Source of the DNA: Cytophagaceae bacterium
Lineage (GTDB): Bacteria > Bacteroidota > Bacteroidia > Cytophagales > Flexibacteraceae
Length of the DNA stretch: 64,000 bases
Direction: 5' to 3'
Assembly (NCBI GenBank): GCA_947458545.1
Contig: CANGYH010000001.1
Coordinates: 1 to 64,000, forward strand
The position numbers were made by a program, and so were the translations under genes. The notes beneath the pieces were generated by a model. The model was given only the letters and a program-made list of their open reading frames with translations, did not search any database and was not told the origin of the DNA. The stretch's first letter is position 1; each line of letters begins with the position of its first letter. Below, one piece after another: positions 1-64,000 of the stretch.

Positions 1-13
1 CCCTACGAGTGCA
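1..13 (+). tRNA. 3' end of a tRNA gene, partial (probably tRNA-Arg)
   Basis: The window opens with CCCTACGAGTGCA, which reads as the 3' half of a T-stem (CCCTA), the 3' acceptor strand (CGAGTGC) and an A discriminator. The expected 5' acceptor strand, GCACTCG, is typical of Bacteroidota tRNA-Arg genes. No CCA is encoded, as for the tRNA-Cys gene later in the window. A rho-independent terminator follows within 15 nt. The identity is inference because the anticodon lies outside the window. Confidence 0.4.
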
Positions 14-25
14 CGACTGGAAAGC

Positions 26-54
26 AAAAGCCCCTGATAACCAGGGGCTTTTTT
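26..54 (+). terminator. Rho-independent terminator after the tRNA end
   Basis: AAAAGCCCCTG pairs perfectly with CAGGGGCTTTT around the loop ATAAC and runs into a T tract. It would end the transcript of the tRNA at the left edge. Confidence 0.8.
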
Positions 55-70
55 GTTGGTTGCGTACGTG

Positions 71-92
71 TTCATGCACAATTCATGCACAA
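71..92 (+). repeat. Tandem duplication of an 11-bp word
   Basis: TTCATGCACAA occurs twice head to tail just downstream of the tRNA and its terminator. No function is visible. The position next to a tRNA 3' end is where integration scars can occur, but no integrase is in view. Confidence 0.6.
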
Positions 93-394
93 CCTTTTTA
101 CTTTCCTTCCGCTTCCGCAGGCGGCCCTTGGTTTTTGGGTTTAGGGCGCTGGCAGCGATTTGACGCGTGGGCGCTGGCCATTTGGGATTTACCCACCATT
201 TGGCGCGCATGGGTGTAGCTCTGCTGTTGGTAGGCAATATTAATTTATCGTTTGGGGCTAGGTGTGCATCGGGTGATAAGCGGTTGTAGTTGCGGTTTGC
301 ATGCTGTTTTTGACGGTGCTATACCTACTGGTAGGCTTGTTTACTTTGGTTTTGGCCTAAGCACAAACTCTGTGGCGGTATCTTGCCTTTGTTT
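93..394. other. Non-coding stretch upstream of the response regulator
   Basis: No convincing gene is seen on either strand. It presumably holds the promoter of the two-component operon, but there is no exact TAnnTTTG element; the nearest match, at about 331-346, is imperfect. Confidence 0.4.
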
Positions 395-1066
395 ATGCGC
401 GTTCTGCTGGTAGAAGACGAGGAGCGACTAGCGTCCTTCATTCGCAAGGGGTTGGTGGCAGAGGGCTATGAGGTAGAGGTGGCCTATGACGGACGCACGG
501 GCCTGTCGCTGTTCCAAAAAGGCGTGTATGCTGTCGTGGTGCTCGACGTGAACCTGCCTCAGCTCAACGGCTTTGAGCTCTGCCGTCGTATCCGTGTCGT
601 TGATGAGCAGATCCCCGTATTAATGCTGACGGCCTTGGATAGCCTGGACGATAAAGCCGATGGGTTTGGCGCCGGGGCCGACGACTATCTGGCCAAGCCG
701 TTTGAGTTTCAAGAGCTGCTGCTGCGCATGCGTGCCCTGACGCGGCGCCATGCCCCCAAACAAAAGCAAATCTTGACGCTGGCGGATTTAGAGCTCAACC
801 TGGACACTAAAACCGTAACCCGCAGCGGACACCGTATTGACCTAACGACCCGCGAATACGCCCTGCTGGAGTACCTGATGCTCAACCGGGGCCGAATCAT
901 ATCTCGGGTGGATATCAGCGAAAAGGTCTGGAACCTCAACTTTGACACTGGCACCAACGTCATCGACGTTTATATAAGCTACCTGCGTAAAAAAATTGAC
1001 AAGGACTACGCACCCAAGCTGCTCCACACAATTGTAGGGATGGGTTACGTCTTACGTGAAAGCTGA
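395..1066 (+). CDS. OmpR/PhoB-family response regulator
   Basis: A DNA-binding response regulator of 223 residues. The N-terminal receiver domain (about 1-118) has the acidic pair in LLVEDEE, the phosphoacceptor Asp51 (VVLDVNLP), Thr79 and Lys101 (YLAKPF). The C-terminal half is a winged helix (about 128-222) ending in the usual GMGYVL strand. The ATG at 395 is chosen over an upstream TTG at 383 because MRVLLVEDEE is the normal start of this family. The downstream sensor kinase follows after 109 bp, and an RND efflux operon comes next, so it probably controls the efflux genes, as CusR-type regulators do. That target is inference. Confidence 0.93.
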   Translation: MRVLLVEDEERLASFIRKGLVAEGYEVEVAYDGRTGLSLFQKGVYAVVVLDVNLPQLNGFELCRRIRVVDEQIPVLMLTALDSLDDKADGFGAGADDYLAKPFEFQELLLRMRALTRRHAPKQKQILTLADLELNLDTKTVTRSGHRIDLTTREYALLEYLMLNRGRIISRVDISEKVWNLNFDTGTNVIDVYISYLRKKIDKDYAPKLLHTIVGMGYVLRES

Positions 1067-1175
1067 TGGAGAGGGCGCAATAATGATTTGCTCAAATGGG
1101 ATGGTAAATCCTAAAAACTGCGGCATCAGAAAACCGGGCCACGCCTCTTGATTTTGAATCTTAACCTCCTGTACT

Positions 1176-2573
1176 TTGCTGATCCGCAACCGACTCACGC
1201 TCATCTTCACGCTGCTGGCAACGGCCATCCAGCTCACCTTGTCGGGGATTATTTTGTATTTCAACGCGCACTTCAGGCAAGACGAGTTCTATGAGCGCCT
1301 TAATGAGAAAGCGCAGATCGCCGGCCGCATCCTAATCGCGCACCGCCACCTGCACGACGATTTTTTTCGCAACATGCTGCGAACTGATCTCCTCACCATT
1401 GTAGATGAGCAGATCAGCATCTTTGATGAGGAAGGCAGGCTTGTTTTCAGTAACCGGCCACTGGCTGATTCGGCCTACTTGCAGGCTCAGATACCCCTGT
1501 TGGCGGCAGGGCAGGCCGTGGAATTTGAAAGCAAGGGCTTAGAGACGGTAGTGGTGCCCTATCCTGACCGCGGCCAGCGCTTTTACATTTTCACCAGCGG
1601 GCGCGACAGGCTGGGCCTTGCTAAGCTTGGCACCTTGCAGCAGATTCTGGTATTGGCCAACTTGGTTGGCTTCTCGCTAATCGTGCTGGCGGGCTGGTAT
1701 TTCTCTAGCAAGGTGCTGCAGCCTATTAGTCTCATCGTAGAGCAAGTAGAGCAGATCACAGCCTCAGATTTACACCTACGGCTGGCAGAAGGCAACCGGC
1801 AAGACGAAATCGCCCAGCTTGCGATGACTTTCAATGATATGTTGTTGCGGCTAGAGAATGCCTTTGCCAGCCAGCGCAGTTTTGTAGCCCACGCCTCTCA
1901 CGAGCTGCGCACGCCGCTAACCAATATTCTGGGCACGCTGGAGACTTCTTTGCGGTACGACACCGACATGGCGGCCTACCAAGAAAGTATGGCCGTAGCC
2001 ATGGAAGAGATCAAGCATGTTATTGGCCTGACGAACAGTTTGTTGAGTCTGGCCAAGGTTGGTGATGCAGCTGTAGCCTTTGCCACCTTGCAAGCAGACG
2101 ATGTATTGCTCACCGCTGTGGCCCAGGTGCAGGCCAAATACCCTGGCCGCCGGTTTGCCATCGAGCTGGGTGGATCGGAGCAAGCAGAAGCTGATTTTAC
2201 TGTGCGAGGCCACCAAGCCTTGCTGGCTACGGCCTTCACCAACGTGCTGGATAATGCCTGCAAATACTCTTATGAGCCCGTGGCTGTACACCTTGTTGAG
2301 CTACCCGATGCCTTGAAGTTGACGGTAACAGACCGCGGACGAGGCATAGAGCCACAAGATCTGGCCCACGTACGAGACCCACTATACCGAGGTAATAATA
2401 CCGAGGGGGTACCCGGCTTTGGTATAGGGCTGGCCGTAACTGAGAAAATAGTGGCCCTACATGGAGGCACCATGGCGCTGGCCAGCACGGTAGGGCATGG
2501 TACTACCGTCACTCTCCGCATCCCCAGGCCTGAGGTGGCCCCCGGATTGTTTGGAGCAACTGCTGCTGCCTGA
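1176..2573 (+). CDS. Sensor histidine kinase, CusS/heavy-metal-sensor type
   Basis: An inner-membrane sensor kinase of 465 residues. TM1 is at about 8-29, a periplasmic loop follows to about 153, TM2 is at about 154-176, then HAMP (about 175-230), HisKA with His242 in ASHELRTPLTN, and a HATPase domain with N box (NVLDNACKYS, about 356-365), G1 (DRGRGI) and G2 (GFGIGLA). The start appears to be TTG: the next Met lies well inside the periplasmic loop, and MLIRNRLTLIF is a normal family N-terminus. It is the partner of the preceding response regulator. The architecture resembles metal-responsive CusS kinases, but the ligand cannot be read from the sequence. Confidence 0.9.
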   Translation: MLIRNRLTLIFTLLATAIQLTLSGIILYFNAHFRQDEFYERLNEKAQIAGRILIAHRHLHDDFFRNMLRTDLLTIVDEQISIFDEEGRLVFSNRPLADSAYLQAQIPLLAAGQAVEFESKGLETVVVPYPDRGQRFYIFTSGRDRLGLAKLGTLQQILVLANLVGFSLIVLAGWYFSSKVLQPISLIVEQVEQITASDLHLRLAEGNRQDEIAQLAMTFNDMLLRLENAFASQRSFVAHASHELRTPLTNILGTLETSLRYDTDMAAYQESMAVAMEEIKHVIGLTNSLLSLAKVGDAAVAFATLQADDVLLTAVAQVQAKYPGRRFAIELGGSEQAEADFTVRGHQALLATAFTNVLDNACKYSYEPVAVHLVELPDALKLTVTDRGRGIEPQDLAHVRDPLYRGNNTEGVPGFGIGLAVTEKIVALHGGTMALASTVGHGTTVTLRIPRPEVAPGLFGATAAA

Positions 2574-2717
2574 GTAGGCCAGCCCAACCAGCTAGGTATG
2601 GGGTAAGCAAATGCAGGTATTTAAGCCTGTGGTGCTTTCTAATGATTTCTAATCTGCCTCTCACATGGCTCTAAGATGGCATAGGCTCTTTTGCAGGGTA
2701 GAATCTGTGACAGTGCC

Positions 2718-2897
2718 ATGCTTCGCCGCCACCACACGCCCACCATGCTACTCGTAGGCCTCGGGTTAGCCCTGGTGTTTTCTCTGGTTTTCAACGGCTT
2801 TTTGCTGCTGCACCCACCTGGGCACCCGTGGCATGTGGTGCGCCGGCTATCTCAGCCACATCAGATGCCTGCGCACGGCTCAGAATCAACCCGATAG
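2718..2897 (+). CDS. Small His-rich single-TM protein (hypothetical)
   Basis: A possible 59-residue gene between the sensor kinase and the efflux adaptor, in the same orientation. It starts with a basic, His-containing N-terminus (MLRRHHTP), has one strong hydrophobic helix (about 11-32) and ends in a short tail with several His residues (HPPGHPWH, QPHQ). No family is recognised. Position and topology resemble small accessory membrane proteins in metal-efflux loci, and the His residues could bind metal, but this is inference. It could also be a chance frame. Confidence 0.4.
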   Translation: MLRRHHTPTMLLVGLGLALVFSLVFNGFLLLHPPGHPWHVVRRLSQPHQMPAHGSESTR

Positions 2898-2958
2898 CCC
2901 ACACCGCTTTTTTTGCTAACTCCACTTGTTTTCTTCAGTGGCCCTACCAACTCCTACC

Positions 2959-4044
2959 ATGAAAACTACTTCGCAATTTTTTGGTGCCTGCTTGGCACTA
3001 GCGGCACTAACTGGTTGCGGTGCCAAGCATGAGCCCAAAAAGGAGGAGGTGCGCCATTTGGTCACACGCCCGGTTCTGATGGATACCACCATCACCAAAG
3101 ACTACGTCGCGCAGATCCGCTCCATCCAGCACATAGAGCTGCGCGCCCTAGAGAAGGGCTACCTGCAAAACATCTTCGTTGACGAGGGCCAGCAGGTCAG
3201 AAAGGGGCAGATGCTCTTTCAGATTATGCCCAACGTTTACAAGGCCGAGCTGCAAAAGACCAAGGCCGAGGTACAGTTTGCAAACATCGAGTACCGCAAC
3301 ACGCTCAACCTGGCCGAAAAGAAGATTGTAGCCCCCAACGAGCTGGCCATGGCCAAGGCCAAGCTGGCCTCTGCCGAAGCCGAGCTGGCCCTGGCGCAAA
3401 CACACTTGGCCTTTACCGAGATACGCGCCCCGTTTGACGGTATCATAGACCGCTTCCACGTGCGGCAGGGCAGCCTGCTAGACGAAGGCGACCTGCTGAC
3501 CAACCTGGCCGACAACAGCAAGATGTGGGTGTACTTCAACGTACCCGAGGCCGAGTATCTAGACTACATGAGCCAGCGCCACAGCGGCAAGCCCCTGCAG
3601 GTGAGCCTGATGATGGCCAACGGCCACGAGTTCGACCAACCCGGCGTGGTAGAGACGATCGAGGCCGACTTCGACAACGAGACGGGTAACATTCCCTTCA
3701 GGGCCACCTTCCCCAACCCGAAGGGCCTGCTGCGCTACGGCGAGACCGGCTCGGTGTTGGTGCGCCGCCAGCTGAAGGGTGCCGTTATCATTCCGCAGAA
3801 GGCCACCTTCGAGGTGCTCGATAAGAAGTACGTGTATGTGGTAGATGCCAAAAACAAGGTGCACAGCCGCCTCATCACCATCGGGGCCGAGTTGCCCGAC
3901 CTATTCGTGATTAGCGACGGCCTCAAGGCCACCGACAAGATTCTGCTCGAAGGCATCCGCAAGGTCAAAGACGGAGACCAGATCGCCTTCAAGTACGAGA
4001 ACCCGCGCCACGTGCTGGCCAACCTGAAGCTCTACACCGAGTAG
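2959..4044 (+). CDS. RND efflux periplasmic adaptor (membrane fusion protein), lipoprotein
   Basis: A periplasmic adaptor of 361 residues that links the RND pump to the outer-membrane channel. It starts with a lipoprotein signal (lipobox LTGC, Cys20). The order is then typical of HlyD/AcrA proteins: a beta-barrel/lipoyl half, an alpha-hairpin rich in KAE repeats (about 95-140), the second lipoyl half (APFDGIIDRFHVRQGSLL) and C-terminal beta domains. The ATG at 2959 is chosen because it gives the signal peptide. The pump gene follows after 66 bp that include a perfect 14-bp palindrome at 4042-4055. Confidence 0.93.
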   Translation: MKTTSQFFGACLALAALTGCGAKHEPKKEEVRHLVTRPVLMDTTITKDYVAQIRSIQHIELRALEKGYLQNIFVDEGQQVRKGQMLFQIMPNVYKAELQKTKAEVQFANIEYRNTLNLAEKKIVAPNELAMAKAKLASAEAELALAQTHLAFTEIRAPFDGIIDRFHVRQGSLLDEGDLLTNLADNSKMWVYFNVPEAEYLDYMSQRHSGKPLQVSLMMANGHEFDQPGVVETIEADFDNETGNIPFRATFPNPKGLLRYGETGSVLVRRQLKGAVIIPQKATFEVLDKKYVYVVDAKNKVHSRLITIGAELPDLFVISDGLKATDKILLEGIRKVKDGDQIAFKYENPRHVLANLKLYTE

Positions 4045-4110
4045 GGGTACCCCTAGCCCAAACCACAAAGGCCCCATTTTTTGCCTGCCTTGCCCATTTA
4101 ACCTAAAGCC

Positions 4111-7100
4111 ATGTTCAGCTCCTTTATACATAGGCCGGTGCTAGCCATCGTGGTGGCGCTGGTGATCCTCTTCATGGGGACACTGGCCATCAAGACGCTG
4201 CCTATCTCGCAGTTTCCGTCCATATCGCCGCCGATGGTGGTGGTGCGGGCCTCTTACCCCGGTGCCAGCGCCAGCGTGCTGGTCAACTCGGTGCTCATCC
4301 CCATGGAGCGGGCCATCAACGGCGTGCCCAACATGAAGTACATGACCTCCGACGCCACCAGCGCCGGCGAGGCTAACATCCAGGTCTATTTCGAGCTGGG
4401 TACAGACGTAAACCAGGCCACGGTAAACGTCAAAAACCGCATAGAGCAGGTGCTCAACCGCCTGCCGCCCCTGGTGCAGCGTGAGGGCGTTATCGTAAAC
4501 TACCTGGTGCCCAACATGTTGATGTACGTCAACCTGTACAGCAAGGATCCAAAGGCCGACATGAAGTTCCTCTTCAACTACGCCTCCGTCAACATGATCC
4601 CCGAGATACAGCGCATCAACGGCGTGGGCTCGGTGCAGATCCTGGGCTCGCGCCAGTATGCCATGCGCATCTGGCTGAAGCCCGACCGTATGCGGGCCTA
4701 CAACATCAGTACAGACGAGGTGATGAAAGCCCTAGCCGAGCAGTCGGTCATCGGCTCGCCCGGCCGTATCGGCCGCTCAGACGGCAAGCGCTCCGAGGCC
4801 CTGGAGTACGTGCTCACCTACCAGGGCCGCTTCAACAAGCCCGACCAGTACGAGAACGTTATCGTCCGCGCCAACCCCGAGGGCGAGATTTTGCGCCTGA
4901 AAGACATCGCCAGCGTAGAGTTCGGCTCCGAGTACTATGACATTTACTCGAGCTTAGATAAGAACCCATCTGCGGCTATTGTGCTGAAGCAGAACTACGG
5001 CTCTAACGCCAGCGAGGTTATCGAGCAAGTGAAGGGCCGGCTAGAGACGATGAAGGCCAGCTTCCCCCCCGGGATGGAATACGAGATTAGCTACGACGTC
5101 TCCAGCTTTTTGGACGCTTCAATAGAGAAGGTGCTGCATACCCTGGGCGAGGCCTTTGTGCTTGTGGCGCTGGTGGTGTTCTTGTTTTTGGGAGACTGGC
5201 GCTCGACGCTGATCCCGACGCTGGCCGTGCCGGTGTCGCTGGTGGGGGCGTTTGTGGCCATGCAGTTCTTTGGACTATCCATCAACCTGATCACGCTCTT
5301 TGCTTTGGTGCTTGCCATCGGTGTGGTGGTAGATGATGCGATAGTGGTTGTTGAGGCGGTGCACGCTAAGATGCACGAGAAGCACCTGTCGCCCTACCGA
5401 GCCGTACGCGAGGTGCTGGGTGAGATCAGTGGGGCCATTGTTGCCATTACCTTGCTGATGACGGCTGTTTTTGTGCCTATTGCCTTTATGAGCGGGCCGG
5501 TGGGTATCTTCTACCGGCAGTTTGCCATCACCATGGCCAGCGCCATCATCATCTCAGGCGTTGTGGCCCTGACGCTGACGCCCGTGCTGTGCGCCATGAT
5601 CTTGAAGAACACGCACGGCAAACCGCGGCGCCGGACGCTTCTGGATCGTGCTCTTGATGCCTTTAATGCTGCGTTCGAGCGCCTGACGGGCCGCTATGCT
5701 CGCCTAGTGCGGCTGGTTGTCAGCCGGCGTGTGGTCACCTTTGGGGCTTTGGCGGTTTTTTGCGCGGCCATCTTCTTTACATCTGGTTCCATTCCTTCTG
5801 GTTTCATCCCGCCCGAAGATCAAGGGATGCTGTATGCCATTGTGCAGACCCCGCCGGGCTCTACGCTGGAGCGTACCAACGATGTAGCCAAGCAACTGCA
5901 AGAGATTGCAGCGGAGGTGCCTGGCGTCAAAAGCGTATCCTCGTTGGCTGGCTACGAGGTGCTGACAGAAGGCCGCGGCTCCAACGCGGGTACTTGTTTG
6001 ATTGACCTGGAGCCCTGGGAAAAGCGCGACAAGACCGACCAGCAAATCATGGAAGAGCTGGAGGCCCGCACCCGCAACTTGGGGGCCACCATCGAGTTCT
6101 TCCAGCCCCCGGCCGTGCCCGGCTACGGTGCCGCCGGTGGCTTCGACCTCCGCCTCTGCGACAAGACCAACTCCGACGACTACAAAGCCTTCGAGAAGGT
6201 GAACGACGACTTTATGGCCGCCCTCCACAAGCGGCCCGAGCTGGCAGGCCTCTTCACCTTCTTTACAGCCAATTACCCCCAGTACGAGCTGGAGATAGAC
6301 AACCAACTGGCCATGCAGAAGGGCGTCTCCATCGGCAAGGCCATGGATAATCTCTCTGCCTTGATAGGTTCTACCTACGAGCTGGGTTTTGTTCGATTCG
6401 GCTTCTTTTACAAGGTCTTTGTCCAGGCTGCTCCTGAGTACCGGCGTTTGCCTGAGGATGTTCTTAAGCTTTATGTGACCAACGACCGGGGACAGCAGGT
6501 GCCTTACTCGGCCTTCATGAAGATCAAGAAAGGCCAGGGCCTCAACGAGATTACTCGGTACAATTTGTACCTGAGCTCTGCCATTCGAGGTAATCCGGCC
6601 CCAGGTTACAGCTCCGGCGAGGCCATCGCCGCCATCCAAGAGGTGGCCAAGCAAACCCTGCCCCGCGGCTACGACATAGACTGGGGCGGCCTCTCTATTG
6701 ACGAGGTGCGCCGCGGCAACGAGGCTATCTGGATTTTTGCCATCGTGCTCGGCTTTGTGTACCTGGTGCTGGCCGCCCAGTACGAGAGCTTCATCTTGCC
6801 GCTGGCTGTCATCTTCTCGCTGCCTGCCGGGGTGTTCGGATCTTTCCTGATGCTAAAGATGATGGGCCTTGCCAACGACATCTATGCGCAGGTTGGGCTG
6901 ATTATGCTGGTAGGCCTGCTGGGTAAGAACGCGGTGCTGATTGTGGAGTTTGCCGCCCAGAAGCACGCAGAGGGCGCCACCGTGCTTGACGCAGCCGTTG
7001 AGGGTGCCAAGGTTCGCTTCCGCCCCATTCTGATGACCTCGTTTGCCTTCATTGCCGGGCTTATTCCGCTGGTGCTGGCCCATGGGCCAGGAGCGATTGC

Positions 7101-7275
7101 CAACCGCACCATCGGGGCATCGGCGCTGGGGGGGATGCTGTTTGGCACGTTGTTCGGCGTGGTGCTGGTGCCAGGCCTGTACTATGTGTTTGGCCGCCTG
7201 GCCGAAGGGCAAGCCTTGATCCGCGACGAAGGCGAAACACCACTAACCGAAGAAATTGAATATCAACATGCCTAG
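4111..7275 (+). CDS. RND-family efflux pump, HAE1 (AcrB/MexB-like)
   Basis: A proton-driven inner-membrane export pump of 1054 residues, the normal length for the family. TM1 is near 10-28 and the first large periplasmic loop follows. The proton-relay pair Asp408-Asp409 sits in VVVDDAIVVVEAV, and the relay Lys is present in GLLGKNAVLIVEFA in the C-terminal half. The DDA pair matches hydrophobic/amphiphilic exporters rather than CusA-type metal pumps, so multidrug or organic-compound export is more likely than metal export. It is the central gene of a three-gene pump operon; its end overlaps the channel gene by 8 nt. Confidence 0.95.
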   Translation: MFSSFIHRPVLAIVVALVILFMGTLAIKTLPISQFPSISPPMVVVRASYPGASASVLVNSVLIPMERAINGVPNMKYMTSDATSAGEANIQVYFELGTDVNQATVNVKNRIEQVLNRLPPLVQREGVIVNYLVPNMLMYVNLYSKDPKADMKFLFNYASVNMIPEIQRINGVGSVQILGSRQYAMRIWLKPDRMRAYNISTDEVMKALAEQSVIGSPGRIGRSDGKRSEALEYVLTYQGRFNKPDQYENVIVRANPEGEILRLKDIASVEFGSEYYDIYSSLDKNPSAAIVLKQNYGSNASEVIEQVKGRLETMKASFPPGMEYEISYDVSSFLDASIEKVLHTLGEAFVLVALVVFLFLGDWRSTLIPTLAVPVSLVGAFVAMQFFGLSINLITLFALVLAIGVVVDDAIVVVEAVHAKMHEKHLSPYRAVREVLGEISGAIVAITLLMTAVFVPIAFMSGPVGIFYRQFAITMASAIIISGVVALTLTPVLCAMILKNTHGKPRRRTLLDRALDAFNAAFERLTGRYARLVRLVVSRRVVTFGALAVFCAAIFFTSGSIPSGFIPPEDQGMLYAIVQTPPGSTLERTNDVAKQLQEIAAEVPGVKSVSSLAGYEVLTEGRGSNAGTCLIDLEPWEKRDKTDQQIMEELEARTRNLGATIEFFQPPAVPGYGAAGGFDLRLCDKTNSDDYKAFEKVNDDFMAALHKRPELAGLFTFFTANYPQYELEIDNQLAMQKGVSIGKAMDNLSALIGSTYELGFVRFGFFYKVFVQAAPEYRRLPEDVLKLYVTNDRGQQVPYSAFMKIKKGQGLNEITRYNLYLSSAIRGNPAPGYSSGEAIAAIQEVAKQTLPRGYDIDWGGLSIDEVRRGNEAIWIFAIVLGFVYLVLAAQYESFILPLAVIFSLPAGVFGSFLMLKMMGLANDIYAQVGLIMLVGLLGKNAVLIVEFAAQKHAEGATVLDAAVEGAKVRFRPILMTSFAFIAGLIPLVLAHGPGAIANRTIGASALGGMLFGTLFGVVLVPGLYYVFGRLAEGQALIRDEGETPLTEEIEYQHA

Positions 7276-8710
7276 CAAATTGTGGCTTAGCCGGAGCATG
7301 GCTGCAAGCCTGGCGCTTTGCATGGCCACGGGCTGTGCTCCGCAGCTCATTAACCGCACGCCAGCCCCAAAACTGCCTTCTCTGTACGCAGGTGCCTCAA
7401 TGGGGCCCGACACTGCTTCTGCCGCTCGGCAAAGCTGGGAGGCTTTCTTTGGCGACCCCAACCTGGCGGCTCTTATTGGCCAGGCCCTGCAAAACAACCA
7501 AGAGCTCCATATTACCCAGCTGGAGATCGAGATAGCCCGCCAGGAGATCCGTGCCCGCAAGGGGGAATATCTGCCTTCGGTTGGATTGTTAGGCGCTGCA
7601 GGGTTGGAAAAGCTGCCCAGGTACACCGTGCTCGGTGCTAGCGAGGCAGCAACGCAAATTGCCCCTGGCCGTAGCGCGCCCGATCCTACGCCAAACTACC
7701 TGGCCGGCACCCGTGCCAGTTGGGAGCTAGACGTTTGGCGAAAGCTGCGCAACGCCCGCAAGGCAGCCTCGTACCGATACTTGGCCAGCGTGGAGGGCCG
7801 CAATTTTCTTGTCACCAATCTGGTGGCTGAGATTGCAGGCACCTACTATGAGCTGCTAGCGTTGGATAATCAGCTGGCATTGGTTCGGCAAAACATCCAA
7901 CTGCAGACAAATGCCCTGGCATCTGTCAGGGCGCAGAAAGAGGCTGCTCGGGTAACGGAGCTAGCCGTGCGGCGCTTTGAGGCGCAGGTGCTTAAAACAC
8001 GTAGCCTCCAGTACGACATCCAGCAACGTATTGTGATGGCCGAAAACCGCCTCAATTTTTTGGCAGGTCGATATCCGCAGCCGATTGCAAGGACGACGCA
8101 GGCATTTAACCAGGCTGCCAGCGATTCGGTTGCCGTAGGCCTGCCTGCTCAGTTGCTGGTAAACAGACCAGACGTTCGCCAGGCCGAGGCTGAACTTGCT
8201 GCAGCCAAATTGGATGTTCGGGTAGCTCGGGCCCGGTTTCTACCGTTGGTCAGCGTTGATGGATTGATGGGGTTGCAGGCCTTCCAGCTCAGTTACTTTT
8301 TTACCGCGCCAGAGTCGATCGTCCTGTCGCTGGCGGGTGGAATCTCTGCACCGCTCATCAATCGAAACGCGTTGTATGCCGGATTTTACAGTGCCGATGC
8401 ACGCCAGCAACAGGCTATTGTACGCTACGAGCGTACTGTGCTTAATGCCTACCTAGAGGTGGCCAACCAACAGGCCCTTGCCCGCAACTTGAGCCAGAGC
8501 TATGCCCTGCGCAGCCGGCAAGTAGAAGCACTCACTGAGAGCGGAGCTATTGCCAACAATCTCTTCAATGCGGCCCGTGCCGACTATGTTGAGGTACTGC
8601 TTACCCAGCGCGACGCCCTCGAATCCTCCTTCGAGTTGGTAGAAACCCGGTTGCAGCAGCTTGAAGCAAGGGTGAGCCTATACCGGGCCTTGGGAGGTGG
8701 GTGGCGCTAA
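7268..8710 (+). CDS. Outer-membrane efflux channel, TolC/OprM (NodT) family lipoprotein
   Basis: The outer-membrane exit duct of the RND pump, 480 residues. The N-terminus is a lipoprotein signal with lipobox MATGC (Cys23). The two OEP repeats follow (about 45-240 and 260-470), with the usual long Ala/Gln-rich helices and the LLVNRPDVRQAEAEL motif that starts the second repeat. The ATG at 7268 overlaps the pump's stop, suggesting translational coupling. A TTG four codons upstream is possible but less likely. With the adaptor and pump it makes a complete tripartite system. Confidence 0.93.
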   Translation: MPSKLWLSRSMAASLALCMATGCAPQLINRTPAPKLPSLYAGASMGPDTASAARQSWEAFFGDPNLAALIGQALQNNQELHITQLEIEIARQEIRARKGEYLPSVGLLGAAGLEKLPRYTVLGASEAATQIAPGRSAPDPTPNYLAGTRASWELDVWRKLRNARKAASYRYLASVEGRNFLVTNLVAEIAGTYYELLALDNQLALVRQNIQLQTNALASVRAQKEAARVTELAVRRFEAQVLKTRSLQYDIQQRIVMAENRLNFLAGRYPQPIARTTQAFNQAASDSVAVGLPAQLLVNRPDVRQAEAELAAAKLDVRVARARFLPLVSVDGLMGLQAFQLSYFFTAPESIVLSLAGGISAPLINRNALYAGFYSADARQQQAIVRYERTVLNAYLEVANQQALARNLSQSYALRSRQVEALTESGAIANNLFNAARADYVEVLLTQRDALESSFELVETRLQQLEARVSLYRALGGGWR

Positions 8711-8924
8711 TCTCTAAGTTTTTGGTTTAGAATGGCGATGACTAATCAAGGTATAATGGGTGCTGGTAGCTGGTTTCTTTGATTTGATTACCGCCGGTTT
8801 TCTGGGCGGTAGGCCAGTTGATGTGGAGTGCTACACGAGAGGCCCGCTGCTGAGGTATGAGGCAAAGCCAAGTGCTGCGCTATACGGACAGTTCATCTAC
8901 AGCGCACTTACTTTCGGAGCAACC

Positions 8925-9818
8925 ATGGATAGGGAACCTCTTGAAAACGGTTTAGCCTCGCAGCGCGGCCAGCAGGTAACCCTGCTGGGAATGGCTGCCA
9001 ACGTGGTGTTGATGCTGGTAAAGGCGGCAGCGGGTTGGCTGGGCAACTCTTATGCCTTGATTGCCGATGCGCTAGAGTCTGCCACAGACCTGGTTACAAG
9101 CTTTTTCGTTTGGCTGGGTTTGCGCACGGCCGCGCGCAGGCCAGATCATAATCACCCCTACGGCCACGGAAAGGCAGAGCCGCTGGCTGCCGTTTTGGTG
9201 GCCGTTGGCTTGTGGAGCGCTGCCGCCGTAATCGGCTACCAGAGCATCCAGAACATCCTTACGCCGCATGCGCCGCCACGGCTGTTTACGCTGTATGTGC
9301 TGGCTGGCATCATCGTAGCCAAAGAGGGGCTCTACAGGTTGGCACGGCAGGTAGGCAAGCAGGTGGGCAGCGCGGCCGTGCAGGCCGATGCCTGGCACCA
9401 CCGGGCCGATGCCATAACGAGCGGGCTGGCGTTTGTGGGCATCAGCATTGCCCTGTGGGCGGGGCCTGGCTTTGAGAGCGCAGACGACTGGGCGGCGCTG
9501 GCGGCAGGGGTTATTATCGTGTACAACGCCTGGCTGATCTTTCGGCCCGCGCTGGGCGAGATTATGGACGAGGCTCCGGCCGGAGACTGGCCCCTGGCCC
9601 TGGACGCGATAGCCTTGCAGGTGCCCGGCGTCTTGAGCACCGAGAAGGCACTGGTGCGCAAGATGGGCTTTGAGTTTTTTGTGGACATCCACGTGCGGGT
9701 GGATGGGGAGCTATCGGTGCGGCAGGGGCACGACATTGCCCACGCCGTGAAGGCGGCCATCCAAGCCGAGCGCCCGCAGGTGTACGACGTGCTGGTGCAT
9801 GTAGAACCAGCCGAGTAG
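8925..9818 (+). CDS. Cation diffusion facilitator (CDF) metal exporter
   Basis: A divalent-cation/proton antiporter of 297 residues with six TM helices and a C-terminal cytoplasmic domain (about 215-297). The TM2 metal-site motif reads ESATD (Glu51, Asp55), the DHNHPYGHGKAE signature lies at 74-85, and the TM5 motif is HHRAD (His158, Asp162). The Glu in TM2 differs from the DxxxD and HxxxD forms of well-studied members, so the preferred metal is unclear. The ATG at 8925 is chosen because the upstream extension is not family-like. The gene lies 214 bp downstream of the RND operon and could be read from it or have its own promoter. Confidence 0.92.
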   Translation: MDREPLENGLASQRGQQVTLLGMAANVVLMLVKAAAGWLGNSYALIADALESATDLVTSFFVWLGLRTAARRPDHNHPYGHGKAEPLAAVLVAVGLWSAAAVIGYQSIQNILTPHAPPRLFTLYVLAGIIVAKEGLYRLARQVGKQVGSAAVQADAWHHRADAITSGLAFVGISIALWAGPGFESADDWAALAAGVIIVYNAWLIFRPALGEIMDEAPAGDWPLALDAIALQVPGVLSTEKALVRKMGFEFFVDIHVRVDGELSVRQGHDIAHAVKAAIQAERPQVYDVLVHVEPAE

Positions 9819-9831
9819 AGAAACCCGCAGC

Positions 9832-10290
9832 TTACTCTATGGTGATGGTGCCTTTGTACTGGCCTTTGGTGTTGGCGCGTTTCAGAGGCGTAACCTCTAT
9901 CTCTAGGCGGCCTACCAGGGTTTCTTGCTTGCCGTTGGGGGTATAGTCTGCCTTTACACCCTCGGCTACCTCGAAGTGCGCCTGCCCGCCGGGGGCCACG
10001 TTTTGCTGCACCTTGTAGTAAGCCACACTGCCCGCCATGCCCGACACCTTTACTACTAGGCTATCTGCCGGGCCATCTAGCCCGGCGGTGGGGGCGGTAA
10101 CGTCTAACGACTGGAGATCGGCGCGTTTGTAGGCCACCTTGGGGGCAGCCTTGTAGCTGCCGGGCTTCAGGTAGAGGCCCTCAGCCAATGATCTGGCTTC
10201 TTTGCCATTGACTTTGACGGTGACTTTTTCGTCGTTGCCGGCCCAAGCCAGCTGAGAGGCTAAAACCAGAGAGAGCCAGAGCAGTCGCAT
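9832..10290 (-). CDS. Exported protein of unknown function
   Basis: A 152-residue protein with a clear Sec signal peptide (MRLLWLSLVLASQLAWA, cleavage after about residue 17). The rest is beta-rich and polar, with repeated short strands (VTVKVNGKE, SLVVKVSG, GRLEIEVTPL, GTITIE). It may be a small periplasmic or surface beta-sandwich. No family is recognised. The start at 10290 is set by the signal peptide. It is convergent with the CDF gene, the two stops being only 13 nt apart. Confidence 0.7.
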   Translation of the reverse strand: MRLLWLSLVLASQLAWAGNDEKVTVKVNGKEARSLAEGLYLKPGSYKAAPKVAYKRADLQSLDVTAPTAGLDGPADSLVVKVSGMAGSVAYYKVQQNVAPGGQAHFEVAEGVKADYTPNGKQETLVGRLEIEVTPLKRANTKGQYKGTITIE

Positions 10291-10556
10291 AGCGCAAATA
10301 TGGCCCTTGCACCAAGAGCCAAAGGCTACGTTTGGCGCAACAACGAGCGTTTGTTTAGCTACAATTAACATGACCCTTGCAGCGGTGGGCATGGGCCATC
10401 TCTGCCGAGGCAAAATGGCATCAGGTTTGTGAACCTGTATGGCAGAACTGCGTTCAAAAGCGCAGGGCTGGTGGCTTTGGCTTGCCAGGGCTTGCCGGCA
10501 CGCCTAATGCTATGGATAACAATGGATCGGCCCGGCGGCAATCGCCTACCTTGTTT

Positions 10557-11921
10557 ATGGAAGGTAGCCACCTGCCTCGTGTGGTGGTAATCGGGGGCGG
10601 CTTTGCCGGCATCGAGCTGGTGAAGCATCTGGATACGCGCCGCTACCAGGTGCTGATGCTAGACAGGCACAATTACCACACCTTTCAGCCCCTGCTCTAC
10701 CAGGTGGCCACGGCCGGGCTAGAGCCAGACTCTATTGCCCAGCCGCTGCGCAAGGTCTTTGCCAAGAAGAAGAACTTCCACTTCCGCATGGCCAACGTAG
10801 AGCGTGTGGATTCGGCGGCCCGGTTGTTGCATACAGACATAGGGGCCATACCGTACGATGTGCTGGTGGTGGCCACCGGCACCAAGACCAACTACTTTGG
10901 CAACGACAAGATGCGCCAAGGCACCTTTCCCATGAAACAAGTGCCCCATGCGTTGGATTTGCGCAGCCACATCCTCCAATCTTTTGAGGCTGCCCTTTTG
11001 CAGACCGACGAGGCCGAGCGCCGGGCCTTGCTCACGTTTGTGATTGTAGGGGCGGGCCCGACGGGGGTGGAGCTGGCAGGCGCCCTGGCCGAGCTGCGCA
11101 AGCACGTGCTGCCTTGCGACTATCCGGAGCTGGACTTTAGTCAGATGGAGATTTACGTGGTAGAGGGTACGCCCAAAGTGCTGGGTGCCATGTCAGAAAA
11201 GAGCAGTGCCCGCGCAAAGCGCTACCTAGAGGGTTTTGGCGTGCAACTGCGGCTGGGCACGGTGGTGGCCGAGCTAGACGGCCCTCGGGTGCTGCTCAAA
11301 GACGGCTCTACGCTTATGAGCCACAACGTTATCTGGACGGCAGGTGTGACGGGCAACCTACCGGCAGGGTTTGAGGCAGCCTCCATTAACAAAGCCAACC
11401 GCCTGCTGGTAGATGCGCACGGCCAAATCGTTGGCCTGCCCAACGTGTTTGCCCTGGGCGACATTGCCGCCATTGCCGATGAGCAAAACCCCAACGGCCA
11501 CCCTCAACTGGCCCCGGTGGCCATACAACAGGGCAGGCATCTGGCCCGCAACCTGAACGGCCTGGCCGAGGGCAGGCCGCTTAAGCCCTTTACCTATTTC
11601 AACAAAGGGGTGATGGCCACCATTGGCCGCAACAAGGCCGTGATAGACCTGCCCAACGGCTGGAGCCTGGGCGGATTTATTGCCTGGCTAGGCTGGATGT
11701 TTATCCACCTGCTGTATCTGGTAGGGTTCAGAAACAAGGCCGTGGTGGTGACCAACTGGCTCTACAACTACCTTACTTACGACCGCGGCACGCGCCTGAT
11801 TGTGCGGCCGTTTATCAAAAACAAGCAGCAACCCGCCCCGGCAGCGCAGGCCCCGGCAGACTCGGCCGTGGTGGCTGCCACCCGCCAGGCCGAGCAGGCC
11901 CCTGCACAGGCCCAGGCTTAA
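10557..11921 (+). CDS. ndh: Type II NADH dehydrogenase (NDH-2), FAD-dependent
   Basis: A single-subunit NADH:quinone oxidoreductase of about 454 residues. It oxidises NADH and reduces quinone at the membrane without pumping protons. The FAD-binding GGGFAG lies at 13-18 and the NADH-binding VGAGPTG at 164-170. The FAD/active-site segment HNYHTFQPLLYQVATAGL and the ALGDIA motif are present. A C-terminal amphipathic/hydrophobic anchor (FIAWLGWMFIHLLYLVGF) is followed by an Ala/Pro/Gln-rich tail. An ATG at 10512 would add 15 residues; MEGSHLPRVVVIGGG is closer to the usual start. Confidence 0.9.
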   Translation: MEGSHLPRVVVIGGGFAGIELVKHLDTRRYQVLMLDRHNYHTFQPLLYQVATAGLEPDSIAQPLRKVFAKKKNFHFRMANVERVDSAARLLHTDIGAIPYDVLVVATGTKTNYFGNDKMRQGTFPMKQVPHALDLRSHILQSFEAALLQTDEAERRALLTFVIVGAGPTGVELAGALAELRKHVLPCDYPELDFSQMEIYVVEGTPKVLGAMSEKSSARAKRYLEGFGVQLRLGTVVAELDGPRVLLKDGSTLMSHNVIWTAGVTGNLPAGFEAASINKANRLLVDAHGQIVGLPNVFALGDIAAIADEQNPNGHPQLAPVAIQQGRHLARNLNGLAEGRPLKPFTYFNKGVMATIGRNKAVIDLPNGWSLGGFIAWLGWMFIHLLYLVGFRNKAVVVTNWLYNYLTYDRGTRLIVRPFIKNKQQPAPAAQAPADSAVVAATRQAEQAPAQAQA

Positions 11922-12036
11922 ATTTTATTAAAGCGAGCCCTTGTAGGACATCTGTGCCTCTTGGTGCGGCGTTATACCGGCATCGAAAAGGGCTTGGGCC
12001 TGCATCTTTGTTCAACTAATCTTCGTGTTTAAGACT

Positions 12037-12840
12037 ATGCGTATCTGGCAATTCTCTATGGCCGTGGTAATGGGCCTGGCCCTGACGGCCTCTACGGCCT
12101 GTGATAAGAACGGTAAGTTCAACCTGCTGTCAGTAGAGCAAGACCGGCAACTGGGCGCCCAAACGGCCCAGCAGATTGCCAGCGACCCAGGCCAGTTTCC
12201 GCTGCTGCCCCGCCAAGGCAACGAGCAGGCCTACGCATACCTAGACAATATGCGGTCGCAGATACTGAACTCGGGCAAGATTACCTACAAGGACGAGTTT
12301 GCCTGGGAGATGCACATCATCCGCGACGATGCCACGCTGAATGCCTTTTGTACGCCAGGGGGGTACATCTATGTCTACACCGGCCTGATCAAATTTTTAG
12401 ACCGTGCCGATGACCTGGCCGGCGTGCTGGGCCACGAGATGGGCCATGCAGATCTGCGCCATACCAGCCGGCAGATTACCCAACAACAAGGCTACGACCT
12501 TGTGCTGAGCATTGCCCTGGGCCAAAACCCGGGTGCTCTGGCCCAGATAGCTACCCAGCTGAAAGACCTTACCTACAGCCGCAGCTACGAGCGCGAGGCC
12601 GACGATGCCTCTGTCAAATACCTCTCTGCTACAAGCTATGCCTGCAATGGGGCGGCCAGTTTCTTTCAGAAACTGATTGATAGAGGCGACGGCGGCCAAG
12701 GTGTCCCCACGTTTTTGAGCACACACCCGGCCCCCGCCAGCCGCGTGCAAGACATAAATGCAGAGGCGCAAACCCTGGGCTGCAGCACCACCCCTACCAC
12801 CGACGGGGGCTACGCTGCCTTTAAGCGTGCGCTGCCCTAG
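12037..12840 (+). CDS. M48-family zinc metalloprotease, lipoprotein
   Basis: A predicted envelope-located metallopeptidase of 267 residues, related to periplasmic BepA/LoiP proteases. The signal peptide ends near Cys22 (ASTAC), a plausible but imperfect lipobox. The zinc motif HEMGH lies at 133-137 and the third-ligand segment is EREADD (Glu187). The Cys-containing segment NAFCTPGGYIYVYTGLI before the active site is typical. It lies alone between NDH-2 and the NuoL-like gene, with a terminator right behind it. BepA-type outer-membrane quality control is the likely role, by family. Confidence 0.88.
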   Translation: MRIWQFSMAVVMGLALTASTACDKNGKFNLLSVEQDRQLGAQTAQQIASDPGQFPLLPRQGNEQAYAYLDNMRSQILNSGKITYKDEFAWEMHIIRDDATLNAFCTPGGYIYVYTGLIKFLDRADDLAGVLGHEMGHADLRHTSRQITQQQGYDLVLSIALGQNPGALAQIATQLKDLTYSRSYEREADDASVKYLSATSYACNGAASFFQKLIDRGDGGQGVPTFLSTHPAPASRVQDINAEAQTLGCSTTPTTDGGYAAFKRALP

Positions 12841-12863
12841 GGCATAAGGGCCTGCAAAATGTC

Positions 12864-12894
12864 AAGCCTCGGGCCCCGAGCCCGGGGCTTTTTT
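12864..12894 (+). terminator. Rho-independent terminator after the M48 protease
   Basis: AAGCCTCGGGC pairs with GCCCGGGGCTT (one G-U pair) around a short loop and is followed by TTTT. It separates the protease from the NuoL-like gene, so the two are not obviously one operon. Confidence 0.75.
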
Positions 12895-12941
12895 GTGCCA
12901 ACGGCTTGCGGCCCCAGGCAGGCACCCATATTTGCAGGCAG

Positions 12942-14660
12942 ATGCTGTTTTTTGGCCTATTGGTACTTACCCTGGTGGGTTGCCTGGCGGGCTTTAGCCG
13001 CTGGGCTTGGGTGCCGGCTGCGCTGGCATTGGTGCGCCTGTGGGTAGATGGCCCCTGGATAGGCGGCATCGTACCCTTGGCAGAGCTGCCCTTTTTGGTT
13101 GGTATCCAAGATGGTAGAGATTTGGGGTTGCTGCAGGTGCTGCTAGTAGTGTACCTGGCCGTGCATTTATACTCTGTGCATTACCTGGGCAGCGAGCGTG
13201 TGCAACGGCGGTACTTCAGCCTGCTGGCGCTGTTTCTGCTGGGCATGGCCACGCTGATGGCGGCCAAGTCTTACCTGGCCCTTGTTTTTGGCTGGGAGGC
13301 GATCGGCCTGGCTAGCTTTGGCCTGGTATCGTTTTACAGGCAAGACGATGACGTGGCCCGGCAGGCAAGCTGGGTCTTCTGGCTCAACCGAGGGGGTGAT
13401 GCCAGTTTGCTGGTTGGGGTTTGCCTGGCCATGGCAGGCCATGCTGGGGCTATTTATGGCTTTGTGGGTGCGGCGGTGGTTAAGTCTGCGTTGTTTCCGT
13501 TTTCGGCCTGGTTGCGGTGGGCCATGGTGGGGCCTACGCCCATATCGGCCCTGTTGCATGCGGCTACGCTGGTGGTGAGCGGCGTAGTATTACTGACGCA
13601 CCCCCTTGTGATGCAGCTTTGGGTCTTTGCCCCAGCGCTACCCAAGCTGATAGGAGTTTGGGGCGTACGCTCTGCCCTGTTGGCAGCCTGGGCTGCGTGC
13701 CAGACGACCAACCTAAAGCGCTTGCTAGCCTACAGCACCCTGGCCCACATCGGGCTGATGATGATGGTAGCGCCAGATGGGGTGTTATCGCTGGGGCACT
13801 TGGGTGCGCATGCCATTTTCAAGACGGGGCTCTTTTTGAGCCTGGGCCTGCTGCATCGCTATGATGCTGGCCCCTGGAGGCCGTGGGCCGAGGTGTGGCA
13901 AACCCTGCGGCGCAGGCCCTGGGCCTTGGGGGTGGTAGGAGCCGTGGTGTGCTTTGCCTGGGCTTTGCTGGGCCTTGCACCGCTGCCTGCCCACGCCAGC
14001 AAGGCGGCTTTGTTTACTACGCTGGGCCTTTACTGGCCTACGGCCGCCCCGGGCCTGCAAATGGCATACATGGGGCTGACGGCCGTTTATGCCGTACGGT
14101 TTGTGGCGGGGTACGCCCAGGCATTGGCCGCCGAGCTAGAGACAAAGCCCCACCTGGCGCGGGCGCAGGTGGCCATCGTGCTGGCCTTGGTGCCTTTGCT
14201 GGCCTGGCAGCCCTTTGGCTGGGCCATAGACAATCTGCTTACTACCTCTGCCAGCACTCTGTGGATGGATTTGGCTGCCTGGGGCCTGCTGGTGGCGGCC
14301 TTGGCCTGGCAGGCCCGTGAGCGTGCCATGATAGCGCTGCCGGTAGGCGAGGCCCTGTTCGGCAGGGTTGATGCTTTGTGGGCCGGGGGCTTACATACAG
14401 GCGGCAGGCTGGCGCAGGTGCTTGCCCTGCTTGACACGGCCTGGGCCCGCTTATGGGTACGTGTGGCCCAGGCGCAGGTAGTGCTGGCCTGGTGCCTTAC
14501 CTCTGCCGAGCGGGTGGTACTGGCCACGATACGCAGCTTGGCATGGTTGCTTTTGCAGCCCTTCCGCTGGTTGGTAGATGATGCAGGGACGCTGTCGCCC
14601 GCGCGTATGGTTTGGACGGCGCTGGCCGTGGCCTTGGTGGCGGGTTGGTGGTTTTTTTAG
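12942..14660 (+). CDS. Stand-alone NuoL-like proton-channel subunit
   Basis: A polytopic membrane protein of 572 residues related to NuoL/ND5 and Mrp antiporter subunits. The residues that carry protons in NuoL are present: the Glu in FGWEAIGL, the Lys in VVKSALFPFSAWL (followed by AMVGPTPISALLHAATLV) and the Lys in HAIFKTGLFL. The VNRVGD-like motif reads LNRGGD. The C-terminal third contains a long amphipathic stretch (about 455-545) before a last TM helix, reminiscent of the NuoL lateral helix. No nuoK, nuoM, nuoN, Mrp or DabA (DUF2309) gene is nearby. The stop overlaps the convergent LytM gene by 4 nt. Its function alone is not known. Confidence 0.8.
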   Translation: MLFFGLLVLTLVGCLAGFSRWAWVPAALALVRLWVDGPWIGGIVPLAELPFLVGIQDGRDLGLLQVLLVVYLAVHLYSVHYLGSERVQRRYFSLLALFLLGMATLMAAKSYLALVFGWEAIGLASFGLVSFYRQDDDVARQASWVFWLNRGGDASLLVGVCLAMAGHAGAIYGFVGAAVVKSALFPFSAWLRWAMVGPTPISALLHAATLVVSGVVLLTHPLVMQLWVFAPALPKLIGVWGVRSALLAAWAACQTTNLKRLLAYSTLAHIGLMMMVAPDGVLSLGHLGAHAIFKTGLFLSLGLLHRYDAGPWRPWAEVWQTLRRRPWALGVVGAVVCFAWALLGLAPLPAHASKAALFTTLGLYWPTAAPGLQMAYMGLTAVYAVRFVAGYAQALAAELETKPHLARAQVAIVLALVPLLAWQPFGWAIDNLLTTSASTLWMDLAAWGLLVAALAWQARERAMIALPVGEALFGRVDALWAGGLHTGGRLAQVLALLDTAWARLWVRVAQAQVVLAWCLTSAERVVLATIRSLAWLLLQPFRWLVDDAGTLSPARMVWTALAVALVAGWWFF

Positions 14661-15958
14661 CGGCCCACCAGCCAGCTCTCGGGGTTAAGGCGGTCTGCGC
14701 CGCGCCAGAGCTGGAACTGTAGCTCAGAAACGCCCTCGCGGTCTGTGGCCACGCTGCCGATGCGTTCGCGGGCTTTCACCTTCTCGCCGGGTTTTACGGC
14801 AACGGCGCCCAGGTTGCTGTACACGGTTACGTAGTTGCCATGCAACAGGCTCACGATTTTGCCTTCAACGCCGGGGATGGTCGCCACAAAGCCGACCTCG
14901 CCGGGGGCTACGGCCATTACGCCCTCGCCTGCCTTGGTCTGGATGTTAATGCCCAGATTTTCTACAATAATGCCCTTTAGGATAGGGTGGGGCTGTTTGC
15001 CAAACCGGCCAGAGATAAAGCCTTCTTCTACGGGCCAGCCCAGCCGCCCTTTGTTTTCTGCAAACGAGGCCGAAAGGCGCATGGCTTCGGGCGATGCGGG
15101 GATGGCCTCCAGGTCTGCGGCCTTTGTGGCAGGCTCGGTATTGGTATTGCCTCGGCTGGGGCGGCGTGCCTCGGTACGGCGGGCATCTTCGGCCCGGCGC
15201 ATCTCGCGGCGGATCATGTCGCCTATCAGATTTTCGAGCTTACGGTCGGCCTCCTCGCGGCGGGCCAGCTCTTGGCGCAGGCGCTCTTCTTTGCCGGCCA
15301 GGCGCTCTAAGAGGCGGCTTTTATCGGCTTGCAGGCCATCCAGCTCTTTCTTCTGGAGGGTGTAGCTGGTTAGCACCAGGGTCTTTTCGTCTAGCTTTTT
15401 GCGCAGCACCTGTTGCTCGCCCAGCAGGCGTTTGCGGGCACCTTCGATACGTTTGGCCTGGGCGCGGCGCTCCACCCCATAGTAGCGCAGGTGGTTGAGC
15501 CGGGCAAAAAACTGGTTGAAAGACTCGGCCGCAAACACAAATAGCCAGCCATCTGGGCTTTGCGCCTTGCTGGCGGCATAGACGAGGGCAGCATACTCGA
15601 CTTTTAGCTTGGCCAGGTCTTGGGCCAGGGCACGGGTGCGGGTGGCTTTGCCCTCAAGCTCTTGCTCTAGCAGCACCAGCTCGCTGCTGGTGGTAGAGAT
15701 ACGGCGGGTCTGCTCTTCGATGCGGTTCTCTAGGGCAGAGAGCTGGCCCAGGGTGGCCTCTTTCTTTTGGCTTACGTCAGAGAGGATGCGGTTGGTCTCT
15801 TTGATACGGCGCTCGTTGTCGCGCTTTTGCCGCTCCAGCCTACGCCGAGACTGTGCCAGACCCGGCGCTGCGCTGGCAAGCACCACCAGCAAGGCCAGCC
15901 CGATGGGCCGCCATGCCAGATTACGCCAAACGAAGGCAAGGTAGGTATTGCAGGGCAA
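14657..15958 (-). CDS. EnvC-like murein hydrolase activator, degenerate LytM (M23) domain
   Basis: A 433-residue exported protein. Signal peptide about 13-36 (LALLVVLASAAPGLAQ), a long coiled coil (about 37-265) interrupted near 120-165, a low-complexity linker, then a LytM/M23 domain (about 305-432). The metal ligands are lost: the canonical HxGID reads NLGIN (334-338) and HLHFE reads ELQFQ. This pattern marks EnvC/NlpD-type activators that switch on amidases rather than cut peptidoglycan. It lies 14 nt downstream of the LysM gene, so it is probably co-transcribed with it. Confidence 0.9.
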   Translation of the reverse strand: MPCNTYLAFVWRNLAWRPIGLALLVVLASAAPGLAQSRRRLERQKRDNERRIKETNRILSDVSQKKEATLGQLSALENRIEEQTRRISTTSSELVLLEQELEGKATRTRALAQDLAKLKVEYAALVYAASKAQSPDGWLFVFAAESFNQFFARLNHLRYYGVERRAQAKRIEGARKRLLGEQQVLRKKLDEKTLVLTSYTLQKKELDGLQADKSRLLERLAGKEERLRQELARREEADRKLENLIGDMIRREMRRAEDARRTEARRPSRGNTNTEPATKAADLEAIPASPEAMRLSASFAENKGRLGWPVEEGFISGRFGKQPHPILKGIIVENLGINIQTKAGEGVMAVAPGEVGFVATIPGVEGKIVSLLHGNYVTVYSNLGAVAVKPGEKVKARERIGSVATDREGVSELQFQLWRGADRLNPESWLVGR

Positions 15959-15972
15959 GGGGAGGCAGCCGC

Positions 15973-17160
15973 TTACTGGTTGGGGTACGTAATTTCTACC
16001 GGAAAACGCTTGTCTGCCGGGGCCAGGGCTTCAAAGGCTTTGCGGCTGATTTTGATGGCTACCTTGTCGTTGTTGCCCGTCTCTGGCAGTTTGCCTATGA
16101 CGCGGACAAACACCCGGGCGCCGTTCATCTCGTTAACGACCTGGATGATTTTGCCGATGGGGGCCGTGCGGTGCAGGCAGAAGTAGTTGCGGCTGCCGGC
16201 GTCGTTGTCAACCAGCTCGGCTACGCCATGCTCTACTACACGCTCGAAGGTGGCCGGCGTGGCCATGCCCCGGGCCTCTGCCGCGGCAGAGTCTGTTGAC
16301 TCGCCTTTAGCCTCAGCCACTTTTTCTGCAATGGGGGCTGCGGGCTTGGCCACGGCTTGCTCGTCTAGCGGGGCACCGCGGCGTATCTCCAGAGGTTGCC
16401 CCACTTTGAGGCTTCCGTCGGCCAGGTTGTTGTCTCGTTTGATTTGCTCGGGCTGGGCATTGTAAGTGCGGGCAATGGCGTATAGCGTCTCGCCAGCTTT
16501 TACTACATGGCGAATGACGGTTGGCCTCGTCTCTACGGCAGCGGTGGCATCCAGGGCCTGCTGGGGCGCCATTTTAGGCTCGGGCTTAGGCTCGGCTTTG
16601 GGCTGTGGGGCAGTCTCTGCTTTGGGCTCGGGTTTGGGGGCGGGCCTTGCCTCTGGCGCAGGCTTGGGTGCGGCGGCAATGGTTGGCGCGCCGTTAGCCT
16701 CTGGGTTAGAGACGATGAGTTGTTGGCCTTCTACCAGGCCTGCGCCGCTGAGGTTGTTCCAGCTTTGGAGGTTGGCTACCGATACCTTATACTGTTTGGC
16801 AATGGCAAAGAGCGTCTGCCCACTGGTGACGATGTGCACCTTCTGCAGCTCGGCATTGGCGGCGGGCTTGGCGGCGGTGGCAGCCGGTGCGGTATTGCTC
16901 AAGGCCGGCACGCGGATGATCTGCCCCAGCTTGATGCCGGCCTTAAGCTCTGGGTTCAGGCGCTGTACCTCGCCCACGGTGGTGCGGTACTTGCGGGTGA
17001 TGCCAAAAAGAGTCTCGCCTTTCTCTACCTGATAAAGCACCAGGTTTTTGTTGCCTTTGCGCTCTACGCCGATAGAATCGGGCGGCAACAGGGGGCCTGC
17101 CAAAGCAGCTTGGTTGGTGGCCAGCCCAGCCAGGGCCCAAAGGAGCATGCGCTTGCCCAT
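15973..17160 (-). CDS. Triple-LysM protein with C-terminal RlpA-like double-psi beta-barrel
   Basis: An exported cell-wall protein of 395 residues. Signal peptide at the N-terminus (start ATG at 17160, or 17148). Three LysM repeats follow, each with the GETL/GQTL turn: LVLYQVEKGETLFGI, HIVTSGQTLFAIAKQY and HVVKAGETLYAIARTY. Between LysM2 and LysM3 is a Pro/Lys/Glu/Ala-rich linker. The C-terminal about 90 residues fit a DPBB/RlpA fold (HRTAPIGKIIQVVNEMNGARVFVRVIG). It heads an operon with the LytM activator. Binding to peptidoglycan and a role in daughter-cell separation are inferred from the domains and the partner. A -7 element lies at 17251-17258. Confidence 0.88.
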   Translation of the reverse strand: MGKRMLLWALAGLATNQAALAGPLLPPDSIGVERKGNKNLVLYQVEKGETLFGITRKYRTTVGEVQRLNPELKAGIKLGQIIRVPALSNTAPAATAAKPAANAELQKVHIVTSGQTLFAIAKQYKVSVANLQSWNNLSGAGLVEGQQLIVSNPEANGAPTIAAAPKPAPEARPAPKPEPKAETAPQPKAEPKPEPKMAPQQALDATAAVETRPTVIRHVVKAGETLYAIARTYNAQPEQIKRDNNLADGSLKVGQPLEIRRGAPLDEQAVAKPAAPIAEKVAEAKGESTDSAAAEARGMATPATFERVVEHGVAELVDNDAGSRNYFCLHRTAPIGKIIQVVNEMNGARVFVRVIGKLPETGNNDKVAIKISRKAFEALAPADKRFPVEITYPNQ

Positions 17161-17250
17161 GTAGGTTGTAGAAAAAAAAGGGTTAAAGCCGAAGGTGCCA
17201 GCAGGCCAGGCCGATTGCCCCCGTAGGCAACATGGCTTGGTCTGTGGGTT

Positions 17251-17258
17251 CAAAGATA
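17251..17258 (-). promoter_or_regulatory. -7 promoter element TATCTTTG for the LysM/LytM operon
   Basis: TATCTTTG on the minus strand fits the Bacteroidota TAnnTTTG element. The predicted start is near 17245, giving a leader of about 85 nt. A matching TATCTTTG on the other strand 93 bp away serves the divergent manC. Confidence 0.5.
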
Positions 17259-17350
17259 GGGAAGGTGGGCCCTTGCCTTGGGTGGGCGCAGCGGGCTGTG
17301 TTGTGCAATGTTAAACAGATTTGTGCAGCCACGTTCGGAAATGGGGCTCC

Positions 17351-17358
17351 TATCTTTG
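17351..17358 (+). promoter_or_regulatory. -7 promoter element TATCTTTG for manC
   Basis: An exact TAnnTTTG match, 76 nt upstream of the manC ATG. The predicted transcription start is near 17364. No well-spaced -33 TTG is obvious. Confidence 0.5.
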
Positions 17359-17434
17359 GGGCCACTGGGGCTTTGCCCAAGGCAACTTTTTGCGGCAGTG
17401 GCGCACCTGCCTAGCCGCGCAGTTTACGCAACAC

Positions 17435-18517
17435 ATGGAGATGCAGCACCACTACGTGGTAATCATGGCGGGCGGCATAGGCAGCCGTTTCTGGCCTTTT
17501 TCTCGAACCAATAACCCAAAGCAGTTTCATGACATCCTCGGTACGGGCCGTACCATGATTCAGGAAACTGCCCAACGGTTTGAGGGTATCTGCCCGAAGG
17601 AGAACATCTATGTGGTAACCAATCGCGACTACGAGCAGTTGGTGGCCGAGCAGTTACCATACCTGTCTCCAGACCAGATTCTGACCGAGCCTATCGGGCG
17701 AAACACGGCCCCATGTATCGCCTATGCGTGCCAGAAGATAGTACTGAAAGATCCGGCGGCCAACATCGTGGTATCGCCGGCAGACCATGTCATCAACAAC
17801 GTGCCAGAGTTTAAGCGCGTCATCTCTGAGGCGCTGGGCTACACGGCAGGCAACGATATTCTGGTGACGCTAGGCATCCAACCCAGCAGGCCCGATACCG
17901 GCTATGGCTACATTCAGTATCTAGACCAAGGTGGTCAAGGCCTACGAAAGGTAAAGACCTTTACAGAAAAGCCCGAGCTGGAGCTTGCTAAGCGCTTTTT
18001 GGAGAGCGGAGACTTCGTTTGGAACTCAGGCATATTTATCTGGAGCGGGCAGGCCGTGCAAGCCGCCATCAAGCAGTATCTGCCAGAAATGGCCGAGATT
18101 TTTGAAGAAGCCGCCGGGGCCTTCTATACCAGCAGTGAGAAGGCTGCCATCGATAAGGCCTACTCTATGTGCAAAAACATTTCGGTGGACTATGGCATCA
18201 TGGAGAAGTCGGACAAGGTGTACGTGCTGCCCGCCGAGTTTGGCTGGAGCGACCTGGGCACCTGGAAGTCGCTCTACGAGCTGGCCCCTAATCGCGATGA
18301 GAAGGGCAACGTGGTGAACGGCAACGCCATGGTGTACGACACCAAAAACTCCATCATCAAAATCTCAGGCGGCAAGCTGATTGTGGTCCACGGGCTGGAT
18401 AACTTCATCGTGGCCGAGTCTGACGATGTGATCATGATTTGCCCCAAAGACGAGGAGCAGTTTGTGAAACAGTTTGTGGCCGATACGAAGGCGACGCAGG
18501 AGAAACGGTTTATTTAG
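17435..18517 (+). CDS. manC: Mannose-1-phosphate guanylyltransferase
   Basis: Makes GDP-mannose from mannose-1-phosphate and GTP for glycan synthesis; 360 residues, the length of the short, single-domain form. The nucleotide-binding signature IMAGGIGSRFWPFSR, the acceptor-site NPKQFHDIL and the EPIGRNTAPCIAYAC motif are all present. Further in are VSPADHVI, TGYGYIQ, FTEKP and FVWNSGIFIW. No C-terminal phosphomannose isomerase domain is fused. Either ATG at 17435 or 17441 can start the protein. It faces the LysM operon. Confidence 0.93.
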   Translation: MEMQHHYVVIMAGGIGSRFWPFSRTNNPKQFHDILGTGRTMIQETAQRFEGICPKENIYVVTNRDYEQLVAEQLPYLSPDQILTEPIGRNTAPCIAYACQKIVLKDPAANIVVSPADHVINNVPEFKRVISEALGYTAGNDILVTLGIQPSRPDTGYGYIQYLDQGGQGLRKVKTFTEKPELELAKRFLESGDFVWNSGIFIWSGQAVQAAIKQYLPEMAEIFEEAAGAFYTSSEKAAIDKAYSMCKNISVDYGIMEKSDKVYVLPAEFGWSDLGTWKSLYELAPNRDEKGNVVNGNAMVYDTKNSIIKISGGKLIVVHGLDNFIVAESDDVIMICPKDEEQFVKQFVADTKATQEKRFI

Positions 18518-18621
18518 GGGAATTAACTTAACAATTAAGCTGCTCGTGTTTCTCTGTGCAATGGTTTTGCCATTGACACGTGCTGTGGCGAGGCTGCGCC
18601 TCATGTTTCTACTAAACGGGG

Positions 18622-18657
18622 CCGTTGCATGGCCGACTGGAGTCGGCCATGCAACGG
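18622..18657. repeat. Perfect 17-bp inverted repeat with GG loop
   Basis: The arms CCGTTGCATGGCCGACT and AGTCGGCCATGCAACGG are perfect complements around GG. The centre, CTGGAG, is the same as in the GCGGTCTGGAGACCGC hairpin of this island. Confidence 0.9.
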
Positions 18658-18946
18658 CATCCTTAGACTGGAGTTTAAGTAAAGCGGCCAAGCAGCAGGC
18701 GGCTTTAGCCGCTGCCATGCTGGTAGCCCCACGGCTTTAGCCTGGGGCGGTTACAAACCGGCAACCTTGCCTAAGTCCCGGTTACAAACCGGGACCAGTT
18801 ACGCTGGCCGGTTTCGATGGTACCAGTAGTGCTGGCGCATTGCAATGCGAGGCGCAGCCTCGCAAGAGCACGTGACAAGGGCAAAGCCCTTGCACAGCGT
18901 TGGTGGGGCGTTTGCAGAGCCCATTATCCTTGCCCCTCGCCTTCTA

Positions 18947-19007
18947 TTTCAGCGGTCTGGAGACCGCGGGGTAACGGCTGGGTGGGTCCCGGTCAGAGAC
19001 CGGGACC
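18947..19007. repeat. Conserved core of the hairpin repeat family, copy 1
   Basis: Two hairpins in tandem, GCGGTCT-GG-AGACCGC and GGTCCCGGTC-AGA-GACCGGGACC, joined by GGGGTAACGGCTG. The first 34 bp (18947-18980) are identical to 48954-48987. An inverted, slightly diverged copy lies at about 46834-46890. Confidence 0.85.
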
Positions 19008-19074
19008 AGCATCCTTCTGGAGACCGGGACCCGGGCAAGGGAGAGACCAGGGATCAGCGACAGTGTTTTAACCC

Positions 19075-21339
19075 CTAGTTGGGGTGGATCATAAGCTTGG
19101 CGAAGCTGAGCATGAGCGTCTTTTCGCCGATGGCGTCGAAGGCGATTTGGGCCTTGCGGTTGGGGCCGTCGTCGGTAATGGCGACGATGCGGCCAAAGCC
19201 GAACTTCTGATGCTCAACGCGTTGGCCGGCGGCCAGTTGGGCAGCGTCAGCAGGTTTAAAGTTTGGGCTGGGCACGTAAGTGCTGGCCGTGGGTGCGGCC
19301 GCGCGACGGGGGCCGATCTGCACCTGCTTTTGGCCGTTGCGCTCCTTGAACTGGTCAAAAAAGCGGATGGGGCTGTCGTCGGTGGCTTCGTAGCGGCGGC
19401 TTACCTTCAGGTAGGCCGGGTTTAGCTCTTGCAGAAAGCGGCTCGGCTCGCAGGGTTTGATGTTGCCAAATCGGTAGCGGCTTAGGGCATAGCTCAGCGT
19501 GAGTTGATGCTCTGCCCGGGTGCAGGCTACGTAGAAGAGGCGGCGCTCTTCTTCGATGCCCGTCGGCTCGGCCAATGCCATTTGGCTGGGGAAAAGGTCT
19601 TCTTCTAACCCGACCAGATAGACGTGCTTAAACTCCAGCCCCTTGGCCGAGTGGATGGTCATCAGTGTGACGGCATCTTCGTTTTGCTTGGCGGCATCGT
19701 CGGCGTCGGTGGCCAGGCTCACCAGTTGCAGAAAGCCGGATAGCGACTTGTCGTCATTCTCGTCGCTGTCCACGTAGGCGCGTACGGCATTGAGCAGTTC
19801 TTGCACGTTCTCGTAGCGGCTCAGGCCCTCTACGGTCTTATCTTCATACAGCTCGCGCAGAATGCCGGACTCTTTGGCCACTTGGTTGGCTACCTCGTAG
19901 GCGTCTTTGGTGGCGGCTGTATCGCGGAAACTGCGGATCAGGTTGGCAAAGCCCTCCATGCTGTTGGCGGCGCGGCCATCCAGTACGGTGCGGGGTTGCT
20001 GCACCACATCCCACAGATCGGCTCCTTCGTTGGCGGCCAGCTCTAATACCTTGGCCACGGTGGCATCACCGATGGCGCGCTTGGGGTAGTTCACCACCCG
20101 CTTAAAGGCTTCCTCGTCGTTGGGGTTGACGACCAGCCGCAGGTAGCTTACCAGATCCTTGATCTCCTTCCGCTGATAGAACGATAGCCCGCCGAAGATG
20201 CGGTAGCGGATGTTCATCCGGCGCAGGGCCTCTTCCATCTGCCGGCTCTGCGAGTTGGTACGGTAGAGGATGGCAAAGTCTTTGTAGGCCAGGGCCTGGT
20301 TCAGCTTCGTCTCGAAGATGGATGTGGCCACGAGCTTGGCCTCCTCCTGGTCAGACTGTGCCTTGATAAGATCTACCAGGGCGCCTTCTTCGTTGGCCGT
20401 CCAGACGTTTTTCTCAATCTGGTTCTTGTTGTGCTTGATGATGGAGTTGGCTACCTGCACAATGGCCTGGGTAGAGCGGTAGTTCTGCTCTAGGCGGAAG
20501 AGCTTCAGCTCCGGGTAGTCTTTGCCGAAGTTGAGGATGTTCTGGATGTCTGCCCCGCGGAAGGCATAGATAGACTGGGCATCGTCGCCCACGACGCAGA
20601 TGTTTTGCCGCACGGCCGCCAGCTTGCGGATGATGAGGTACTGGGCCAGGTTGGTATCCTGGTACTCGTCTACCAGCAGGTAGTGGAACTTCTGCTGGTA
20701 CTTATTGAGCACATCCAGGTTGTCGCGGAAGAGGACGTTGGTGTGAAAGAGCAAATCGTCGAAGTCCATGGCGCCTGCCTTGCGCAGCCGCTCTTGGTAG
20801 GCCTGGTAGAGGTGGCCCATCTCGGGTATTTTGGCAAGTGCGTCGGCCTGTGCATAGACTGGGTTGTTGAGGTACTCGGCTACCGAAACCAGCTTGTTTT
20901 TGGCAGACGAGATGCGGGCGTGCACCCCGTTGGGCTTGTAGACCTTATCGTCTAGGTTGCGCTCTTTGAGCAGGGTGCGGATGAGCGATCGGCTGTCGTC
21001 GGTATCGTAGATGGTAAAGTCTTTAGGGAAACCGATGCGCTCAGCCTCGAACCGCAGGATTTTGCCGAATACAGAGTGAAACGTGCCCATCCATAGCGAC
21101 TTAGCCTGCGGGCCCACCACCTTTTCAATACGCTCGCGCATCTCTTTGGCGGCCTTGTTGGTAAAGGTGAGGGCCAGAATGTTGTAGGGGCTAATGCCCT
21201 TGGCCAGCAGGTAGGCAATGCGTGTGGTGAGCACCTTGGTTTTGCCAGAGCCAGCCCCGGCCACAATCAGGCTGGGGCCTTCGGTATGCAAGACGGCGGC
21301 GCGCTGGGCCTCGTTCAGGCCCTGGATGAGTTGTTCCAT
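19075..21339 (-). CDS. pcrA: UvrD/PcrA-family superfamily 1 DNA helicase
   Basis: An ATP-dependent 3'-5' DNA helicase of 754 residues used in repair and conflict resolution. The Q motif is LNEAQRAAV, Walker A is AGAGSGKT (27-34) and Walker B is VDEYQDTN. Also present are GDDAQSIYAFRGA (motif III), LEQNYRST (IV), MTIHSAKGLEFKHV (V) and VACTRAEHQL (VI). The C-terminal segment VEHQKFGFGRIVAI is the Tudor-like domain of PcrA/UvrD. The ATG at 21339 is chosen over one 17 codons upstream because MEQLIQGLNEAQ is the normal start. Confidence 0.94.
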   Translation of the reverse strand: MEQLIQGLNEAQRAAVLHTEGPSLIVAGAGSGKTKVLTTRIAYLLAKGISPYNILALTFTNKAAKEMRERIEKVVGPQAKSLWMGTFHSVFGKILRFEAERIGFPKDFTIYDTDDSRSLIRTLLKERNLDDKVYKPNGVHARISSAKNKLVSVAEYLNNPVYAQADALAKIPEMGHLYQAYQERLRKAGAMDFDDLLFHTNVLFRDNLDVLNKYQQKFHYLLVDEYQDTNLAQYLIIRKLAAVRQNICVVGDDAQSIYAFRGADIQNILNFGKDYPELKLFRLEQNYRSTQAIVQVANSIIKHNKNQIEKNVWTANEEGALVDLIKAQSDQEEAKLVATSIFETKLNQALAYKDFAILYRTNSQSRQMEEALRRMNIRYRIFGGLSFYQRKEIKDLVSYLRLVVNPNDEEAFKRVVNYPKRAIGDATVAKVLELAANEGADLWDVVQQPRTVLDGRAANSMEGFANLIRSFRDTAATKDAYEVANQVAKESGILRELYEDKTVEGLSRYENVQELLNAVRAYVDSDENDDKSLSGFLQLVSLATDADDAAKQNEDAVTLMTIHSAKGLEFKHVYLVGLEEDLFPSQMALAEPTGIEEERRLFYVACTRAEHQLTLSYALSRYRFGNIKPCEPSRFLQELNPAYLKVSRRYEATDDSPIRFFDQFKERNGQKQVQIGPRRAAAPTASTYVPSPNFKPADAAQLAAGQRVEHQKFGFGRIVAITDDGPNRKAQIAFDAIGEKTLMLSFAKLMIHPN

Positions 21340-21693
21340 TCTATCTGGGGTAGCATTCCTGGGCGGGCTATCGGGTGCCCGTCGGGGCACGGTCCGGGCC
21401 TGGGCCCGGGTGCGCAGGTATAGCTATACGGGCCAGGCCAGCCAGGGTAGGGGGTGGGCCGGTGCAGGTCCGTCTGTAGTGCAAACTTCATGCATTGGGG
21501 CAAAAGTTCTGCTGCGGGGCAATTCGGGTGCGCCATGCATCTGCCCCGGCCCTCCACGCGTTGAAAGGCCCAATGGGGGCCTGGGTGCCTACATTTGCCT
21601 GTGCAAGGCCGGCCTGTGCCATCGCCCGGTTGTGCAATTGTTTTTAGGTAACCCTTTTTTCAAACCCTCTAGCTCTCAAGCTCTCTACCTCCG
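21340..21693. other. Intergenic stretch between divergent pcrA and the nucleotidyltransferase
   Basis: No gene is recognised. It contains GC-rich inverted runs (about 21391-21412) and a candidate -7 element at 21590-21597. It should hold the divergent promoters of both flanking genes. Confidence 0.4.
21590..21597 (+). promoter_or_regulatory. -7 promoter element TACATTTG
   Basis: An exact TAnnTTTG match 96 nt upstream of the nucleotidyltransferase ATG. The predicted start is near 21603. Confidence 0.4.
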
Positions 21694-22704
21694 ATGAAGA
21701 TCATCGTACCTATGGCAGGCATGGGCAAGCGTATGCGCCCCCACACCCTCACCGTCCCCAAGCCCTTGGTGCCTATTGCTGGCAAGCCCATCGTGCAGCG
21801 GTTGGTAGAAGATATTGCCAAAGTATGCGGGCAGCCCGTCGAGGAGGTGGCCTTTATCATTGGCCGGTTTGGCAAAGACGTAGAGGCCAAGCTGATGGAG
21901 ATTGCCGCCTCCGTCGGGGCCAAGGGTAGCATCTATTACCAAGACGAGCCCCTGGGCACGGCCCACGCCATCCTCTGCGCAGAGCCGAGCCTGAGCGGCA
22001 ACATGGTGGTGGCCTTTGCCGATACCCTCTTTAAGGCAGAGTTCTCGCTGGCCGACACGAAGCACAACACCATCTGGGTACAAAAGGTAGAAGACCCGCG
22101 CCCCTTTGGCGTGGTAACCTTAAGCGAGCAGGGGCAGATTACGGGCTTTGTCGAGAAGCCGGAGACGTTTGTGTCTGACCTGGCCATCATCGGCATCTAT
22201 TACTTCCTCGATGGAGAAAACCTGAAGCAGGAGCTGCGCTACCTGCTGGACAACGACATCAAAGACAAGGGCGAGTACCAACTCACCAACGCGCTGGAGA
22301 ACATGCGGGCCAAGGGCGTCGTCTTCAGCCCCGGCGAGGTGGCCGAGTGGCTAGACTGCGGCAACAAAAACAGCACCGTAGATACCAACACGCGCTATCT
22401 GGGCTACCTGGCTGAGCGCAAAGAAGATCTGGTAAGCAAAAGCGCTAAAATCACCAACTCCGTCGTTATAGCACCGAGCTACATTGCAGACGGGGCCGAG
22501 ATTACCAACTCGGTAGTGGGGCCCTTTGCCTGCATAGGGCGCAATACCAAAATCACCGGCTCTGTAGTGGCTGAGGCCATCGTACAAGAGCAGACCACCA
22601 TCAGCGGTGCCGTAGTAAAGAACTCTATGGTGGGCAACCATGTTGTGCTTACCAGCCGCGAAAAAGACCTCTCTGTTGGCGACTATAACCAAATCAACCT
22701 CTAA
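21694..22704 (+). CDS. Sugar-phosphate nucleotidyltransferase with left-handed beta-helix
   Basis: A 336-residue nucleotide-sugar pyrophosphorylase of the glucose-1-phosphate thymidylyltransferase/uridylyltransferase group. The N-terminal Rossmann-like domain starts with IVPMAGMGKRMRPHT and PKPLVPIAGKPIV, and contains DEPLGTAHAI and FVEKPE. From about 255 on, short hexapeptide-like repeats (ITNSVVIAPSYIADGAEITN) form a left-handed beta-helix. The exact sugar cannot be read. With manC 3 kb upstream it points to nucleotide-sugar supply for surface glycans. Confidence 0.88.
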   Translation: MKIIVPMAGMGKRMRPHTLTVPKPLVPIAGKPIVQRLVEDIAKVCGQPVEEVAFIIGRFGKDVEAKLMEIAASVGAKGSIYYQDEPLGTAHAILCAEPSLSGNMVVAFADTLFKAEFSLADTKHNTIWVQKVEDPRPFGVVTLSEQGQITGFVEKPETFVSDLAIIGIYYFLDGENLKQELRYLLDNDIKDKGEYQLTNALENMRAKGVVFSPGEVAEWLDCGNKNSTVDTNTRYLGYLAERKEDLVSKSAKITNSVVIAPSYIADGAEITNSVVGPFACIGRNTKITGSVVAEAIVQEQTTISGAVVKNSMVGNHVVLTSREKDLSVGDYNQINL

Positions 22705-22720
22705 GGCCTTGCACCGCCCC

Positions 22721-24451
22721 GTGCGACAGGCCGGCCCCCAGGGCCGGCCTTTGCCGTTTGTACTGCTGGCCTTGGGCTTACTGCTTGCCTGCGTGGCCCC
22801 CGCCTGGGCCCAAAAGCCTGGCAAAAAAGCGCCAGATAAGGCTACCCTGGCCCGCCAAGCCGAGGAGACCTTTATAGACGGCATGCGGGCCGACATACTG
22901 GGCAATACAGAAAAGGCCATCTACTACTTTGAGAAGGCGCTGGAGGATGCACCTGGCTCGGCCGCCATACGATATAAGCTGGCAGAGATGCAGGCCCGCC
23001 TCGGGCGGTATAAAGATGCCCAGGCCTACGCCCGCCAGGCGCTAGACCTGGAACCCGGCAACCGCCTCTACACGCGGATGTTGGCCTTGTTATACCAGCA
23101 AAACAGCGAGTTTGCCGAGGCCGCCAGCCTGCTCAGCAAAACACTGAAGGCCAGCCCAGACCAGGAAGAACTCTACCCCCTTCTGGCCGACATTTACCAG
23201 AGCATGGGCAAGGCCGACGATGCGCTTAAAACGCTGGCCCGTGCAGAAAAGCAGTTGGGCCCAAACCCAGACCTTGCCAGGCGCAGGCAACAGCTTTACC
23301 TAAAGCTAAACAAGCTGGACGAAGCCTTGAAAGAGGCCCGGCGGCTGATGGGCATGTACCCAGACGAGCCAGAGTATGTGGTGAACCTGGCCGAGTTGCT
23401 CATCAGCAACAACCGCATGGCAGAGGCCGCTAAGCTGCTGGCCGACAACCGTGCCGCCTTAGACGGGCAACCCGGCTACGATCTGCTCCAATTGCAGATA
23501 GCCCTGAAGAACGGCGACACCAAGGCGGCAAAGCGATACCTGCTGGCCGCCCTGGCCAGCCCAGAGATGGACCTGGAGGATAAGCTTGCCTACCTGGGCC
23601 CTTACCTGCGCGCGGCATCTGATACAAGCGAGGTGCCTGCCATGCTAGATGCTCTGCAGCGTGCCCATAGAGACCAGGCCAAGGTGTACTTTATCCGTGG
23701 CGATTTTGAGACCGACCGGGGGCGATATGCCGACAGCCGTGCTGCCTACCTGACGGGGCTGGCCCTAGATAAAAACAACTTTGCCGTGTGGGAGCAGGTG
23801 GCTCGGCTAGACATGCAACTGCAACAGGCCGACAGCCTGGTGGTGCATACCAACCACGCCCTTGAGCTTTTTCCGAACATAGCCGTGCTTTGGTTTTACA
23901 ACGGCTGGGGCTACTTTTTGCAAAAGGACAACCCGAAGGCCATCCGCAGCCTTGAGCGGGCCCGCAAGCTAAAGCCCGCCGACAACGACGTAGAGAAGGA
24001 GTTGTATGCCCTGCTGGGCGACCTCTACAACGCCCAGAAGCAATACGACAAAAGCGACGAGGCCTACGGTGCTGCGCTCAAGCTAGACTCGCTCAATACG
24101 CATGTGCTCAACAACTATGCGTATTACCTGAGCCTGCGCGAGCAGAACCTGGATCTGGCCGCCCGCCTTGGTGCCAAACTTATGGTGCTGGCCCCCAACG
24201 AGGCCACCTTTCAGGATACGTATGGCTGGGTGCTTTTCAAGAAAGGAGACTATGCCAATGCGCTCAGGTACCTAGAGAAGGCCGCCAACCCAGAGGCAAG
24301 CGGTGTCGTATGGGAGCATTTGGGCGATGCCCTCTTTAAGAACGGCCAAACCCAGCGTGCCTTGGAGGCCTGGCGACAGGCCCAACGCAAGGGGGGCGAC
24401 GTCTCGCCCAAGCTGCCGGAGAAAATCAACCAAGGCAAATACCTGGAGTAA
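22721..24451 (+). CDS. Exported TPR-repeat protein
   Basis: A periplasmic or outer-membrane-associated tetratricopeptide protein of about 576 residues. A signal peptide (PFVLLALGLLLACVAPAWAQ) is followed by a dozen or so TPR units, clearest near the N-terminus (KAIYYFEKALEDAPGSAAIRYKLAEMQ) and again near the C-terminus (YDKSDEAYGAALKLDSLNTHVLNNYAYYL). No ATG precedes the signal peptide; GTG 22721, TTG 22709 and TTG 22751 are all possible. The DUF4292 lipoprotein gene follows after 13 nt, a pairing common in Bacteroidota. A scaffold role in the envelope is inferred. Confidence 0.88.
   Translation: MRQAGPQGRPLPFVLLALGLLLACVAPAWAQKPGKKAPDKATLARQAEETFIDGMRADILGNTEKAIYYFEKALEDAPGSAAIRYKLAEMQARLGRYKDAQAYARQALDLEPGNRLYTRMLALLYQQNSEFAEAASLLSKTLKASPDQEELYPLLADIYQSMGKADDALKTLARAEKQLGPNPDLARRRQQLYLKLNKLDEALKEARRLMGMYPDEPEYVVNLAELLISNNRMAEAAKLLADNRAALDGQPGYDLLQLQIALKNGDTKAAKRYLLAALASPEMDLEDKLAYLGPYLRAASDTSEVPAMLDALQRAHRDQAKVYFIRGDFETDRGRYADSRAAYLTGLALDKNNFAVWEQVARLDMQLQQADSLVVHTNHALELFPNIAVLWFYNGWGYFLQKDNPKAIRSLERARKLKPADNDVEKELYALLGDLYNAQKQYDKSDEAYGAALKLDSLNTHVLNNYAYYLSLREQNLDLAARLGAKLMVLAPNEATFQDTYGWVLFKKGDYANALRYLEKAANPEASGVVWEHLGDALFKNGQTQRALEAWRQAQRKGGDVSPKLPEKINQGKYLE
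22728..22750 (+). terminator. Strong GC hairpin at the nucleotidyltransferase/TPR junction
   Basis: AGGCCGGCCC pairs perfectly with GGGCCGGCCT around CCA, 23 nt after the nucleotidyltransferase stop, followed only by TT. It may be a weak terminator or attenuator, or it may mask the start of the next gene: GTG at 22721 lies before it and a TTG at 22751 directly behind it. Confidence 0.45.
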
Positions 24452-24464
24452 CCACTTGGAGCAA

Positions 24465-25235
24465 ATGCGCAACTATTTTCTTGCCAAGGGTTGGCTGGCC
24501 CTACCACTGTGCCTGGGGCTGCTCTCCATACAATGCAAGCGTAAGCAGGCCGTGGCCGTTGCCGTAGATGGGCCAGTGGCAGATTCGGCTGGCAGACCGG
24601 CGCAAGGTCCCAGGGTAATAGCGTTGCCACCAGCGCTGGCAGCCAAGCTCAAACCCGATTACACCTTCTGCAAGGGCCGCCTAAAGGCACTGTATCAGGG
24701 GGAGAACCAGTCGTTGCCGTTTACCATCAGCTTCCGCACGGAGCGGGGCGTGCAGACCACCTTTGCCGTGACGGCCGCGCTGGGTATTCCCGTAGCCACC
24801 GGGTGGATACGGGCCGATAGCGTCTATGTGGACAACCGCATGGGTGGCTCCACCATAAAAGAGCCCCTGGCGCGCTTAGAAGACATGACCGGCCTACCGC
24901 CAGACCTGGCCATGCTGGAGGCCATCTTGAGCGGACGATACGCCCTGCCGGCAGGTTTTGCCCCTACGGCCGCCACAGACACCAACTTGGCAGCGTTGCC
25001 CTTGCCCCAAACAGACTGGCAACTGACGATGGCCGTGCCCAAGGCGCAGGCCTGGCCCAGCGGCCTGGCCTTGCAAGGTAGAGAAGGGAGATTTTTAGTC
25101 AGCAACCAAGACGTGGGCCCCGGCCCGGGCCCCGCCCGTACCATAATCGTGCAGCAAGACAGCGCCGGGCGCGTATTGACGAGCCTGCGGCTGGATGCAG
25201 TTTCTAGAGAATTTGGCGCGGCAAGGGATAAATAA
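24465..25235 (+). CDS. DUF4292-family lipoprotein
   Basis: A 256-residue Bacteroidota-specific lipoprotein. The signal peptide ends at a lipobox-like LLSIQC. The mature part has the family features: an early strand (FCKGRLKALYQ), the FTISFRTERG strand, GWIRADSVYVDNRMGGSTIKEPL and a later LEAILSGRYALP segment. The fold is probably related to lipoprotein carriers of the LolA/LolB type, by family resemblance only. It is downstream of, and probably co-transcribed with, the TPR gene. Confidence 0.82.
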   Translation: MRNYFLAKGWLALPLCLGLLSIQCKRKQAVAVAVDGPVADSAGRPAQGPRVIALPPALAAKLKPDYTFCKGRLKALYQGENQSLPFTISFRTERGVQTTFAVTAALGIPVATGWIRADSVYVDNRMGGSTIKEPLARLEDMTGLPPDLAMLEAILSGRYALPAGFAPTAATDTNLAALPLPQTDWQLTMAVPKAQAWPSGLALQGREGRFLVSNQDVGPGPGPARTIIVQQDSAGRVLTSLRLDAVSREFGAARDK

Positions 25236-25524
25236 TTGTTGGCATAGTTTAAATTATAAATTTATGGCCGATAGCTTACATGGTACGGTATCTGAGCTTA
25301 AGGGCCTTTTGCTGCCGGTTGGCAGATGCTAACCTTGCAAGACCAAGCATAGGCGCAAACCCATGCTCGGGTGTCTGAAGGATTGTGGCAGTTGTTGCCA
25401 CGCCTTTGCCTTACCAGATTACCGACCTGCTACGCACCGAAGGCTGCCCGCCTTCCGTACGCAACGCAGAAAGGCAGTCTTTCATCCTCAACTTTGCAGC
25501 CATAGGTTGGCTTAGGCCTGCCAG

Positions 25525-27138
25525 ATGGTGGTGTATAAACGCATGTTTGCCAATCAAACAGAAGCACTAGCGCTCGCGGCCCGCTTTTTGGGTGGCGGTA
25601 GTGGCCAACCCGCACCATTTCTACTAGACCCCAAGGGCAACTGGCTAGCGCCTACCATGCCCGCTGGGGCTGGTGCCCAACCTTGGTTGGGGCAGGTGCA
25701 GGCCCTGCGCCCTCAATTGGCTGGCTGGCTGCGGCAGGCTGCTGCCGGTAGCTACACGTTTTTCCATCTGGGGGCCTCTACCCTTTGGGTAATAGCAGCG
25801 GCCATAGATGGCGAGCCCGAGCCCCTGATGCTGGCCATGGTCTTGCAGGCCGACGCTTTTGAGGCCCGTGTACCTGCCACCGAGGCGCTGCTAAGCCAAG
25901 TAGATGGAATTGCCTTTGCCACAGACGGCACCACGGCCAAAAGCCGGGGCAAGCTTGGGGCGCTGCATGGATCAGACTGGCAAGAGGAGGCCTGGCCCGA
26001 CTTTTGGAGCAGGCTGCTCATAGCCAGTGCAGAGGCCGATGCGTTGATGACGCTTGCCAGAGATAAGCCGATCACCGTCAGCGTTTATAGCCTGGCCCTT
26101 TGCCGCTTTGTAGAGCTCTCTGTTGGCCCGGCAGGGCAAGGTTTGGCTGGCTGGGTACGGCTAACCAGCCCAGAGGCTAAGGCCGATGCCGATACCGTTG
26201 CCCGCTGTTTTACCTATGCCGGCAACCCGGCCCTGCAGTTGCCCGTGGCCGAGCACAACCCGGCAGCATTGGCTCTGGCCGGGCATCTGGCCACGCTGGG
26301 GCGCAGAGATTGGACGAGATACCTTGCAGATATTGGCCGCCAAAACGAATGTGCTGCATTTAACGTAGAATTTGAATCTGGCCAGGCGTTGTTTTCCGTA
26401 CAAGTAACTTCTGAGAGGGTACTCGGCCCTAAAGGAACCCTTGTGGGATATCATCACCTCGTCTGCCTAGCGCCAGACCCTGCTTTGCAGCAGCCCTCAC
26501 ATACCACAGCGCCCACCGCAGACCAGGCCGCCCCATCGGCCGAAGGTGAGCTGCTGGCCAAAGAGGCCAACCACCGCATCAAGAACAGCCTCTCTATGGC
26601 AGCCAGCATGCTGCAGTTGCAGAGCTATATGCTAGAAGACAAGGCTGCCAAAGACGCGTTGCTAGACTCTGTGCAGCGGCTCTACACCGTGTCTGACCTG
26701 CACGAGGCCTTGTACAAGTACAGCAGCGGCAACGCCAACCAAGTGGAGGTAAAGCCCTTCTTAGAGAACATTGCCAACCGCCTGCAGGGCCTCATCGGCG
26801 GGATGGGCATAGAGATACGATTGCAGATCGAGCCGCTGGTGTGTGGGGCCAAGATAGCCAGCCGCATGGGCCTGCTGGTAAACGAGCTGGTGCTGAATGC
26901 AGCCAAGTATGCCTTTCCAGAATCGAAGCAAGGTTTTATTGCCATTTACCTAACTGAATCGTCGGGGCAGTTCTATCTTTCGGTGCAAGACAACGGGCAG
27001 GGCATGGAGCAGCGGCCTGCACATTCAACGTCTTTGGGCAATACCCTGATATCAGAGTTTGCCAAAGAGCTGAAGGCAGACATGCGGCTAGAAACACAGG
27101 CCGGCACGCGCTACGTCTTCACATTTTCAGCCTCTTGA
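25525..27138 (+). CDS. Soluble sensor histidine kinase, HisKA_2/HWE type
   Basis: A cytoplasmic kinase of 537 residues with no TM helix. The N-terminal about 340 residues are low in recognisable domains, perhaps diverged PAS/GAF-like sensors. The phosphorylated His350 lies in KEANHRIKNSLSM, the hallmark of HisKA_2/HWE kinases. The ATPase domain has NELVLNAAKYAF (N box, about 453-464), DNGQGM (489-494) and SLGNTLI. A CheY-like receiver follows 13 nt downstream, so the pair is a two-component unit. ATG 25543 is an alternative start. Confidence 0.9.
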   Translation: MVVYKRMFANQTEALALAARFLGGGSGQPAPFLLDPKGNWLAPTMPAGAGAQPWLGQVQALRPQLAGWLRQAAAGSYTFFHLGASTLWVIAAAIDGEPEPLMLAMVLQADAFEARVPATEALLSQVDGIAFATDGTTAKSRGKLGALHGSDWQEEAWPDFWSRLLIASAEADALMTLARDKPITVSVYSLALCRFVELSVGPAGQGLAGWVRLTSPEAKADADTVARCFTYAGNPALQLPVAEHNPAALALAGHLATLGRRDWTRYLADIGRQNECAAFNVEFESGQALFSVQVTSERVLGPKGTLVGYHHLVCLAPDPALQQPSHTTAPTADQAAPSAEGELLAKEANHRIKNSLSMAASMLQLQSYMLEDKAAKDALLDSVQRLYTVSDLHEALYKYSSGNANQVEVKPFLENIANRLQGLIGGMGIEIRLQIEPLVCGAKIASRMGLLVNELVLNAAKYAFPESKQGFIAIYLTESSGQFYLSVQDNGQGMEQRPAHSTSLGNTLISEFAKELKADMRLETQAGTRYVFTFSAS

Positions 27139-27151
27139 CCTTTCTGACTGA

Positions 27152-27523
27152 ATGGCTAAAGTTTTACTGGTAGAAGACGAGCGCATTGTGGCGCTGGCAC
27201 TTAAGCATGAGCTGGCCGCACATGGCCATCAGGTGGTGGCTATTGCCAGCTCTGGCGCACAGGCCCTGGAGGCATTGGCTACGGCAGAGCCTGAGGTGGT
27301 GCTGATGGATGTAATGATTGAGGGCGAAATAGACGGAATCGAGACGGCGCGGCAGGTATCGTTGCGCAGTGCCATCCCCATCATCTACCTGACGGGCGAG
27401 GCCGATGCCGCTACCCGCAAACGGGCCATGCACTCGCCCAACTGTATGGGCTACCTCAACAAGCCGGTGACGGCCGCCGCCCTCAGCCAGGTTATTTTGA
27501 GCCTGAATCTGCAAACGGCCTAG
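27152..27523 (+). CDS. Single-domain (CheY-like) response regulator
   Basis: A 123-residue receiver with no output domain. The acidic pocket is VEDE, the phosphoacceptor is Asp53 (VLMDVMIEGEIDGIETA), and the switch Thr and Lys are in IIYLTGEAD and YLNKPVTAA. The MDV-x-I-x-G-x-x-DGI pattern is typical of receivers paired with HWE kinases. It is the partner of the upstream kinase. The downstream target must be encoded elsewhere or act by protein contact. Confidence 0.92.
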   Translation: MAKVLLVEDERIVALALKHELAAHGHQVVAIASSGAQALEALATAEPEVVLMDVMIEGEIDGIETARQVSLRSAIPIIYLTGEADAATRKRAMHSPNCMGYLNKPVTAAALSQVILSLNLQTA

Positions 27524-27594
27524 TTTTTGCGCGCTGGCTATACACAGTCTGCTTTTTTTGCGTTGCAGACCCAAGCGCCCCCTGCAAGGCTAGT

Positions 27595-28416
27595 TTGACA
27601 TTGTTGCTGCCCACCACGTTTACTCACCAGATCTTTGACCTTCTCTGCAGGGCAGGCAGGCTTTGGGCCCTTTGCCTCGTGCTGGCGTTTATATGGGTAT
27701 CTAAGGTGCAAGCGCAGATTATTGTAGCACCGCCCTCTGCAGAGGCGCATTATGTGCGGCTGGCGGGCCGAGTGCTGGCCAAGGCCGACGGCAGACCCAT
27801 AGGAGCAGCCACCGTTTACAACCGGACGAGCAAGAAAGGTGTCCGGACGGATAGCTCAGGGTTCTTTACGATCGTCTTGTCTAACCTGGACACGTTGGAG
27901 GTGCGGCACGTAGGTTTCAAAACCTTGCGCTATCTGAAGCCACCAAGCCGCAACAGCAACTATTACGAGGACATCTTGCTGCAAGAAGATGCGCTTGAGC
28001 TCAAAGAGGTAACCATCTACCGGAAGCGGGCCCCGCTGCGTACCATTGCCCTAAACCCCGACTGGGAGCGGCCAGACCCCTTTAGGCTATACCTGTTTGG
28101 GGCGGGCAGGCCCCGCTCGGCACCGAAACGCGCCAGTTGGAGCAGCCCCATAACGGCTATGTACGAGTCTTTCAGCCGCCGGGCGCAAAACGACCGCAAG
28201 GCCGCCGAGCTGCGTGCCGAGCGCGAGCTGCTAGAGACGGCCGCCATCAGGTACAACCCGTACTACGTAGAGGGCCTCACAGGGCTTAAGGGCCAAGACC
28301 TGACCGCTTTTATGGGTTACTGCCCCTTGCAGCCCAAGTTCATCATCACGGCTACAGACTATGAGCTGGCGGCTGCCACGCTCAACTGCTACCGTCGGTT
28401 TATGAACGACCTATAG
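27595..28416 (+). CDS. Exported protein with CarboxypepD_reg-like domain
   Basis: A 273-residue protein with an N-terminal hydrophobic signal (LWALCLVLAFIWVSKVQAQ) and a carboxypeptidase-regulatory-like beta-sandwich (about 53-133: VRLAGRVLAKADGRPIGAAT ... TDSSGFFTIVLSN). The C-terminal half has no recognised domain. Such domains occur in many surface proteins of Bacteroidota and in TonB receptors, but this protein lacks a barrel. No ATG precedes the signal, so a TTG start (27595 or 27601) must be used, and the exact start is uncertain. Its stop overlaps convergent rbfA by 6 nt. Confidence 0.7.
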   Translation: MTLLLPTTFTHQIFDLLCRAGRLWALCLVLAFIWVSKVQAQIIVAPPSAEAHYVRLAGRVLAKADGRPIGAATVYNRTSKKGVRTDSSGFFTIVLSNLDTLEVRHVGFKTLRYLKPPSRNSNYYEDILLQEDALELKEVTIYRKRAPLRTIALNPDWERPDPFRLYLFGAGRPRSAPKRASWSSPITAMYESFSRRAQNDRKAAELRAERELLETAAIRYNPYYVEGLTGLKGQDLTAFMGYCPLQPKFIITATDYELAAATLNCYRRFMNDL

Positions 28417-28794
28417 GGCAGCCTCGCCTGCGGTGCCGTCTTCTTTGGGGATGTTGAGGCCTGCGATGAGCTTTTCGATCTTGTCGGCTTCTTCTCCGGT
28501 GGTATCCAAGAAAAAGCGCAGCTCGGGCACGATGCGAGCCTGATGGCGGATGCGTTTGCCTAGCTCGTTGCGGATGGCCTTGTTCTTTTCCTCTAGCAGG
28601 CGCATGGCCTCCTCTGGCTTGGCAACGCCTAAGAAGCTGACGTACACAGAGGCAACGCCCAGGTCTGGGCTTATACGTACATGGCTAACCGTGGCCAGGC
28701 CACCTTGTGGGGCTGCCGGAATGTCTTTCTGAAAAATGTCTGAAAGGTCTTTCTGAATCAGTTTAGCAAACTTTTGCTGGCGCTGGCTATCCAT
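28411..28794 (-). CDS. rbfA: 30S ribosome-binding factor A
   Basis: A 127-residue assembly factor that helps mature the 16S rRNA 5' end and is important for growth in the cold. The N-terminal MDSQRQQKFAKLIQKDLSDIFQ, the central VSHVRISPDLGVASVYVSFLG and the RIRHQARIVPELRFFLD segment (with the kinked KH-like Ala-x-x-VPEL) match the family. The start at 28794 follows from the conserved N-terminus. A -7 element on the minus strand lies at 28877-28884... read leftwards from the shared palindrome. Confidence 0.93.
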   Translation of the reverse strand: MDSQRQQKFAKLIQKDLSDIFQKDIPAAPQGGLATVSHVRISPDLGVASVYVSFLGVAKPEEAMRLLEEKNKAIRNELGKRIRHQARIVPELRFFLDTTGEEADKIEKLIAGLNIPKEDGTAGEAAL

Positions 28795-28867
28795 AGGGTG
28801 TGCAGATTTATGATACGTTAGAGAATAATGCTGGGCAGGGCCGGGCATGCTGCCTGGGCAAGAGCCG

Positions 28868-28884
28868 TACCTTTGCCAAAGGTA
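28868..28884. promoter_or_regulatory. Palindromic, two-way -7 element
   Basis: TACCTTTGCCAAAGGTA is a perfect inverted repeat that gives an exact TAnnTTTG element on both strands: 28868-28875 on the plus strand and 28877-28884 on the minus strand. It lies almost midway between rbfA (ATG 28794, minus) and the membrane protein (ATG 28956, plus). Confidence 0.6.
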
Positions 28885-28955
28885 TAAATGCCACGGTGGC
28901 GGCAAGGCCGCTTTTTACAACGTAAGGAGCAGGCAAAGGGCCGCAAATATCAGGG

Positions 28956-30422
28956 ATGTTCTCGCTCTTTCGGATTCGATCGGTTGACAGGCTGCTGTTG
29001 TTGGCGCTGTTTCTGCTGCTATGCCGCGCGGGCTTGCTGCTGGCCGACCTGCCCTACGTGGTGCCCGAGATTCCCTGGTGGCTGGTGGGCGAGAAGCTGC
29101 TGGCCGGAAGCCTGCTTTACCGCGACGTGCTAGACGATACCCCGCCTGTGGTAGCCTTGCTGTATGCGGGCCTGTCGCTTGTGGCGCCCAGGTCTGCGTA
29201 TTTGTCTTTGTTGTTGGGTACGGGGTTGGTGTTTGTGCAGGCGTTGTACTTCAACCGCATCTGTACTCGCTACGGGCAGGTTGATGAACGCAGCTACATG
29301 CCAGCAGTGCTCTATTTGCTGTTGGCCAACCTTTGCTTCGACTTTGCCGTGCTCTCGCCTCCGCTGCTGGCCCTGACGACGCTGCTGCCTGCCCTCAGCC
29401 GAGTCTTCACCCACATCCGCGAGGGGCTCGAGGAGCACCGCGTCCACGAGACAGGCTTTTGGATCGGGTTTTCGGCCATGATATACCTGCCGTCGGCCGT
29501 TTTCATCTTTTTTGTAGCCGCCAGCTTTTTGCTCTATACGGGCACGCGGCCTCGTTGGTATGCGGTGTTGGGCATAGGCTTTTTGCTGCCCTTTATTGCG
29601 GCCGGGTTCTTGTTTTACTTTTTAGGCGCGCTAGATGCATTTGTGGATTGCTACGTGCGGGCCCCGTTTACGTTGGCCAAGCAGGGCTACATGAGCTTCA
29701 GCTTTTTGACGCTGATGCTGCTGCCGCCGCTGGCCCTTTGTGTATGGGCGGCGTTGCGTACGTTGGGCCACCGGGGCTACATCAACTTCCAGGTAGTGAG
29801 CAATACGGTGATGGTCTTTTGGGCCGGGGCTGCCTTGCTGAGCTATCCGCTTTCTACCTGGCATCAGCCTGCCTGCCTTTGGTTGCTGGTGCCTGCAGGG
29901 GCCTACTTTTTGGCCCAGTGGAGCTACCTTGTCCGTAAGGGTATCTTGCGCGAGCTGCTGCTGGTGGCGCTGTTGGGCCATACGCTGGTATGCCTGTACC
30001 TGCCTTTTTTGCCGCTACGTTATTTGCGAACCCAGTTTTTCAAACAGGGGCTGGTGTATAATCCACCTGCCCGCCCTGCCCTGGAGGGCCACAAACTACT
30101 GGTGATGGGCACAGCCATGGAGCTGTATCTGGGCAATACCCCGGCCACCCCCTTCTTAGACCGCCGCCTGGCCGCTGCCGCCCTAGACGATACGACCGAC
30201 TATGCCGTCCGCTTCAAGACGTACCAGGCCTTCAGGCAGGATATGCCCGACGTGATTGTGGATGCAGATAGCAGTCTGCAATCGTTTTTGCGCCGGATGC
30301 CCATTTTGGCCAGAGACTATGCCTTGCAGCCGGGTACAGACAGGATGTGGTTCCGCATACGGCGGCCGCAGCCGGGGGCGGCGGCTGCGCCTACGTCAAC
30401 TTCGCAAGCGGCAGAACTCTAA
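28956..30422 (+). CDS. Polytopic membrane protein, GT-C-like topology
   Basis: A 488-residue integral membrane protein with about ten TM helices. The first extracytoplasmic loop (GEKLLAGSLLYRDVLDDTPPV) resembles the start of GT-C glycosyltransferases, where an acidic residue follows TM1. A C-terminal soluble part (about 370-470) contains MPDVIVDADSSLQSF. I recognise it as similar to membrane proteins seen in Cytophagales but know no function. It reads toward the MsbA-like exporter, 28 nt downstream, and the two may form an operon. Confidence 0.75.
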   Translation: MFSLFRIRSVDRLLLLALFLLLCRAGLLLADLPYVVPEIPWWLVGEKLLAGSLLYRDVLDDTPPVVALLYAGLSLVAPRSAYLSLLLGTGLVFVQALYFNRICTRYGQVDERSYMPAVLYLLLANLCFDFAVLSPPLLALTTLLPALSRVFTHIREGLEEHRVHETGFWIGFSAMIYLPSAVFIFFVAASFLLYTGTRPRWYAVLGIGFLLPFIAAGFLFYFLGALDAFVDCYVRAPFTLAKQGYMSFSFLTLMLLPPLALCVWAALRTLGHRGYINFQVVSNTVMVFWAGAALLSYPLSTWHQPACLWLLVPAGAYFLAQWSYLVRKGILRELLLVALLGHTLVCLYLPFLPLRYLRTQFFKQGLVYNPPARPALEGHKLLVMGTAMELYLGNTPATPFLDRRLAAAALDDTTDYAVRFKTYQAFRQDMPDVIVDADSSLQSFLRRMPILARDYALQPGTDRMWFRIRRPQPGAAAAPTSTSQAAEL

Positions 30423-30450
30423 GCCGGGCCCGGTGTTTTGATATTATCTC

Positions 30451-32301
30451 ATGGCAAAAAGATCTTCCCGATCCGACTCTGACGCTGACCTGCCCAAGGT
30501 AAAGCTGACCAAAGACACGCTGAAGCAAACCGCCCGGATGCTGGGCTACCTGCGGCCTTACAGGGGCAAATTCTTGCTGGGCCTGCTGTTGTTGGTGATC
30601 AGCAGCGGGGTGACGCTGGTCTTCCCTAAGGTGACGGGCGACTTGGTGGATGCTGCCACCGGCACCCTGCGCCGCTACGACCGGAACACCATAGCCCTGG
30701 GCCTGATTGGCATCTTGGCCGTGCAGGGCATCTTTTCGTTTTTGCGCATCTTGGTCTTTGCCCAGGTATCTGAGTACACACTGCGCGACATCAGGCTGGA
30801 TTTGTACCGCAAGCTGGTGTCTTTGCCGATGCCCTTTTTTGAGCAGCGCCGTGTGGGCGAGCTCACCAGCCGTATAACGGCAGACGTGGGGCACCTAAAC
30901 GATGTGCTCAGCTTTACACTGGCCGAGTTTGTGCGGCAGGTGGTTACGCTGCTGGTGGGCATCGGCATTATCCTTATCACAAGCACGCAACTGACGCTGG
31001 TGATGCTGGCTAGCTTTCCGGTGCTGATGGTGGCAGCGGTGGTGTTCGGGCGCTTCATCCGCAAGCTGAGCCGGCAGGTGACTGACGAGCTGGCAGCCGC
31101 AAACACCGTTGCCGAAGAGACGCTGCAAGGCATATCTACCGTAAAAAGCTTTACCAACGAGGGCTACGAGCTGGGCCGCTATGGCCAGCGCCTGCGCACC
31201 ACCACGGCCCTGGCGCTGAAGGCAGCGCGGTTCCGCGGTGGGTTTGTGTCGTTTGTCATCTTTTCCATCTTTGGCTCCATTGTGCTGGTGCTGTGGTATG
31301 GCCTGGGGCTGGTGGCAGCAGGCGAGATAACCATAGGTCAACTGGTGAGCTTCATCATCTACACAACCTTTATCGGCGGGGCGGCCGGGGGGCTGGGCGA
31401 TTTGTACAGCCAACTGCAGAAGACGGCCGGGGCCAGCCAGCGGATCATCGAGATTTTGGGCGAGCCGGGCGAGATTGCCGTGTCTGAGGCCCAGCCCGCT
31501 GGCCAGAGCCAGCGCCTGCAAGGGGGTATCCGGTTCGACCAGGTGCGGTTCCGCTACCCGAGCCGGCCCGACGTGGAGGTGCTACGGGGTTTGAGCGTCT
31601 CCATCGCGCCCGGGCAGGTTGTAGCACTGGTGGGCCATAGCGGCGCGGGTAAAAGCACGATTGCACAGTTGCTGATGCGCTTCCACCAGCCGACGGATGG
31701 GCAGATACTGATGGATGAGCGGCCCTATACCGAACTAGACCTGGGCTACCTGCGCGGGCAGATCGGTATCGTACCGCAAGAGGTGCTGCTGTTTGGCGGC
31801 ACCCTCAAAGAGAATATCGAGTATGGCCGCCCCGGGGCCAGCATGGCCGAGATACGCGAGGCCGCCCGGCGCGCCCATGCCCTAGGCTTTATAGAGTCTT
31901 TTCCAGAAGGGTTCGATACGGTGGTGGGCGAGCGGGGCATTAAACTCTCGGGCGGGCAGCGGCAGCGGATAGCCATCGCAAGGGCGCTGCTGAAAGACCC
32001 GGCCATACTTATTCTAGACGAGGCTACCAACGCGCTCGATACCGAGAGTGAGGCCCTGGTGCAAGAGGCGCTGGACGAGCTGATGCGCGGCCGCACAACG
32101 CTTGTGATTGCCCACCGGTTGCACACCATTCGCCGGGCAGACCAGATACTGGTGCTGGCCGACGGGCAGGTGGCCGAGCAAGGCACCCACGCCGACCTGG
32201 CTGCCCGGCCCAATGGGCGCTACGCCGCCCTGCTGCAAGCCGACCGCAGCTACCGCGATGTGGCAGAGGCCATGGCTGCCGCAAACCCAAGCCTGCTGTA
32301 A
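30451..32301 (+). CDS. ABC exporter, fused permease and ATPase (MsbA-like)
   Basis: A half-transporter of 616 residues that works as a dimer. An N-terminal six-TM domain (about 38-330) is followed by a nucleotide-binding domain. Walker A GHSGAGKST is near 394-402, the Q loop is in GIVPQEVLLFGG, the signature LSGGQRQRIAIARAL near 499, Walker B ILILDEATNALD and the switch His in VIAHRLHTI. The substrate is unknown; lipid or lipid-linked glycan is possible given the glycan genes nearby. A small CAMC protein gene follows by 25 nt. Confidence 0.94.
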   Translation: MAKRSSRSDSDADLPKVKLTKDTLKQTARMLGYLRPYRGKFLLGLLLLVISSGVTLVFPKVTGDLVDAATGTLRRYDRNTIALGLIGILAVQGIFSFLRILVFAQVSEYTLRDIRLDLYRKLVSLPMPFFEQRRVGELTSRITADVGHLNDVLSFTLAEFVRQVVTLLVGIGIILITSTQLTLVMLASFPVLMVAAVVFGRFIRKLSRQVTDELAAANTVAEETLQGISTVKSFTNEGYELGRYGQRLRTTTALALKAARFRGGFVSFVIFSIFGSIVLVLWYGLGLVAAGEITIGQLVSFIIYTTFIGGAAGGLGDLYSQLQKTAGASQRIIEILGEPGEIAVSEAQPAGQSQRLQGGIRFDQVRFRYPSRPDVEVLRGLSVSIAPGQVVALVGHSGAGKSTIAQLLMRFHQPTDGQILMDERPYTELDLGYLRGQIGIVPQEVLLFGGTLKENIEYGRPGASMAEIREAARRAHALGFIESFPEGFDTVVGERGIKLSGGQRQRIAIARALLKDPAILILDEATNALDTESEALVQEALDELMRGRTTLVIAHRLHTIRRADQILVLADGQVAEQGTHADLAARPNGRYAALLQADRSYRDVAEAMAAANPSLL

Positions 32302-32326
32302 GTAGTTATTAGCTTAGCAAATCGCC

Positions 32327-32635
32327 ATGAAAACACCTTGCACCTTCAGATTTTTTGCTTGCCTGGCCTTGCTGGTTGCGCTGTTGCAGCCTTGGCAGGC
32401 GGCCCTGGCCCAGTGCGCCATGTGTGCGGCTACGGTAGAGTCTAACGCGAAGGAAGAGGCCAAAACCATTGCTGAAGGCCTCAACACGGGCATTCTTTAT
32501 TTGATGACCATTCCGTACGTGCTCTTTGGCACCATTGCCTATCTGTGGTATCGCAATGCCAAAAAGCAGGCACGGGCCAGGCGCGAGGCCGCTTTGCGCA
32601 AGGCGCAGCTTCGGGCACAGATGCAGGGAGCCTAA
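32327..32635 (+). CDS. Small membrane protein with an exported CxxC motif
   Basis: A 102-residue protein conserved in Bacteroidota. It has a signal peptide (about 1-29), then CAMC right after the cleavage site, a short acidic helix, one TM helix (about 55-75: GILYLMTIPYVLFGTIAYLW) and a basic cytoplasmic tail rich in Arg/Lys. The CxxC in the periplasm suggests a redox or metal-binding function, but none is known to me. It follows the ABC exporter and its stop overlaps the convergent glycosyltransferase by 4 nt. Confidence 0.75.
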   Translation: MKTPCTFRFFACLALLVALLQPWQAALAQCAMCAATVESNAKEEAKTIAEGLNTGILYLMTIPYVLFGTIAYLWYRNAKKQARARREAALRKAQLRAQMQGA

Positions 32636-33681
32636 GCCAATCCTAGTAGGGCTGTTGCCCAGGTGTCGGGCGTAAAACGGTTGATGCGAGGGTCTGGCGG
32701 AGTAGGTGCTTCTATCAACTGCTCTAAGACGCGGACCATGCCGGCGGTGTCTGTGGCGCTGAATTGTAGTGGGGTGTCGTCGCCCAGCAGATCTGGCAGG
32801 GCGCCCACGGCCTGGCTTGTGCCTACGGGCAGGCCAGCGGCCAGTGCTTCGTTTACGACCAGCCCCCAGGGCTCGAACAGGCTGGGTAAGATGAAACACT
32901 GGGCCGAGCCATACAACGCCGGTAGCTCGGCATAGCTCAGCCAATTGTGTAGCTGCAGCCAGTGATACCGCTGGGCCAAGGCCTCTAGTTGCGGACGCAG
33001 CGGCCCGCCGCCAACCAGCTTTAAGGTGTAGCCCAGGTCAGGCAGGGTAGATTGGGCAAAGGCATCCACGAGGCGCTCCAGGTTCTTTTCGGGGGCAAAG
33101 CGGGCCACGCAGAGCACGGTTTTGCTTTTGGGCAACCCGGCCCCTGCTGCAAAGTGGGCGTTGTCTACCACCGAGTAGCCTATGGCCAGCCGATGCGCGC
33201 TTATGCCGAGCCGATGGGTAAAGTGCCGGTGGGCACGCACCCCACTCACGAGATAAGTATGCGCCAGGGCCGACACAAGCATTCCTTTCAGTACGTCTTT
33301 CAGCTTGCTGGAGGCTGGGTACCAACTCTCGGCAAAGAGTGTAACCCGGCAACCCTGCATCCGCGCCCACAGGGCCATAAGCACATACTCTGCCCTGCCA
33401 TAACCGGCCAGGGCCAAGTGGGTGATACCCTCTTGCCGCACAATGCGGGCAAAGGCGGCAAAGCGTGCCTGCACATCTGGCTGCTGGGCAGGGGTGTCGC
33501 TTAGGCGGCGATAGTGGGGGTCGTCTTGCCAGGCGGGTATCCAGCCGTAGAGGTTGTCGGCTCCGGCCAGATCTGCGGCCAGCACTTGAGCTGCCCCCAA
33601 TTGTTGCTGCAGGGCGCGCCACCGGGCCACGTGATAGTCGCCCATACGGTCCCAAACGAGCAGATACTTTTTGGCAGCCAT
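32632..33681 (-). CDS. Glycosyltransferase family 4 (GT-B fold)
   Basis: A 349-residue cytoplasmic sugar transferase. The second Rossmann domain is clear: KTVLCVARFAPEKNLERLVDAF, YTLKLVGGGPLRPQLEALA, and the retaining GT4 motif FEPWGLVVNEALAAGLPV with the E-x7-E pair that binds the nucleotide sugar. The start at 33681 fits a normal first strand (KYLLVWDRMGDYH). A -7 element at 33691-33698 lies only 9 nt before the ATG. It is next to a GT-C-like gene and near a GT2 gene, so a polysaccharide role is likely; the sugar is unknown. Confidence 0.88.
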   Translation of the reverse strand: MAAKKYLLVWDRMGDYHVARWRALQQQLGAAQVLAADLAGADNLYGWIPAWQDDPHYRRLSDTPAQQPDVQARFAAFARIVRQEGITHLALAGYGRAEYVLMALWARMQGCRVTLFAESWYPASSKLKDVLKGMLVSALAHTYLVSGVRAHRHFTHRLGISAHRLAIGYSVVDNAHFAAGAGLPKSKTVLCVARFAPEKNLERLVDAFAQSTLPDLGYTLKLVGGGPLRPQLEALAQRYHWLQLHNWLSYAELPALYGSAQCFILPSLFEPWGLVVNEALAAGLPVGTSQAVGALPDLLGDDTPLQFSATDTAGMVRVLEQLIEAPTPPDPRINRFTPDTWATALLGLA

Positions 33682-33690
33682 AGCAGGGTG

Positions 33691-33698
33691 CAAAGCTA
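33691..33698 (-). promoter_or_regulatory. -7 promoter element TAGCTTTG before the GT4 gene
   Basis: An exact TAnnTTTG on the minus strand. The predicted start (about 33685) leaves a leader of about 3 nt. It lies between the stop of the upstream GT-C-like gene (33704) and the GT4 ATG. Confidence 0.5.
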
Positions 33699-33703
33699 GG
33701 GCG

Positions 33704-35125
33704 TTAGCGGGTGTGGTATAGTAGGGCGCGGCCTGCTGCCTGGCCCAGGGAGTCTGCCTCTGGGGCAATGGAGGTGTAGGTGCGCCCCCGGTACTCGGCA
33801 TGCTCGTACCATAGGGTGGGGCAGGTACCGGGCAGGTGCACCTCTGCCAGTTTCACGTAGCGTTGATCTAGCCATGCCTTTGAGGGCCAGGCCAGCCCGG
33901 CATAAAGGCTGGTACCGTCTAACAACAGCCAGTGCGACTGCGCTGGCAGATTATCTAACCCAAGGACGGTGGCCACGGGCATAGCTGCCCCTCCCACACG
34001 CCAAGGTAGGGTAGAGCCGTAGGCAAACAGGGTATCTGCCTCCCAGGCAGCGGGTGTGCCCAAGCTAGATGTTGGGCTCTGCAAGGCATTGGTGGCAATC
34101 GCCAGGTCTGCCTGATGCCGGCTTGCCTCTTGGTAGGCCTGCCACAATGGCCATGCACCCCAAGGCAAGAGCGCCGCGATAGCTGCCCACTTGTAGGGCT
34201 GGCGTAGCGGCTGCCCCCACCAGGCGGTATAGCCTGCCAGCAGGGGTAAAACAGGCAACCACATCCTCGGGGCTTTGGGCAACAGGTGGGCTGCTAGCAC
34301 GTAGGCCAGCACCAGCCAACCTTCGGCAGATGCCCCTTTGCGTCTTGTATAATAGGCGCAGCAAGCAAGCCCTGCCAATACCAACGGGGCCATGCCGTGA
34401 TGCCAGAAGTAACGCGCGTAAAAGAATAAGTCTGCCCCGGGGTTAACTGCGGTGGGGTTAGCATCTCTGCTAACAAGGCCGGCATAGGTAGCTAATGGCC
34501 GCAGCCAAAAGGCAGGCCCTGCATAGGCCAGATACAAAAAGTAGAGCGCTGCTGCTGGTATAGCCAGGCCGTAGACATAGCGCTTAAGCAGCAACCATGC
34601 CTCTTTGTGGTTGGCCAGGTGCCAAACCAGCACCACACCGCCTGCCAGGGCCAGTTTATAGTTCCACAAGCAGGCGCAGGCTACCCAGATGCCCTGCCAG
34701 AGCCGTTGCCGAGCCCTCAAAGCCAAGGCCAGCCAGAGGAGCCCCCCTGCCTCTATGGTAAAGGCGGCCAGGTTGGCCTGGCTCACAGGCAACCAGGCCC
34801 AGGCTACGAAGCACAGCGCCGCCCAGGGCGCGGCCAGGCCCGGTATTTGCCGCAACAGCAGCCAGCCGCCCAGCAAGCCCAGCAAACCGTTGGCCCATAC
34901 CAGGGTAGGGTAGGTGGCCCCCAGCTCGTACCAGGGCAGCCAAAACGTGTAGAAGAACGGCGAGCCGTGGTGCCAAAGCTCTTGCCCCTGCCCGTGGCTT
35001 AGGTGGTAGAGGATATCCAGATTGCGGCCATCATCGTATGTGGGATGCGGTACACCGAGCGCCAGCGCGCCCAGGCCCATTGCCAGCCCTGCCCATACTT
35101 GCTGCCTTTGCCGCACCCTTGCCAT
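33704..35125 (-). CDS. Polytopic membrane glycosyltransferase-like protein (GT-C/GT39-like)
   Basis: A 473-residue integral membrane protein with about ten TM helices. The first loop after TM1 (THPTYDD-like: PHPTYDDGRNLDILYHLSHGQGQELWHHGSPFFYTFW) fits GT-C enzymes, in which an Asp in this loop is catalytic. The C-terminal 120 residues are soluble. It may transfer a sugar from a lipid carrier outside the inner membrane. It sits 22 nt upstream of the GT4 gene, so the two may share a transcript. Confidence 0.78.
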   Translation of the reverse strand: MARVRQRQQVWAGLAMGLGALALGVPHPTYDDGRNLDILYHLSHGQGQELWHHGSPFFYTFWLPWYELGATYPTLVWANGLLGLLGGWLLLRQIPGLAAPWAALCFVAWAWLPVSQANLAAFTIEAGGLLWLALALRARQRLWQGIWVACACLWNYKLALAGGVVLVWHLANHKEAWLLLKRYVYGLAIPAAALYFLYLAYAGPAFWLRPLATYAGLVSRDANPTAVNPGADLFFYARYFWHHGMAPLVLAGLACCAYYTRRKGASAEGWLVLAYVLAAHLLPKAPRMWLPVLPLLAGYTAWWGQPLRQPYKWAAIAALLPWGAWPLWQAYQEASRHQADLAIATNALQSPTSSLGTPAAWEADTLFAYGSTLPWRVGGAAMPVATVLGLDNLPAQSHWLLLDGTSLYAGLAWPSKAWLDQRYVKLAEVHLPGTCPTLWYEHAEYRGRTYTSIAPEADSLGQAAGRALLYHTR

Positions 35126-35168
35126 ACGATAGGGCGCTAAGGTAGGGTAGCTTGCAGGTTTGGCGGGC

Positions 35169-35176
35169 TAGCTTTG
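35169..35176 (+). promoter_or_regulatory. -7 promoter element TAGCTTTG before the GT2 gene
   Basis: An exact TAnnTTTG match 22 nt upstream of the ATG at 35199, with a predicted leader of about 17 nt. The same octamer precedes the GT4 gene on the other strand. Confidence 0.5.
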
Positions 35177-35198
35177 CCGTGTTGCCCAGCTTCTAGAA

Positions 35199-36275
35199 AT
35201 GTCAGATAATGCCGCTGCCGCTGCCCTACCGTGCGTGTCTTTGCTGATTGCGGCCCGCAACGAAGAGGCCTGCCTGCCCCAGCTCTTCGAGGCGCTGGAT
35301 GCACAGGCCTACCCCACCGGAAAGCTAGAGGTATTGCTGGGCAACGATGACAGCACAGACGGCACGGCTGCCTTGATGGACGATTATGCCGCCACGCGGC
35401 CCCATGTGCGGGTGTTGCACATAACCCACAAGGTACCTGGCCTGGTGGGCAAGGCCAACGTGCTGGCGCAACTCTGCAGCCAGGCGCGCCACCCTGTGTA
35501 TTTGTTTACAGACGCAGATTGTATGCCGCCGCGCCATTGGCTCAAGGGCATGGCCCAAGAGCTGCAGCGCCTGGCCCCAAACCCCGAGCGAGACGCCTGC
35601 ATTCTGACAGGGTTTACGTTGCCGGTAGGAGAAGGCGCCTTCGGCCGACTGCAGGCTTGCGACTGGCTCTCGGCCTTGTCTGCCATCCACTTTCTGAGCC
35701 TGGCCAGGGTACCCGTCACGGCGATGGGCAACAACATGGCCTGCACCAGGGCCGCCTATTTGGCCGCTGGCGGGTTTGAGCAAACGGCCGGCTCTATCAC
35801 GGAAGATTACAGCCTTTTTCAGAACGCGCTGCGGGGCGGTAGTGCTTTTGCGCATTACTGCCATCCACGCATCCTGAACCGAACCCATGCCATGCCCACC
35901 TTCGATGCCTGGCTCACGCAGCGCAAGCGCTGGTTTAGTGGAGCCTTGCAGTTGCCTTGGCTAACGCAGTTGCCATTTTGGGTGCAGGCTTTCTACTATC
36001 CGCTGATGGCCTTGGTAGCAGTGGCCATCGGCTGGGAGTATGCCTTTTATGGGTGGTTTTACAAGGTCTGGTTTCAGTCTATGCTCTTTACAGGCTATAT
36101 GGCCCGCCTGCGGCAATGGAAACTGGTGCCCTGGCTACCGCTTTACGATGTTTTTGCCGCCGTCACGGCCTGGGCGCTTGTGGTAGCCTATTTAAAAGAC
36201 AGCCGCATTCAATGGAAGGGCGTTCAGTATGAGCCTGGGCTAAAGGGCCATGCGCCTGCATTACCTAAGGAGTAG
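35199..36275 (+). CDS. Glycosyltransferase family 2 with C-terminal TM helices
   Basis: A 358-residue processive-type GT2 enzyme. The GT-A domain has VSLLIAARNEEACLPQLFEAL, GNDDSTDGT, the DxD motif in FTDADCMPP, and the catalytic ED (SITEDYSLF) with the QRKRW box at the acceptor site. Three or so TM helices follow (about 260-335). The pattern is that of synthases or lipid-linked glycosyltransferases. It reads away from the GT4/GT-C pair. The product is unknown. Confidence 0.9.
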   Translation: MSDNAAAAALPCVSLLIAARNEEACLPQLFEALDAQAYPTGKLEVLLGNDDSTDGTAALMDDYAATRPHVRVLHITHKVPGLVGKANVLAQLCSQARHPVYLFTDADCMPPRHWLKGMAQELQRLAPNPERDACILTGFTLPVGEGAFGRLQACDWLSALSAIHFLSLARVPVTAMGNNMACTRAAYLAAGGFEQTAGSITEDYSLFQNALRGGSAFAHYCHPRILNRTHAMPTFDAWLTQRKRWFSGALQLPWLTQLPFWVQAFYYPLMALVAVAIGWEYAFYGWFYKVWFQSMLFTGYMARLRQWKLVPWLPLYDVFAAVTAWALVVAYLKDSRIQWKGVQYEPGLKGHAPALPKE

Positions 36276-36370
36276 TAAACGCCTCAGACAACGCCGCAAA
36301 CTTTGTTGACAGGCGGGTGCGTGTATTATGTTATTTTGCAAAGCTTTCTTTGCAAGAAAGGCTGCTTTCT

Positions 36371-39300
36371 ATGCCCCGCAAAAGGTTATTCTGGTTCTGT
36401 TCAATTTTTCTGTTTATAGCGTATTGGGCTCACGGCCAGGCACCCCGGCCCTGGCAGCGATGGCCCTTGCCTTTGCCTGCGGGTAGCCAGCTTAACGACT
36501 TCGTCTTTAAAAACGATTCAGCTTTTGTGGCTACTACCACGGGCGTTTACCTGGGCAGGCTTGCCGCCCCCGCCCAATTGCGGCTTTGGGACACGGCGGG
36601 CCTCAATCCTGGCTCGCTTAATATCGGGGCCGTTTGCCTAGACAGCGCCGGCGGCATCTGGGCAGCCATAGGAGACTCTGCCAGGCGCAGGCCCAACAGC
36701 TACTTCAGATACCAGGCAGGGCGCTGGCGCAGAGAGTTTGGCATAGACCTGGTGCCCGAGCCGACCGTTGGCCTTGCCACCGCGCCAGACGGTGCCGTAT
36801 TGCGGGCCGCCGGCCGCTGGGGGCCGGTTAACCTGGCCTTCGGGCGGTTTTCGGGGGGGCTTTGGCAAGAGACCTTTTCGCTGGGAGCTTTTAACCGGGG
36901 CGTAAACCGCGTGGTGGTAGATCGGCGTGGGCGGATCTGGGCCCTTGGAACAGCGCCTACCTTTGTGGGCAACGGTACGCCGGGCACCTTCCAACCCTAT
37001 CGCTACGACGCTACCATATACGACGGCGCCTCAGACCCTACCTCTACGGCCGACAGCCTATATGCGGCCACGGCCCGGGGCTTGGCCAAGTTTCTGGGCA
37101 CCAACGGCCGCTACACACGGCAAGACAGTGCCAGTGGCCTGCCGTTGCCGGGCAGCCGTCTGCGCAGCCTGCACTTTATGCCAGACGGTACGCTGCTCGT
37201 CGGCACGGAGCGCCATGGCCTGTTGGTGCGCCGCGGCAGCCGCTGGTGGTTGTGGGGCCAGCCCTACCTGCCTACCGGTGGCGGGCCTGCTGCCATCAAC
37301 AGAATCGTGGCGGCGCGTACGCGGCAGCCTTACTTGCTTACCCCACAAGGCATTTATGCCATCCCCAGGGTATTGGCCCGCATCAATCCGCCGGCCAGCC
37401 CGCCTTGCCCCAACCAGGCGTGGGTGCCCGAAAACCACAGCCTTGGCCTGATAGATACAGCCCTTAGCTACCGCTGGAGCTTTGGAGACAATACCCCCGA
37501 GGTGCTCGGCCGCGCCCCTGCCCATACCTACGCCCGGTCTGGCACCTTCGCCGTTCGGCTTATTGCCACCAATGCGCGCGGCCAGGCCGACACGGCCTTT
37601 CTGCAGCTTAACGTGGGCGGCGGTGGCACGCTGCGCCTAGTCTCAGACAACAGCCCCTTCATAAGGCCCGATAGCGGCGCCCTTTTCATCCGCGTGCAGG
37701 GCCAGGGTTTGCCTGGCAGCTATACCTGGTTTCGCAACGGTGGCATCGTTGCCACGCGCAGTGTTGCCACCCCTTTGCTGGCAGACTCTGCCGGGGCGTA
37801 TTGGCTTGTAAACCAAGGGGCCAGTTGCGCCTTGCGGTCTGATACTTTTCGGGTGCAACTGCGCCCTGCCCAGCGCTATGGCGAGGGCGTATGGGCCGCT
37901 CAGGGACCCCTGCTGGTAGCCCGCTACGGCCAGCCCCTCTACGTGGCAGACGAGGCTGGCGATCCACCGCCTGCCCAAGCCTATGCTACCACAAGCATCG
38001 GCACCGAGGCTGCGTATTACACCGCGCACGACCGTGGCCTTTTTTATGGAGAAGACTCTGTGCGGGGTTACTTCAGGCCCGGGCAGCGCAATGCCCTTGG
38101 CCTATTGCAGGGGCAGGCTTTGTTGTCGTCGGCCAATCTGCGGAGCCAGCTTTTCTTGCTGCAAGACTCTGCTGACAGGCCCGTTTGCCTGTATGGCACG
38201 CCGGGCAAGCGTAAGTGGTTTGAGGGCGAGGCACGCCTACCGTGGCTAAGCCGCATCTCTTTGCCGGGCCCGGCGGTGGGCACCCGGGCACTTTCGGCGG
38301 GCCCGCAGGCGCTTGCGCCTTACCGGCAAACGACAGCCGAAAACAGCAGCCTGGCCGCCATCCTCCACCGCAATGGCCAGGACGTCTGGCTCCTCACCCG
38401 CCACGACAGCGGCGGCACCGCCTGGATGCAGATCAACCTGCACCGGCAGGCCGATGGCCGTGTGCTCTACCTGGGCCGCCAAGCTCTTGGCCCTTGGACG
38501 GATACCGCCCGCCTGGCCGTGCAGAGGTTGTTCTTCCGCGCCTCGCAAGACGGGCGGCGGTTGGTGATACGCACCGGCCTGCAATTGCGGGTCTATGCCT
38601 TCGACAATCTGCAAGGCCAGGCTACTTTGTTGCAGACGATCGGGTTGCCCAGCCCTCCCTTCTTGTTTGGCGAGGTGGATGCTGCCGACTTTTCGCCCAA
38701 CCGCCGCTACCTCTACACGCTAGAGACGGATACCACCTTCGGCGGGGCAGACCGCCGCAGGCTCTATCGCTACGACCTGCGCCGACCTCAGGCAGAGCTA
38801 TTTGCTCGCCGCAAGCAGCTGCGCAAAGGCATCATGCACGACCTGGTGGCCTGGCCCGGGGCAGGCATTGTGGTATCAACTGTAATTGCTCCTATACTGC
38901 GCGATGGTACCCAAAGCGGCATAGGCCTCTACAGCCTCGGCAACCCCAACGACTCGCTGCTGCGGGCAGACTCGCTTTTTGTGGCGCCCTTCTGCCAGGC
39001 GCAGGGTGGCCTGGCCCTGCCCAACCTGGTGGGCACCCCTAATCCTACGCCCAGCGCAGATGTCTCTGTGGCAATCAACAGCCGCCCGTTGTTTGGGGCT
39101 GGCTATCCCTTGATGCTCTACACCCTTACGGGCCCCATACCTGCCGCGCCAGCGCTAGGGTGGCAGTTTGGCACCAATGCCGATACGATTGTGTGGCAGT
39201 CTGGCCGGCAAATTGTAGCGAAGTACAGGCAAGCGGGCACGTACAACGTCGGGGCAACATCGGGCACCTGGATGCAAGCCTCAAGGGCGATACGGGTCTT

Positions 39301-40045
39301 TGGAGAGCCCAGACCCTTGCCCACACCCCTTATATGCCCCCAACAAGGCTATCTGCTGCCTTATCGAGACTCGTTGCCGCTGGCCTACCGGCGCAGTCAT
39401 AACCTTGCCGGGCAGTACCAGCCCTTCGACAGTACCTTGGTGGTTATACCCTTTGGGGCAGATACCTTGCGGCGGCCAGGGGTGTACTTCTTTATTGCTT
39501 CCGTCGGATGCTCTTACCGCAGGCAAGACTCTGTCGTCGTCCGCAGGCGCCCCGCCGTTGTGTTGACGGCAACTGCAGACGCTCCAACGGCCTGCCCGGG
39601 TGATACCGTTTCCCTAAAGGCAACCAGTACAGACACAGGCATCATCCGGTGGACAGGCCCCAACGGCGAGGCGCTGGGCCAAGGGGCCGCGGTTTTGGGT
39701 ATAGGCCCAGGCCAGTTTAGCATCAGCCAGGCGGCCACCTGTGGGCCGGCCCAGGCAACGGTAACCGTTCTGCCCAAGGCAGACTGCACCCCGCCCACCA
39801 TCATGCCTGACAGGCAGAACATCGTTACACCCAACGGCGACGGCCTTAACGATTATCTGGCCCCGCGCGGTTGGCAAACGGCTACGCTGCAACTCTACAC
39901 TCGGTGGGGCAGCAACGTAGCCGTACCCAAGACGCCCGCCGGGTATGACCTATCTGGCCTGCCACAGGGCACGTATTTCTACACGCTAGGCGAGGCCGGG
40001 CAGCCCAGCCGCAAGAGCTGGGTAGAGGTGGTGCAACAACCATAG
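36371..40045 (+). CDS. Large secreted protein with PKD and T9SS type-B sorting domain
   Basis: A 1224-residue exported protein. The signal peptide ends near AHGQ (about 23). The N-terminal third looks like a two-component-regulator-type beta-propeller (repeats such as GGIWAAIGDSARR, GRIWALG). A PKD domain lies at about 353-430 (YRWSFGDNTPEVLGRAPAHTYARSGTFAVRLIA). The C-terminus (about 1145-1224) is the gliding-motility-associated CHU_C domain with IVTPNGDGLNDYLAP and LPQGTYFYTL, the T9SS type-B signal. It is therefore predicted to be cell-surface or secreted. Function unknown. Confidence 0.88.
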   Translation: MPRKRLFWFCSIFLFIAYWAHGQAPRPWQRWPLPLPAGSQLNDFVFKNDSAFVATTTGVYLGRLAAPAQLRLWDTAGLNPGSLNIGAVCLDSAGGIWAAIGDSARRRPNSYFRYQAGRWRREFGIDLVPEPTVGLATAPDGAVLRAAGRWGPVNLAFGRFSGGLWQETFSLGAFNRGVNRVVVDRRGRIWALGTAPTFVGNGTPGTFQPYRYDATIYDGASDPTSTADSLYAATARGLAKFLGTNGRYTRQDSASGLPLPGSRLRSLHFMPDGTLLVGTERHGLLVRRGSRWWLWGQPYLPTGGGPAAINRIVAARTRQPYLLTPQGIYAIPRVLARINPPASPPCPNQAWVPENHSLGLIDTALSYRWSFGDNTPEVLGRAPAHTYARSGTFAVRLIATNARGQADTAFLQLNVGGGGTLRLVSDNSPFIRPDSGALFIRVQGQGLPGSYTWFRNGGIVATRSVATPLLADSAGAYWLVNQGASCALRSDTFRVQLRPAQRYGEGVWAAQGPLLVARYGQPLYVADEAGDPPPAQAYATTSIGTEAAYYTAHDRGLFYGEDSVRGYFRPGQRNALGLLQGQALLSSANLRSQLFLLQDSADRPVCLYGTPGKRKWFEGEARLPWLSRISLPGPAVGTRALSAGPQALAPYRQTTAENSSLAAILHRNGQDVWLLTRHDSGGTAWMQINLHRQADGRVLYLGRQALGPWTDTARLAVQRLFFRASQDGRRLVIRTGLQLRVYAFDNLQGQATLLQTIGLPSPPFLFGEVDAADFSPNRRYLYTLETDTTFGGADRRRLYRYDLRRPQAELFARRKQLRKGIMHDLVAWPGAGIVVSTVIAPILRDGTQSGIGLYSLGNPNDSLLRADSLFVAPFCQAQGGLALPNLVGTPNPTPSADVSVAINSRPLFGAGYPLMLYTLTGPIPAAPALGWQFGTNADTIVWQSGRQIVAKYRQAGTYNVGATSGTWMQASRAIRVFGEPRPLPTPLICPQQGYLLPYRDSLPLAYRRSHNLAGQYQPFDSTLVVIPFGADTLRRPGVYFFIASVGCSYRRQDSVVVRRRPAVVLTATADAPTACPGDTVSLKATSTDTGIIRWTGPNGEALGQGAAVLGIGPGQFSISQAATCGPAQATVTVLPKADCTPPTIMPDRQNIVTPNGDGLNDYLAPRGWQTATLQLYTRWGSNVAVPKTPAGYDLSGLPQGTYFYTLGEAGQPSRKSWVEVVQQP

Positions 40046-40049
40046 CCGA

Positions 40050-40070
40050 GGCCCGCCAAGGTTGCGGGCC
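40050..40070 (+). terminator. Hairpin after the type-B protein gene
   Basis: GGCCCGC pairs with GCGGGCC around CAAGGTT, 5 nt after the stop. There is no T tract, so its strength as a terminator is doubtful. Confidence 0.35.
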
Positions 40071-40231
40071 GGGGTAGGAAAATGTAAGCGCTTTCTGCCC
40101 ATTTGTCACATTAAGCCTGACATGTAGCCTAGCGGCAACCGTGGCACAACGCTTGCGTTAGCCGTAGCAGTTCTGCCAATGGCGCATGTACCTGTGTATA
40201 GGGCCGGCGGCAAACCAACTACGACATCATT

Positions 40232-42139
<1,908 letters not shown>

Positions 42140-42168
42140 TCTGGCTTGCTGAAAGCCCGAGTTTTCTA

Positions 42169-42206
42169 TACCGCCCCGCGCCTATCCAAGGCCGGGGCGG
42201 TTGCTT
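42169..42206 (+). terminator. Terminator after dnaK
   Basis: ACCGCCCCG pairs with CGGGGCGGT around a 14-nt loop and is followed by TTGCTTTT. It lies 30 nt after the dnaK stop. Confidence 0.6.
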
Positions 42207-42362
42207 TTAAAGCCGCCCAGGCAACCACCAAGGCCTGCCCTTGCGTATAAACAAGCGTGGCCACGAGTTGCTGGGGTGCGTATCTTTATACGAGCATTCG
42301 GTATCTGCATAGGTGCTGATGCTGGGTCCTGATTTATTTATAAAAGCCACACCTAATCACAG

Positions 42363-42710
42363 ATGCAGACAGAACTGCTCACGATTCAAACCCTAGATAC
42401 GCCTCGATATACCCGGCTGGTGCTGGAGGGTGAGATTGATGCCGGCACCTCACGTCCTCTTGATGCTACCTTGTCTGGGTTGTTTAGCGCAGCCCCCAAG
42501 TCTGTAGTGATAGATATCCGCGAGGTGAGCTATGTGAGCTCTGCGGGTATTGGCATCTTCATCTACTTTTTCGGCGAGCTCCAGAAGGTGGGGCATAAGC
42601 TGATACTACTACAACCAACGCCCGTAGTACACGAGATACTGACGCTGCTGCGGCTAGAAGAGCACATACCCATCCTCATGTCTGAGGATGAGATTGAGGC
42701 TGCCCTTTAG
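42363..42710 (+). CDS. STAS-domain protein, anti-sigma-factor-antagonist type
   Basis: A 115-residue single-domain protein like SpoIIAA/RsbV. The core VVIDIREVSYVSSAGIGIFI holds the Ser that is phosphorylated in the family (Ser59/Ser60, before Ala-Gly). The N-terminal strand LVLEGEIDAGTS and the C-terminal helix are typical. Its kinase (RsbW/SpoIIAB-like) is not adjacent. Partner switching is the family role; the sigma or other target is unknown. It is convergent with the RNase P RNA gene. Confidence 0.88.
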   Translation: MQTELLTIQTLDTPRYTRLVLEGEIDAGTSRPLDATLSGLFSAAPKSVVIDIREVSYVSSAGIGIFIYFFGELQKVGHKLILLQPTPVVHEILTLLRLEEHIPILMSEDEIEAAL

Positions 42711-42727
42711 CGCAAAGAGGTAAAAAA

Positions 42728-43168
42728 GAAAGCTCCCGCCCCGATAAGCCGGGTTCTGTCGGGCCTGTTGCCAGGCCGTCCCATCATTTATCTAGGCGCA
42801 TCGTCGCCGATGCGCTCGTCAGCAGCCTACCCGCTCCGCGAGCCTGCCGGCCTGCCTTTGGGCAGAGGCGCGGCATAGGTACGGGCCGTACCTAACCCGG
42901 AGCATATTTGGCCTTGCAACCCGTGAGGTTTGCCAAGCTACACCGTTGCCGGTGCACTGGTGGGCTCTTACCCCGCCTTTTCAACCTTACCCCGGGGCCA
43001 CGTTGGCAGCCTGGTGGGGCGGTATATTTTCTGTTGCACTTTCTGTCGCTTTAGGCAGGCTTGGGCCTGCCTGCGCCTACCCGTTAGGTAGCACGGTGCC
43101 CTGCGTTGCCCAGACTTTCCTCTTCGGCCGCTGGGGCCAAAGCGATGGGATGGGGTTGGGGAGCTTTC
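42728..43168 (-). ncRNA. rnpB: RNase P RNA (bacterial type A)
   Basis: The catalytic RNA that matures tRNA 5' ends. On the minus strand the conserved parts are all present: GAGGAAAGTCTGGGCA near the 5' end, the ACAGAAAGTGCAACAGAAA core, AGATAAATGATGG near the 3' part and ACAGAACCCGGCTTA at the 3' end. P1 is set by GAAAGCTCCC (43168-43159) pairing perfectly with GGGAGCTTTC (42737-42728). A T run (TTTTTT on the minus strand) directly follows the 3' arm and serves as terminator. The length, about 441 nt, is on the long side. Confidence 0.95.
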
Positions 43169-43173
43169 AGGCC

Positions 43174-43181
43174 CAAAGGTA
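43174..43181 (-). promoter_or_regulatory. -7 promoter element TACCTTTG of rnpB
   Basis: An exact TAnnTTTG on the minus strand with its last base 6 nt from the 5' end of the RNA deduced from P1. This gives a local ruler for transcription starts in this genome. Confidence 0.65.
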
Positions 43182-43218
43182 CGGTACCCGCAAGGCCCGT
43201 GGCTCGCGAGGAGGCACA

Positions 43219-43247
43219 AAAAAGCCCCTGCCATCGGCAGGGGCTTT
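43219..43247 (-). terminator. Terminator of the PorE-like gene
   Basis: AAAGCCCCTGCC pairs perfectly with GGCAGGGGCTTT around ATC, and on the minus strand the hairpin ends in TTTTTT. It lies 18 nt after the stop and upstream of the rnpB promoter. Confidence 0.8.
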
Positions 43248-43265
43248 CTATATGAGTACTAGCGC

Positions 43266-45281
43266 TTATTTTTTGCCTTTAGCCTTGCCTTTGGCGGGCG
43301 CTTTCTTTTTTGGCGCAGGTGCTTTTACAGGCTCGGCAGGCAGGCCACCTTCAACCTTGGTAACCTGGAACTCTGTGCGGCGGTTGCGCTGGTGCTCTTC
43401 CTCCGTGGTAGCGGTAGCTACGATGGGGCGGGCTTCGCCATAACCTTTGGCCGTGATGCGGCGGGGGTTGATGCCTTTAGAGATGACGTAGATAACGGCA
43501 GAGTCTGCACGCATCTGAGACAGGTTCTGGTTAAACTTGTCGTCGCCGCGGGCATCCGTGTGCGAGCTCAGCTCGATGGTGATGTTGGGGTTGTCGTTCA
43601 ACATGGTCACCATCTTGTCTAGCTCGGCGGCGGCGTCTGGGCGGATGTTGGCGCGGTTGTAGTCGTAGTAGATGTTGTCTACCACGATGCGCTCCTCAAG
43701 CTTGATCTTGTCTAGCGCGTTCTCGTAAGGGATGGCGATGTCGTTCTCCTTTTTGAGCTGGGCACGCGCAGGCACTTTGCCAACTGTGGTCAGTTGGTCA
43801 CGCTTGGTAAAGTAGCCCTCTTTGTCGATCAAGACGGTGTAGGTCTTGTCTTCGGCAAGGGGGAAGGTAAACTTACCGTTGGCGTCTGTGTTGGTTTCGC
43901 CAACCATCTTGTCGCCGTCCATCAGGCGGACGTGGGCGTTTTCTAGTGCACCCTCAACGGCGCCTTTGTTGCGGCTGTTAACCGTACCTGCCACGGTCAG
44001 GCGTACGATTTTGGGCTCCAGCAGCGTGTTTTTGAAGTAGTAGATGTCGTCGTCGCCTTTGCCACCGTCGCGGTTAGAGGTGTAGTAGCCCTCGTAGTTG
44101 TTTTTGAAGGTGATACCGAAGTCGTCGGCGCGCGAGTTCATGGGCTGGCCCAGGTTCTCTACGCTTGTGCCTTTGTCTTTCTCGCGGGTAGCTACGAAGA
44201 GGTCCAGACCGCCGAAACCGGCTTGCCCGTCAGAGCTGAAGTACAGCTTGCCATCTTCTGTGATGCAGGGGAACAACTCGTCACCAGCCGTGTTGATGTC
44301 TGAGCCGAGGTTGGTCACTTTGCCCCACTTGCCGTTGGCATCCAGTTGGGCGCGGTAGAGATCTACGCCACCTTTGCCGCCTTCGCGGTCAGAGGCAAAA
44401 TAGAGAGACTTGCCGTCGGGCGAGAGGGCCGGGGAAGCATCCCAAGCCGTGGCAGACGAGATGCTCAGCAGATCAGGAGAGCTCCAGTTGCCCTCTTTGT
44501 CCATCTTGCTGATGTATAGGTCTGTATTGACGGCACCTTTACGGCTACCGTCGTTAGACCGGGCGAAGATGGCCATTTTGCCGTCTTTGCTGAAGGTAAC
44601 CGAGGCCTCGTGGCGGTCGTCTGTGTTGAACTTCTCGTAGGCGGCCGGATTGATGGCGGCACCTCCGTTGAGGTCAGACAGTTTAACGTGGTACACGTCA
44701 GAGAAGGGCAGGCCGTTCTGCTTGTAGATTTTGCTGGCACGGGTGGCAGTAAAGGCCATCTCCTCGCCGTTGCTCACCAGCAGGGGCGCGTACTCAGACG
44801 ATGGGGTGTTGATGGCATCTACGTTTTGCACCTCGTACTCGGCGCCTTTGCCCTGCAGGGTGGCCACCTTGTCGATGTTGTTAACCTCCATCTTGGCGCG
44901 GTCCATCCACTTTTGGCGGCGGCCAGACTTGGCATAGTCTGCAAATAGCGCTTTGGCAGTCTCCAACTCGCCGGCCTGCTTGGCAGACAGGGCATAGTTG
45001 TAGCGGACGGAGTCCGTTTTGTTGCCTGCATCAACGGCAGCCTTGTAGAAGGGCAGGGCCATTCCGGGGCGATTGCTCATGCGGTAGCATTCGGCAATCT
45101 GCCCGTTTAGCTCAGCAGCTTTGGCACCCGAGGCACCGTTGAGAGCTTCTTTGTACAGAGCGGCAGCCTCGTTGTAGGCGGCGTCTTCTCTAAAAAGTTT
45201 GTCGGCTTTTTGCTTGGCTCCGCCGCAGGCTGTCAGCAGGCCTAAAGCAACCGCGGCCGATAGCGCGCGCGTGTTTGACAT
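43266..45281 (-). CDS. PorE-like lipoprotein: TPR, PD40 propeller, CarboxypepD_reg, OmpA
   Basis: A 671-residue outer-membrane-associated lipoprotein (lipobox LLTAC, Cys19). In order: TPR-like helices (about 25-140), a PD40/WD40-type beta-propeller with repeats such as ASPALSPDGKSLYFASDREGG, a CarboxypepD_reg-like domain (about 440-520), and an OmpA C-terminal peptidoglycan-binding domain (about 550-655: IYYDYNRANIRPDAAAELDKM, LSSHTDARGDDKFNQNLSQMRA). This is the domain order of T9SS component PorE; paralogs with the same order exist, so identity is not certain. Its tail is Lys/Ala/Pro rich. It probably anchors an outer-membrane complex to the wall. Confidence 0.9.
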   Translation of the reverse strand: MSNTRALSAAVALGLLTACGGAKQKADKLFREDAAYNEAAALYKEALNGASGAKAAELNGQIAECYRMSNRPGMALPFYKAAVDAGNKTDSVRYNYALSAKQAGELETAKALFADYAKSGRRQKWMDRAKMEVNNIDKVATLQGKGAEYEVQNVDAINTPSSEYAPLLVSNGEEMAFTATRASKIYKQNGLPFSDVYHVKLSDLNGGAAINPAAYEKFNTDDRHEASVTFSKDGKMAIFARSNDGSRKGAVNTDLYISKMDKEGNWSSPDLLSISSATAWDASPALSPDGKSLYFASDREGGKGGVDLYRAQLDANGKWGKVTNLGSDINTAGDELFPCITEDGKLYFSSDGQAGFGGLDLFVATREKDKGTSVENLGQPMNSRADDFGITFKNNYEGYYTSNRDGGKGDDDIYYFKNTLLEPKIVRLTVAGTVNSRNKGAVEGALENAHVRLMDGDKMVGETNTDANGKFTFPLAEDKTYTVLIDKEGYFTKRDQLTTVGKVPARAQLKKENDIAIPYENALDKIKLEERIVVDNIYYDYNRANIRPDAAAELDKMVTMLNDNPNITIELSSHTDARGDDKFNQNLSQMRADSAVIYVISKGINPRRITAKGYGEARPIVATATTEEEHQRNRRTEFQVTKVEGGLPAEPVKAPAPKKKAPAKGKAKGKK

Positions 45282-45342
45282 GGTCATGGAAATGGGAGGT
45301 ATAGCGCTGTATGGGCGCAAGGTAGGCAAATTTTTGGAAACA

Positions 45343-45858
45343 CTACGCATGCGAACGCAGAATATCTGTTGTTTTTATGCGAATGCCGCTGTTTGTCAGG
45401 GGTATGGGCCAGGCGGCCCTAATTTGATGCAGGTGGGTTACGGTCAGGTCTGCCAGCCAGAGTGCCTCCGGCGAGGCGGGGAGCTTGCCCTGGCGCACCT
45501 CGGCCAGCGGTACAAAGGTGAGGCCTGCTGCCGAGAAAAGGCCGCAGTCTGTGCGGTTGAAAAAGTCGTATCCCGTCTGGGCAGAGAGGGCTTGCATCAC
45601 CCGCACCAGCCCGTCCGTCGAGCAGCCCGAGACGCCGCTGCCGGGCTCTAGGGCCGCTACCATTACAAAAGCACCTGCGTACAAGGCCCAGCCGCCTTGC
45701 ACGGGCGCGCCGTGGCTCTGCCAGTTTTGCACAAAGGGCGTCAGGTGGGCCTCCAGGGCGGGCAGCAGTGGCTCCAGGCCGTGGCCGGTTTGGTAAATCC
45801 AGACCCGGGCCTCGCCGGGCAGGTGGGCAAACGGTAAGGGCGGCAGGGGAAACGTCAT
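45343..45858 (-). CDS. Conserved Bacteroidota protein of unknown function
   Basis: A 171-residue soluble protein without signal peptide. Conserved-looking segments are ARVWIYQTGHGL, FVQNWQSHGAPVQGGWALYAGAFVMVAAL, GCSTDGLVRVMQALSAQTGYDFFNRTDCGLF and the final strand. Homologs are often labelled ABC transporter ATPase in databases, but no Walker motif is present, so that label should not be trusted. It is followed by the PorE-like gene and preceded by the ftsB-like gene, all on the minus strand. Confidence 0.78.
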   Translation of the reverse strand: MTFPLPPLPFAHLPGEARVWIYQTGHGLEPLLPALEAHLTPFVQNWQSHGAPVQGGWALYAGAFVMVAALEPGSGVSGCSTDGLVRVMQALSAQTGYDFFNRTDCGLFSAAGLTFVPLAEVRQGKLPASPEALWLADLTVTHLHQIRAAWPIPLTNSGIRIKTTDILRSHA

Positions 45859-45890
45859 GGTGTGGGGGGAGGCCAGGGCGGTGCCAGGGC

Positions 45891-46196
45891 CTAGTCTTCA
45901 ACGACGAGATACAGGTCTTCTTGCGGGCGCTTCATCAGGTATTTCTCGCGGGCAAACTTCTCCAGCAGCTTGGGGTCGTCCAGCACGGCGGCGCGCTCGC
46001 TCTGCACCTCTTTGATTTTGTCCTCGTAATACACCTTCTCGGCATAGGCGGCGCGGAGGTAGCTCCAATTGCGCAGCTGGGTAAAAAAGTCGTTACCGTC
46101 GAAGAAAGCCATCCAAAACAGGAAGATGGCCGAAGACAGAACGTAAAAGTTGCGGCCATAGCGTACCAACCACGCCGGCCATTGTGGCAACTGCAT
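45891..46196 (-). CDS. FtsB/DivIC-family septum formation protein
   Basis: A 101-residue bitopic division protein: short cytoplasmic N-terminus, one TM helix (about 15-35: FYVLSSAIFLFWMAFF), then a coiled coil (about 45-80) and the C-terminal LLEKFAREKYLMKRPQEDLYLV, which is the conserved end of FtsB/DivIC (ExxAREKY). By family it links FtsL and FtsQ in the divisome. A -7 element ends 5 nt before the ATG (46201-46208), so the transcript may lack a leader. Confidence 0.88.
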   Translation of the reverse strand: MQLPQWPAWLVRYGRNFYVLSSAIFLFWMAFFDGNDFFTQLRNWSYLRAAYAEKVYYEDKIKEVQSERAAVLDDPKLLEKFAREKYLMKRPQEDLYLVVED

Positions 46197-46200
46197 GGAG

Positions 46201-46208
46201 CAAAGGTA
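46201..46208 (-). promoter_or_regulatory. -7 promoter element TACCTTTG right before the ftsB-like ATG
   Basis: Exact TAnnTTTG on the minus strand with a TTTG 16 nt upstream (46225-46228) that could be the -33 element. Using the rnpB spacing, the start falls at 46195-46196, at the ATG itself. Confidence 0.55.
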
Positions 46209-46229
46209 CATACGCACGCGGGGCCAAAC

Positions 46230-46679
46230 CTATACCCCTGCCAGCAGCGATTTGGTCATCCGCCAGTGGCGGATGCCGTAGAAAGGGGCAATCTCCTCGT
46301 GCTGGGTATAGCCCAGGCGGCGGTAAAAGCCTACGGCCTGCTCGCGCGCGTTCAGGGTCAGATCGGTGTAGCCCTCTTCGGCAGCGAGCTGCTCCAGGTA
46401 GTTTAGTAGAAATGCTCCGATGCCCTGCCCTTGGGCCTCGGGCCGCACGGCCATAAAGCGCACCTGGGCCCAGCCCCCCTCAGCCCGCGCCTGCAGTTGG
46501 ACACAGCCCAGCGCCACGTCCTCCTCTGCCCAGACCAGGTGCCGCGTGCTGGGCAACCCATCGCTGGCATCCACCTCCGAGCCCGGCGGTAGCCCTAGCG
46601 GTGCCCGCAGCACGTCGTAGCGCACAGCCAGGTAGGCCTCATAAAAGGTATGCCCCGGGTAGGTAACAAAGGCAGGCAT
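46230..46679 (-). CDS. GNAT-family N-acetyltransferase
   Basis: A 149-residue acetyltransferase of the ElaA/YjcF-like GNAT group. The acetyl-CoA-binding motif A reads VRFMAVRPEAQGQGIGAFLLNYLEQLA; the C-terminal strand and helix include NAREQAVGFYRRLGYTQHEEIAPFYGIRHWRM. The substrate is unknown. Directly upstream of its ATG, with 7 nt between, lies an array of at least 13 heptanucleotide repeats, so its expression could depend on the array. Confidence 0.9.
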   Translation of the reverse strand: MPAFVTYPGHTFYEAYLAVRYDVLRAPLGLPPGSEVDASDGLPSTRHLVWAEEDVALGCVQLQARAEGGWAQVRFMAVRPEAQGQGIGAFLLNYLEQLAAEEGYTDLTLNAREQAVGFYRRLGYTQHEEIAPFYGIRHWRMTKSLLAGV

Positions 46680-46686
46680 AATCGGA

Positions 46687-46777
46687 GTTGAGAGTTGAAA
46701 GTTGAGCGTTGAGAGTTGAAAGTTGAAAGTTGAGAGTTGAAAGTTGAGAGTTGAAAGTTGAGAGTTGAAAGTTGAAA
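46687..46777 (-). repeat. Heptanucleotide array upstream of the GNAT gene
   Basis: Thirteen contiguous 7-bp units read GTTGAGA or GTTGAAA (one GTTGAGC) on the plus strand, followed by a degenerate unit. On the coding strand of the GNAT gene they read TCTCAAC/TTTCAAC and stop 7 nt before the ATG. The same unit recurs at 49023-49057 in front of another gene. Confidence 0.95.
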
Positions 46778-46799
46778 GTTAAGGGTGGCCGCTGGTCCC

Positions 46800-47153
46800 G
46801 GCCTCCGAAAGGAGGCCCAACTACACCTGCGCTGGTCCCGGTCTCCAGACCGGGACCCACCCAGCCAGTACCCCGCGGTCTCCAGACCGCTCAAACGGAG
46901 GGCATAGGGTACAGATAAGGGGCTATACAAAGCCTCCCACGCACCTGGTCCCGGTTTGCAACCGGGACCCACCCAAGGTTGCCGGTTTGCAACCGGCCAG
47001 AACGGCAATCGTGATGTAGGGGCGGACCCGCGTGTCCGCCCGCCCACGGATGGCTAACGGCTTGGATATTAGGAATTTTGCTACCCCGGCGTTTGCCGTG
47101 TTGACCCCAGGTTAAAAACCTGGGGCTACTGCTAAATGCGACGGCTAAAGCCG
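46800..47153. repeat. Intergenic island of stacked hairpin repeats (island 2)
   Basis: No gene in this stretch. Hairpins: 46800-46817 (GGCCTCC/GGAGGCC), 46834-46857 (GGTCCCGGTCT/AGACCGGGACC), 46875-46890 (GCGGTCT/AGACCGC), 46947-46969 (GGTCCCGGTT/AACCGGGACC), 46981-46997, 47020-47041 (GGGCGGAC/GTCCGCCC), 47105-47125 (CCCCAGGTT/AACCTGGGG) and 47142-47153. Read on the minus strand, the order and linkers match islands 1 and 3 closely, for example the GGGGTAnnGGCTG linker. The 47020-47041 unit resembles the GTAGGGGCG-type intergenic palindromes known from other bacteria. Confidence 0.85.
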
Positions 47154-47248
47154 AACGCTTTTCTCATTTGGCACAGATGAACCGCCCCACCATTTGCCCC
47201 AACCCCCACCGCCCCTTACCTTAGGGCCATACCCGCTCCTGCTATCCA

Positions 47249-48667
47249 ATGCGTGCCGTTGTTCTGTTTATCTTGGTCTGGGTCCTGGGGACGATTGGGC
47301 CGGCCGCTGCCCAGCAGGTACTCTGGCAACGCAGCTTTGGATGGCAACAAGAAGACGAGCTTCGAGATGTGGTGGATCTAGGGGACGGTACCTTTCTGGC
47401 CAGTGCGACAAGACGAAGCTTCGGTGGCGGCACGGCAAACACAAGGTCCGTCACGCTTCTGCGCTTTACGGCCTGGGGCGATACGATTTACTGCCGCTCG
47501 ACAGGCATGCAGGGTGCAACCGCCAGGCTCTGCCGCACTGCCAGTGGTAAGGTCTTTGTTACCAGCATCACGTCAGGCCTACTGGGTCCTCATCACCTGC
47601 TGGGCCGTGTTGATGTCGAAACCGGCCTGCTGGTCTGGCAAATGACCTTGCCTGCCTTCTACAACTGGGCACCGGGCATGTTTGCCTTCACGGAAGGCCC
47701 AAACGAGTCGCTACTTCTTTGTGGAGGCGGCATAGACTCGCTTGGCCTTGCCTCAAACGTGGGCTTTATAGTTCGCTACGACACGCTAGGCACACCCATC
47801 TGGGCTACCTATGTCCGCGAGCATTCGAGCTACACGCTCTTGAATCATGTGGAGATGACGGCCCAGGGCACCATTCTGGCCTCGGGTACGGCTGGCTCTC
47901 GAATCTTTGCCATTGAGTTTACAGAGGATGGCTCAGAACTCAGGCGAGCAACCTTCTACACCACACCTACACGCATCATCTTCGACCAGGGTGCCTGCGT
48001 GAGGCAGGCACCGGGCGACAGATACGTTGTTTCTGGCACAACGCAAGCCACACCAACACGCCGCTACCTAGGCCTGCACCAAGGCTGGGCTGGTCCTGCC
48101 GTGTGGGGCTTTGAGCGAGAAGATTTCGATTGCCGCCTCAAGCCGCAGGTCAATCAGGACGTCTCGATGGTGTATATGACTTCGATCGATCCCTTTTTTA
48201 GACTCAACCGACGAAGGTCAGACAGCTCCATGGCCTGGTCTGTGGATATTACCAGCACAATAGGCCAGCTGGCTACTTATCTAAACGATTTTTCCTACTT
48301 ACCAGATTCTTCGGCCATCGCGGTTGGTCGAGCCTTTTTTAATTCTACCCAGCGTGATTTCTACCTGGCCCGCATCACAAACATGGGCCAGCCCTACCGC
48401 CCCTGGCAACCTGCCACTGCCACCAAGGCCAAGGCAAGCCAGCCTGCCCCGAGGCCCTACCCCAACCCTTGCAGCGGCACACTGCACTTTGCGGGCCTTG
48501 CCGCCCCTGGCCAGCTAAAGCTTTATGGCACCGACGGCAGGGTGCATCTGAGCCAGAATCTTGCACCGGGCCAGGCAGTGGATGTGTCGGCTTTGCCGCC
48601 TGGGGTGTATGGATATGTGCTTACGGGCCAGGGAAAGGTTTGGCGTGGGCGGGTGGTGAAGAGATAA
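47249..48667 (+). CDS. Secreted protein with T9SS type-A C-terminal sorting domain
   Basis: A 472-residue exported protein. Signal peptide about 1-21 (LFILVWVLGTIGPAAAQ). The main part is built of beta-propeller-like repeats with WQRSFGWQQEDELRDVVDLGDGTFLASA as the first blade. The last about 70 residues are a Por_Secre_tail domain: PYPNPCSGTLHFAGL, VDVSALPPGVYGYVLTGQGKVWRGRVVKR. So it is predicted to cross the outer membrane by T9SS. Function unknown. The 3' end, including the stop codon, lies inside a GATAAAA heptanucleotide array, and repeat islands flank the gene on both sides. Confidence 0.88.
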   Translation: MRAVVLFILVWVLGTIGPAAAQQVLWQRSFGWQQEDELRDVVDLGDGTFLASATRRSFGGGTANTRSVTLLRFTAWGDTIYCRSTGMQGATARLCRTASGKVFVTSITSGLLGPHHLLGRVDVETGLLVWQMTLPAFYNWAPGMFAFTEGPNESLLLCGGGIDSLGLASNVGFIVRYDTLGTPIWATYVREHSSYTLLNHVEMTAQGTILASGTAGSRIFAIEFTEDGSELRRATFYTTPTRIIFDQGACVRQAPGDRYVVSGTTQATPTRRYLGLHQGWAGPAVWGFEREDFDCRLKPQVNQDVSMVYMTSIDPFFRLNRRRSDSSMAWSVDITSTIGQLATYLNDFSYLPDSSAIAVGRAFFNSTQRDFYLARITNMGQPYRPWQPATATKAKASQPAPRPYPNPCSGTLHFAGLAAPGQLKLYGTDGRVHLSQNLAPGQAVDVSALPPGVYGYVLTGQGKVWRGRVVKR

Positions 48668-48697
48668 AAGATAAAAGATAAAAGATAAAAGATAAAA
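48663..48697 (+). repeat. Heptanucleotide array over the stop codon of the T9SS type-A gene
   Basis: Five exact units of GATAAAA. The first contains the TAA stop (48665-48667), and further in-frame and out-of-frame TAA triplets follow. Confidence 0.95.
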
Positions 48698-48877
48698 CAT
48701 AGGCTCAAGGTACAAATACGGCTTATGAGATGGACAAGGGTCTATCTTACTGGCGTGGTGGTGCATCCAACGTTTACCGAATGGTTCATTCGACAAACGC
48801 CCGACAGAAGGGCCGACATTTCCCGACAAAAACCGCTTGTAACACCCTCATAATCAGCAAAAAAGCGGCGGGCGGCT

Positions 48878-49014
48878 TCAGCCGTCGGTATACTAGTAGC
48901 CCCACGGCTTCAGCCTGGGGCGGCCCCAACCTAACCCACCCCCACACCCTCCGTTTCAGCGGTCTGGAGACCGCGGGGTAACGGCTGCCTAGGTCCCGGT
49001 CAGAGACCGGTACC
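48878..49014. repeat. Intergenic island of stacked hairpin repeats (island 3)
   Basis: Holds 48900-48920, which differs from 18727-18747 at one base in 21, then the shared core at 48954-49014: GCGGTCT-GG-AGACCGC (48959-48974) and GGTCCCGGTC-AGA-GACCGGTACC (48992-49014, one mismatch). It leads into the AACTCTC array and the sensor kinase. The rest of the gap from 48698 to 48877 shows no supported gene. Confidence 0.85.
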
Positions 49015-49022
49015 AGAGGCGT

Positions 49023-49057
49023 AACTCTCAACTCTCAACTCTCAACTTTCAACTCTA
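49023..49057 (+). repeat. Heptanucleotide array upstream of the cNMP-domain kinase
   Basis: Five units: AACTCTC three times, AACTTTC, AACTCTA. They end 5 nt before the ATG at 49063. Same unit and same orientation relative to the gene as the array before the GNAT gene. Confidence 0.95.
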
Positions 49058-49062
49058 ACGTT

Positions 49063-50466
49063 ATGCTTGAGCTTTTCCCCGCCTTGGCTGATGTGCCTGA
49101 GCGCGCCGCCGCAGAGGCCTGGCTGCTGGCCCATGCCGAACGTTTGGAGCTGGCGCCGGGCCAAGCCCTCATGGTAGAGGGCGAGCCCATAGACTATATG
49201 TACCTGGTGCTGGCCGGCGAGCTGGAGCTGCTCTTGCAGCACCAGTCTGACCGCAAGCTGCACCTGCAGGGCGTGCTGGGGCCAGGGGCCATCACGGGGG
49301 TGTTGCCCTATAGCCGGCTGCGGACGGCCTCGGGCCGGGCTACGGCGCGGACGCCGGTCGTGCTGCTGCGCCTGCACCGAGACCGGTTCAGGCCGTTGAT
49401 CGTCGAGCAGCCCGCCTTGGCCGAGGCGCTGGTGCACCAGCTCACCAACCGCGTGCGTGACTTTATCCGGCAAGACGTGCAGGCCGAAAAGCTGACCGCC
49501 CTCGGGCAGATGGCTGCCACGCTGGCCCACGAGCTCAACAACCCGGCGGCAGCCTTGGGTAGCCTGGCCCAGGCCCTGCAGCGGCGGCTGGCCGCGCTGG
49601 GCCCGGCCTTGTGCTGCTTGCCTGGCTCCGGGGCCGTGGGCCACGGACTAGAGGCCTGGCCCGCGCCCCCGGCCGCCCCACCCACCGGGCTGGCCAAGGC
49701 CCGGGCACGCCAGGCCCTGGAAGACTACCTGGCCGAAGACCTCGGCCTGGACCCAGACCTGGCCACCGACTTGGTAGATGCCGGCTACCAACGCGCCGAC
49801 GTGGAGCAGGCCACGGCCGGCCTGGCCGCCCCAGAGGCAGCCTGCGTGCTGGCCCTGCAAGGGCAGCTGCTGGCCCTGCAAAACCTGGCCCAAGACATGG
49901 CCGCCGCCGCCGGGCGCATCAGCGGCCTGGTGCACGATGTGAAGAGCTTTACCCACATGGACCAGGCCCAAGACCTGCAACCCCTAGACGTGGATGCCAA
50001 CCTGGCCACGGCCGTGCGGCTGCTGCAGCCTAAGTTTCGGCAAGCAGGCGTACGGTTAGACAACCAGGTGCCCCACGATTTGCCCTGGGCCCAGGGCCCG
50101 CCCGGTGCCTTGAGCCAGGTATGGACCAACCTGTTAGACAATGCCCTCTACGCGGCGCTGCAAACGGCAGCCCCGCCCCCACAGGTACGCATAGAAGGGG
50201 GCACCACCGGCACCACCGTCTGGATACGCATCACCGACAACGGCCCGGGCATAGCCGAGGCAGACCTGCCCCGGATCTTTGAGCCCTTTTTTACCACCAA
50301 ACCGGTGGGCGAGGGTACCGGCCTTGGCCTGGAGCTGGTGCGGCGGGTGGCACAACTGGCCGGCGGCGATGTGCAGGTAGCCTCCGTGCCGGGCCAAACG
50401 ACCTTTACCGTGGTATTGCCCGTGCTAGAAACACAAAGCCCAGGCAGCAGGCCTGGGCTTGGGTAG
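49063..50466 (+). CDS. Soluble sensor histidine kinase with cyclic-nucleotide-binding-like domain
   Basis: A 467-residue cytoplasmic kinase. The N-terminal about 135 residues match a Crp-type beta-roll (APGQALMVEGEPIDYMYLVLAGELELL). The H box is AEKLTALGQMAATLAHELNNP (His156). A long Ala-rich helical insert (about 175-290) separates it from the ATPase domain with N box (WTNLLDNALYAAL), G1 (DNGPGI), F box (IFEPFFTTKP) and G2 (GTGLGLELV). No TM helices. It may respond to a nucleotide ligand or only use the fold. The nearest receiver genes are far away, so its partner is unknown. The array upstream may affect expression. Confidence 0.88.
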   Translation: MLELFPALADVPERAAAEAWLLAHAERLELAPGQALMVEGEPIDYMYLVLAGELELLLQHQSDRKLHLQGVLGPGAITGVLPYSRLRTASGRATARTPVVLLRLHRDRFRPLIVEQPALAEALVHQLTNRVRDFIRQDVQAEKLTALGQMAATLAHELNNPAAALGSLAQALQRRLAALGPALCCLPGSGAVGHGLEAWPAPPAAPPTGLAKARARQALEDYLAEDLGLDPDLATDLVDAGYQRADVEQATAGLAAPEAACVLALQGQLLALQNLAQDMAAAAGRISGLVHDVKSFTHMDQAQDLQPLDVDANLATAVRLLQPKFRQAGVRLDNQVPHDLPWAQGPPGALSQVWTNLLDNALYAALQTAAPPPQVRIEGGTTGTTVWIRITDNGPGIAEADLPRIFEPFFTTKPVGEGTGLGLELVRRVAQLAGGDVQVASVPGQTTFTVVLPVLETQSPGSRPGLG

Positions 50467-50487
50467 CTTAGTAGGTAAGCCAAAAGG

Positions 50488-51078
50488 CTAAACGCCTTCC
50501 GCCTCTACGGTCTGCACCTCGGGCACCATGCGTTTTAGCAGGTTTTCGATGCCTGCCTTTAGCGTAACCGTCGAGCTGGGGCAGCCCGAGCAACTGCCGC
50601 GGAGCTGCACGCGCACCGTGCCGCTCTCTGGCGCAAAGCTGTGGAAGTTGATGGCCCCACCATCTCCCTCTACGGCCGGGCGGATGTACTCGTCCAGAAT
50701 TTCCTTGATTTTGGTGATTACCTCTGTCTCTTCCTGGGGCGTAAGCTCATGGTCGGCCTGAAGCTTGGCATTGACGGCAGCCACCTCCAGCGCCTCACCG
50801 CCCTGGGCCAAAAAGTTCTGGATATCGTCTCGCAGCAAGCGGCCGATGTCATCCCAGCTATACTCTTCCTTTTTGGTGACGGTGACAAAGTTGCTCATGA
50901 TGAACACCTTGTCCACAAAGTCCATCCCAAAAAGGTACCGGGCCAGCGGGCTGTCAGTAGCCTGCTCGGCAGATTCGTAGTGGAAGTCGTAACCTTCTGG
51001 GGCCAAAAAGAAGTTGGCCACAAACTTCATCGAGGCCGGGTTGGGGTTGGCCTCCATGTATATGTGTACGTAGCGCAT
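50488..51078 (-). CDS. Nfu-type iron-sulfur cluster carrier
   Basis: A 196-residue Fe-S scaffold/carrier. The N-terminal Nfu_N domain (about 1-90: MEANPNPASMKFV, the typical NP-x-S-x-KF) is followed by the NifU C-terminal domain with the cluster-binding CSGC (Cys163, Cys166) in GSCSGCPSSTVTLKAGIE. It delivers Fe4S4 or Fe2S2 clusters to apo-proteins. It is convergent with the sensor kinase gene. Length and domains are normal for Bacteroidota. Confidence 0.93.
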   Translation of the reverse strand: MRYVHIYMEANPNPASMKFVANFFLAPEGYDFHYESAEQATDSPLARYLFGMDFVDKVFIMSNFVTVTKKEEYSWDDIGRLLRDDIQNFLAQGGEALEVAAVNAKLQADHELTPQEETEVITKIKEILDEYIRPAVEGDGGAINFHSFAPESGTVRVQLRGSCSGCPSSTVTLKAGIENLLKRMVPEVQTVEAEGV

Positions 51079-51248
51079 GGCTTGAGAACTGTTTTAGGTT
51101 TTACCTGCCGGCACGGCAACCGGCTCGCGAAGGTACGGCCTTGGCTATACAGGTGGTTGTGCAGCAAAAAGCCTGCCTGTGGTTATAAAAGCGCACAGGC
51201 AGGCTAAAAAGTTTTGCGGTTGTTCTGAAAAGCGCAGCGCGCCAGGGC

Positions 51249-51530
51249 CTACTCTTCGTCTGAGTCTCCCTCGTCGTCAAATTCCTCATCGTCGAAGTCG
51301 TCGTCTTCAAAGTCGTCGTCTTCGTCGTCAAACTCCTCTATGCCCTCCAGGTCTTCGGTATCTTCTTCGTCGTACTGCAGGTTGTCGAAGTCGTCGTCGT
51401 AGAAGTCGTCTTCTTCTTCGGCTCCATCAGCCTCACCCGAGTCGAGGCCTTCATCTTCGTCGTCGATGGCAGCCGTAAAGGGCAGCACGAGGGTTTCATC
51501 CACAGGGGCTTCCAGCGTGTCGAGTTGCAT
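51249..51530 (-). CDS. Extremely acidic small protein
   Basis: A 93-residue protein. About 25 residues of ordinary sequence (MQLDTLEAPVDETLVLPF) come first; the rest is nearly all Asp/Glu with scattered Phe, Tyr and Gly (DDDFEDDDFDDEEFDDEGD). It must be intrinsically disordered. No known domain. Acidic tails of this kind can buffer metal ions, mimic DNA or bind basic proteins; none of this can be decided here. The codons are mostly GAC/GAT/GAG/GAA runs, so slippage or repeat expansion could also have shaped it. It lies alone between Nfu and RidA. Confidence 0.7.
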   Translation of the reverse strand: MQLDTLEAPVDETLVLPFTAAIDDEDEGLDSGEADGAEEEDDFYDDDFDNLQYDEEDTEDLEGIEEFDDEDDDFEDDDFDDEEFDDEGDSDEE

Positions 51531-51753
51531 GGTATCTGGCAGGGTTGCGATGGTAAAGTTAGGAGAGGAGCGTGATTTGCTGCCTCGGGCGGGCCCTTGG
51601 GTACGCGAGAGGCTTAAGTTGGGTTTGGAGCTTTGCAGCCCGGCGTTCTCCGGACGGCCCCAAAAGTAATGAAGGGGTTTTTAATGCCGCAAATGAAGCC
51701 AGGCGGGCCAGGCGTACTTTTTAAGTCTATCCAGTGGCGTTTGTTTGGCCAAA

Positions 51754-52134
51754 TTAGCCTAGGTAAACGATGCAGCTAATCTCTACGCGGGCGCCTTTGG
51801 GCAGGCCTGCTACGGCCACCGTCTCTCGGGCGGGGTAGGGGGCTTGCAGGTAGCTGGCATACACCTGGTTGACGGTGGCAAAATCTGCCATGTCTTGCAG
51901 AAAGATGCTGGTTTTTACCACCTGCCCAAAGCTGGCGCCGGCCTCGGCCAACACGGCTTGCAGGTTTTGCATCACCTTGTGGGCCTGCTCTTCAACAGAG
52001 GCAGGCAGAGCTTCTGTGCCGGTGGGCCCTAAGGCCACCTGCCCAGAGCAAAACAACCATGGCCCGGCCGCAATGGCCTGGCTGTAGGGCCCGATGGGCG
52101 CAGGGGCCTGGGCAGATACGATAGGAGTAAGCAT
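51754..52134 (-). CDS. ridA: RidA-family reactive intermediate deaminase
   Basis: A 126-residue member of the YjgF/YER057c/UK114 family that hydrolyses enamine/imine intermediates such as 2-aminoacrylate. The typical N-terminal PIGPYSQAI, the middle VKTSIFLQDMADFATVNQVYASYL and the C-terminal PARETVAVAGLPKGARVEISCIVYL are present, including the catalytic-site Arg in PARE. It trimerises by family knowledge. It lies downstream of murI on the same strand, with 61 nt between, so the two may be co-transcribed. Confidence 0.94.
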   Translation of the reverse strand: MLTPIVSAQAPAPIGPYSQAIAAGPWLFCSGQVALGPTGTEALPASVEEQAHKVMQNLQAVLAEAGASFGQVVKTSIFLQDMADFATVNQVYASYLQAPYPARETVAVAGLPKGARVEISCIVYLG

Positions 52135-52195
52135 ACGTCAGAAGTGAAGGGCTTGCGGCCCGGGCTGCTAAATAAGCCCTGGGCAGGCGCATGTG

Positions 52196-53035
52196 TCAAC
52201 GCCAGAGGGGGTAGAGCTCCAGATGTACCTCTTGCCCAAAGAATAGCCGAGAGCTGGCCTCGAAGCTGCGCGTATAGTCTGACACAAAAAAGCGGAAGGT
52301 GCCCGGCGTTTGCTTAGGATTGAGCAACAGATGTTGGCCCAGTGCTTGCGCTACGCGCCTAGCCACCAGCACAGAGCAATCTAGCACCTCTACGGCTTGG
52401 CCTTGGTAAAATGCCTCAATCTGTGGTTTGATGAGCGGGTAATGGGTGCAGGCCAGTACCAGCGCTTCTATACCCTCTAGCTCGGGTTGGCTTAGGTAGG
52501 TGTGGATGGCCTCGCGGCTCACATTGTTGGCGTAGAAGCCTTCTTCTATCATGGCGGCCAGCAGGGGCGTTGCCAGGCTGTGTAGCTCAACGGTAGCGCC
52601 TTGGTCTTGCAGGCGCCGCAGGTAGGCATTGGTTTGCACCGTTTGCCGGGTGCCTATTAGCCCCACCCGCTTGCCGGCAAAGGTGCCTGCTAGGTAGGCC
52701 ACGGTCGGCTCTATGACGTTGGCTACAAGCGCCCGGGTGCCCACATACTCGCGGACCAGCTCGTAGGCGGTGGCAGAGGCCGTGTTGCAGGCAATCACGA
52801 TGGCTTTGCACGGCTGCTTCAGCAGCATCTCGGTAATCTTGATGGAGTAGGCCTGCAACGCTGCCACAGACTTTTCGCCATAGGGCATGTGGGCCGTATC
52901 GCCGAAATACACGAAATCTTCGTTGGGCAATGCCTGGGCTAGGGCCCGGGCTACCGTAAGGCCGCCAATGCCAGAGTCGAAGATGCCAATGGGCAGGGGC
53001 CGGCGGTCGTCGGGCAGCTGCGGTAGAGCGTACAT
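52196..53035 (-). CDS. murI: Glutamate racemase
   Basis: A 279-residue enzyme that makes D-glutamate for peptidoglycan. Motifs: GIFDSGIGGLTV (Asp20, Ser21), YFGDTAHMPYGEKS, the first catalytic Cys83 in VIACNTASA, and the second Cys196 with His198 in LACTHYPLI. Length is normal. Start at 53035 gives a short N-terminal extension of 15 residues before the first strand. It is the first gene of a possible murI-ridA unit. Confidence 0.96.
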   Translation of the reverse strand: MYALPQLPDDRRPLPIGIFDSGIGGLTVARALAQALPNEDFVYFGDTAHMPYGEKSVAALQAYSIKITEMLLKQPCKAIVIACNTASATAYELVREYVGTRALVANVIEPTVAYLAGTFAGKRVGLIGTRQTVQTNAYLRRLQDQGATVELHSLATPLLAAMIEEGFYANNVSREAIHTYLSQPELEGIEALVLACTHYPLIKPQIEAFYQGQAVEVLDCSVLVARRVAQALGQHLLLNPKQTPGTFRFFVSDYTRSFEASSRLFFGQEVHLELYPLWR

Positions 53036-53113
53036 TGGAAGAATTATAAGTACGAATTGTGCCTTAGTCCGAATTTTTGGAGCCTTCCGACTTGGGAGTT
53101 GTGGCTACGTAGT

Positions 53114-53121
53114 TAGCTTTG
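53114..53121 (+). promoter_or_regulatory. -7 promoter element TAGCTTTG
   Basis: An exact TAnnTTTG match 53 nt upstream of the small gene at 53175; predicted start near 53127. Confidence 0.45.
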
Positions 53122-53174
53122 TGGGCCGTAATACTGCCCCCGGGCCCTAAAACCAAAGAAAAAGCGTGGCAAAT

Positions 53175-53462
53175 ATGACACATGCCATTCCCGAGGAGAC
53201 TCTACAACTCATCAACGAGATGGACCGCAAGATCGGGGAGTTCATGCAGAAGCGTGCAGACGTAGTGAACCGCCTGATCTACGAGAATGCAGACCTGAAG
53301 ACGGGTGACTTCGTCAAGATATACGATGGCGAGACGCTGTTGGCCACGGGCAGCATCGTACAGCCCCTTTTTCTCAAAAGGCAGGGCATCATCACCTACC
53401 GGGTGAAGCGCGACGACGGCGAGGTGTTTATCAACGAGAGCTACCGGCTGGCCAAGATTTAG
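53175..53462 (+). CDS. Small protein of unknown function
   Basis: A 95-residue soluble protein. The N-terminal half is a helix pair (LQLINEMDRKIGEFMQKRADVVNRLIYEN); the C-terminal half is beta-rich (TGDFVKIYDGETLLATGSIVQPLF, GIITYRVKRDDGEVFINESYRL), similar in feel to a small SH3-like barrel. Not recognised. ATG 53175 is used; a GTG three codons upstream is possible. A -7 element lies upstream, so it is probably its own unit. Confidence 0.65.
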   Translation: MTHAIPEETLQLINEMDRKIGEFMQKRADVVNRLIYENADLKTGDFVKIYDGETLLATGSIVQPLFLKRQGIITYRVKRDDGEVFINESYRLAKI

Positions 53463-53569
53463 TGAGATAAGGCACCGCACAAAGGGTAAAACAATCCGTT
53501 TGTACCAATGACATTGGCTTGGGCAGGCCTGTCAGGTAGTTTTGGCCCGAGTTGAGATTCTGTACCGGT

Positions 53570-54043
53570 ATGAAACCTGCCTTTACCTTCCGAATGCGCC
53601 TTGCGATGCTGTTGGCCCTGGGGGCTGCCCTTGGTTGCAAAAAGTCTGATCCACCGGCACCCACCTATGGAGAGGTTACCGTAGGCGGACGTACGCAAAA
53701 ATTTAGCAACAGCCTGAGCCAGAACACCACCGGTTTGTATTCTTTTACCCTCCGTGGATTGACGGACTCTGCCAAGGGGCAACCCTATGGCGAGCTTCTG
53801 GTACGTTTTTTGGCCAGGCCCACCCGCGCAGGTACCATCAGCCTTGGCGACAGTGCCGTGGTAGAGTACACCTACACCACCCTAAACCCGCCCGGCGTGG
53901 AGCTGCGCACCTACGACCGCACCACAGACCGGATACAAGTGCAGATCAACAACGGGCGCCTGCAGCTAACCATCAACAATATGAGGCAAACGTCGGGCGC
54001 GCAGCCAGCCTCTGCACTTACGGCAACACTGCAAGAGCGATAG
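53570..54043 (+). CDS. Small lipoprotein of unknown function
   Basis: A 157-residue predicted lipoprotein: signal peptide MRLAMLLALGAALGC (lipobox ALGC) followed by KKSDPPAPTYG and a beta-rich body (GEVTVGGRTQKFSNSLSQ, GLYSFTLRGLTDSAKGQPYGELLVRFLA, YTYTTLNPPGVELRTYDR). It may be a small beta-sandwich exposed at the outer membrane. No family is recognised. It lies 107 nt after the preceding small gene. Confidence 0.7.
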   Translation: MKPAFTFRMRLAMLLALGAALGCKKSDPPAPTYGEVTVGGRTQKFSNSLSQNTTGLYSFTLRGLTDSAKGQPYGELLVRFLARPTRAGTISLGDSAVVEYTYTTLNPPGVELRTYDRTTDRIQVQINNGRLQLTINNMRQTSGAQPASALTATLQER

Positions 54044-54202
54044 CCAAAGCCAAGACTGGCGGCCATCAGCATTGATAATCAAAAGATGATGGGATTGCCA
54101 TGCCGCAGAAGCGCGTTTGGTCGGGTATTTTTACAAGAGCAAACGGCGTTGGGCGGGCAAGTGCCGCAACAAGGCCCGCTTTGCCTCAGTTAACAACCTA
54201 CC

Positions 54203-55510
54203 ATGGTAGATACGTACGTACCTTTCAAAGTAAAGGACATAAGCCTGGCCGCTTGGGGCCGCAAAGAGATCAAACTGGCAGAAGCCGAAATGCCTGGCCT
54301 GATGGCCCTGCGCGAAGAGTATGGCCAGTCTAAGCCGCTGAAGGGGGCCCGCATAGCCGGTTGCCTGCACATGACGATCCAGACGGCGGTGCTGATTGAA
54401 ACCCTCATCGAGCTGGGTGCCGAGGTTACCTGGAGCAGCTGCAACATCTTCTCTACGCAAGACCATGCTGCTGCAGCCATTGCCGCCGCCGGTATCTCTG
54501 TCTATGCCTGGAAGGGCATGTCTGCCGAAGAGTTTGACTGGTGCATAGAGCAGACGCTCTTCTTTGGTGAAGACCGCCAGCCGCTCAACATGATTCTGGA
54601 CGACGGCGGAGACCTGACCAACATGGTGCTAGACAAGTACCCTGAGCTGGTTGCCGCCATCAAAGGCCTCTCTGAAGAGACCACCACCGGCGTGCACCGC
54701 CTCTATGAGCGGATGAAAAAGGGCACCTTGCCCATGCCTGCCATCAACGTGAACGACTCTGTTACCAAGTCTAAGTTCGACAACCTCTACGGTTGCAAAG
54801 AGTCGCTGGTAGATGCCATTCGTCGCGCTACCGACGTGATGATGGCCGGCAAAGTGGCCGTCGTGGCCGGCTTTGGCGATGTAGGCAAAGGCTCTGCCGC
54901 CTCGCTGCGCGGTGCCGGTGCCCGCGTCATCGTAACGGAGATTGACCCCATCTGTGCCCTGCAGGCTGCTATGGAAGGCTACCAGGTGATGAAGATGGAC
55001 AAGGCCGCCGAGATAGCCGACATCTTTGTGACGGCCACCGGCAACATGGGCATCATCTCTGAGCGGCACTTCCGCAAGATGAAAGACAAGGCCATCGTCT
55101 GCAACATAGGCCACTTCGACACGGAGATTGATATGGCCTGGCTGAACGGCAACTACGGCCACACCAAAGACGAGATCAAGCCCCAGGTAGATATGTATGA
55201 CATCGACGGCAAGTCTGTTATCGTACTGGCAGAAGGCCGCTTGGTAAACCTGGGCTGCGCCATGGGCCACCCCAGCTTTGTGATGTCTAACTCGTTTACC
55301 AACCAGACGCTGGCCCAGCTAGAGCTGTGGAACCACGCCGACCGTTACGAGAACCGAGTGTACATGCTGCCCAAGCACCTGGACGAGAAGGTGGCCCGCC
55401 TGCACCTCTCTAAAATCGGTGTAGAGCTAGAAGACCTTGCTCCCGAGCAGGCAGACTACATCGGCGTGGAGGCAAAAGGTCCCTTCAAGCCAGACCATTA
55501 CCGGTACTAG
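54203..55510 (+). CDS. ahcY: S-adenosyl-L-homocysteine hydrolase
   Basis: A 435-residue NAD-dependent enzyme that splits S-adenosylhomocysteine to adenosine and homocysteine and so keeps methylation going. Visible motifs are [27 protein letters not shown], the NAD-binding [33 protein letters not shown] and the conserved C-terminal KPDHYRY. Length fits the family. No SAH riboswitch was recognised in the 159 nt upstream. A terminator follows. Confidence 0.97.
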
Positions 55511-55535
55511 GCAATTACAAAAGTCTATCTGTTAC

Positions 55536-55565
55536 AAAAAACCCGCCTGCAAAGGTGGGTTTTTA
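55536..55565 (+). terminator. Terminator after ahcY
   Basis: AAACCCGCCT pairs with AGGTGGGTTT (one G-U pair) around a short loop and is flanked by A and T runs, so it can act in both directions; the PIN toxin gene ends at it from the other side. Confidence 0.75.
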
Positions 55566-55955
55566 CATTTGATGCAGGTCGATAATGGCTAGGTGGAAAG
55601 GCAGAAACCGTTTAAAGTCCTCTAAATTCCTGGTAATGAGTGGAAGCTCGTACTGAATGGCCGTTGCTGCAATGATAGCGTCCGCCGTTTGCCCTCCTAC
55701 CGAGGAGCGCAAGTGAATGGTTAGCTCAACGATTTCTTCTTCCATCGGAATGGATGCCAGCCGGGAGAAAACATGTAAAGCCTGCTGCCTATCGCCTGGT
55801 GCCATCCTGGGATAGCCTAACACCTCAATCCGCGTAACATCTGAAACAAAGGCATTTCCTTCCTCCAATAGATTTCTAAAGAAGGCCTTGCCCAAACTAG
55901 GCAAGGTCCCATTCAGGTACTCAATGATGGGGTTCGAGTCTATCAGGTGCCTCAT
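55563..55955 (-). CDS. PIN-domain ribonuclease, VapC-like toxin
   Basis: A 130-residue PIN protein. The acidic residues of the active site are present: Asp6 (LIDSNPIIEYL), Glu44 (VTRIEVLGY), Asp92 (QTADAIIAATAI) and Asp113 (ITRNLEDFKRF). By family it would cut RNA when freed from its antitoxin. The partner gene lies 13 nt upstream on the same strand. The pair is noticeably richer in A+T than its neighbours and uses different codons, which suggests a transferred module. Confidence 0.88.
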   Translation of the reverse strand: MRHLIDSNPIIEYLNGTLPSLGKAFFRNLLEEGNAFVSDVTRIEVLGYPRMAPGDRQQALHVFSRLASIPMEEEIVELTIHLRSSVGGQTADAIIAATAIQYELPLITRNLEDFKRFLPFHLAIIDLHQM

Positions 55956-55968
55956 ACCTGTAGCAGCA

Positions 55969-56352
55969 TTACCAAGACGCTCTATCTTTTTGGATCGCGT
56001 TGATCAAATCTTGCGCTGCCTCATTTGCTATAGAGCCCCAAGCATTGTCAATCTCATCCATCGGAGCTGTTGGTCCTTTAGGTCTTAGAGCTTCAAGCCT
56101 CTTAAGTTTCTCACCAGAGGGCTGAGGCAGTTGGTTGGATGGCCGCTTTTCTATATTATCACCATTAGATGCATAAAAAAACAGCCCCACCAGCGGCAAT
56201 AAACACCCCAGCGAGGCAAGGAGTGGGCCGAGAGATAAGGCGATAGCGCTGTCCATGGTATTGATCTGTTTGCAGTGCTGTACAAACATCATACTAAGAT
56301 CGTGCAGTTTGGTTGCTTTTTCGATGAGTTTGCCTGAGATTCGTGTGTGCAT
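55969..56352 (-). CDS. Putative antitoxin with a transmembrane helix
   Basis: A 127-residue protein encoded directly before the PIN toxin. Residues 1-33 form a likely amphipathic helix. Residues about 35-61 are a strong TM helix (SAIALSLGPLLASLGCLLPLVGLFFYA). A polar linker follows, and the last 28 residues (MDEIDNAWGSIANEAAQDLI, then NAIQKDRASW) resemble the toxin-binding tail of Bacteroidota antitoxins (AW...ADELI..IR..R). The role as antitoxin is inferred from position and this tail. A start at Met33 (56256) is possible and would begin at the TM helix. No DNA-binding domain is seen. Confidence 0.6.
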   Translation of the reverse strand: MHTRISGKLIEKATKLHDLSMMFVQHCKQINTMDSAIALSLGPLLASLGCLLPLVGLFFYASNGDNIEKRPSNQLPQPSGEKLKRLEALRPKGPTAPMDEIDNAWGSIANEAAQDLINAIQKDRASW

Positions 56353-56388
56353 TTGCTAGCATAGTTGTTCCCTACTTTTACAACCACG

Positions 56389-58800
56389 ATGCCATTGCGC
56401 CAAAAGCTTGTATCGGTTGGGGTTTGCCTGCTGGCGCTGGCCATGTATGTAGGCCTTTCGTCGCGGTTTGGGCTTACGCCTGCCGTTGGCCCGCTGCTGA
56501 GTCCGTTTGAGGGATTTTGGCAAAATGCCGAGCCTGTGGAGCAGGCCAACGTCCCAAGCTTGCAGGGCATCAGGGGTTTGCGTGCGCCGGTAACGGTCCG
56601 GTTCGACTCGGCCTTGGTGCCGCACATCGAGGCCGAAAACCTGCCAGATCTGTTTTTGGCGCAGGGCTATGTTACGGCATCGCTGCGGCTGTGGCAGATG
56701 GACTTCATTGCCCGCGCCGCCGCCGGGCGCATGGCCGAAGTGTTCGGGCAGCGTGCCCTAGAGTACGACCGTTTCCAGCGCCACTTTGGTATGGGGCTGG
56801 CCGCCCGCGCCGCCGCCGATAGTATGTTGGCCAACCCAGCCACCCGCCAAGCACTGGAGGCTTACACAGCTGGGGCCAACGCCTACCTGGCCCAGCTTGA
56901 CAGCCGACAGATTCCGCTGGAATACAAAATCTTCGGCTACAAGCCCGAAGCCTGGACGCCCTTAAAGACCGCCTACCTGCTTTGCTACATGGCCTACAAC
57001 CTGACTGGCCATACCAGCGACGCAGACCTGACCCGCGCCTGGGAGCTACTGGGCCCGGCCGCCGTGAGGCAGTTGTACCCCACAGGCCAACCACTGGGGG
57101 TACCTGTGATACCGGCCAGTGCCATTTTTGATTTTGCCCCGCTGCAACCTGCCGATGCTGATACAATGCCGCGTGGGCCCGCCGTGGCAGGCGACCTTGG
57201 CCTGCAGGCCGACGCACGCAACGGCTCTAACAACTGGGTGGTGTCGGGGAACCGCACCGCCAGTGGCAAGCCCCTGCTGGCCAACGACCCCCACCTGGGG
57301 CTGGATCTACCTTCTATTTGGTTGCAGATACAACTGTCTGCACCTGGGCTGCACGTGGCTGGGTTTACGCTGCCAGGGGCCCCAGGGGTAATTGTTGGGC
57401 ACAACCGTGCCTTGGCCTGGGGGGTGACCAATGCCGACGTAGATGCGCTGGACCTCTACGACGTGCAGCGCATCAGCAAAGACAAATACCTGCACCAAGG
57501 CCGGGCCGTCCCTTTCAAAGCGGTAGTAGAGACGTTTGCGCTGGCAGATGGAGGCGTAGAGCTAGACACCGTGCTGTACACACACCTGGGCCCTCTGGCC
57601 ATGGCCGGCAAAGACCAATTGCCTGCGGGCAAAGCGGTGGCATGGGTGGCGCATCATCCTCGCAATGCTTTGGCCTGTTTTTTGGGCCTGGCGAAGGCCC
57701 GGTCTGTCATAGAGGCGCAGCGGGCGCTGGGCCATTTGGGCGCGCCGGCGCAGAGCTTTGCTTTGGCCGATACGGCTGGCAATATTGCCATGCACGTGGC
57801 AGGGAGCCTGCCGCTGCGGCAAAAAGGCCAGGGCAAGTTTGAGCAGCAAGCCGTTGGGTCAGGCACGGTACCCTTCCGGTTTGTGCCCGATGCGCAGAAC
57901 CCCATGGTACGCAATCCTGCCGAAGGGTACGTGGCCTCGGCCAACCAGCGCACGGTTGGCGCCAACTATCCCTATTACCTCAACTGGCGCCAGAGCGAGC
58001 CCTACCGGGGAGACCGGATCGCGGCCCGGCTGCAAGCCATGCGCAACGCCACCGTAGATACGATGGCTACCCTGCAGATGGACGCCTACGGGCTAAAGGC
58101 TGCGCGTTTTTTACCATTGATGTTGCAGGGCCTGGCTGGGGCCAACCTATCTGCTCCGGAGAGAGAAGAGGTTGCCGTATTGCAGAATTGGACCTACGGC
58201 TACGACTCTACCGAGCTGGCACCCTCGTTTTTTGAAGGATGGTTTGCGGCCCTGCAAGACACCTGCTGGGACGAGCTCCGCGCCTTGAAGCTGCCCTATC
58301 CCATGCACCAACAGTTGTTCGTGCTGCTGAGTGGCCAAGGCTTGCAGGGCTATGTAGACGTGCTGGCCACCCCAGGGCAAGAGCGCGTGGCCGACTTATG
58401 CCTGGCCGCCTTCCACAAGACCTACCACCGCCTGATGTATGCCCATGGCGCCGCGGGCAAGGCCTGGCAATGGGGCAGAGTAAAGCGTACGCGCCTGCGG
58501 CACATGGCCCAGGTGCCTGGCTTGGGGGTAACCAACCTGGCCACCAGCGGCGGTAGCACAACGGTGAACGCAACCGGCGCAGACCACGGGCCGAGCATGC
58601 GCATGGTGGTAGATCTGGCCCCGCCCGTGCGGGCCTACGGCAACCAGCCCGGCGGCCAAAGCGGCAACCCAGGTAGCCCGCTCTATTTGGCAGGTTTGGC
58701 AGATTGGCAGGCAGGCAAACCCCGGCCTTGGCTGTATTACGAGCCTGGTCAGGCCCGGTACCCGCAGTTGATGCGGATTTGGCGGCTGCGGCCTCGCTAA
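56389..58800 (+). CDS. Penicillin acylase-family Ntn hydrolase
   Basis: An exported enzyme of 803 residues that hydrolyses amide bonds of acyl side chains (the family includes penicillin G acylases and quorum-signal acylases). An N-terminal signal/TM segment (about 9-25) leads to the alpha chain. The nucleophile of the beta chain is Ser280 in NGSNNWVVSG, the self-cleavage site. Asn and other pocket residues follow (ANDPHLGLDLPSIWLQ, ASGGSTTVNATGADHGPSMRMVVDL near the end). Length and order are as in the family. The substrate is unknown. It faces the PIN module. Confidence 0.92.
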   Translation: MPLRQKLVSVGVCLLALAMYVGLSSRFGLTPAVGPLLSPFEGFWQNAEPVEQANVPSLQGIRGLRAPVTVRFDSALVPHIEAENLPDLFLAQGYVTASLRLWQMDFIARAAAGRMAEVFGQRALEYDRFQRHFGMGLAARAAADSMLANPATRQALEAYTAGANAYLAQLDSRQIPLEYKIFGYKPEAWTPLKTAYLLCYMAYNLTGHTSDADLTRAWELLGPAAVRQLYPTGQPLGVPVIPASAIFDFAPLQPADADTMPRGPAVAGDLGLQADARNGSNNWVVSGNRTASGKPLLANDPHLGLDLPSIWLQIQLSAPGLHVAGFTLPGAPGVIVGHNRALAWGVTNADVDALDLYDVQRISKDKYLHQGRAVPFKAVVETFALADGGVELDTVLYTHLGPLAMAGKDQLPAGKAVAWVAHHPRNALACFLGLAKARSVIEAQRALGHLGAPAQSFALADTAGNIAMHVAGSLPLRQKGQGKFEQQAVGSGTVPFRFVPDAQNPMVRNPAEGYVASANQRTVGANYPYYLNWRQSEPYRGDRIAARLQAMRNATVDTMATLQMDAYGLKAARFLPLMLQGLAGANLSAPEREEVAVLQNWTYGYDSTELAPSFFEGWFAALQDTCWDELRALKLPYPMHQQLFVLLSGQGLQGYVDVLATPGQERVADLCLAAFHKTYHRLMYAHGAAGKAWQWGRVKRTRLRHMAQVPGLGVTNLATSGGSTTVNATGADHGPSMRMVVDLAPPVRAYGNQPGGQSGNPGSPLYLAGLADWQAGKPRPWLYYEPGQARYPQLMRIWRLRPR

Positions 58801-58844
58801 GGGTTTTTTGGTAGGCGTGGGGCTGATTTCTGGCTCTGGTGGTC

Positions 58845-58852
58845 TATATTTG
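58845..58852 (+). promoter_or_regulatory. -7 promoter element TATATTTG of tRNA-Cys
   Basis: Exact TAnnTTTG match; by the rnpB spacing transcription starts near 58858, 6 nt before the mature tRNA. Confidence 0.6.
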
Positions 58853-58863
58853 CAGACCCAAAA

Positions 58864-58934
58864 GGTTCCGTGACCGAGTGGCTAGGTAGAGCTCTGCAAA
58901 AGCTCCTACAGCGGTTCGAATCCGCTCGGAACCT
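58864..58934 (+). tRNA. tRNA-Cys (GCA)
   Basis: A complete 71-nt cloverleaf. The acceptor GGTTCCG pairs with CGGAACC. The anticodon stem-loop is GAGCT-CTGCAAA-AGCTC with anticodon GCA, and the T arm is AGCGGTTCGAATCCGCT. The discriminator is T and no CCA is encoded. A terminator follows directly. Confidence 0.96.
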
Positions 58935-58944
58935 CTGATCATAC

Positions 58945-58979
58945 AAACGCCCCTCAGGCTGGCCTGAGGGGCGTTTTGT
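58945..58979 (+). terminator. Terminator after tRNA-Cys
   Basis: AAACGCCCCTCAGG pairs perfectly with CCTGAGGGGCGTTT around CTGG and runs into a T-rich tail. It can also serve the convergent DUF4249 gene. Confidence 0.88.
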
Positions 58980-59001
58980 TTTTGCTGGCAGGTTAATCAG
59001 G

Positions 59002-59844
59002 CTATAAAACTCTGCCCTTCCGCTGGGTGATGCGGAATCGGCGCTCGTCGTAAACCAGGGCGGTAAATACGCCCAAGCCACCTTGCACCGTGCTGCGGAG
59101 GGCGTTGGGCTGCGCAAAGGGGTTGCCGTTGTTGCGCTGCGCCGCCTGCACGCTTTCTAAGAACTGGTAGTAGCTCTGCTCGATAGAAAACAGGCGAAGA
59201 AAGACAGAGTCGCCCACAACGACGGTGTAGCCTGTACGGATAGGTGCCGACTGCCCGTTGCGGAAGTTGTCTTCGGTAGAGTAATCGGTGGCTGCACCGC
59301 CGTTGGCGCTGTCTGCATTGACGACGATACGGTAGAAGTTGGCCTTGCCGGGCGGGTCATTAATCCAGGCAGCGCAGTAGGCGGTGGTGTCGTTGTCTCG
59401 GGCGGCGTAGGTTACGCTGTCTATGGGCACTTTGGGCATCACAACGGTTTGTGCTATAAGCCTGCGCCCGGCCGTGTCTGTGATGGTCAGGCGCCAAATG
59501 TCTCCTGCTTGCAAGCTGATGGCGGTGCCGGGGGCTGCCCAGTTGTAAAGCTTGCGCTGGCGCAGATCCGGGAAAACGCCGTTCTGCAAGGGGATGCGCC
59601 TGCCATCGGGGGCGGTAAGCTCAACCTCCGCGTTAGAAACGGGCACCAGGCCCACGGGCGCAAAAAAGCTCTGCGTGAGGGAGAGCGCCAGTAGCGGCGG
59701 GCGGCCATCCTCGATGTAGCACTCCACAAAGAGCTGTGGCGGCTCTTGCGGTATGGGTATGTCGGCAGGCTTGTCGAAGCTGTCGCAGGCCGCCAGTGCG
59801 CAGGCCAGCAGCATGCCCAGGGCCAGATTAATCTTCGAGCGCAT
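59002..59844 (-). CDS. DUF4249-family lipoprotein
   Basis: A 280-residue lipoprotein (signal ALGMLLACALAAC, lipobox LAAC). The body has the family pattern: PPQLFVECYIEDGRPPLLALSLTQSFFAP, a strand with AEVELTAPDGRRIPL, a middle region with YRIVVN and a C-terminal GGLGVFTALVYDERRF. Such proteins are often linked to TonB-dependent receptors, but none is adjacent. The start overlaps the end of batA by 17 nt, which indicates translational coupling with the Bat gene, an unusual pairing. Confidence 0.85.
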   Translation of the reverse strand: MRSKINLALGMLLACALAACDSFDKPADIPIPQEPPQLFVECYIEDGRPPLLALSLTQSFFAPVGLVPVSNAEVELTAPDGRRIPLQNGVFPDLRQRKLYNWAAPGTAISLQAGDIWRLTITDTAGRRLIAQTVVMPKVPIDSVTYAARDNDTTAYCAAWINDPPGKANFYRIVVNADSANGGAATDYSTEDNFRNGQSAPIRTGYTVVVGDSVFLRLFSIEQSYYQFLESVQAAQRNNGNPFAQPNALRSTVQGGLGVFTALVYDERRFRITQRKGRVL

Positions 59845-60880
59845 TGGTCATAAAGGTAGACTTGGTGGCCAACCACATCAACAAGAAGACCATGCCCCAG
59901 TGGAGGTACACCATGTAGAAATCTTGTGTCTGCCTATAACGCCGAACGCGCACTTCTGATTTCTCTAGCTGGTCAATCTTTTTAAAAATACCCTCAAGCG
60001 TGCGCTCAGAGGTGGCGCGGAAGAACTGCCCGCTGCCCACCTGGGCAATCTCGCGGAGGGTGCGCTCGTCCAGGTTGTTTTCGATAAACTGCGGATTGCC
60101 AAAGAAATCCGTCCCCATAGGTACGGGGCCGTCTTTACCTACGGCAATGGTGTAGAGTTTTATGCCATACCCGGCCGCTATGCGGGCTGCCGTCAGCGGG
60201 TCAATATTGCCTGCGGTGTTGTCGCCGTCAGACAATAGCACTACGACACGGCTTTTGGCTTTGCTCTCCATCATCCGGTTGGTGGCCACAGCCAACGCCG
60301 AGCCAATGGCCGTGCCTGGTTTGGTGATAAGGTTAAAGTCTATCTCGTCTATATAATCCTGCAGCAGGGCATAGTCGTTGGTGAGGGGGGCCACGGCAAA
60401 CGCATCGCCCGCAAACACTACGATGCCGATCCGATCGACGGAGCGGCCCTCGACGAACCGGCCTGCTACTTCTTTGGCGGCCTCCAGTCGATTGGGCTTC
60501 AGGTCTTCTATCCGCATAGACTCAGATATGTCGGCTGCCAGAACGATGTCGATACCTTCAGACTTTTGCTCTGTCAGCTCGCTTGTCTTTTGGGGGCGGG
60601 CCAGGGCCACCAACAGCATCGCCAGAAAGAATGACTGTATGCCCGGCGGTATAAACCGCGCCAGGGCCGAGGGGTCGGTCGGGGTTTTTTTCTGGAAGAA
60701 CGCAATCTCGATTTTATCTCGAAAGCGGAAGTGCAGCGCCCACTTGAGCATGTACAGCACCGGCACGGCGGGTATGGCGTACAAAAACCAGGGGTTCTCC
60801 CAAGTGAAACCGGCCAGCACGTCGGGCCGAAACCAGAACGGATGCCACCAGAAGTCTGGGTTTAGGCCGAGTCTATCCAT
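59828..60880 (-). CDS. BatA-like VWA-domain membrane protein
   Basis: A 350-residue protein of the Bat (aerotolerance) group. Two TM helices near the N-terminus (about 32-48 and 81-95), a VWA domain (about 110-300) with an intact MIDAS motif DISES (Asp117, Ser119, Ser121) and a C-terminal TM helix (about 328-345). The first residues of its coding region overlap the end of the upstream gene by 8 nt, and its end overlaps DUF4249. BatB, C and D, MoxR and DUF58 genes are absent from both sides. Confidence 0.9.
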   Translation of the reverse strand: MDRLGLNPDFWWHPFWFRPDVLAGFTWENPWFLYAIPAVPVLYMLKWALHFRFRDKIEIAFFQKKTPTDPSALARFIPPGIQSFFLAMLLVALARPQKTSELTEQKSEGIDIVLAADISESMRIEDLKPNRLEAAKEVAGRFVEGRSVDRIGIVVFAGDAFAVAPLTNDYALLQDYIDEIDFNLITKPGTAIGSALAVATNRMMESKAKSRVVVLLSDGDNTAGNIDPLTAARIAAGYGIKLYTIAVGKDGPVPMGTDFFGNPQFIENNLDERTLREIAQVGSGQFFRATSERTLEGIFKKIDQLEKSEVRVRRYRQTQDFYMVYLHWGMVFLLMWLATKSTFMTNALED

Positions 60881-61838
60881 GGCGCAGGGCTTGGGCTTTT
60901 TGGGCGTAGATGCGGATGGCCATACGGCGTAATACGGCATAGGCACCGGGGGCCTCGTCTGGCGGAAAGCCGCCGTAGATGTACCGGTCTAGCGTCTGCA
61001 GGCTTTTGGTTAGGGCAGGGTCTGGCAGGTGCTCGGCAAAGTCTTTGGTGGTGTAGGTGGTGTAGGGTACGTCCTCAACGCGCTCTATGTAGGACTTCCA
61101 GAGGTTGAGGGCGCGCTCCATGGGGCCATCGGCGCCTTTTTGGCGCACTTGGGCTACCAGCCTGTCGAACCCGCGGATGAAGGCGCGATGCCGTCGGCCC
61201 TCTACCCAAAGCCTGAAATAGCGCTGCAGCGGGCGGCCCAGAAAAGCGTTGGCAATGCCCGCCAGCCCCACCGCAAGCGACAGGCCAATAACCCAGTAAG
61301 GCCAGTTGAAGCGCTCGGCCACGGGCAGCGTCTGGATGGCAGGCAGCAGGGTGTCTCCGTCAGCCTCGGCAGGCCTGGGGATGCGTTGCTGCAAGGCAAC
61401 AGCAGGCGCGAAGACGGGCACCGAGTCTCCGCCGGGGTTGAGGTAAAACACCGGCAGCGCAAACGAGAGCTGCTCTGCTGGGCTAAAGGTCATCAGCTCG
61501 TACACGGCGCTATCTATCAAGGTAGTGTCGTTGGCCTGCCGTGTCGGGAACCATGCCCGGCTCCGCAGCTCGAAGGGGGCAAAATCGTAGAGGCTGTCTG
61601 GGAAGACGACCTGCGTTTTGGCGGGCCGCCGCACCACCAGGCTATAGCGAACGGGGCTGGCCAACTGGGCTGTGTCTGTATTGAAGCGCCCGGCCGGCGC
61701 AGGGAAGGGCAGCCCCGAGGTTTGGGCCGACACTGCGCTTGCCGCCAGCAACAGGGCAACTGCCCAGGCCGCCGTGGCGCGCCACTGCCCGCAGGTGCTT
61801 GCTACCTTTACGCCCGACCCCATGGCGGGTAGCGCCAT
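60873..61838 (-). CDS. Bat-operon type membrane protein of unknown function
   Basis: A 321-residue exported protein upstream of batA. Signal peptide (about 15-37: AAWAVALLLAASAVSAQ), a periplasmic beta-rich domain (about 40-175), one TM helix (about 193-215: WPYWVIGLSLAVGLAGIANAFL) and a cytoplasmic helical tail (RRHRAFIRGFDRLVAQVRQK). It resembles the DUF4381-like component found before batA in Bacteroidota, but the match is by order and topology only. Starts at 61838 or 61823 are both possible. It is the first gene of the batA unit. Confidence 0.75.
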   Translation of the reverse strand: MALPAMGSGVKVASTCGQWRATAAWAVALLLAASAVSAQTSGLPFPAPAGRFNTDTAQLASPVRYSLVVRRPAKTQVVFPDSLYDFAPFELRSRAWFPTRQANDTTLIDSAVYELMTFSPAEQLSFALPVFYLNPGGDSVPVFAPAVALQQRIPRPAEADGDTLLPAIQTLPVAERFNWPYWVIGLSLAVGLAGIANAFLGRPLQRYFRLWVEGRRHRAFIRGFDRLVAQVRQKGADGPMERALNLWKSYIERVEDVPYTTYTTKDFAEHLPDPALTKSLQTLDRYIYGGFPPDEAPGAYAVLRRMAIRIYAQKAQALRHG

Positions 61839-61891
61839 CAGACGGGCCCCAGGGGCCTTTGCAGAAAACATACCTAGCAAAAAGCGCATTT

Positions 61892-62992
61892 GTGCTAAAG
61901 ACCCTCGTAATAACGGCCACAACAGACCTGGCATCTGACCAGCGCCTGCAACGTTGTGCGGCTGCGCTGCATGCGGCGGGCTGGCAAGTTACCCTGTTGG
62001 GCCGGGTTTTGCCTAGCAGCCCGGCCTTGCCACAACGTGGGTTTGCCCAGGTTAGGTTGCGCTGCCCGGTGTTGAAGGGCCCTTTGTTTTACGCCTTTTT
62101 TAATATGCAGGTGGCCTTTTGGCTGCTGCGGCACCGGCACCGGATGGTGGTAGCTGCCGATGCCGATACGTTGCTGGCCGGGTGGGCTGGGGCCCGCCTA
62201 ACGGGGGCCTGGCTTGGTTTTGATGCGCACGAATATTTTTCTGAGTTGCCCGAGGTGGTGCGGCGCCCCTGGGTGCAGGCTGCCTGGCGGTGGATAGAGC
62301 GGCGGCTTATACCGCAAACAGACCTTGCCTATACGGTAGGGCCCGCGCTGGCCGAGGTTTTTACCCGCCTCTACGGAAGGCCCTTTGGGGTGGTGCGGAA
62401 TGTGCCCCTGGCAGCCGCTTACCAGGGGTTGGAGCGCAGGCCTGTTGCCGGGCGCATCGTCTATACGGGTGCCGTAAACGAGGGCCGCGGGCTAGAGCCC
62501 TTGCTGGATGCAATGCGCCAACTGCCGGCACATAGCCTGGTGATATGTGGCGATGGGCCGCTGCTGCCTGCCATGCAGGCGTTGGCCGCCGACCTGGGTG
62601 TAGCCAACCGCGTTACGTTTACGGGCCGTCTATCACCCGAGGCGCTGCGGGTGCAATTGGCGCAGGCCTGGATAGGCTTCTCTGCCCTGGAGCCCCAGGG
62701 CGAGAGCTACCGCCTAAGCCTGACCAACAAGTTTTTTGACTATGTACAGGCGGGCCTGCCCCAGATTTGCCCAGATCTGCCGGAGTACCAGGCCATTTTA
62801 GCGGCGCACCCGGTGGGGATAGCCGTGGCGTGTGCAACCGTGCCCATTGTTGCCGCCATTGGCCGCTTGGGCGATGCGGCCGTTTACCAAGAGCTTGAGG
62901 CGGCCTGCCCAGCCGCCGCCAGCCGTTTTTGCTGGGAGCGGGAGCAGGCCGTCTTACAAGCGTTGTTTGCGCCTTACCTAGAGCGAGAGTAG
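61892..62992 (+). CDS. Glycosyltransferase family 4 (GT-B fold)
   Basis: A 366-residue sugar transferase. It starts, with GTG, as LKTLVITATTDLASDQRLQRCAAAL, the N-terminal strand of a common Bacteroidota GT4 group, and the nucleotide-binding half has RIVYTGAVNEGRGLEPLLDAM, HSLVICGDGPLLPAMQALA, RVTFTGRLSPEALRVQLAQA and IGFSALEPQGESYRLSLTNKFFDYVQAGLPQ. It is divergent from the Bat genes and its 3' end overlaps the LytTR regulator by 15 nt. Product unknown. Confidence 0.85.
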   Translation: MLKTLVITATTDLASDQRLQRCAAALHAAGWQVTLLGRVLPSSPALPQRGFAQVRLRCPVLKGPLFYAFFNMQVAFWLLRHRHRMVVAADADTLLAGWAGARLTGAWLGFDAHEYFSELPEVVRRPWVQAAWRWIERRLIPQTDLAYTVGPALAEVFTRLYGRPFGVVRNVPLAAAYQGLERRPVAGRIVYTGAVNEGRGLEPLLDAMRQLPAHSLVICGDGPLLPAMQALAADLGVANRVTFTGRLSPEALRVQLAQAWIGFSALEPQGESYRLSLTNKFFDYVQAGLPQICPDLPEYQAILAAHPVGIAVACATVPIVAAIGRLGDAAVYQELEAACPAAASRFCWEREQAVLQALFAPYLERE

Positions 62993-63769
62993 CTCTTTGA
63001 ACTTGGAGGCCTGGCGACGGCTTACCTCAATCTTGTCTCCGCCTGCCATTTTGAGCAGTAGGCCTCCCGAGAAGTAAGGCTCAACCTGCTCTACCTTTTG
63101 CAGGTTGACCATGTGCTTGCGGTTGGCGCGGAAGAAGTGTGCCGGGTCTAGCCGCTCTTCTAACGCGTTGAGCGAGCGCAAGATCATAGGCTTGCCTTGG
63201 TCTGAGTGCAGGCGGACGTAGTTGCCGATAGACTCGAAGATGCGCACCTGCCCCAGGCGCAGGTAAAAGAATTTCTCGCCGTCTTTGATGAAAACGTGAT
63301 CGTCGGGGCCCAGGATTTTGTCTCGGCTTGGGTGTGGCAGTGCAGGTGCCTCGTAATCTTCTTCCTCGTCGTTGTCGGCATTGTTTGCTGGCTCGTCGGG
63401 CCTGGCGGCTGGGGTGGCTTGGTCTTCCAGTTTCTCTATGGCCAGTTTTAGCCTTTGCGGATCTACGGGCTTAAGCAGGTAATCGGTGGCTGCAAACTCA
63501 AAGGCCTTGATGGCGTACTGGTCGTAGGCGGTAGTGAAGATTACTTGAGGCCGTGCCTCGCCCAAGGCTTGCAACACCTCGAAGCCGTTTTTGCCCGGCA
63601 TCTGAATGTCTAGAAAGACAAGGTCTGGCTGGGTGCGCTGGATCAGATCTACGGCGGCATTGCCGTTGTCGGCCTCATCTATGATGGTGATGTTGGGATA
63701 GCCAGCCAGCAGGCGGCGCAGTTCGGTGCGGGCCAGGCGTTCGTCGTCAATCAGTAAGGCTTTCATCAT
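62978..63769 (-). CDS. LytTR-family response regulator
   Basis: A 263-residue DNA-binding response regulator of the AlgR/AgrA/LytR group. The receiver has DDE at the N-terminus, Asp54 (VFLDIQMPGKNGFEVL) and Lys100 (YLLKPVDPQRL). A Glu/Asp-rich linker (about 117-140) joins it to the LytTR domain (about 155-262: FIKDGEKFFYLRLGQVRIFESIGNYVRLH, HFFRANRKHMVNLQKV). The LytS-type kinase lies 39 nt upstream and is cut by the window edge, so they form a two-component operon. ATG 63766 is an alternative start. Confidence 0.93.
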   Translation of the reverse strand: MMKALLIDDERLARTELRRLLAGYPNITIIDEADNGNAAVDLIQRTQPDLVFLDIQMPGKNGFEVLQALGEARPQVIFTTAYDQYAIKAFEFAATDYLLKPVDPQRLKLAIEKLEDQATPAARPDEPANNADNDEEEDYEAPALPHPSRDKILGPDDHVFIKDGEKFFYLRLGQVRIFESIGNYVRLHSDQGKPMILRSLNALEERLDPAHFFRANRKHMVNLQKVEQVEPYFSGGLLLKMAGGDKIEVSRRQASKFKELLSL

Positions 63770-63808
63770 GGTGCCAGGTAGGTTTGGAAGAGGTTCGGGT
63801 ACGGAGGG

Positions 63809-64000
63809 TTAAAGTGTGGTATAAGCAGGTTGCAGCACGGCAGGCCATACGGCCCGGGCAACTACCCGCCCCGGCCCCGCCTGGAATATATCGAACTGCG
63901 CCTGCTGGCCGAACATCCACTGCAGGCGCAGGCGCGTATTGGCAAGACCAAAGCCACCGTCGGGCCTGAAGGGCGTGCCAACAAGCTCACCGCTGTTTTC
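63809..64000 (-). CDS. LytS-type sensor histidine kinase, C-terminal end (partial)
   Basis: Open to the right edge. The 63 visible residues contain PDGGFGLANTRLRLQWMFG, the G2-box region of LytS/YehU-type kinases (GxGLxNxxxRL), followed by a short divergent tail and the stop. It is too short for a frame search by length, but it fits the LytTR regulator 39 nt downstream. The sensor part lies outside the window. Confidence 0.82.
   Translation of the reverse strand, partial: ENSGELVGTPFRPDGGFGLANTRLRLQWMFGQQAQFDIFQAGPGRVVARAVWPAVLQPAYTTL

Follow-up and report, generated by a model that had tools for sequence, protein, structure and literature searches.

Contiguous arrays of the heptamer TAACTGA have been described in marine Beggiatoaceae and in some Cyanobacteria and Bacteroidetes (MacGregor 2015, PMC4679880). 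As far as the available sections of that report go, a translational role was suggested for these arrays, and the passages that mention promoters concern Moraxella repeats and ribosomal operons. Another heptamer, (ATCTTTC)n, is found in the Haemophilus influenzae hmw1A and hmw2A promoters, where, according to the accessible portion of the source, expression falls as the copies rise (PMC8262952). For promoters of the Bacteroidota, the portions of three studies that were accessible give a sigma-ABfr consensus of TTTG at -33 and TAnnTTTG at -7, as well as 5' UTRs shorter than 10 nt in 3.7% of cases in B. thetaiotaomicron and leaderless mRNAs in 5.5% in F. psychrophilum (PMC6847099, PMC7366714, PMC9723704). 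The arrays that we describe here consist of the unit AACTYTC, for which no description was found in a collection of open-licence papers; the closest known kind, judging by the accessible text of PMC4679880, is that of the TAACTGA arrays before gene starts.

Two such arrays, each with a gene behind it and a hairpin island upstream, are present in the window (the whole stretch of DNA that was analyzed, 64,000 nucleotides).

46230..46679, minus strand: GNAT-family N-acetyltransferase gene, 149 aa, with a match to PF00583 above its cut-off
46685..46780, minus strand: AACTYTC array before the GNAT gene, 13.7 units, pattern TTCTCTCTTCxTC
46790..47000, minus strand: REP-like hairpin island 5' of the GNAT array, with AGCGGTCTGGAGACCGC at 46875-46891 and GGTCCCGG...CCGGGACC hairpins
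48863..49016, plus strand: REP-like hairpin island 5' of the kinase array, with GTAGCCCC...GGGGC, AGCGGTCTGGAGACCGC (48958-48974) and GGTCCCGGTCAGAGACCGG
49023..49057, plus strand: AACTYTC array before the sensor kinase gene, 5 units, pattern CCCTx
49063..50466, plus strand: sensor kinase gene, 467 aa, with a cNMP-binding domain at 29-113 and HATPase_c at 349-454, both above the Pfam cut-offs

An initial annotation of this DNA had placed AACTYTC arrays directly before the GNAT and cNMP-kinase genes, in the same orientation relative to each gene, and had put a hairpin island on the upstream side of both. We confirmed this arrangement with TRF, which returned period-7 arrays at 46686-46780 (13.6 copies) and 49023-49056 (4.9 copies), and with a search of the window for two tandem units (at most two mismatches), which returned 17 matches against 0.57 expected, a count reached in 0 of 100 shuffles. 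Folding of the two island stretches with DNA parameters showed strong hairpin clusters in both (z -5.1 and -3.7). The names given to the two genes held at the Pfam cut-offs; the HisKA match of the kinase stayed under its own, and the closest relatives of the GNAT protein were 38-43% identical. The annotated unit counts of 13 and 5 also stood, and the gap of 7 nt assigned to the GNAT gene is sensitive to how the end of the array is defined: the distance to its ATG was 5 nt if the partial unit was included and 10 nt if only whole units were counted (4-5 nt for the kinase). Chance or an assembly artefact as the source of the arrays has a practically negligible probability, in view of the shuffles and of the 32 arrays recovered on six of nine contigs, as described below.

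We searched the genome (3.23 Mb, nine contigs) for three tandem AACTYTC units and obtained 83 matches, which merged into 32 arrays, the two of the window included, on contigs 1, 2, 4, 5, 7 and 9. Gene starts around all 32 arrays were called with a home-made codon-usage script. Twenty-eight arrays faced a gene start and four a gene stop. The genome-wide search revealed a preference for start codons: in 23/32 cases the array was in sense orientation and ended no more than 60 nt from a start codon, and antisense arrays came that close in 0/32 (binomial, 2.4e-7). None of the 32 lay inside an open reading frame of this genome, and the AACTYTC arrays have the characteristics of a start-proximal heptamer array, being tandem, intergenic, in sense orientation and tens of nucleotides from a start. 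Arrays of at least two units were absent from twenty evenly spaced 20-kb stretches of the genome, and 1.13 Mb of contig 1 was free of them, a situation as extreme as that in 3 of 20000 random placements, from which we conclude that the arrays cluster. Judged from its sequence, AACTYTC is a genome-specific, dispersed heptamer repeat located mostly before starts and in one orientation.

In these respects AACTYTC arrays resemble TAACTGA arrays as the available text of PMC4679880 presents them: both are contiguous heptamers, mostly intergenic, mostly forward and a few nucleotides before starts, both precede genes of many functions, presumably including essential ones, and in both cases one heptamer is favored per genome. 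The unit itself differs, and the present arrays belong to a wider kind and not to the TAACTGA family. The number of units is centered on five here, versus 2-6, mostly 2-4, in the BOGUAY genome for TAACTGA, within the same portion of that report. Also unlike the TAACTGA arrays described there, AACTYTC arrays usually have a -7 box between themselves and the start, so that they would probably lie outside the mRNA, and many have REP islands upstream.

Directly 3' of many arrays we observed ACCTTTGC or a similar sequence, of the Bacteroidota -7 box type. NAnnTTTG was present within 30 nt downstream of 13/32 arrays and on the other side of 1/32 (Fisher, 5e-4; 0.026 expected per array), and the strict TAnnTTTG was present downstream of 3/32 and on the other side of 0/32 (0.004 expected per array). 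Between array and start, AnnTTTG was found at 15 of the 23 start-proximal arrays and its TTTG core at 17. This frequency of 15/23 was significantly higher than that in array-free upstream regions taken from the sampled stretches and the window (58/199, p 9e-4; 21 had a box in the opposite-strand control). The position of the box was also more restricted, as it ended 3-9 nt before the start in 11/15 array genes versus 21/58 array-free genes (p 0.018). The distance from the last whole unit to the A of the box was 4-5 nt in 9/15 cases and about one unit more in four others; the array-to-box phase was 4-5 mod 7 in 12/15, these classes having been picked after the data were seen. The full TAnnTTTG, with its leading T, made up 4/15 of the array boxes and 35/58 of the array-free boxes (p 0.04), a difference that might reflect compensation by the array for a weaker box at these promoters.

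The resemblance to a sigma-ABfr promoter lies in the -7 box found 3' of many arrays; the difference is that the array here takes the -33 position. In F. psychrophilum, the -7 box occupies -12 to -5, according to the available part of PMC9723704, and a box that ends 4 nt before the ATG therefore predicts a leaderless mRNA. Such spacing seems common at these genes, whereas the accessible reports describe leaderless mRNAs as rare in Bacteroidota. If transcription starts near the ATG, the array spans approximately -16 to -50, which is the place of the -33 element; no TTTG or TTG was found at -33 in these promoters, where the array fills the site and its sense strand contains no TTG. The -33 motif is weak in this genome and, in the available text of PMC7366714, was not found in F. 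johnsoniae, so its replacement may cost little. We considered whether the third unit substitutes for the -33 TTTG and rejected this, as inspection by eye revealed no preference for T units at that position.

We favor, although with somewhat less than even confidence, the reading that the arrays would be a constitutive upstream part of sigma-ABfr-type promoters, a fixed context and not a switch. As 15/23 start-proximal arrays have a box on the gene side, the array would usually lie upstream of transcription. The heptamer array would have become established chiefly in upstream promoter sequence, at about -16 to -50, and, with the -7 box a few nucleotides before the start codon, most transcripts would begin at or near the ATG, leaving the array outside the mRNA in most boxed genes. 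There it may stand in for the -33 or upstream contact region, and it may also keep the REP hairpins at a distance from the core promoter. A more specific version, which we regard as doubtful, is that the five-heptad, 35-nt array might be a mobile or copyable promoter part that has spread to about two dozen promoters, several of them belonging to housekeeping genes, docking 4-5 nt upstream of the -7 box with an almost constant phase, replacing the -33 element and driving leaderless transcription from weak boxes, perhaps via a dedicated regulator or RNA polymerase. Heptamer arrays before starts have so far been interpreted as elements of the leader or of translation, and the position of the box here shifts the question to the DNA. 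It also raises the question of what makes contact around -33 in a Bacteroidota promoter that has no TTTG there. For this question, the genome provides about 20 natural promoters, many of them apparently leaderless, that share a single defined upstream part.

Eight of the 23 start-proximal arrays had no AnnTTTG before the start, although L034 and L045 among them retained the TTTG core. These eight include both window arrays, at neither of which was AnnTTTG present between array and ATG, and both of which showed no folding (0 kcal/mol, DNA parameters). As no box intervenes, the two window arrays may be located in an unstructured leader instead of being a promoter part. The same could be imagined for the arrays in general, if transcription came from upstream and the unstructured array recruited a ribosome, or kept it free, in the manner proposed for TAACTGA, in a phylum that lacks Shine-Dalgarno sequences. 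This would agree with the lack of folding, with the placement of the window arrays 4-10 nt before an ATG, and with the aid that upstream adenines and low structure give to initiation in Flavobacterium johnsoniae, according to the accessible text of PMC6847099. However, a box between array and start at 15/23 arrays would have transcription begin after the array, and we consider a general leader role improbable. The initial annotation had also expected that changes in array length would alter the leader, or the spacing from promoter to start. Because of the intervening box, length changes would spare both in 15/23 cases; the two window arrays, which lack the box, may lie in a leader. By eye, a near-box, TGCCTTTG, was seen just inside the annotated GNAT start.

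Interior units of the arrays were AACTTTC or AACTCTC in 113/118 cases and varied nearly always at position 5 (56/118), with three changes elsewhere. All 23 start-proximal arrays mixed T and C units, and exactly five units (35 nt) was the commonest count among them (12/23); arrays of uniform units amounted to 3/9 of the remaining arrays versus 0/23 (p 0.017). The alternation of T and C units was matched or exceeded in only 16 of 5000 shuffles, and four loci had an identical unit order, TCTCT. As the two unit types recur, alternating, at unlinked loci, copying of a founder array seems a better fit than slippage arising independently gene by gene. Two other ideas about the arrays were rejected: an AAAAGAT array, considered as a second family, occurred at just one place in the genome, and the arrays are not tandem -7 boxes (AACTTTC versus AACTTTG), as their phase to the box was mostly 4-5 of 7 and was 0 in 1/15.

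We scanned all 28 start-facing genes against NCBIfam, using its own cut-offs. Matches above the cut-off were valS, serS, lptB, sufC, rimM, panB, an RluA-family synthase, rlmD, a member of the scoB family, a nucleotide-sugar dehydrogenase, porU, sppA and a fumarylacetoacetase, and most other start-facing genes had a match under the cut-off or none. At these cut-offs at least 8/28 were housekeeping genes, several of the start-facing genes being, we assume, normally essential; a few were envelope-related. No function common to the 28 was visible, and they were not mainly surface or antigenic genes. Matches above cut-off to T9SS genes in this genome were PorU and a sorting domain, which, together with the TAnnTTTG-type boxes, point to a member of the Bacteroidota.

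These observations bear on phase variation, the role that had been suggested for the two window arrays, in which slippage at a promoter repeat would tune or switch expression, as at a contingency locus. The H. influenzae hmw1A/hmw2A repeat is the model for this, since it too is a heptamer in a promoter region, its ATCTTTC unit is one base away from AACTTTC, and expression falls with rising copy number (PMC8262952, in its available sections); the length of the GNAT array (13.7 units) and the envelope-related genes (porU, a sugar transferase, nucleotide-sugar genes) would also suit such a role. However, in that same portion of PMC8262952 the repeat has 13-24 copies in constructs, has an adhesin-gene promoter on either side and was shown to vary in number, whereas the arrays here are short, mixed and located before unrelated genes. 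Because of the mixed units of all 23 start-proximal arrays, the mode of five units and the housekeeping genes behind the arrays (valS, serS, sufC, lptB and rimM included), and with uniform arrays confined to the nine that are not start-proximal, we regard phase variation as very improbable.

In the islands, hairpin AGCGGTCTGGAGACCGC had 26 exact copies genome-wide, of which 14 faced a start, 11 faced a stop and one was at a contig end. An array found by the exact search accompanied 8/14 start-facing versus 1/11 stop-facing copies (p 0.033), and 12/14 versus 1/11 (p 2e-4) when degenerate or variant arrays, among them one octamer and one TCTCTTA, were added by eye. A second hairpin, GCGGGCTRCAGCCCGCGCTAC, had 23 copies, one without a called gene beyond it, and showed a weak contrast, with an array within 200 nt of 6/13 start-facing versus 1/9 stop-facing copies (p 0.16). 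With both hairpins pooled, arrays were present at 14/27 start-facing versus 2/20 stop-facing copies (p 0.004), some islands being counted twice. As 10/11 stop-facing AGCGGTCTGGAGACCGC copies were array-free, the array appears to be separate from the hairpin and tied to gene starts; the idea that it is a module of the hairpin island was rejected for this reason, and also because by eye no island was seen within about 220 nt of 10/32 arrays.

We liken the islands themselves to the REP/RAYT system, which we take to be their nearest counterpart. The genome contains eight Y1_Tnp matches above the cut-off, and island-type hairpins adjoin two of these loci (L354, with GTGGGTCCCGGTCAGAGACCGGGACC on both sides, and L353, with GTAGCCCCACGGCTTTAGCCTGGGGC at its 5' side); neither hairpin was seen at the other six. 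As in that system, hairpins of the island type, preceded by GTAG or GTGG, are also found next to Y1_Tnp genes within this one genome, and because they flank these genes, we class the islands as REP/RAYT-like. The difference here is that the island hairpins do not include the AACTYTC array, which follows their start-facing copies.

To place these results among other genomes, we surveyed relatives, the class and other phyla. An AACTYTC array was present in 1/58 relatives (none of the same genus), and it faced a stop. Four tandem units occurred in many phyla, in at least 119 stretches. However, in a class sample, three tandem units occurred in 17/295 genomes (our own counted) versus 13/295 for a scrambled heptamer (p 0.57). 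That control was one scrambled sequence; AACTYTC reversed is a rotation of itself, which makes the unit read backwards useless as a control. As the scrambled heptamer was about as common, the wide occurrence of AACTYTC says little: the heptamer itself is not special, and we rejected the idea of a special heptamer spread by horizontal transfer. Among the matches listed, the 83 arrays of other Bacteroidota included 14 sense and 5 antisense arrays no more than 60 nt from a start and 30 inside ORFs, and the 61 of other phyla included 9, 7 and 17, respectively; 20/83 and 17/61 ended equally close to a stop codon. Because these listed arrays are far less start-biased, the start-side placement is a property of our own genome and not of the heptamer. 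Among the same listed matches, a box was found downstream versus on the other side in 7 versus 7 of 82 Bacteroidota arrays (6 versus 3 for the strict form) and in 0 versus 6 of 60 arrays of other phyla, so that support for an array-box association outside our own genome appears weak at best.

These data also bear on the alternative that the arrays are a tolerated, dispersed microsatellite, functionless, spread by slippage, recombination or copying, and surviving where harmless, with an orientation set by codon content alone. The sense strand contains no ATG, GTG, TTG or stop codon, whereas each copy of the unit contains TTG and TGA on the antisense strand, so that antisense arrays would be tolerated after stops and sense arrays before starts. 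The frequent location of arrays at gene ends elsewhere, the similar spread of the scrambled heptamer, and the clustering of arrays in repeat-rich regions that avoids 1.13 Mb of contig 1 are all consistent with this. However, several hundred bases of island would be equally harmless, yet 9/15 boxed arrays stand 4-5 nt from the -7 box, at an almost constant phase; codon content would be irrelevant upstream of a leaderless start; and stop-facing AGCGGTCTGGAGACCGC copies of our own genome are array-free in all but one case. We consider this alternative serious but unlikely, and retain the fixed upstream promoter part as the preferred reading.

In relatives, a box was present anywhere in the 75 nt upstream of panB in 5/21 cases and of sufC in 6/19, in no common place. 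The possibility that relatives carry another heptamer at the same place was rejected, as it yielded the single case of GAAACCT near sufC of G010; this pattern was present in 1/11 family genomes (our own counted), and at the threshold used, period-7 runs in 55 loci of relatives were confined to that same locus. Finally, we viewed twenty array loci in seven other genomes (G162, G245, G137, G158, G159, G228 and G002), where arrays were often beside stop codons or in long degenerate tracts. In G162, 5/7 arrays ended within 10 nt of a stop codon, and one array of this genome was followed by TACCTTTGtatATG.

Hairpins identical in sequence to those of the window's two islands, the REP-like clusters upstream of its AACTYTC arrays, were found at two of the eight RAYT-like (Y1_Tnp) loci compared with them (L354, L353 and six further loci), and this shared sequence suggests that the genome contains a REP/RAYT system.

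C1:1593790-1593987, Y1_Tnp locus L354
C1:1638835-1639167, Y1_Tnp locus L353

At loci L195 and L199 of the same genome, REP copies pointing at the gene start were accompanied by different short tandem words, the octamer AACTTCTC and the heptamer TCTCTTA, in the position usually occupied by AACTYTC.

Between about 146 kb and 1277 kb, contig C1 has 1.13 Mb without AACTYTC arrays, and a search for both island hairpins found none within this region. The coding fraction was 0.89-0.94 in nine stretches sampled inside it, and 0.61-0.94 in the remaining eleven, sampled outside. In array-free upstream regions from a 464-kb sample of the genome, the -7 box ended 3-9 nt before the start codon in 21 of 58 cases, suggesting from spacing that many genes are leaderless; such genes are reported to be rare in Bacteroidota (for comparison, passages of PMC7366714 and PMC9723704).

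The window also carries two RNA genes and a second heptamer array, which begins where the T9SS-sorted protein gene reaches its stop codon.

42729-43161, (-), RNase P RNA (class A)
47249-48667, T9SS-sorted protein gene
48662-48701, AGATAAA array, about 5.7 units
58864-58934, (+), tRNA

A genome-wide search for AAAAGATx3 matched only this array. In other Bacteroidota, AACTYTC-type arrays frequently terminate at or adjoining a stop codon (loci L333, L335, L336, L338, L342 and L351) in the GARAGTT orientation, so that at a gene end each copy supplies one TGA.
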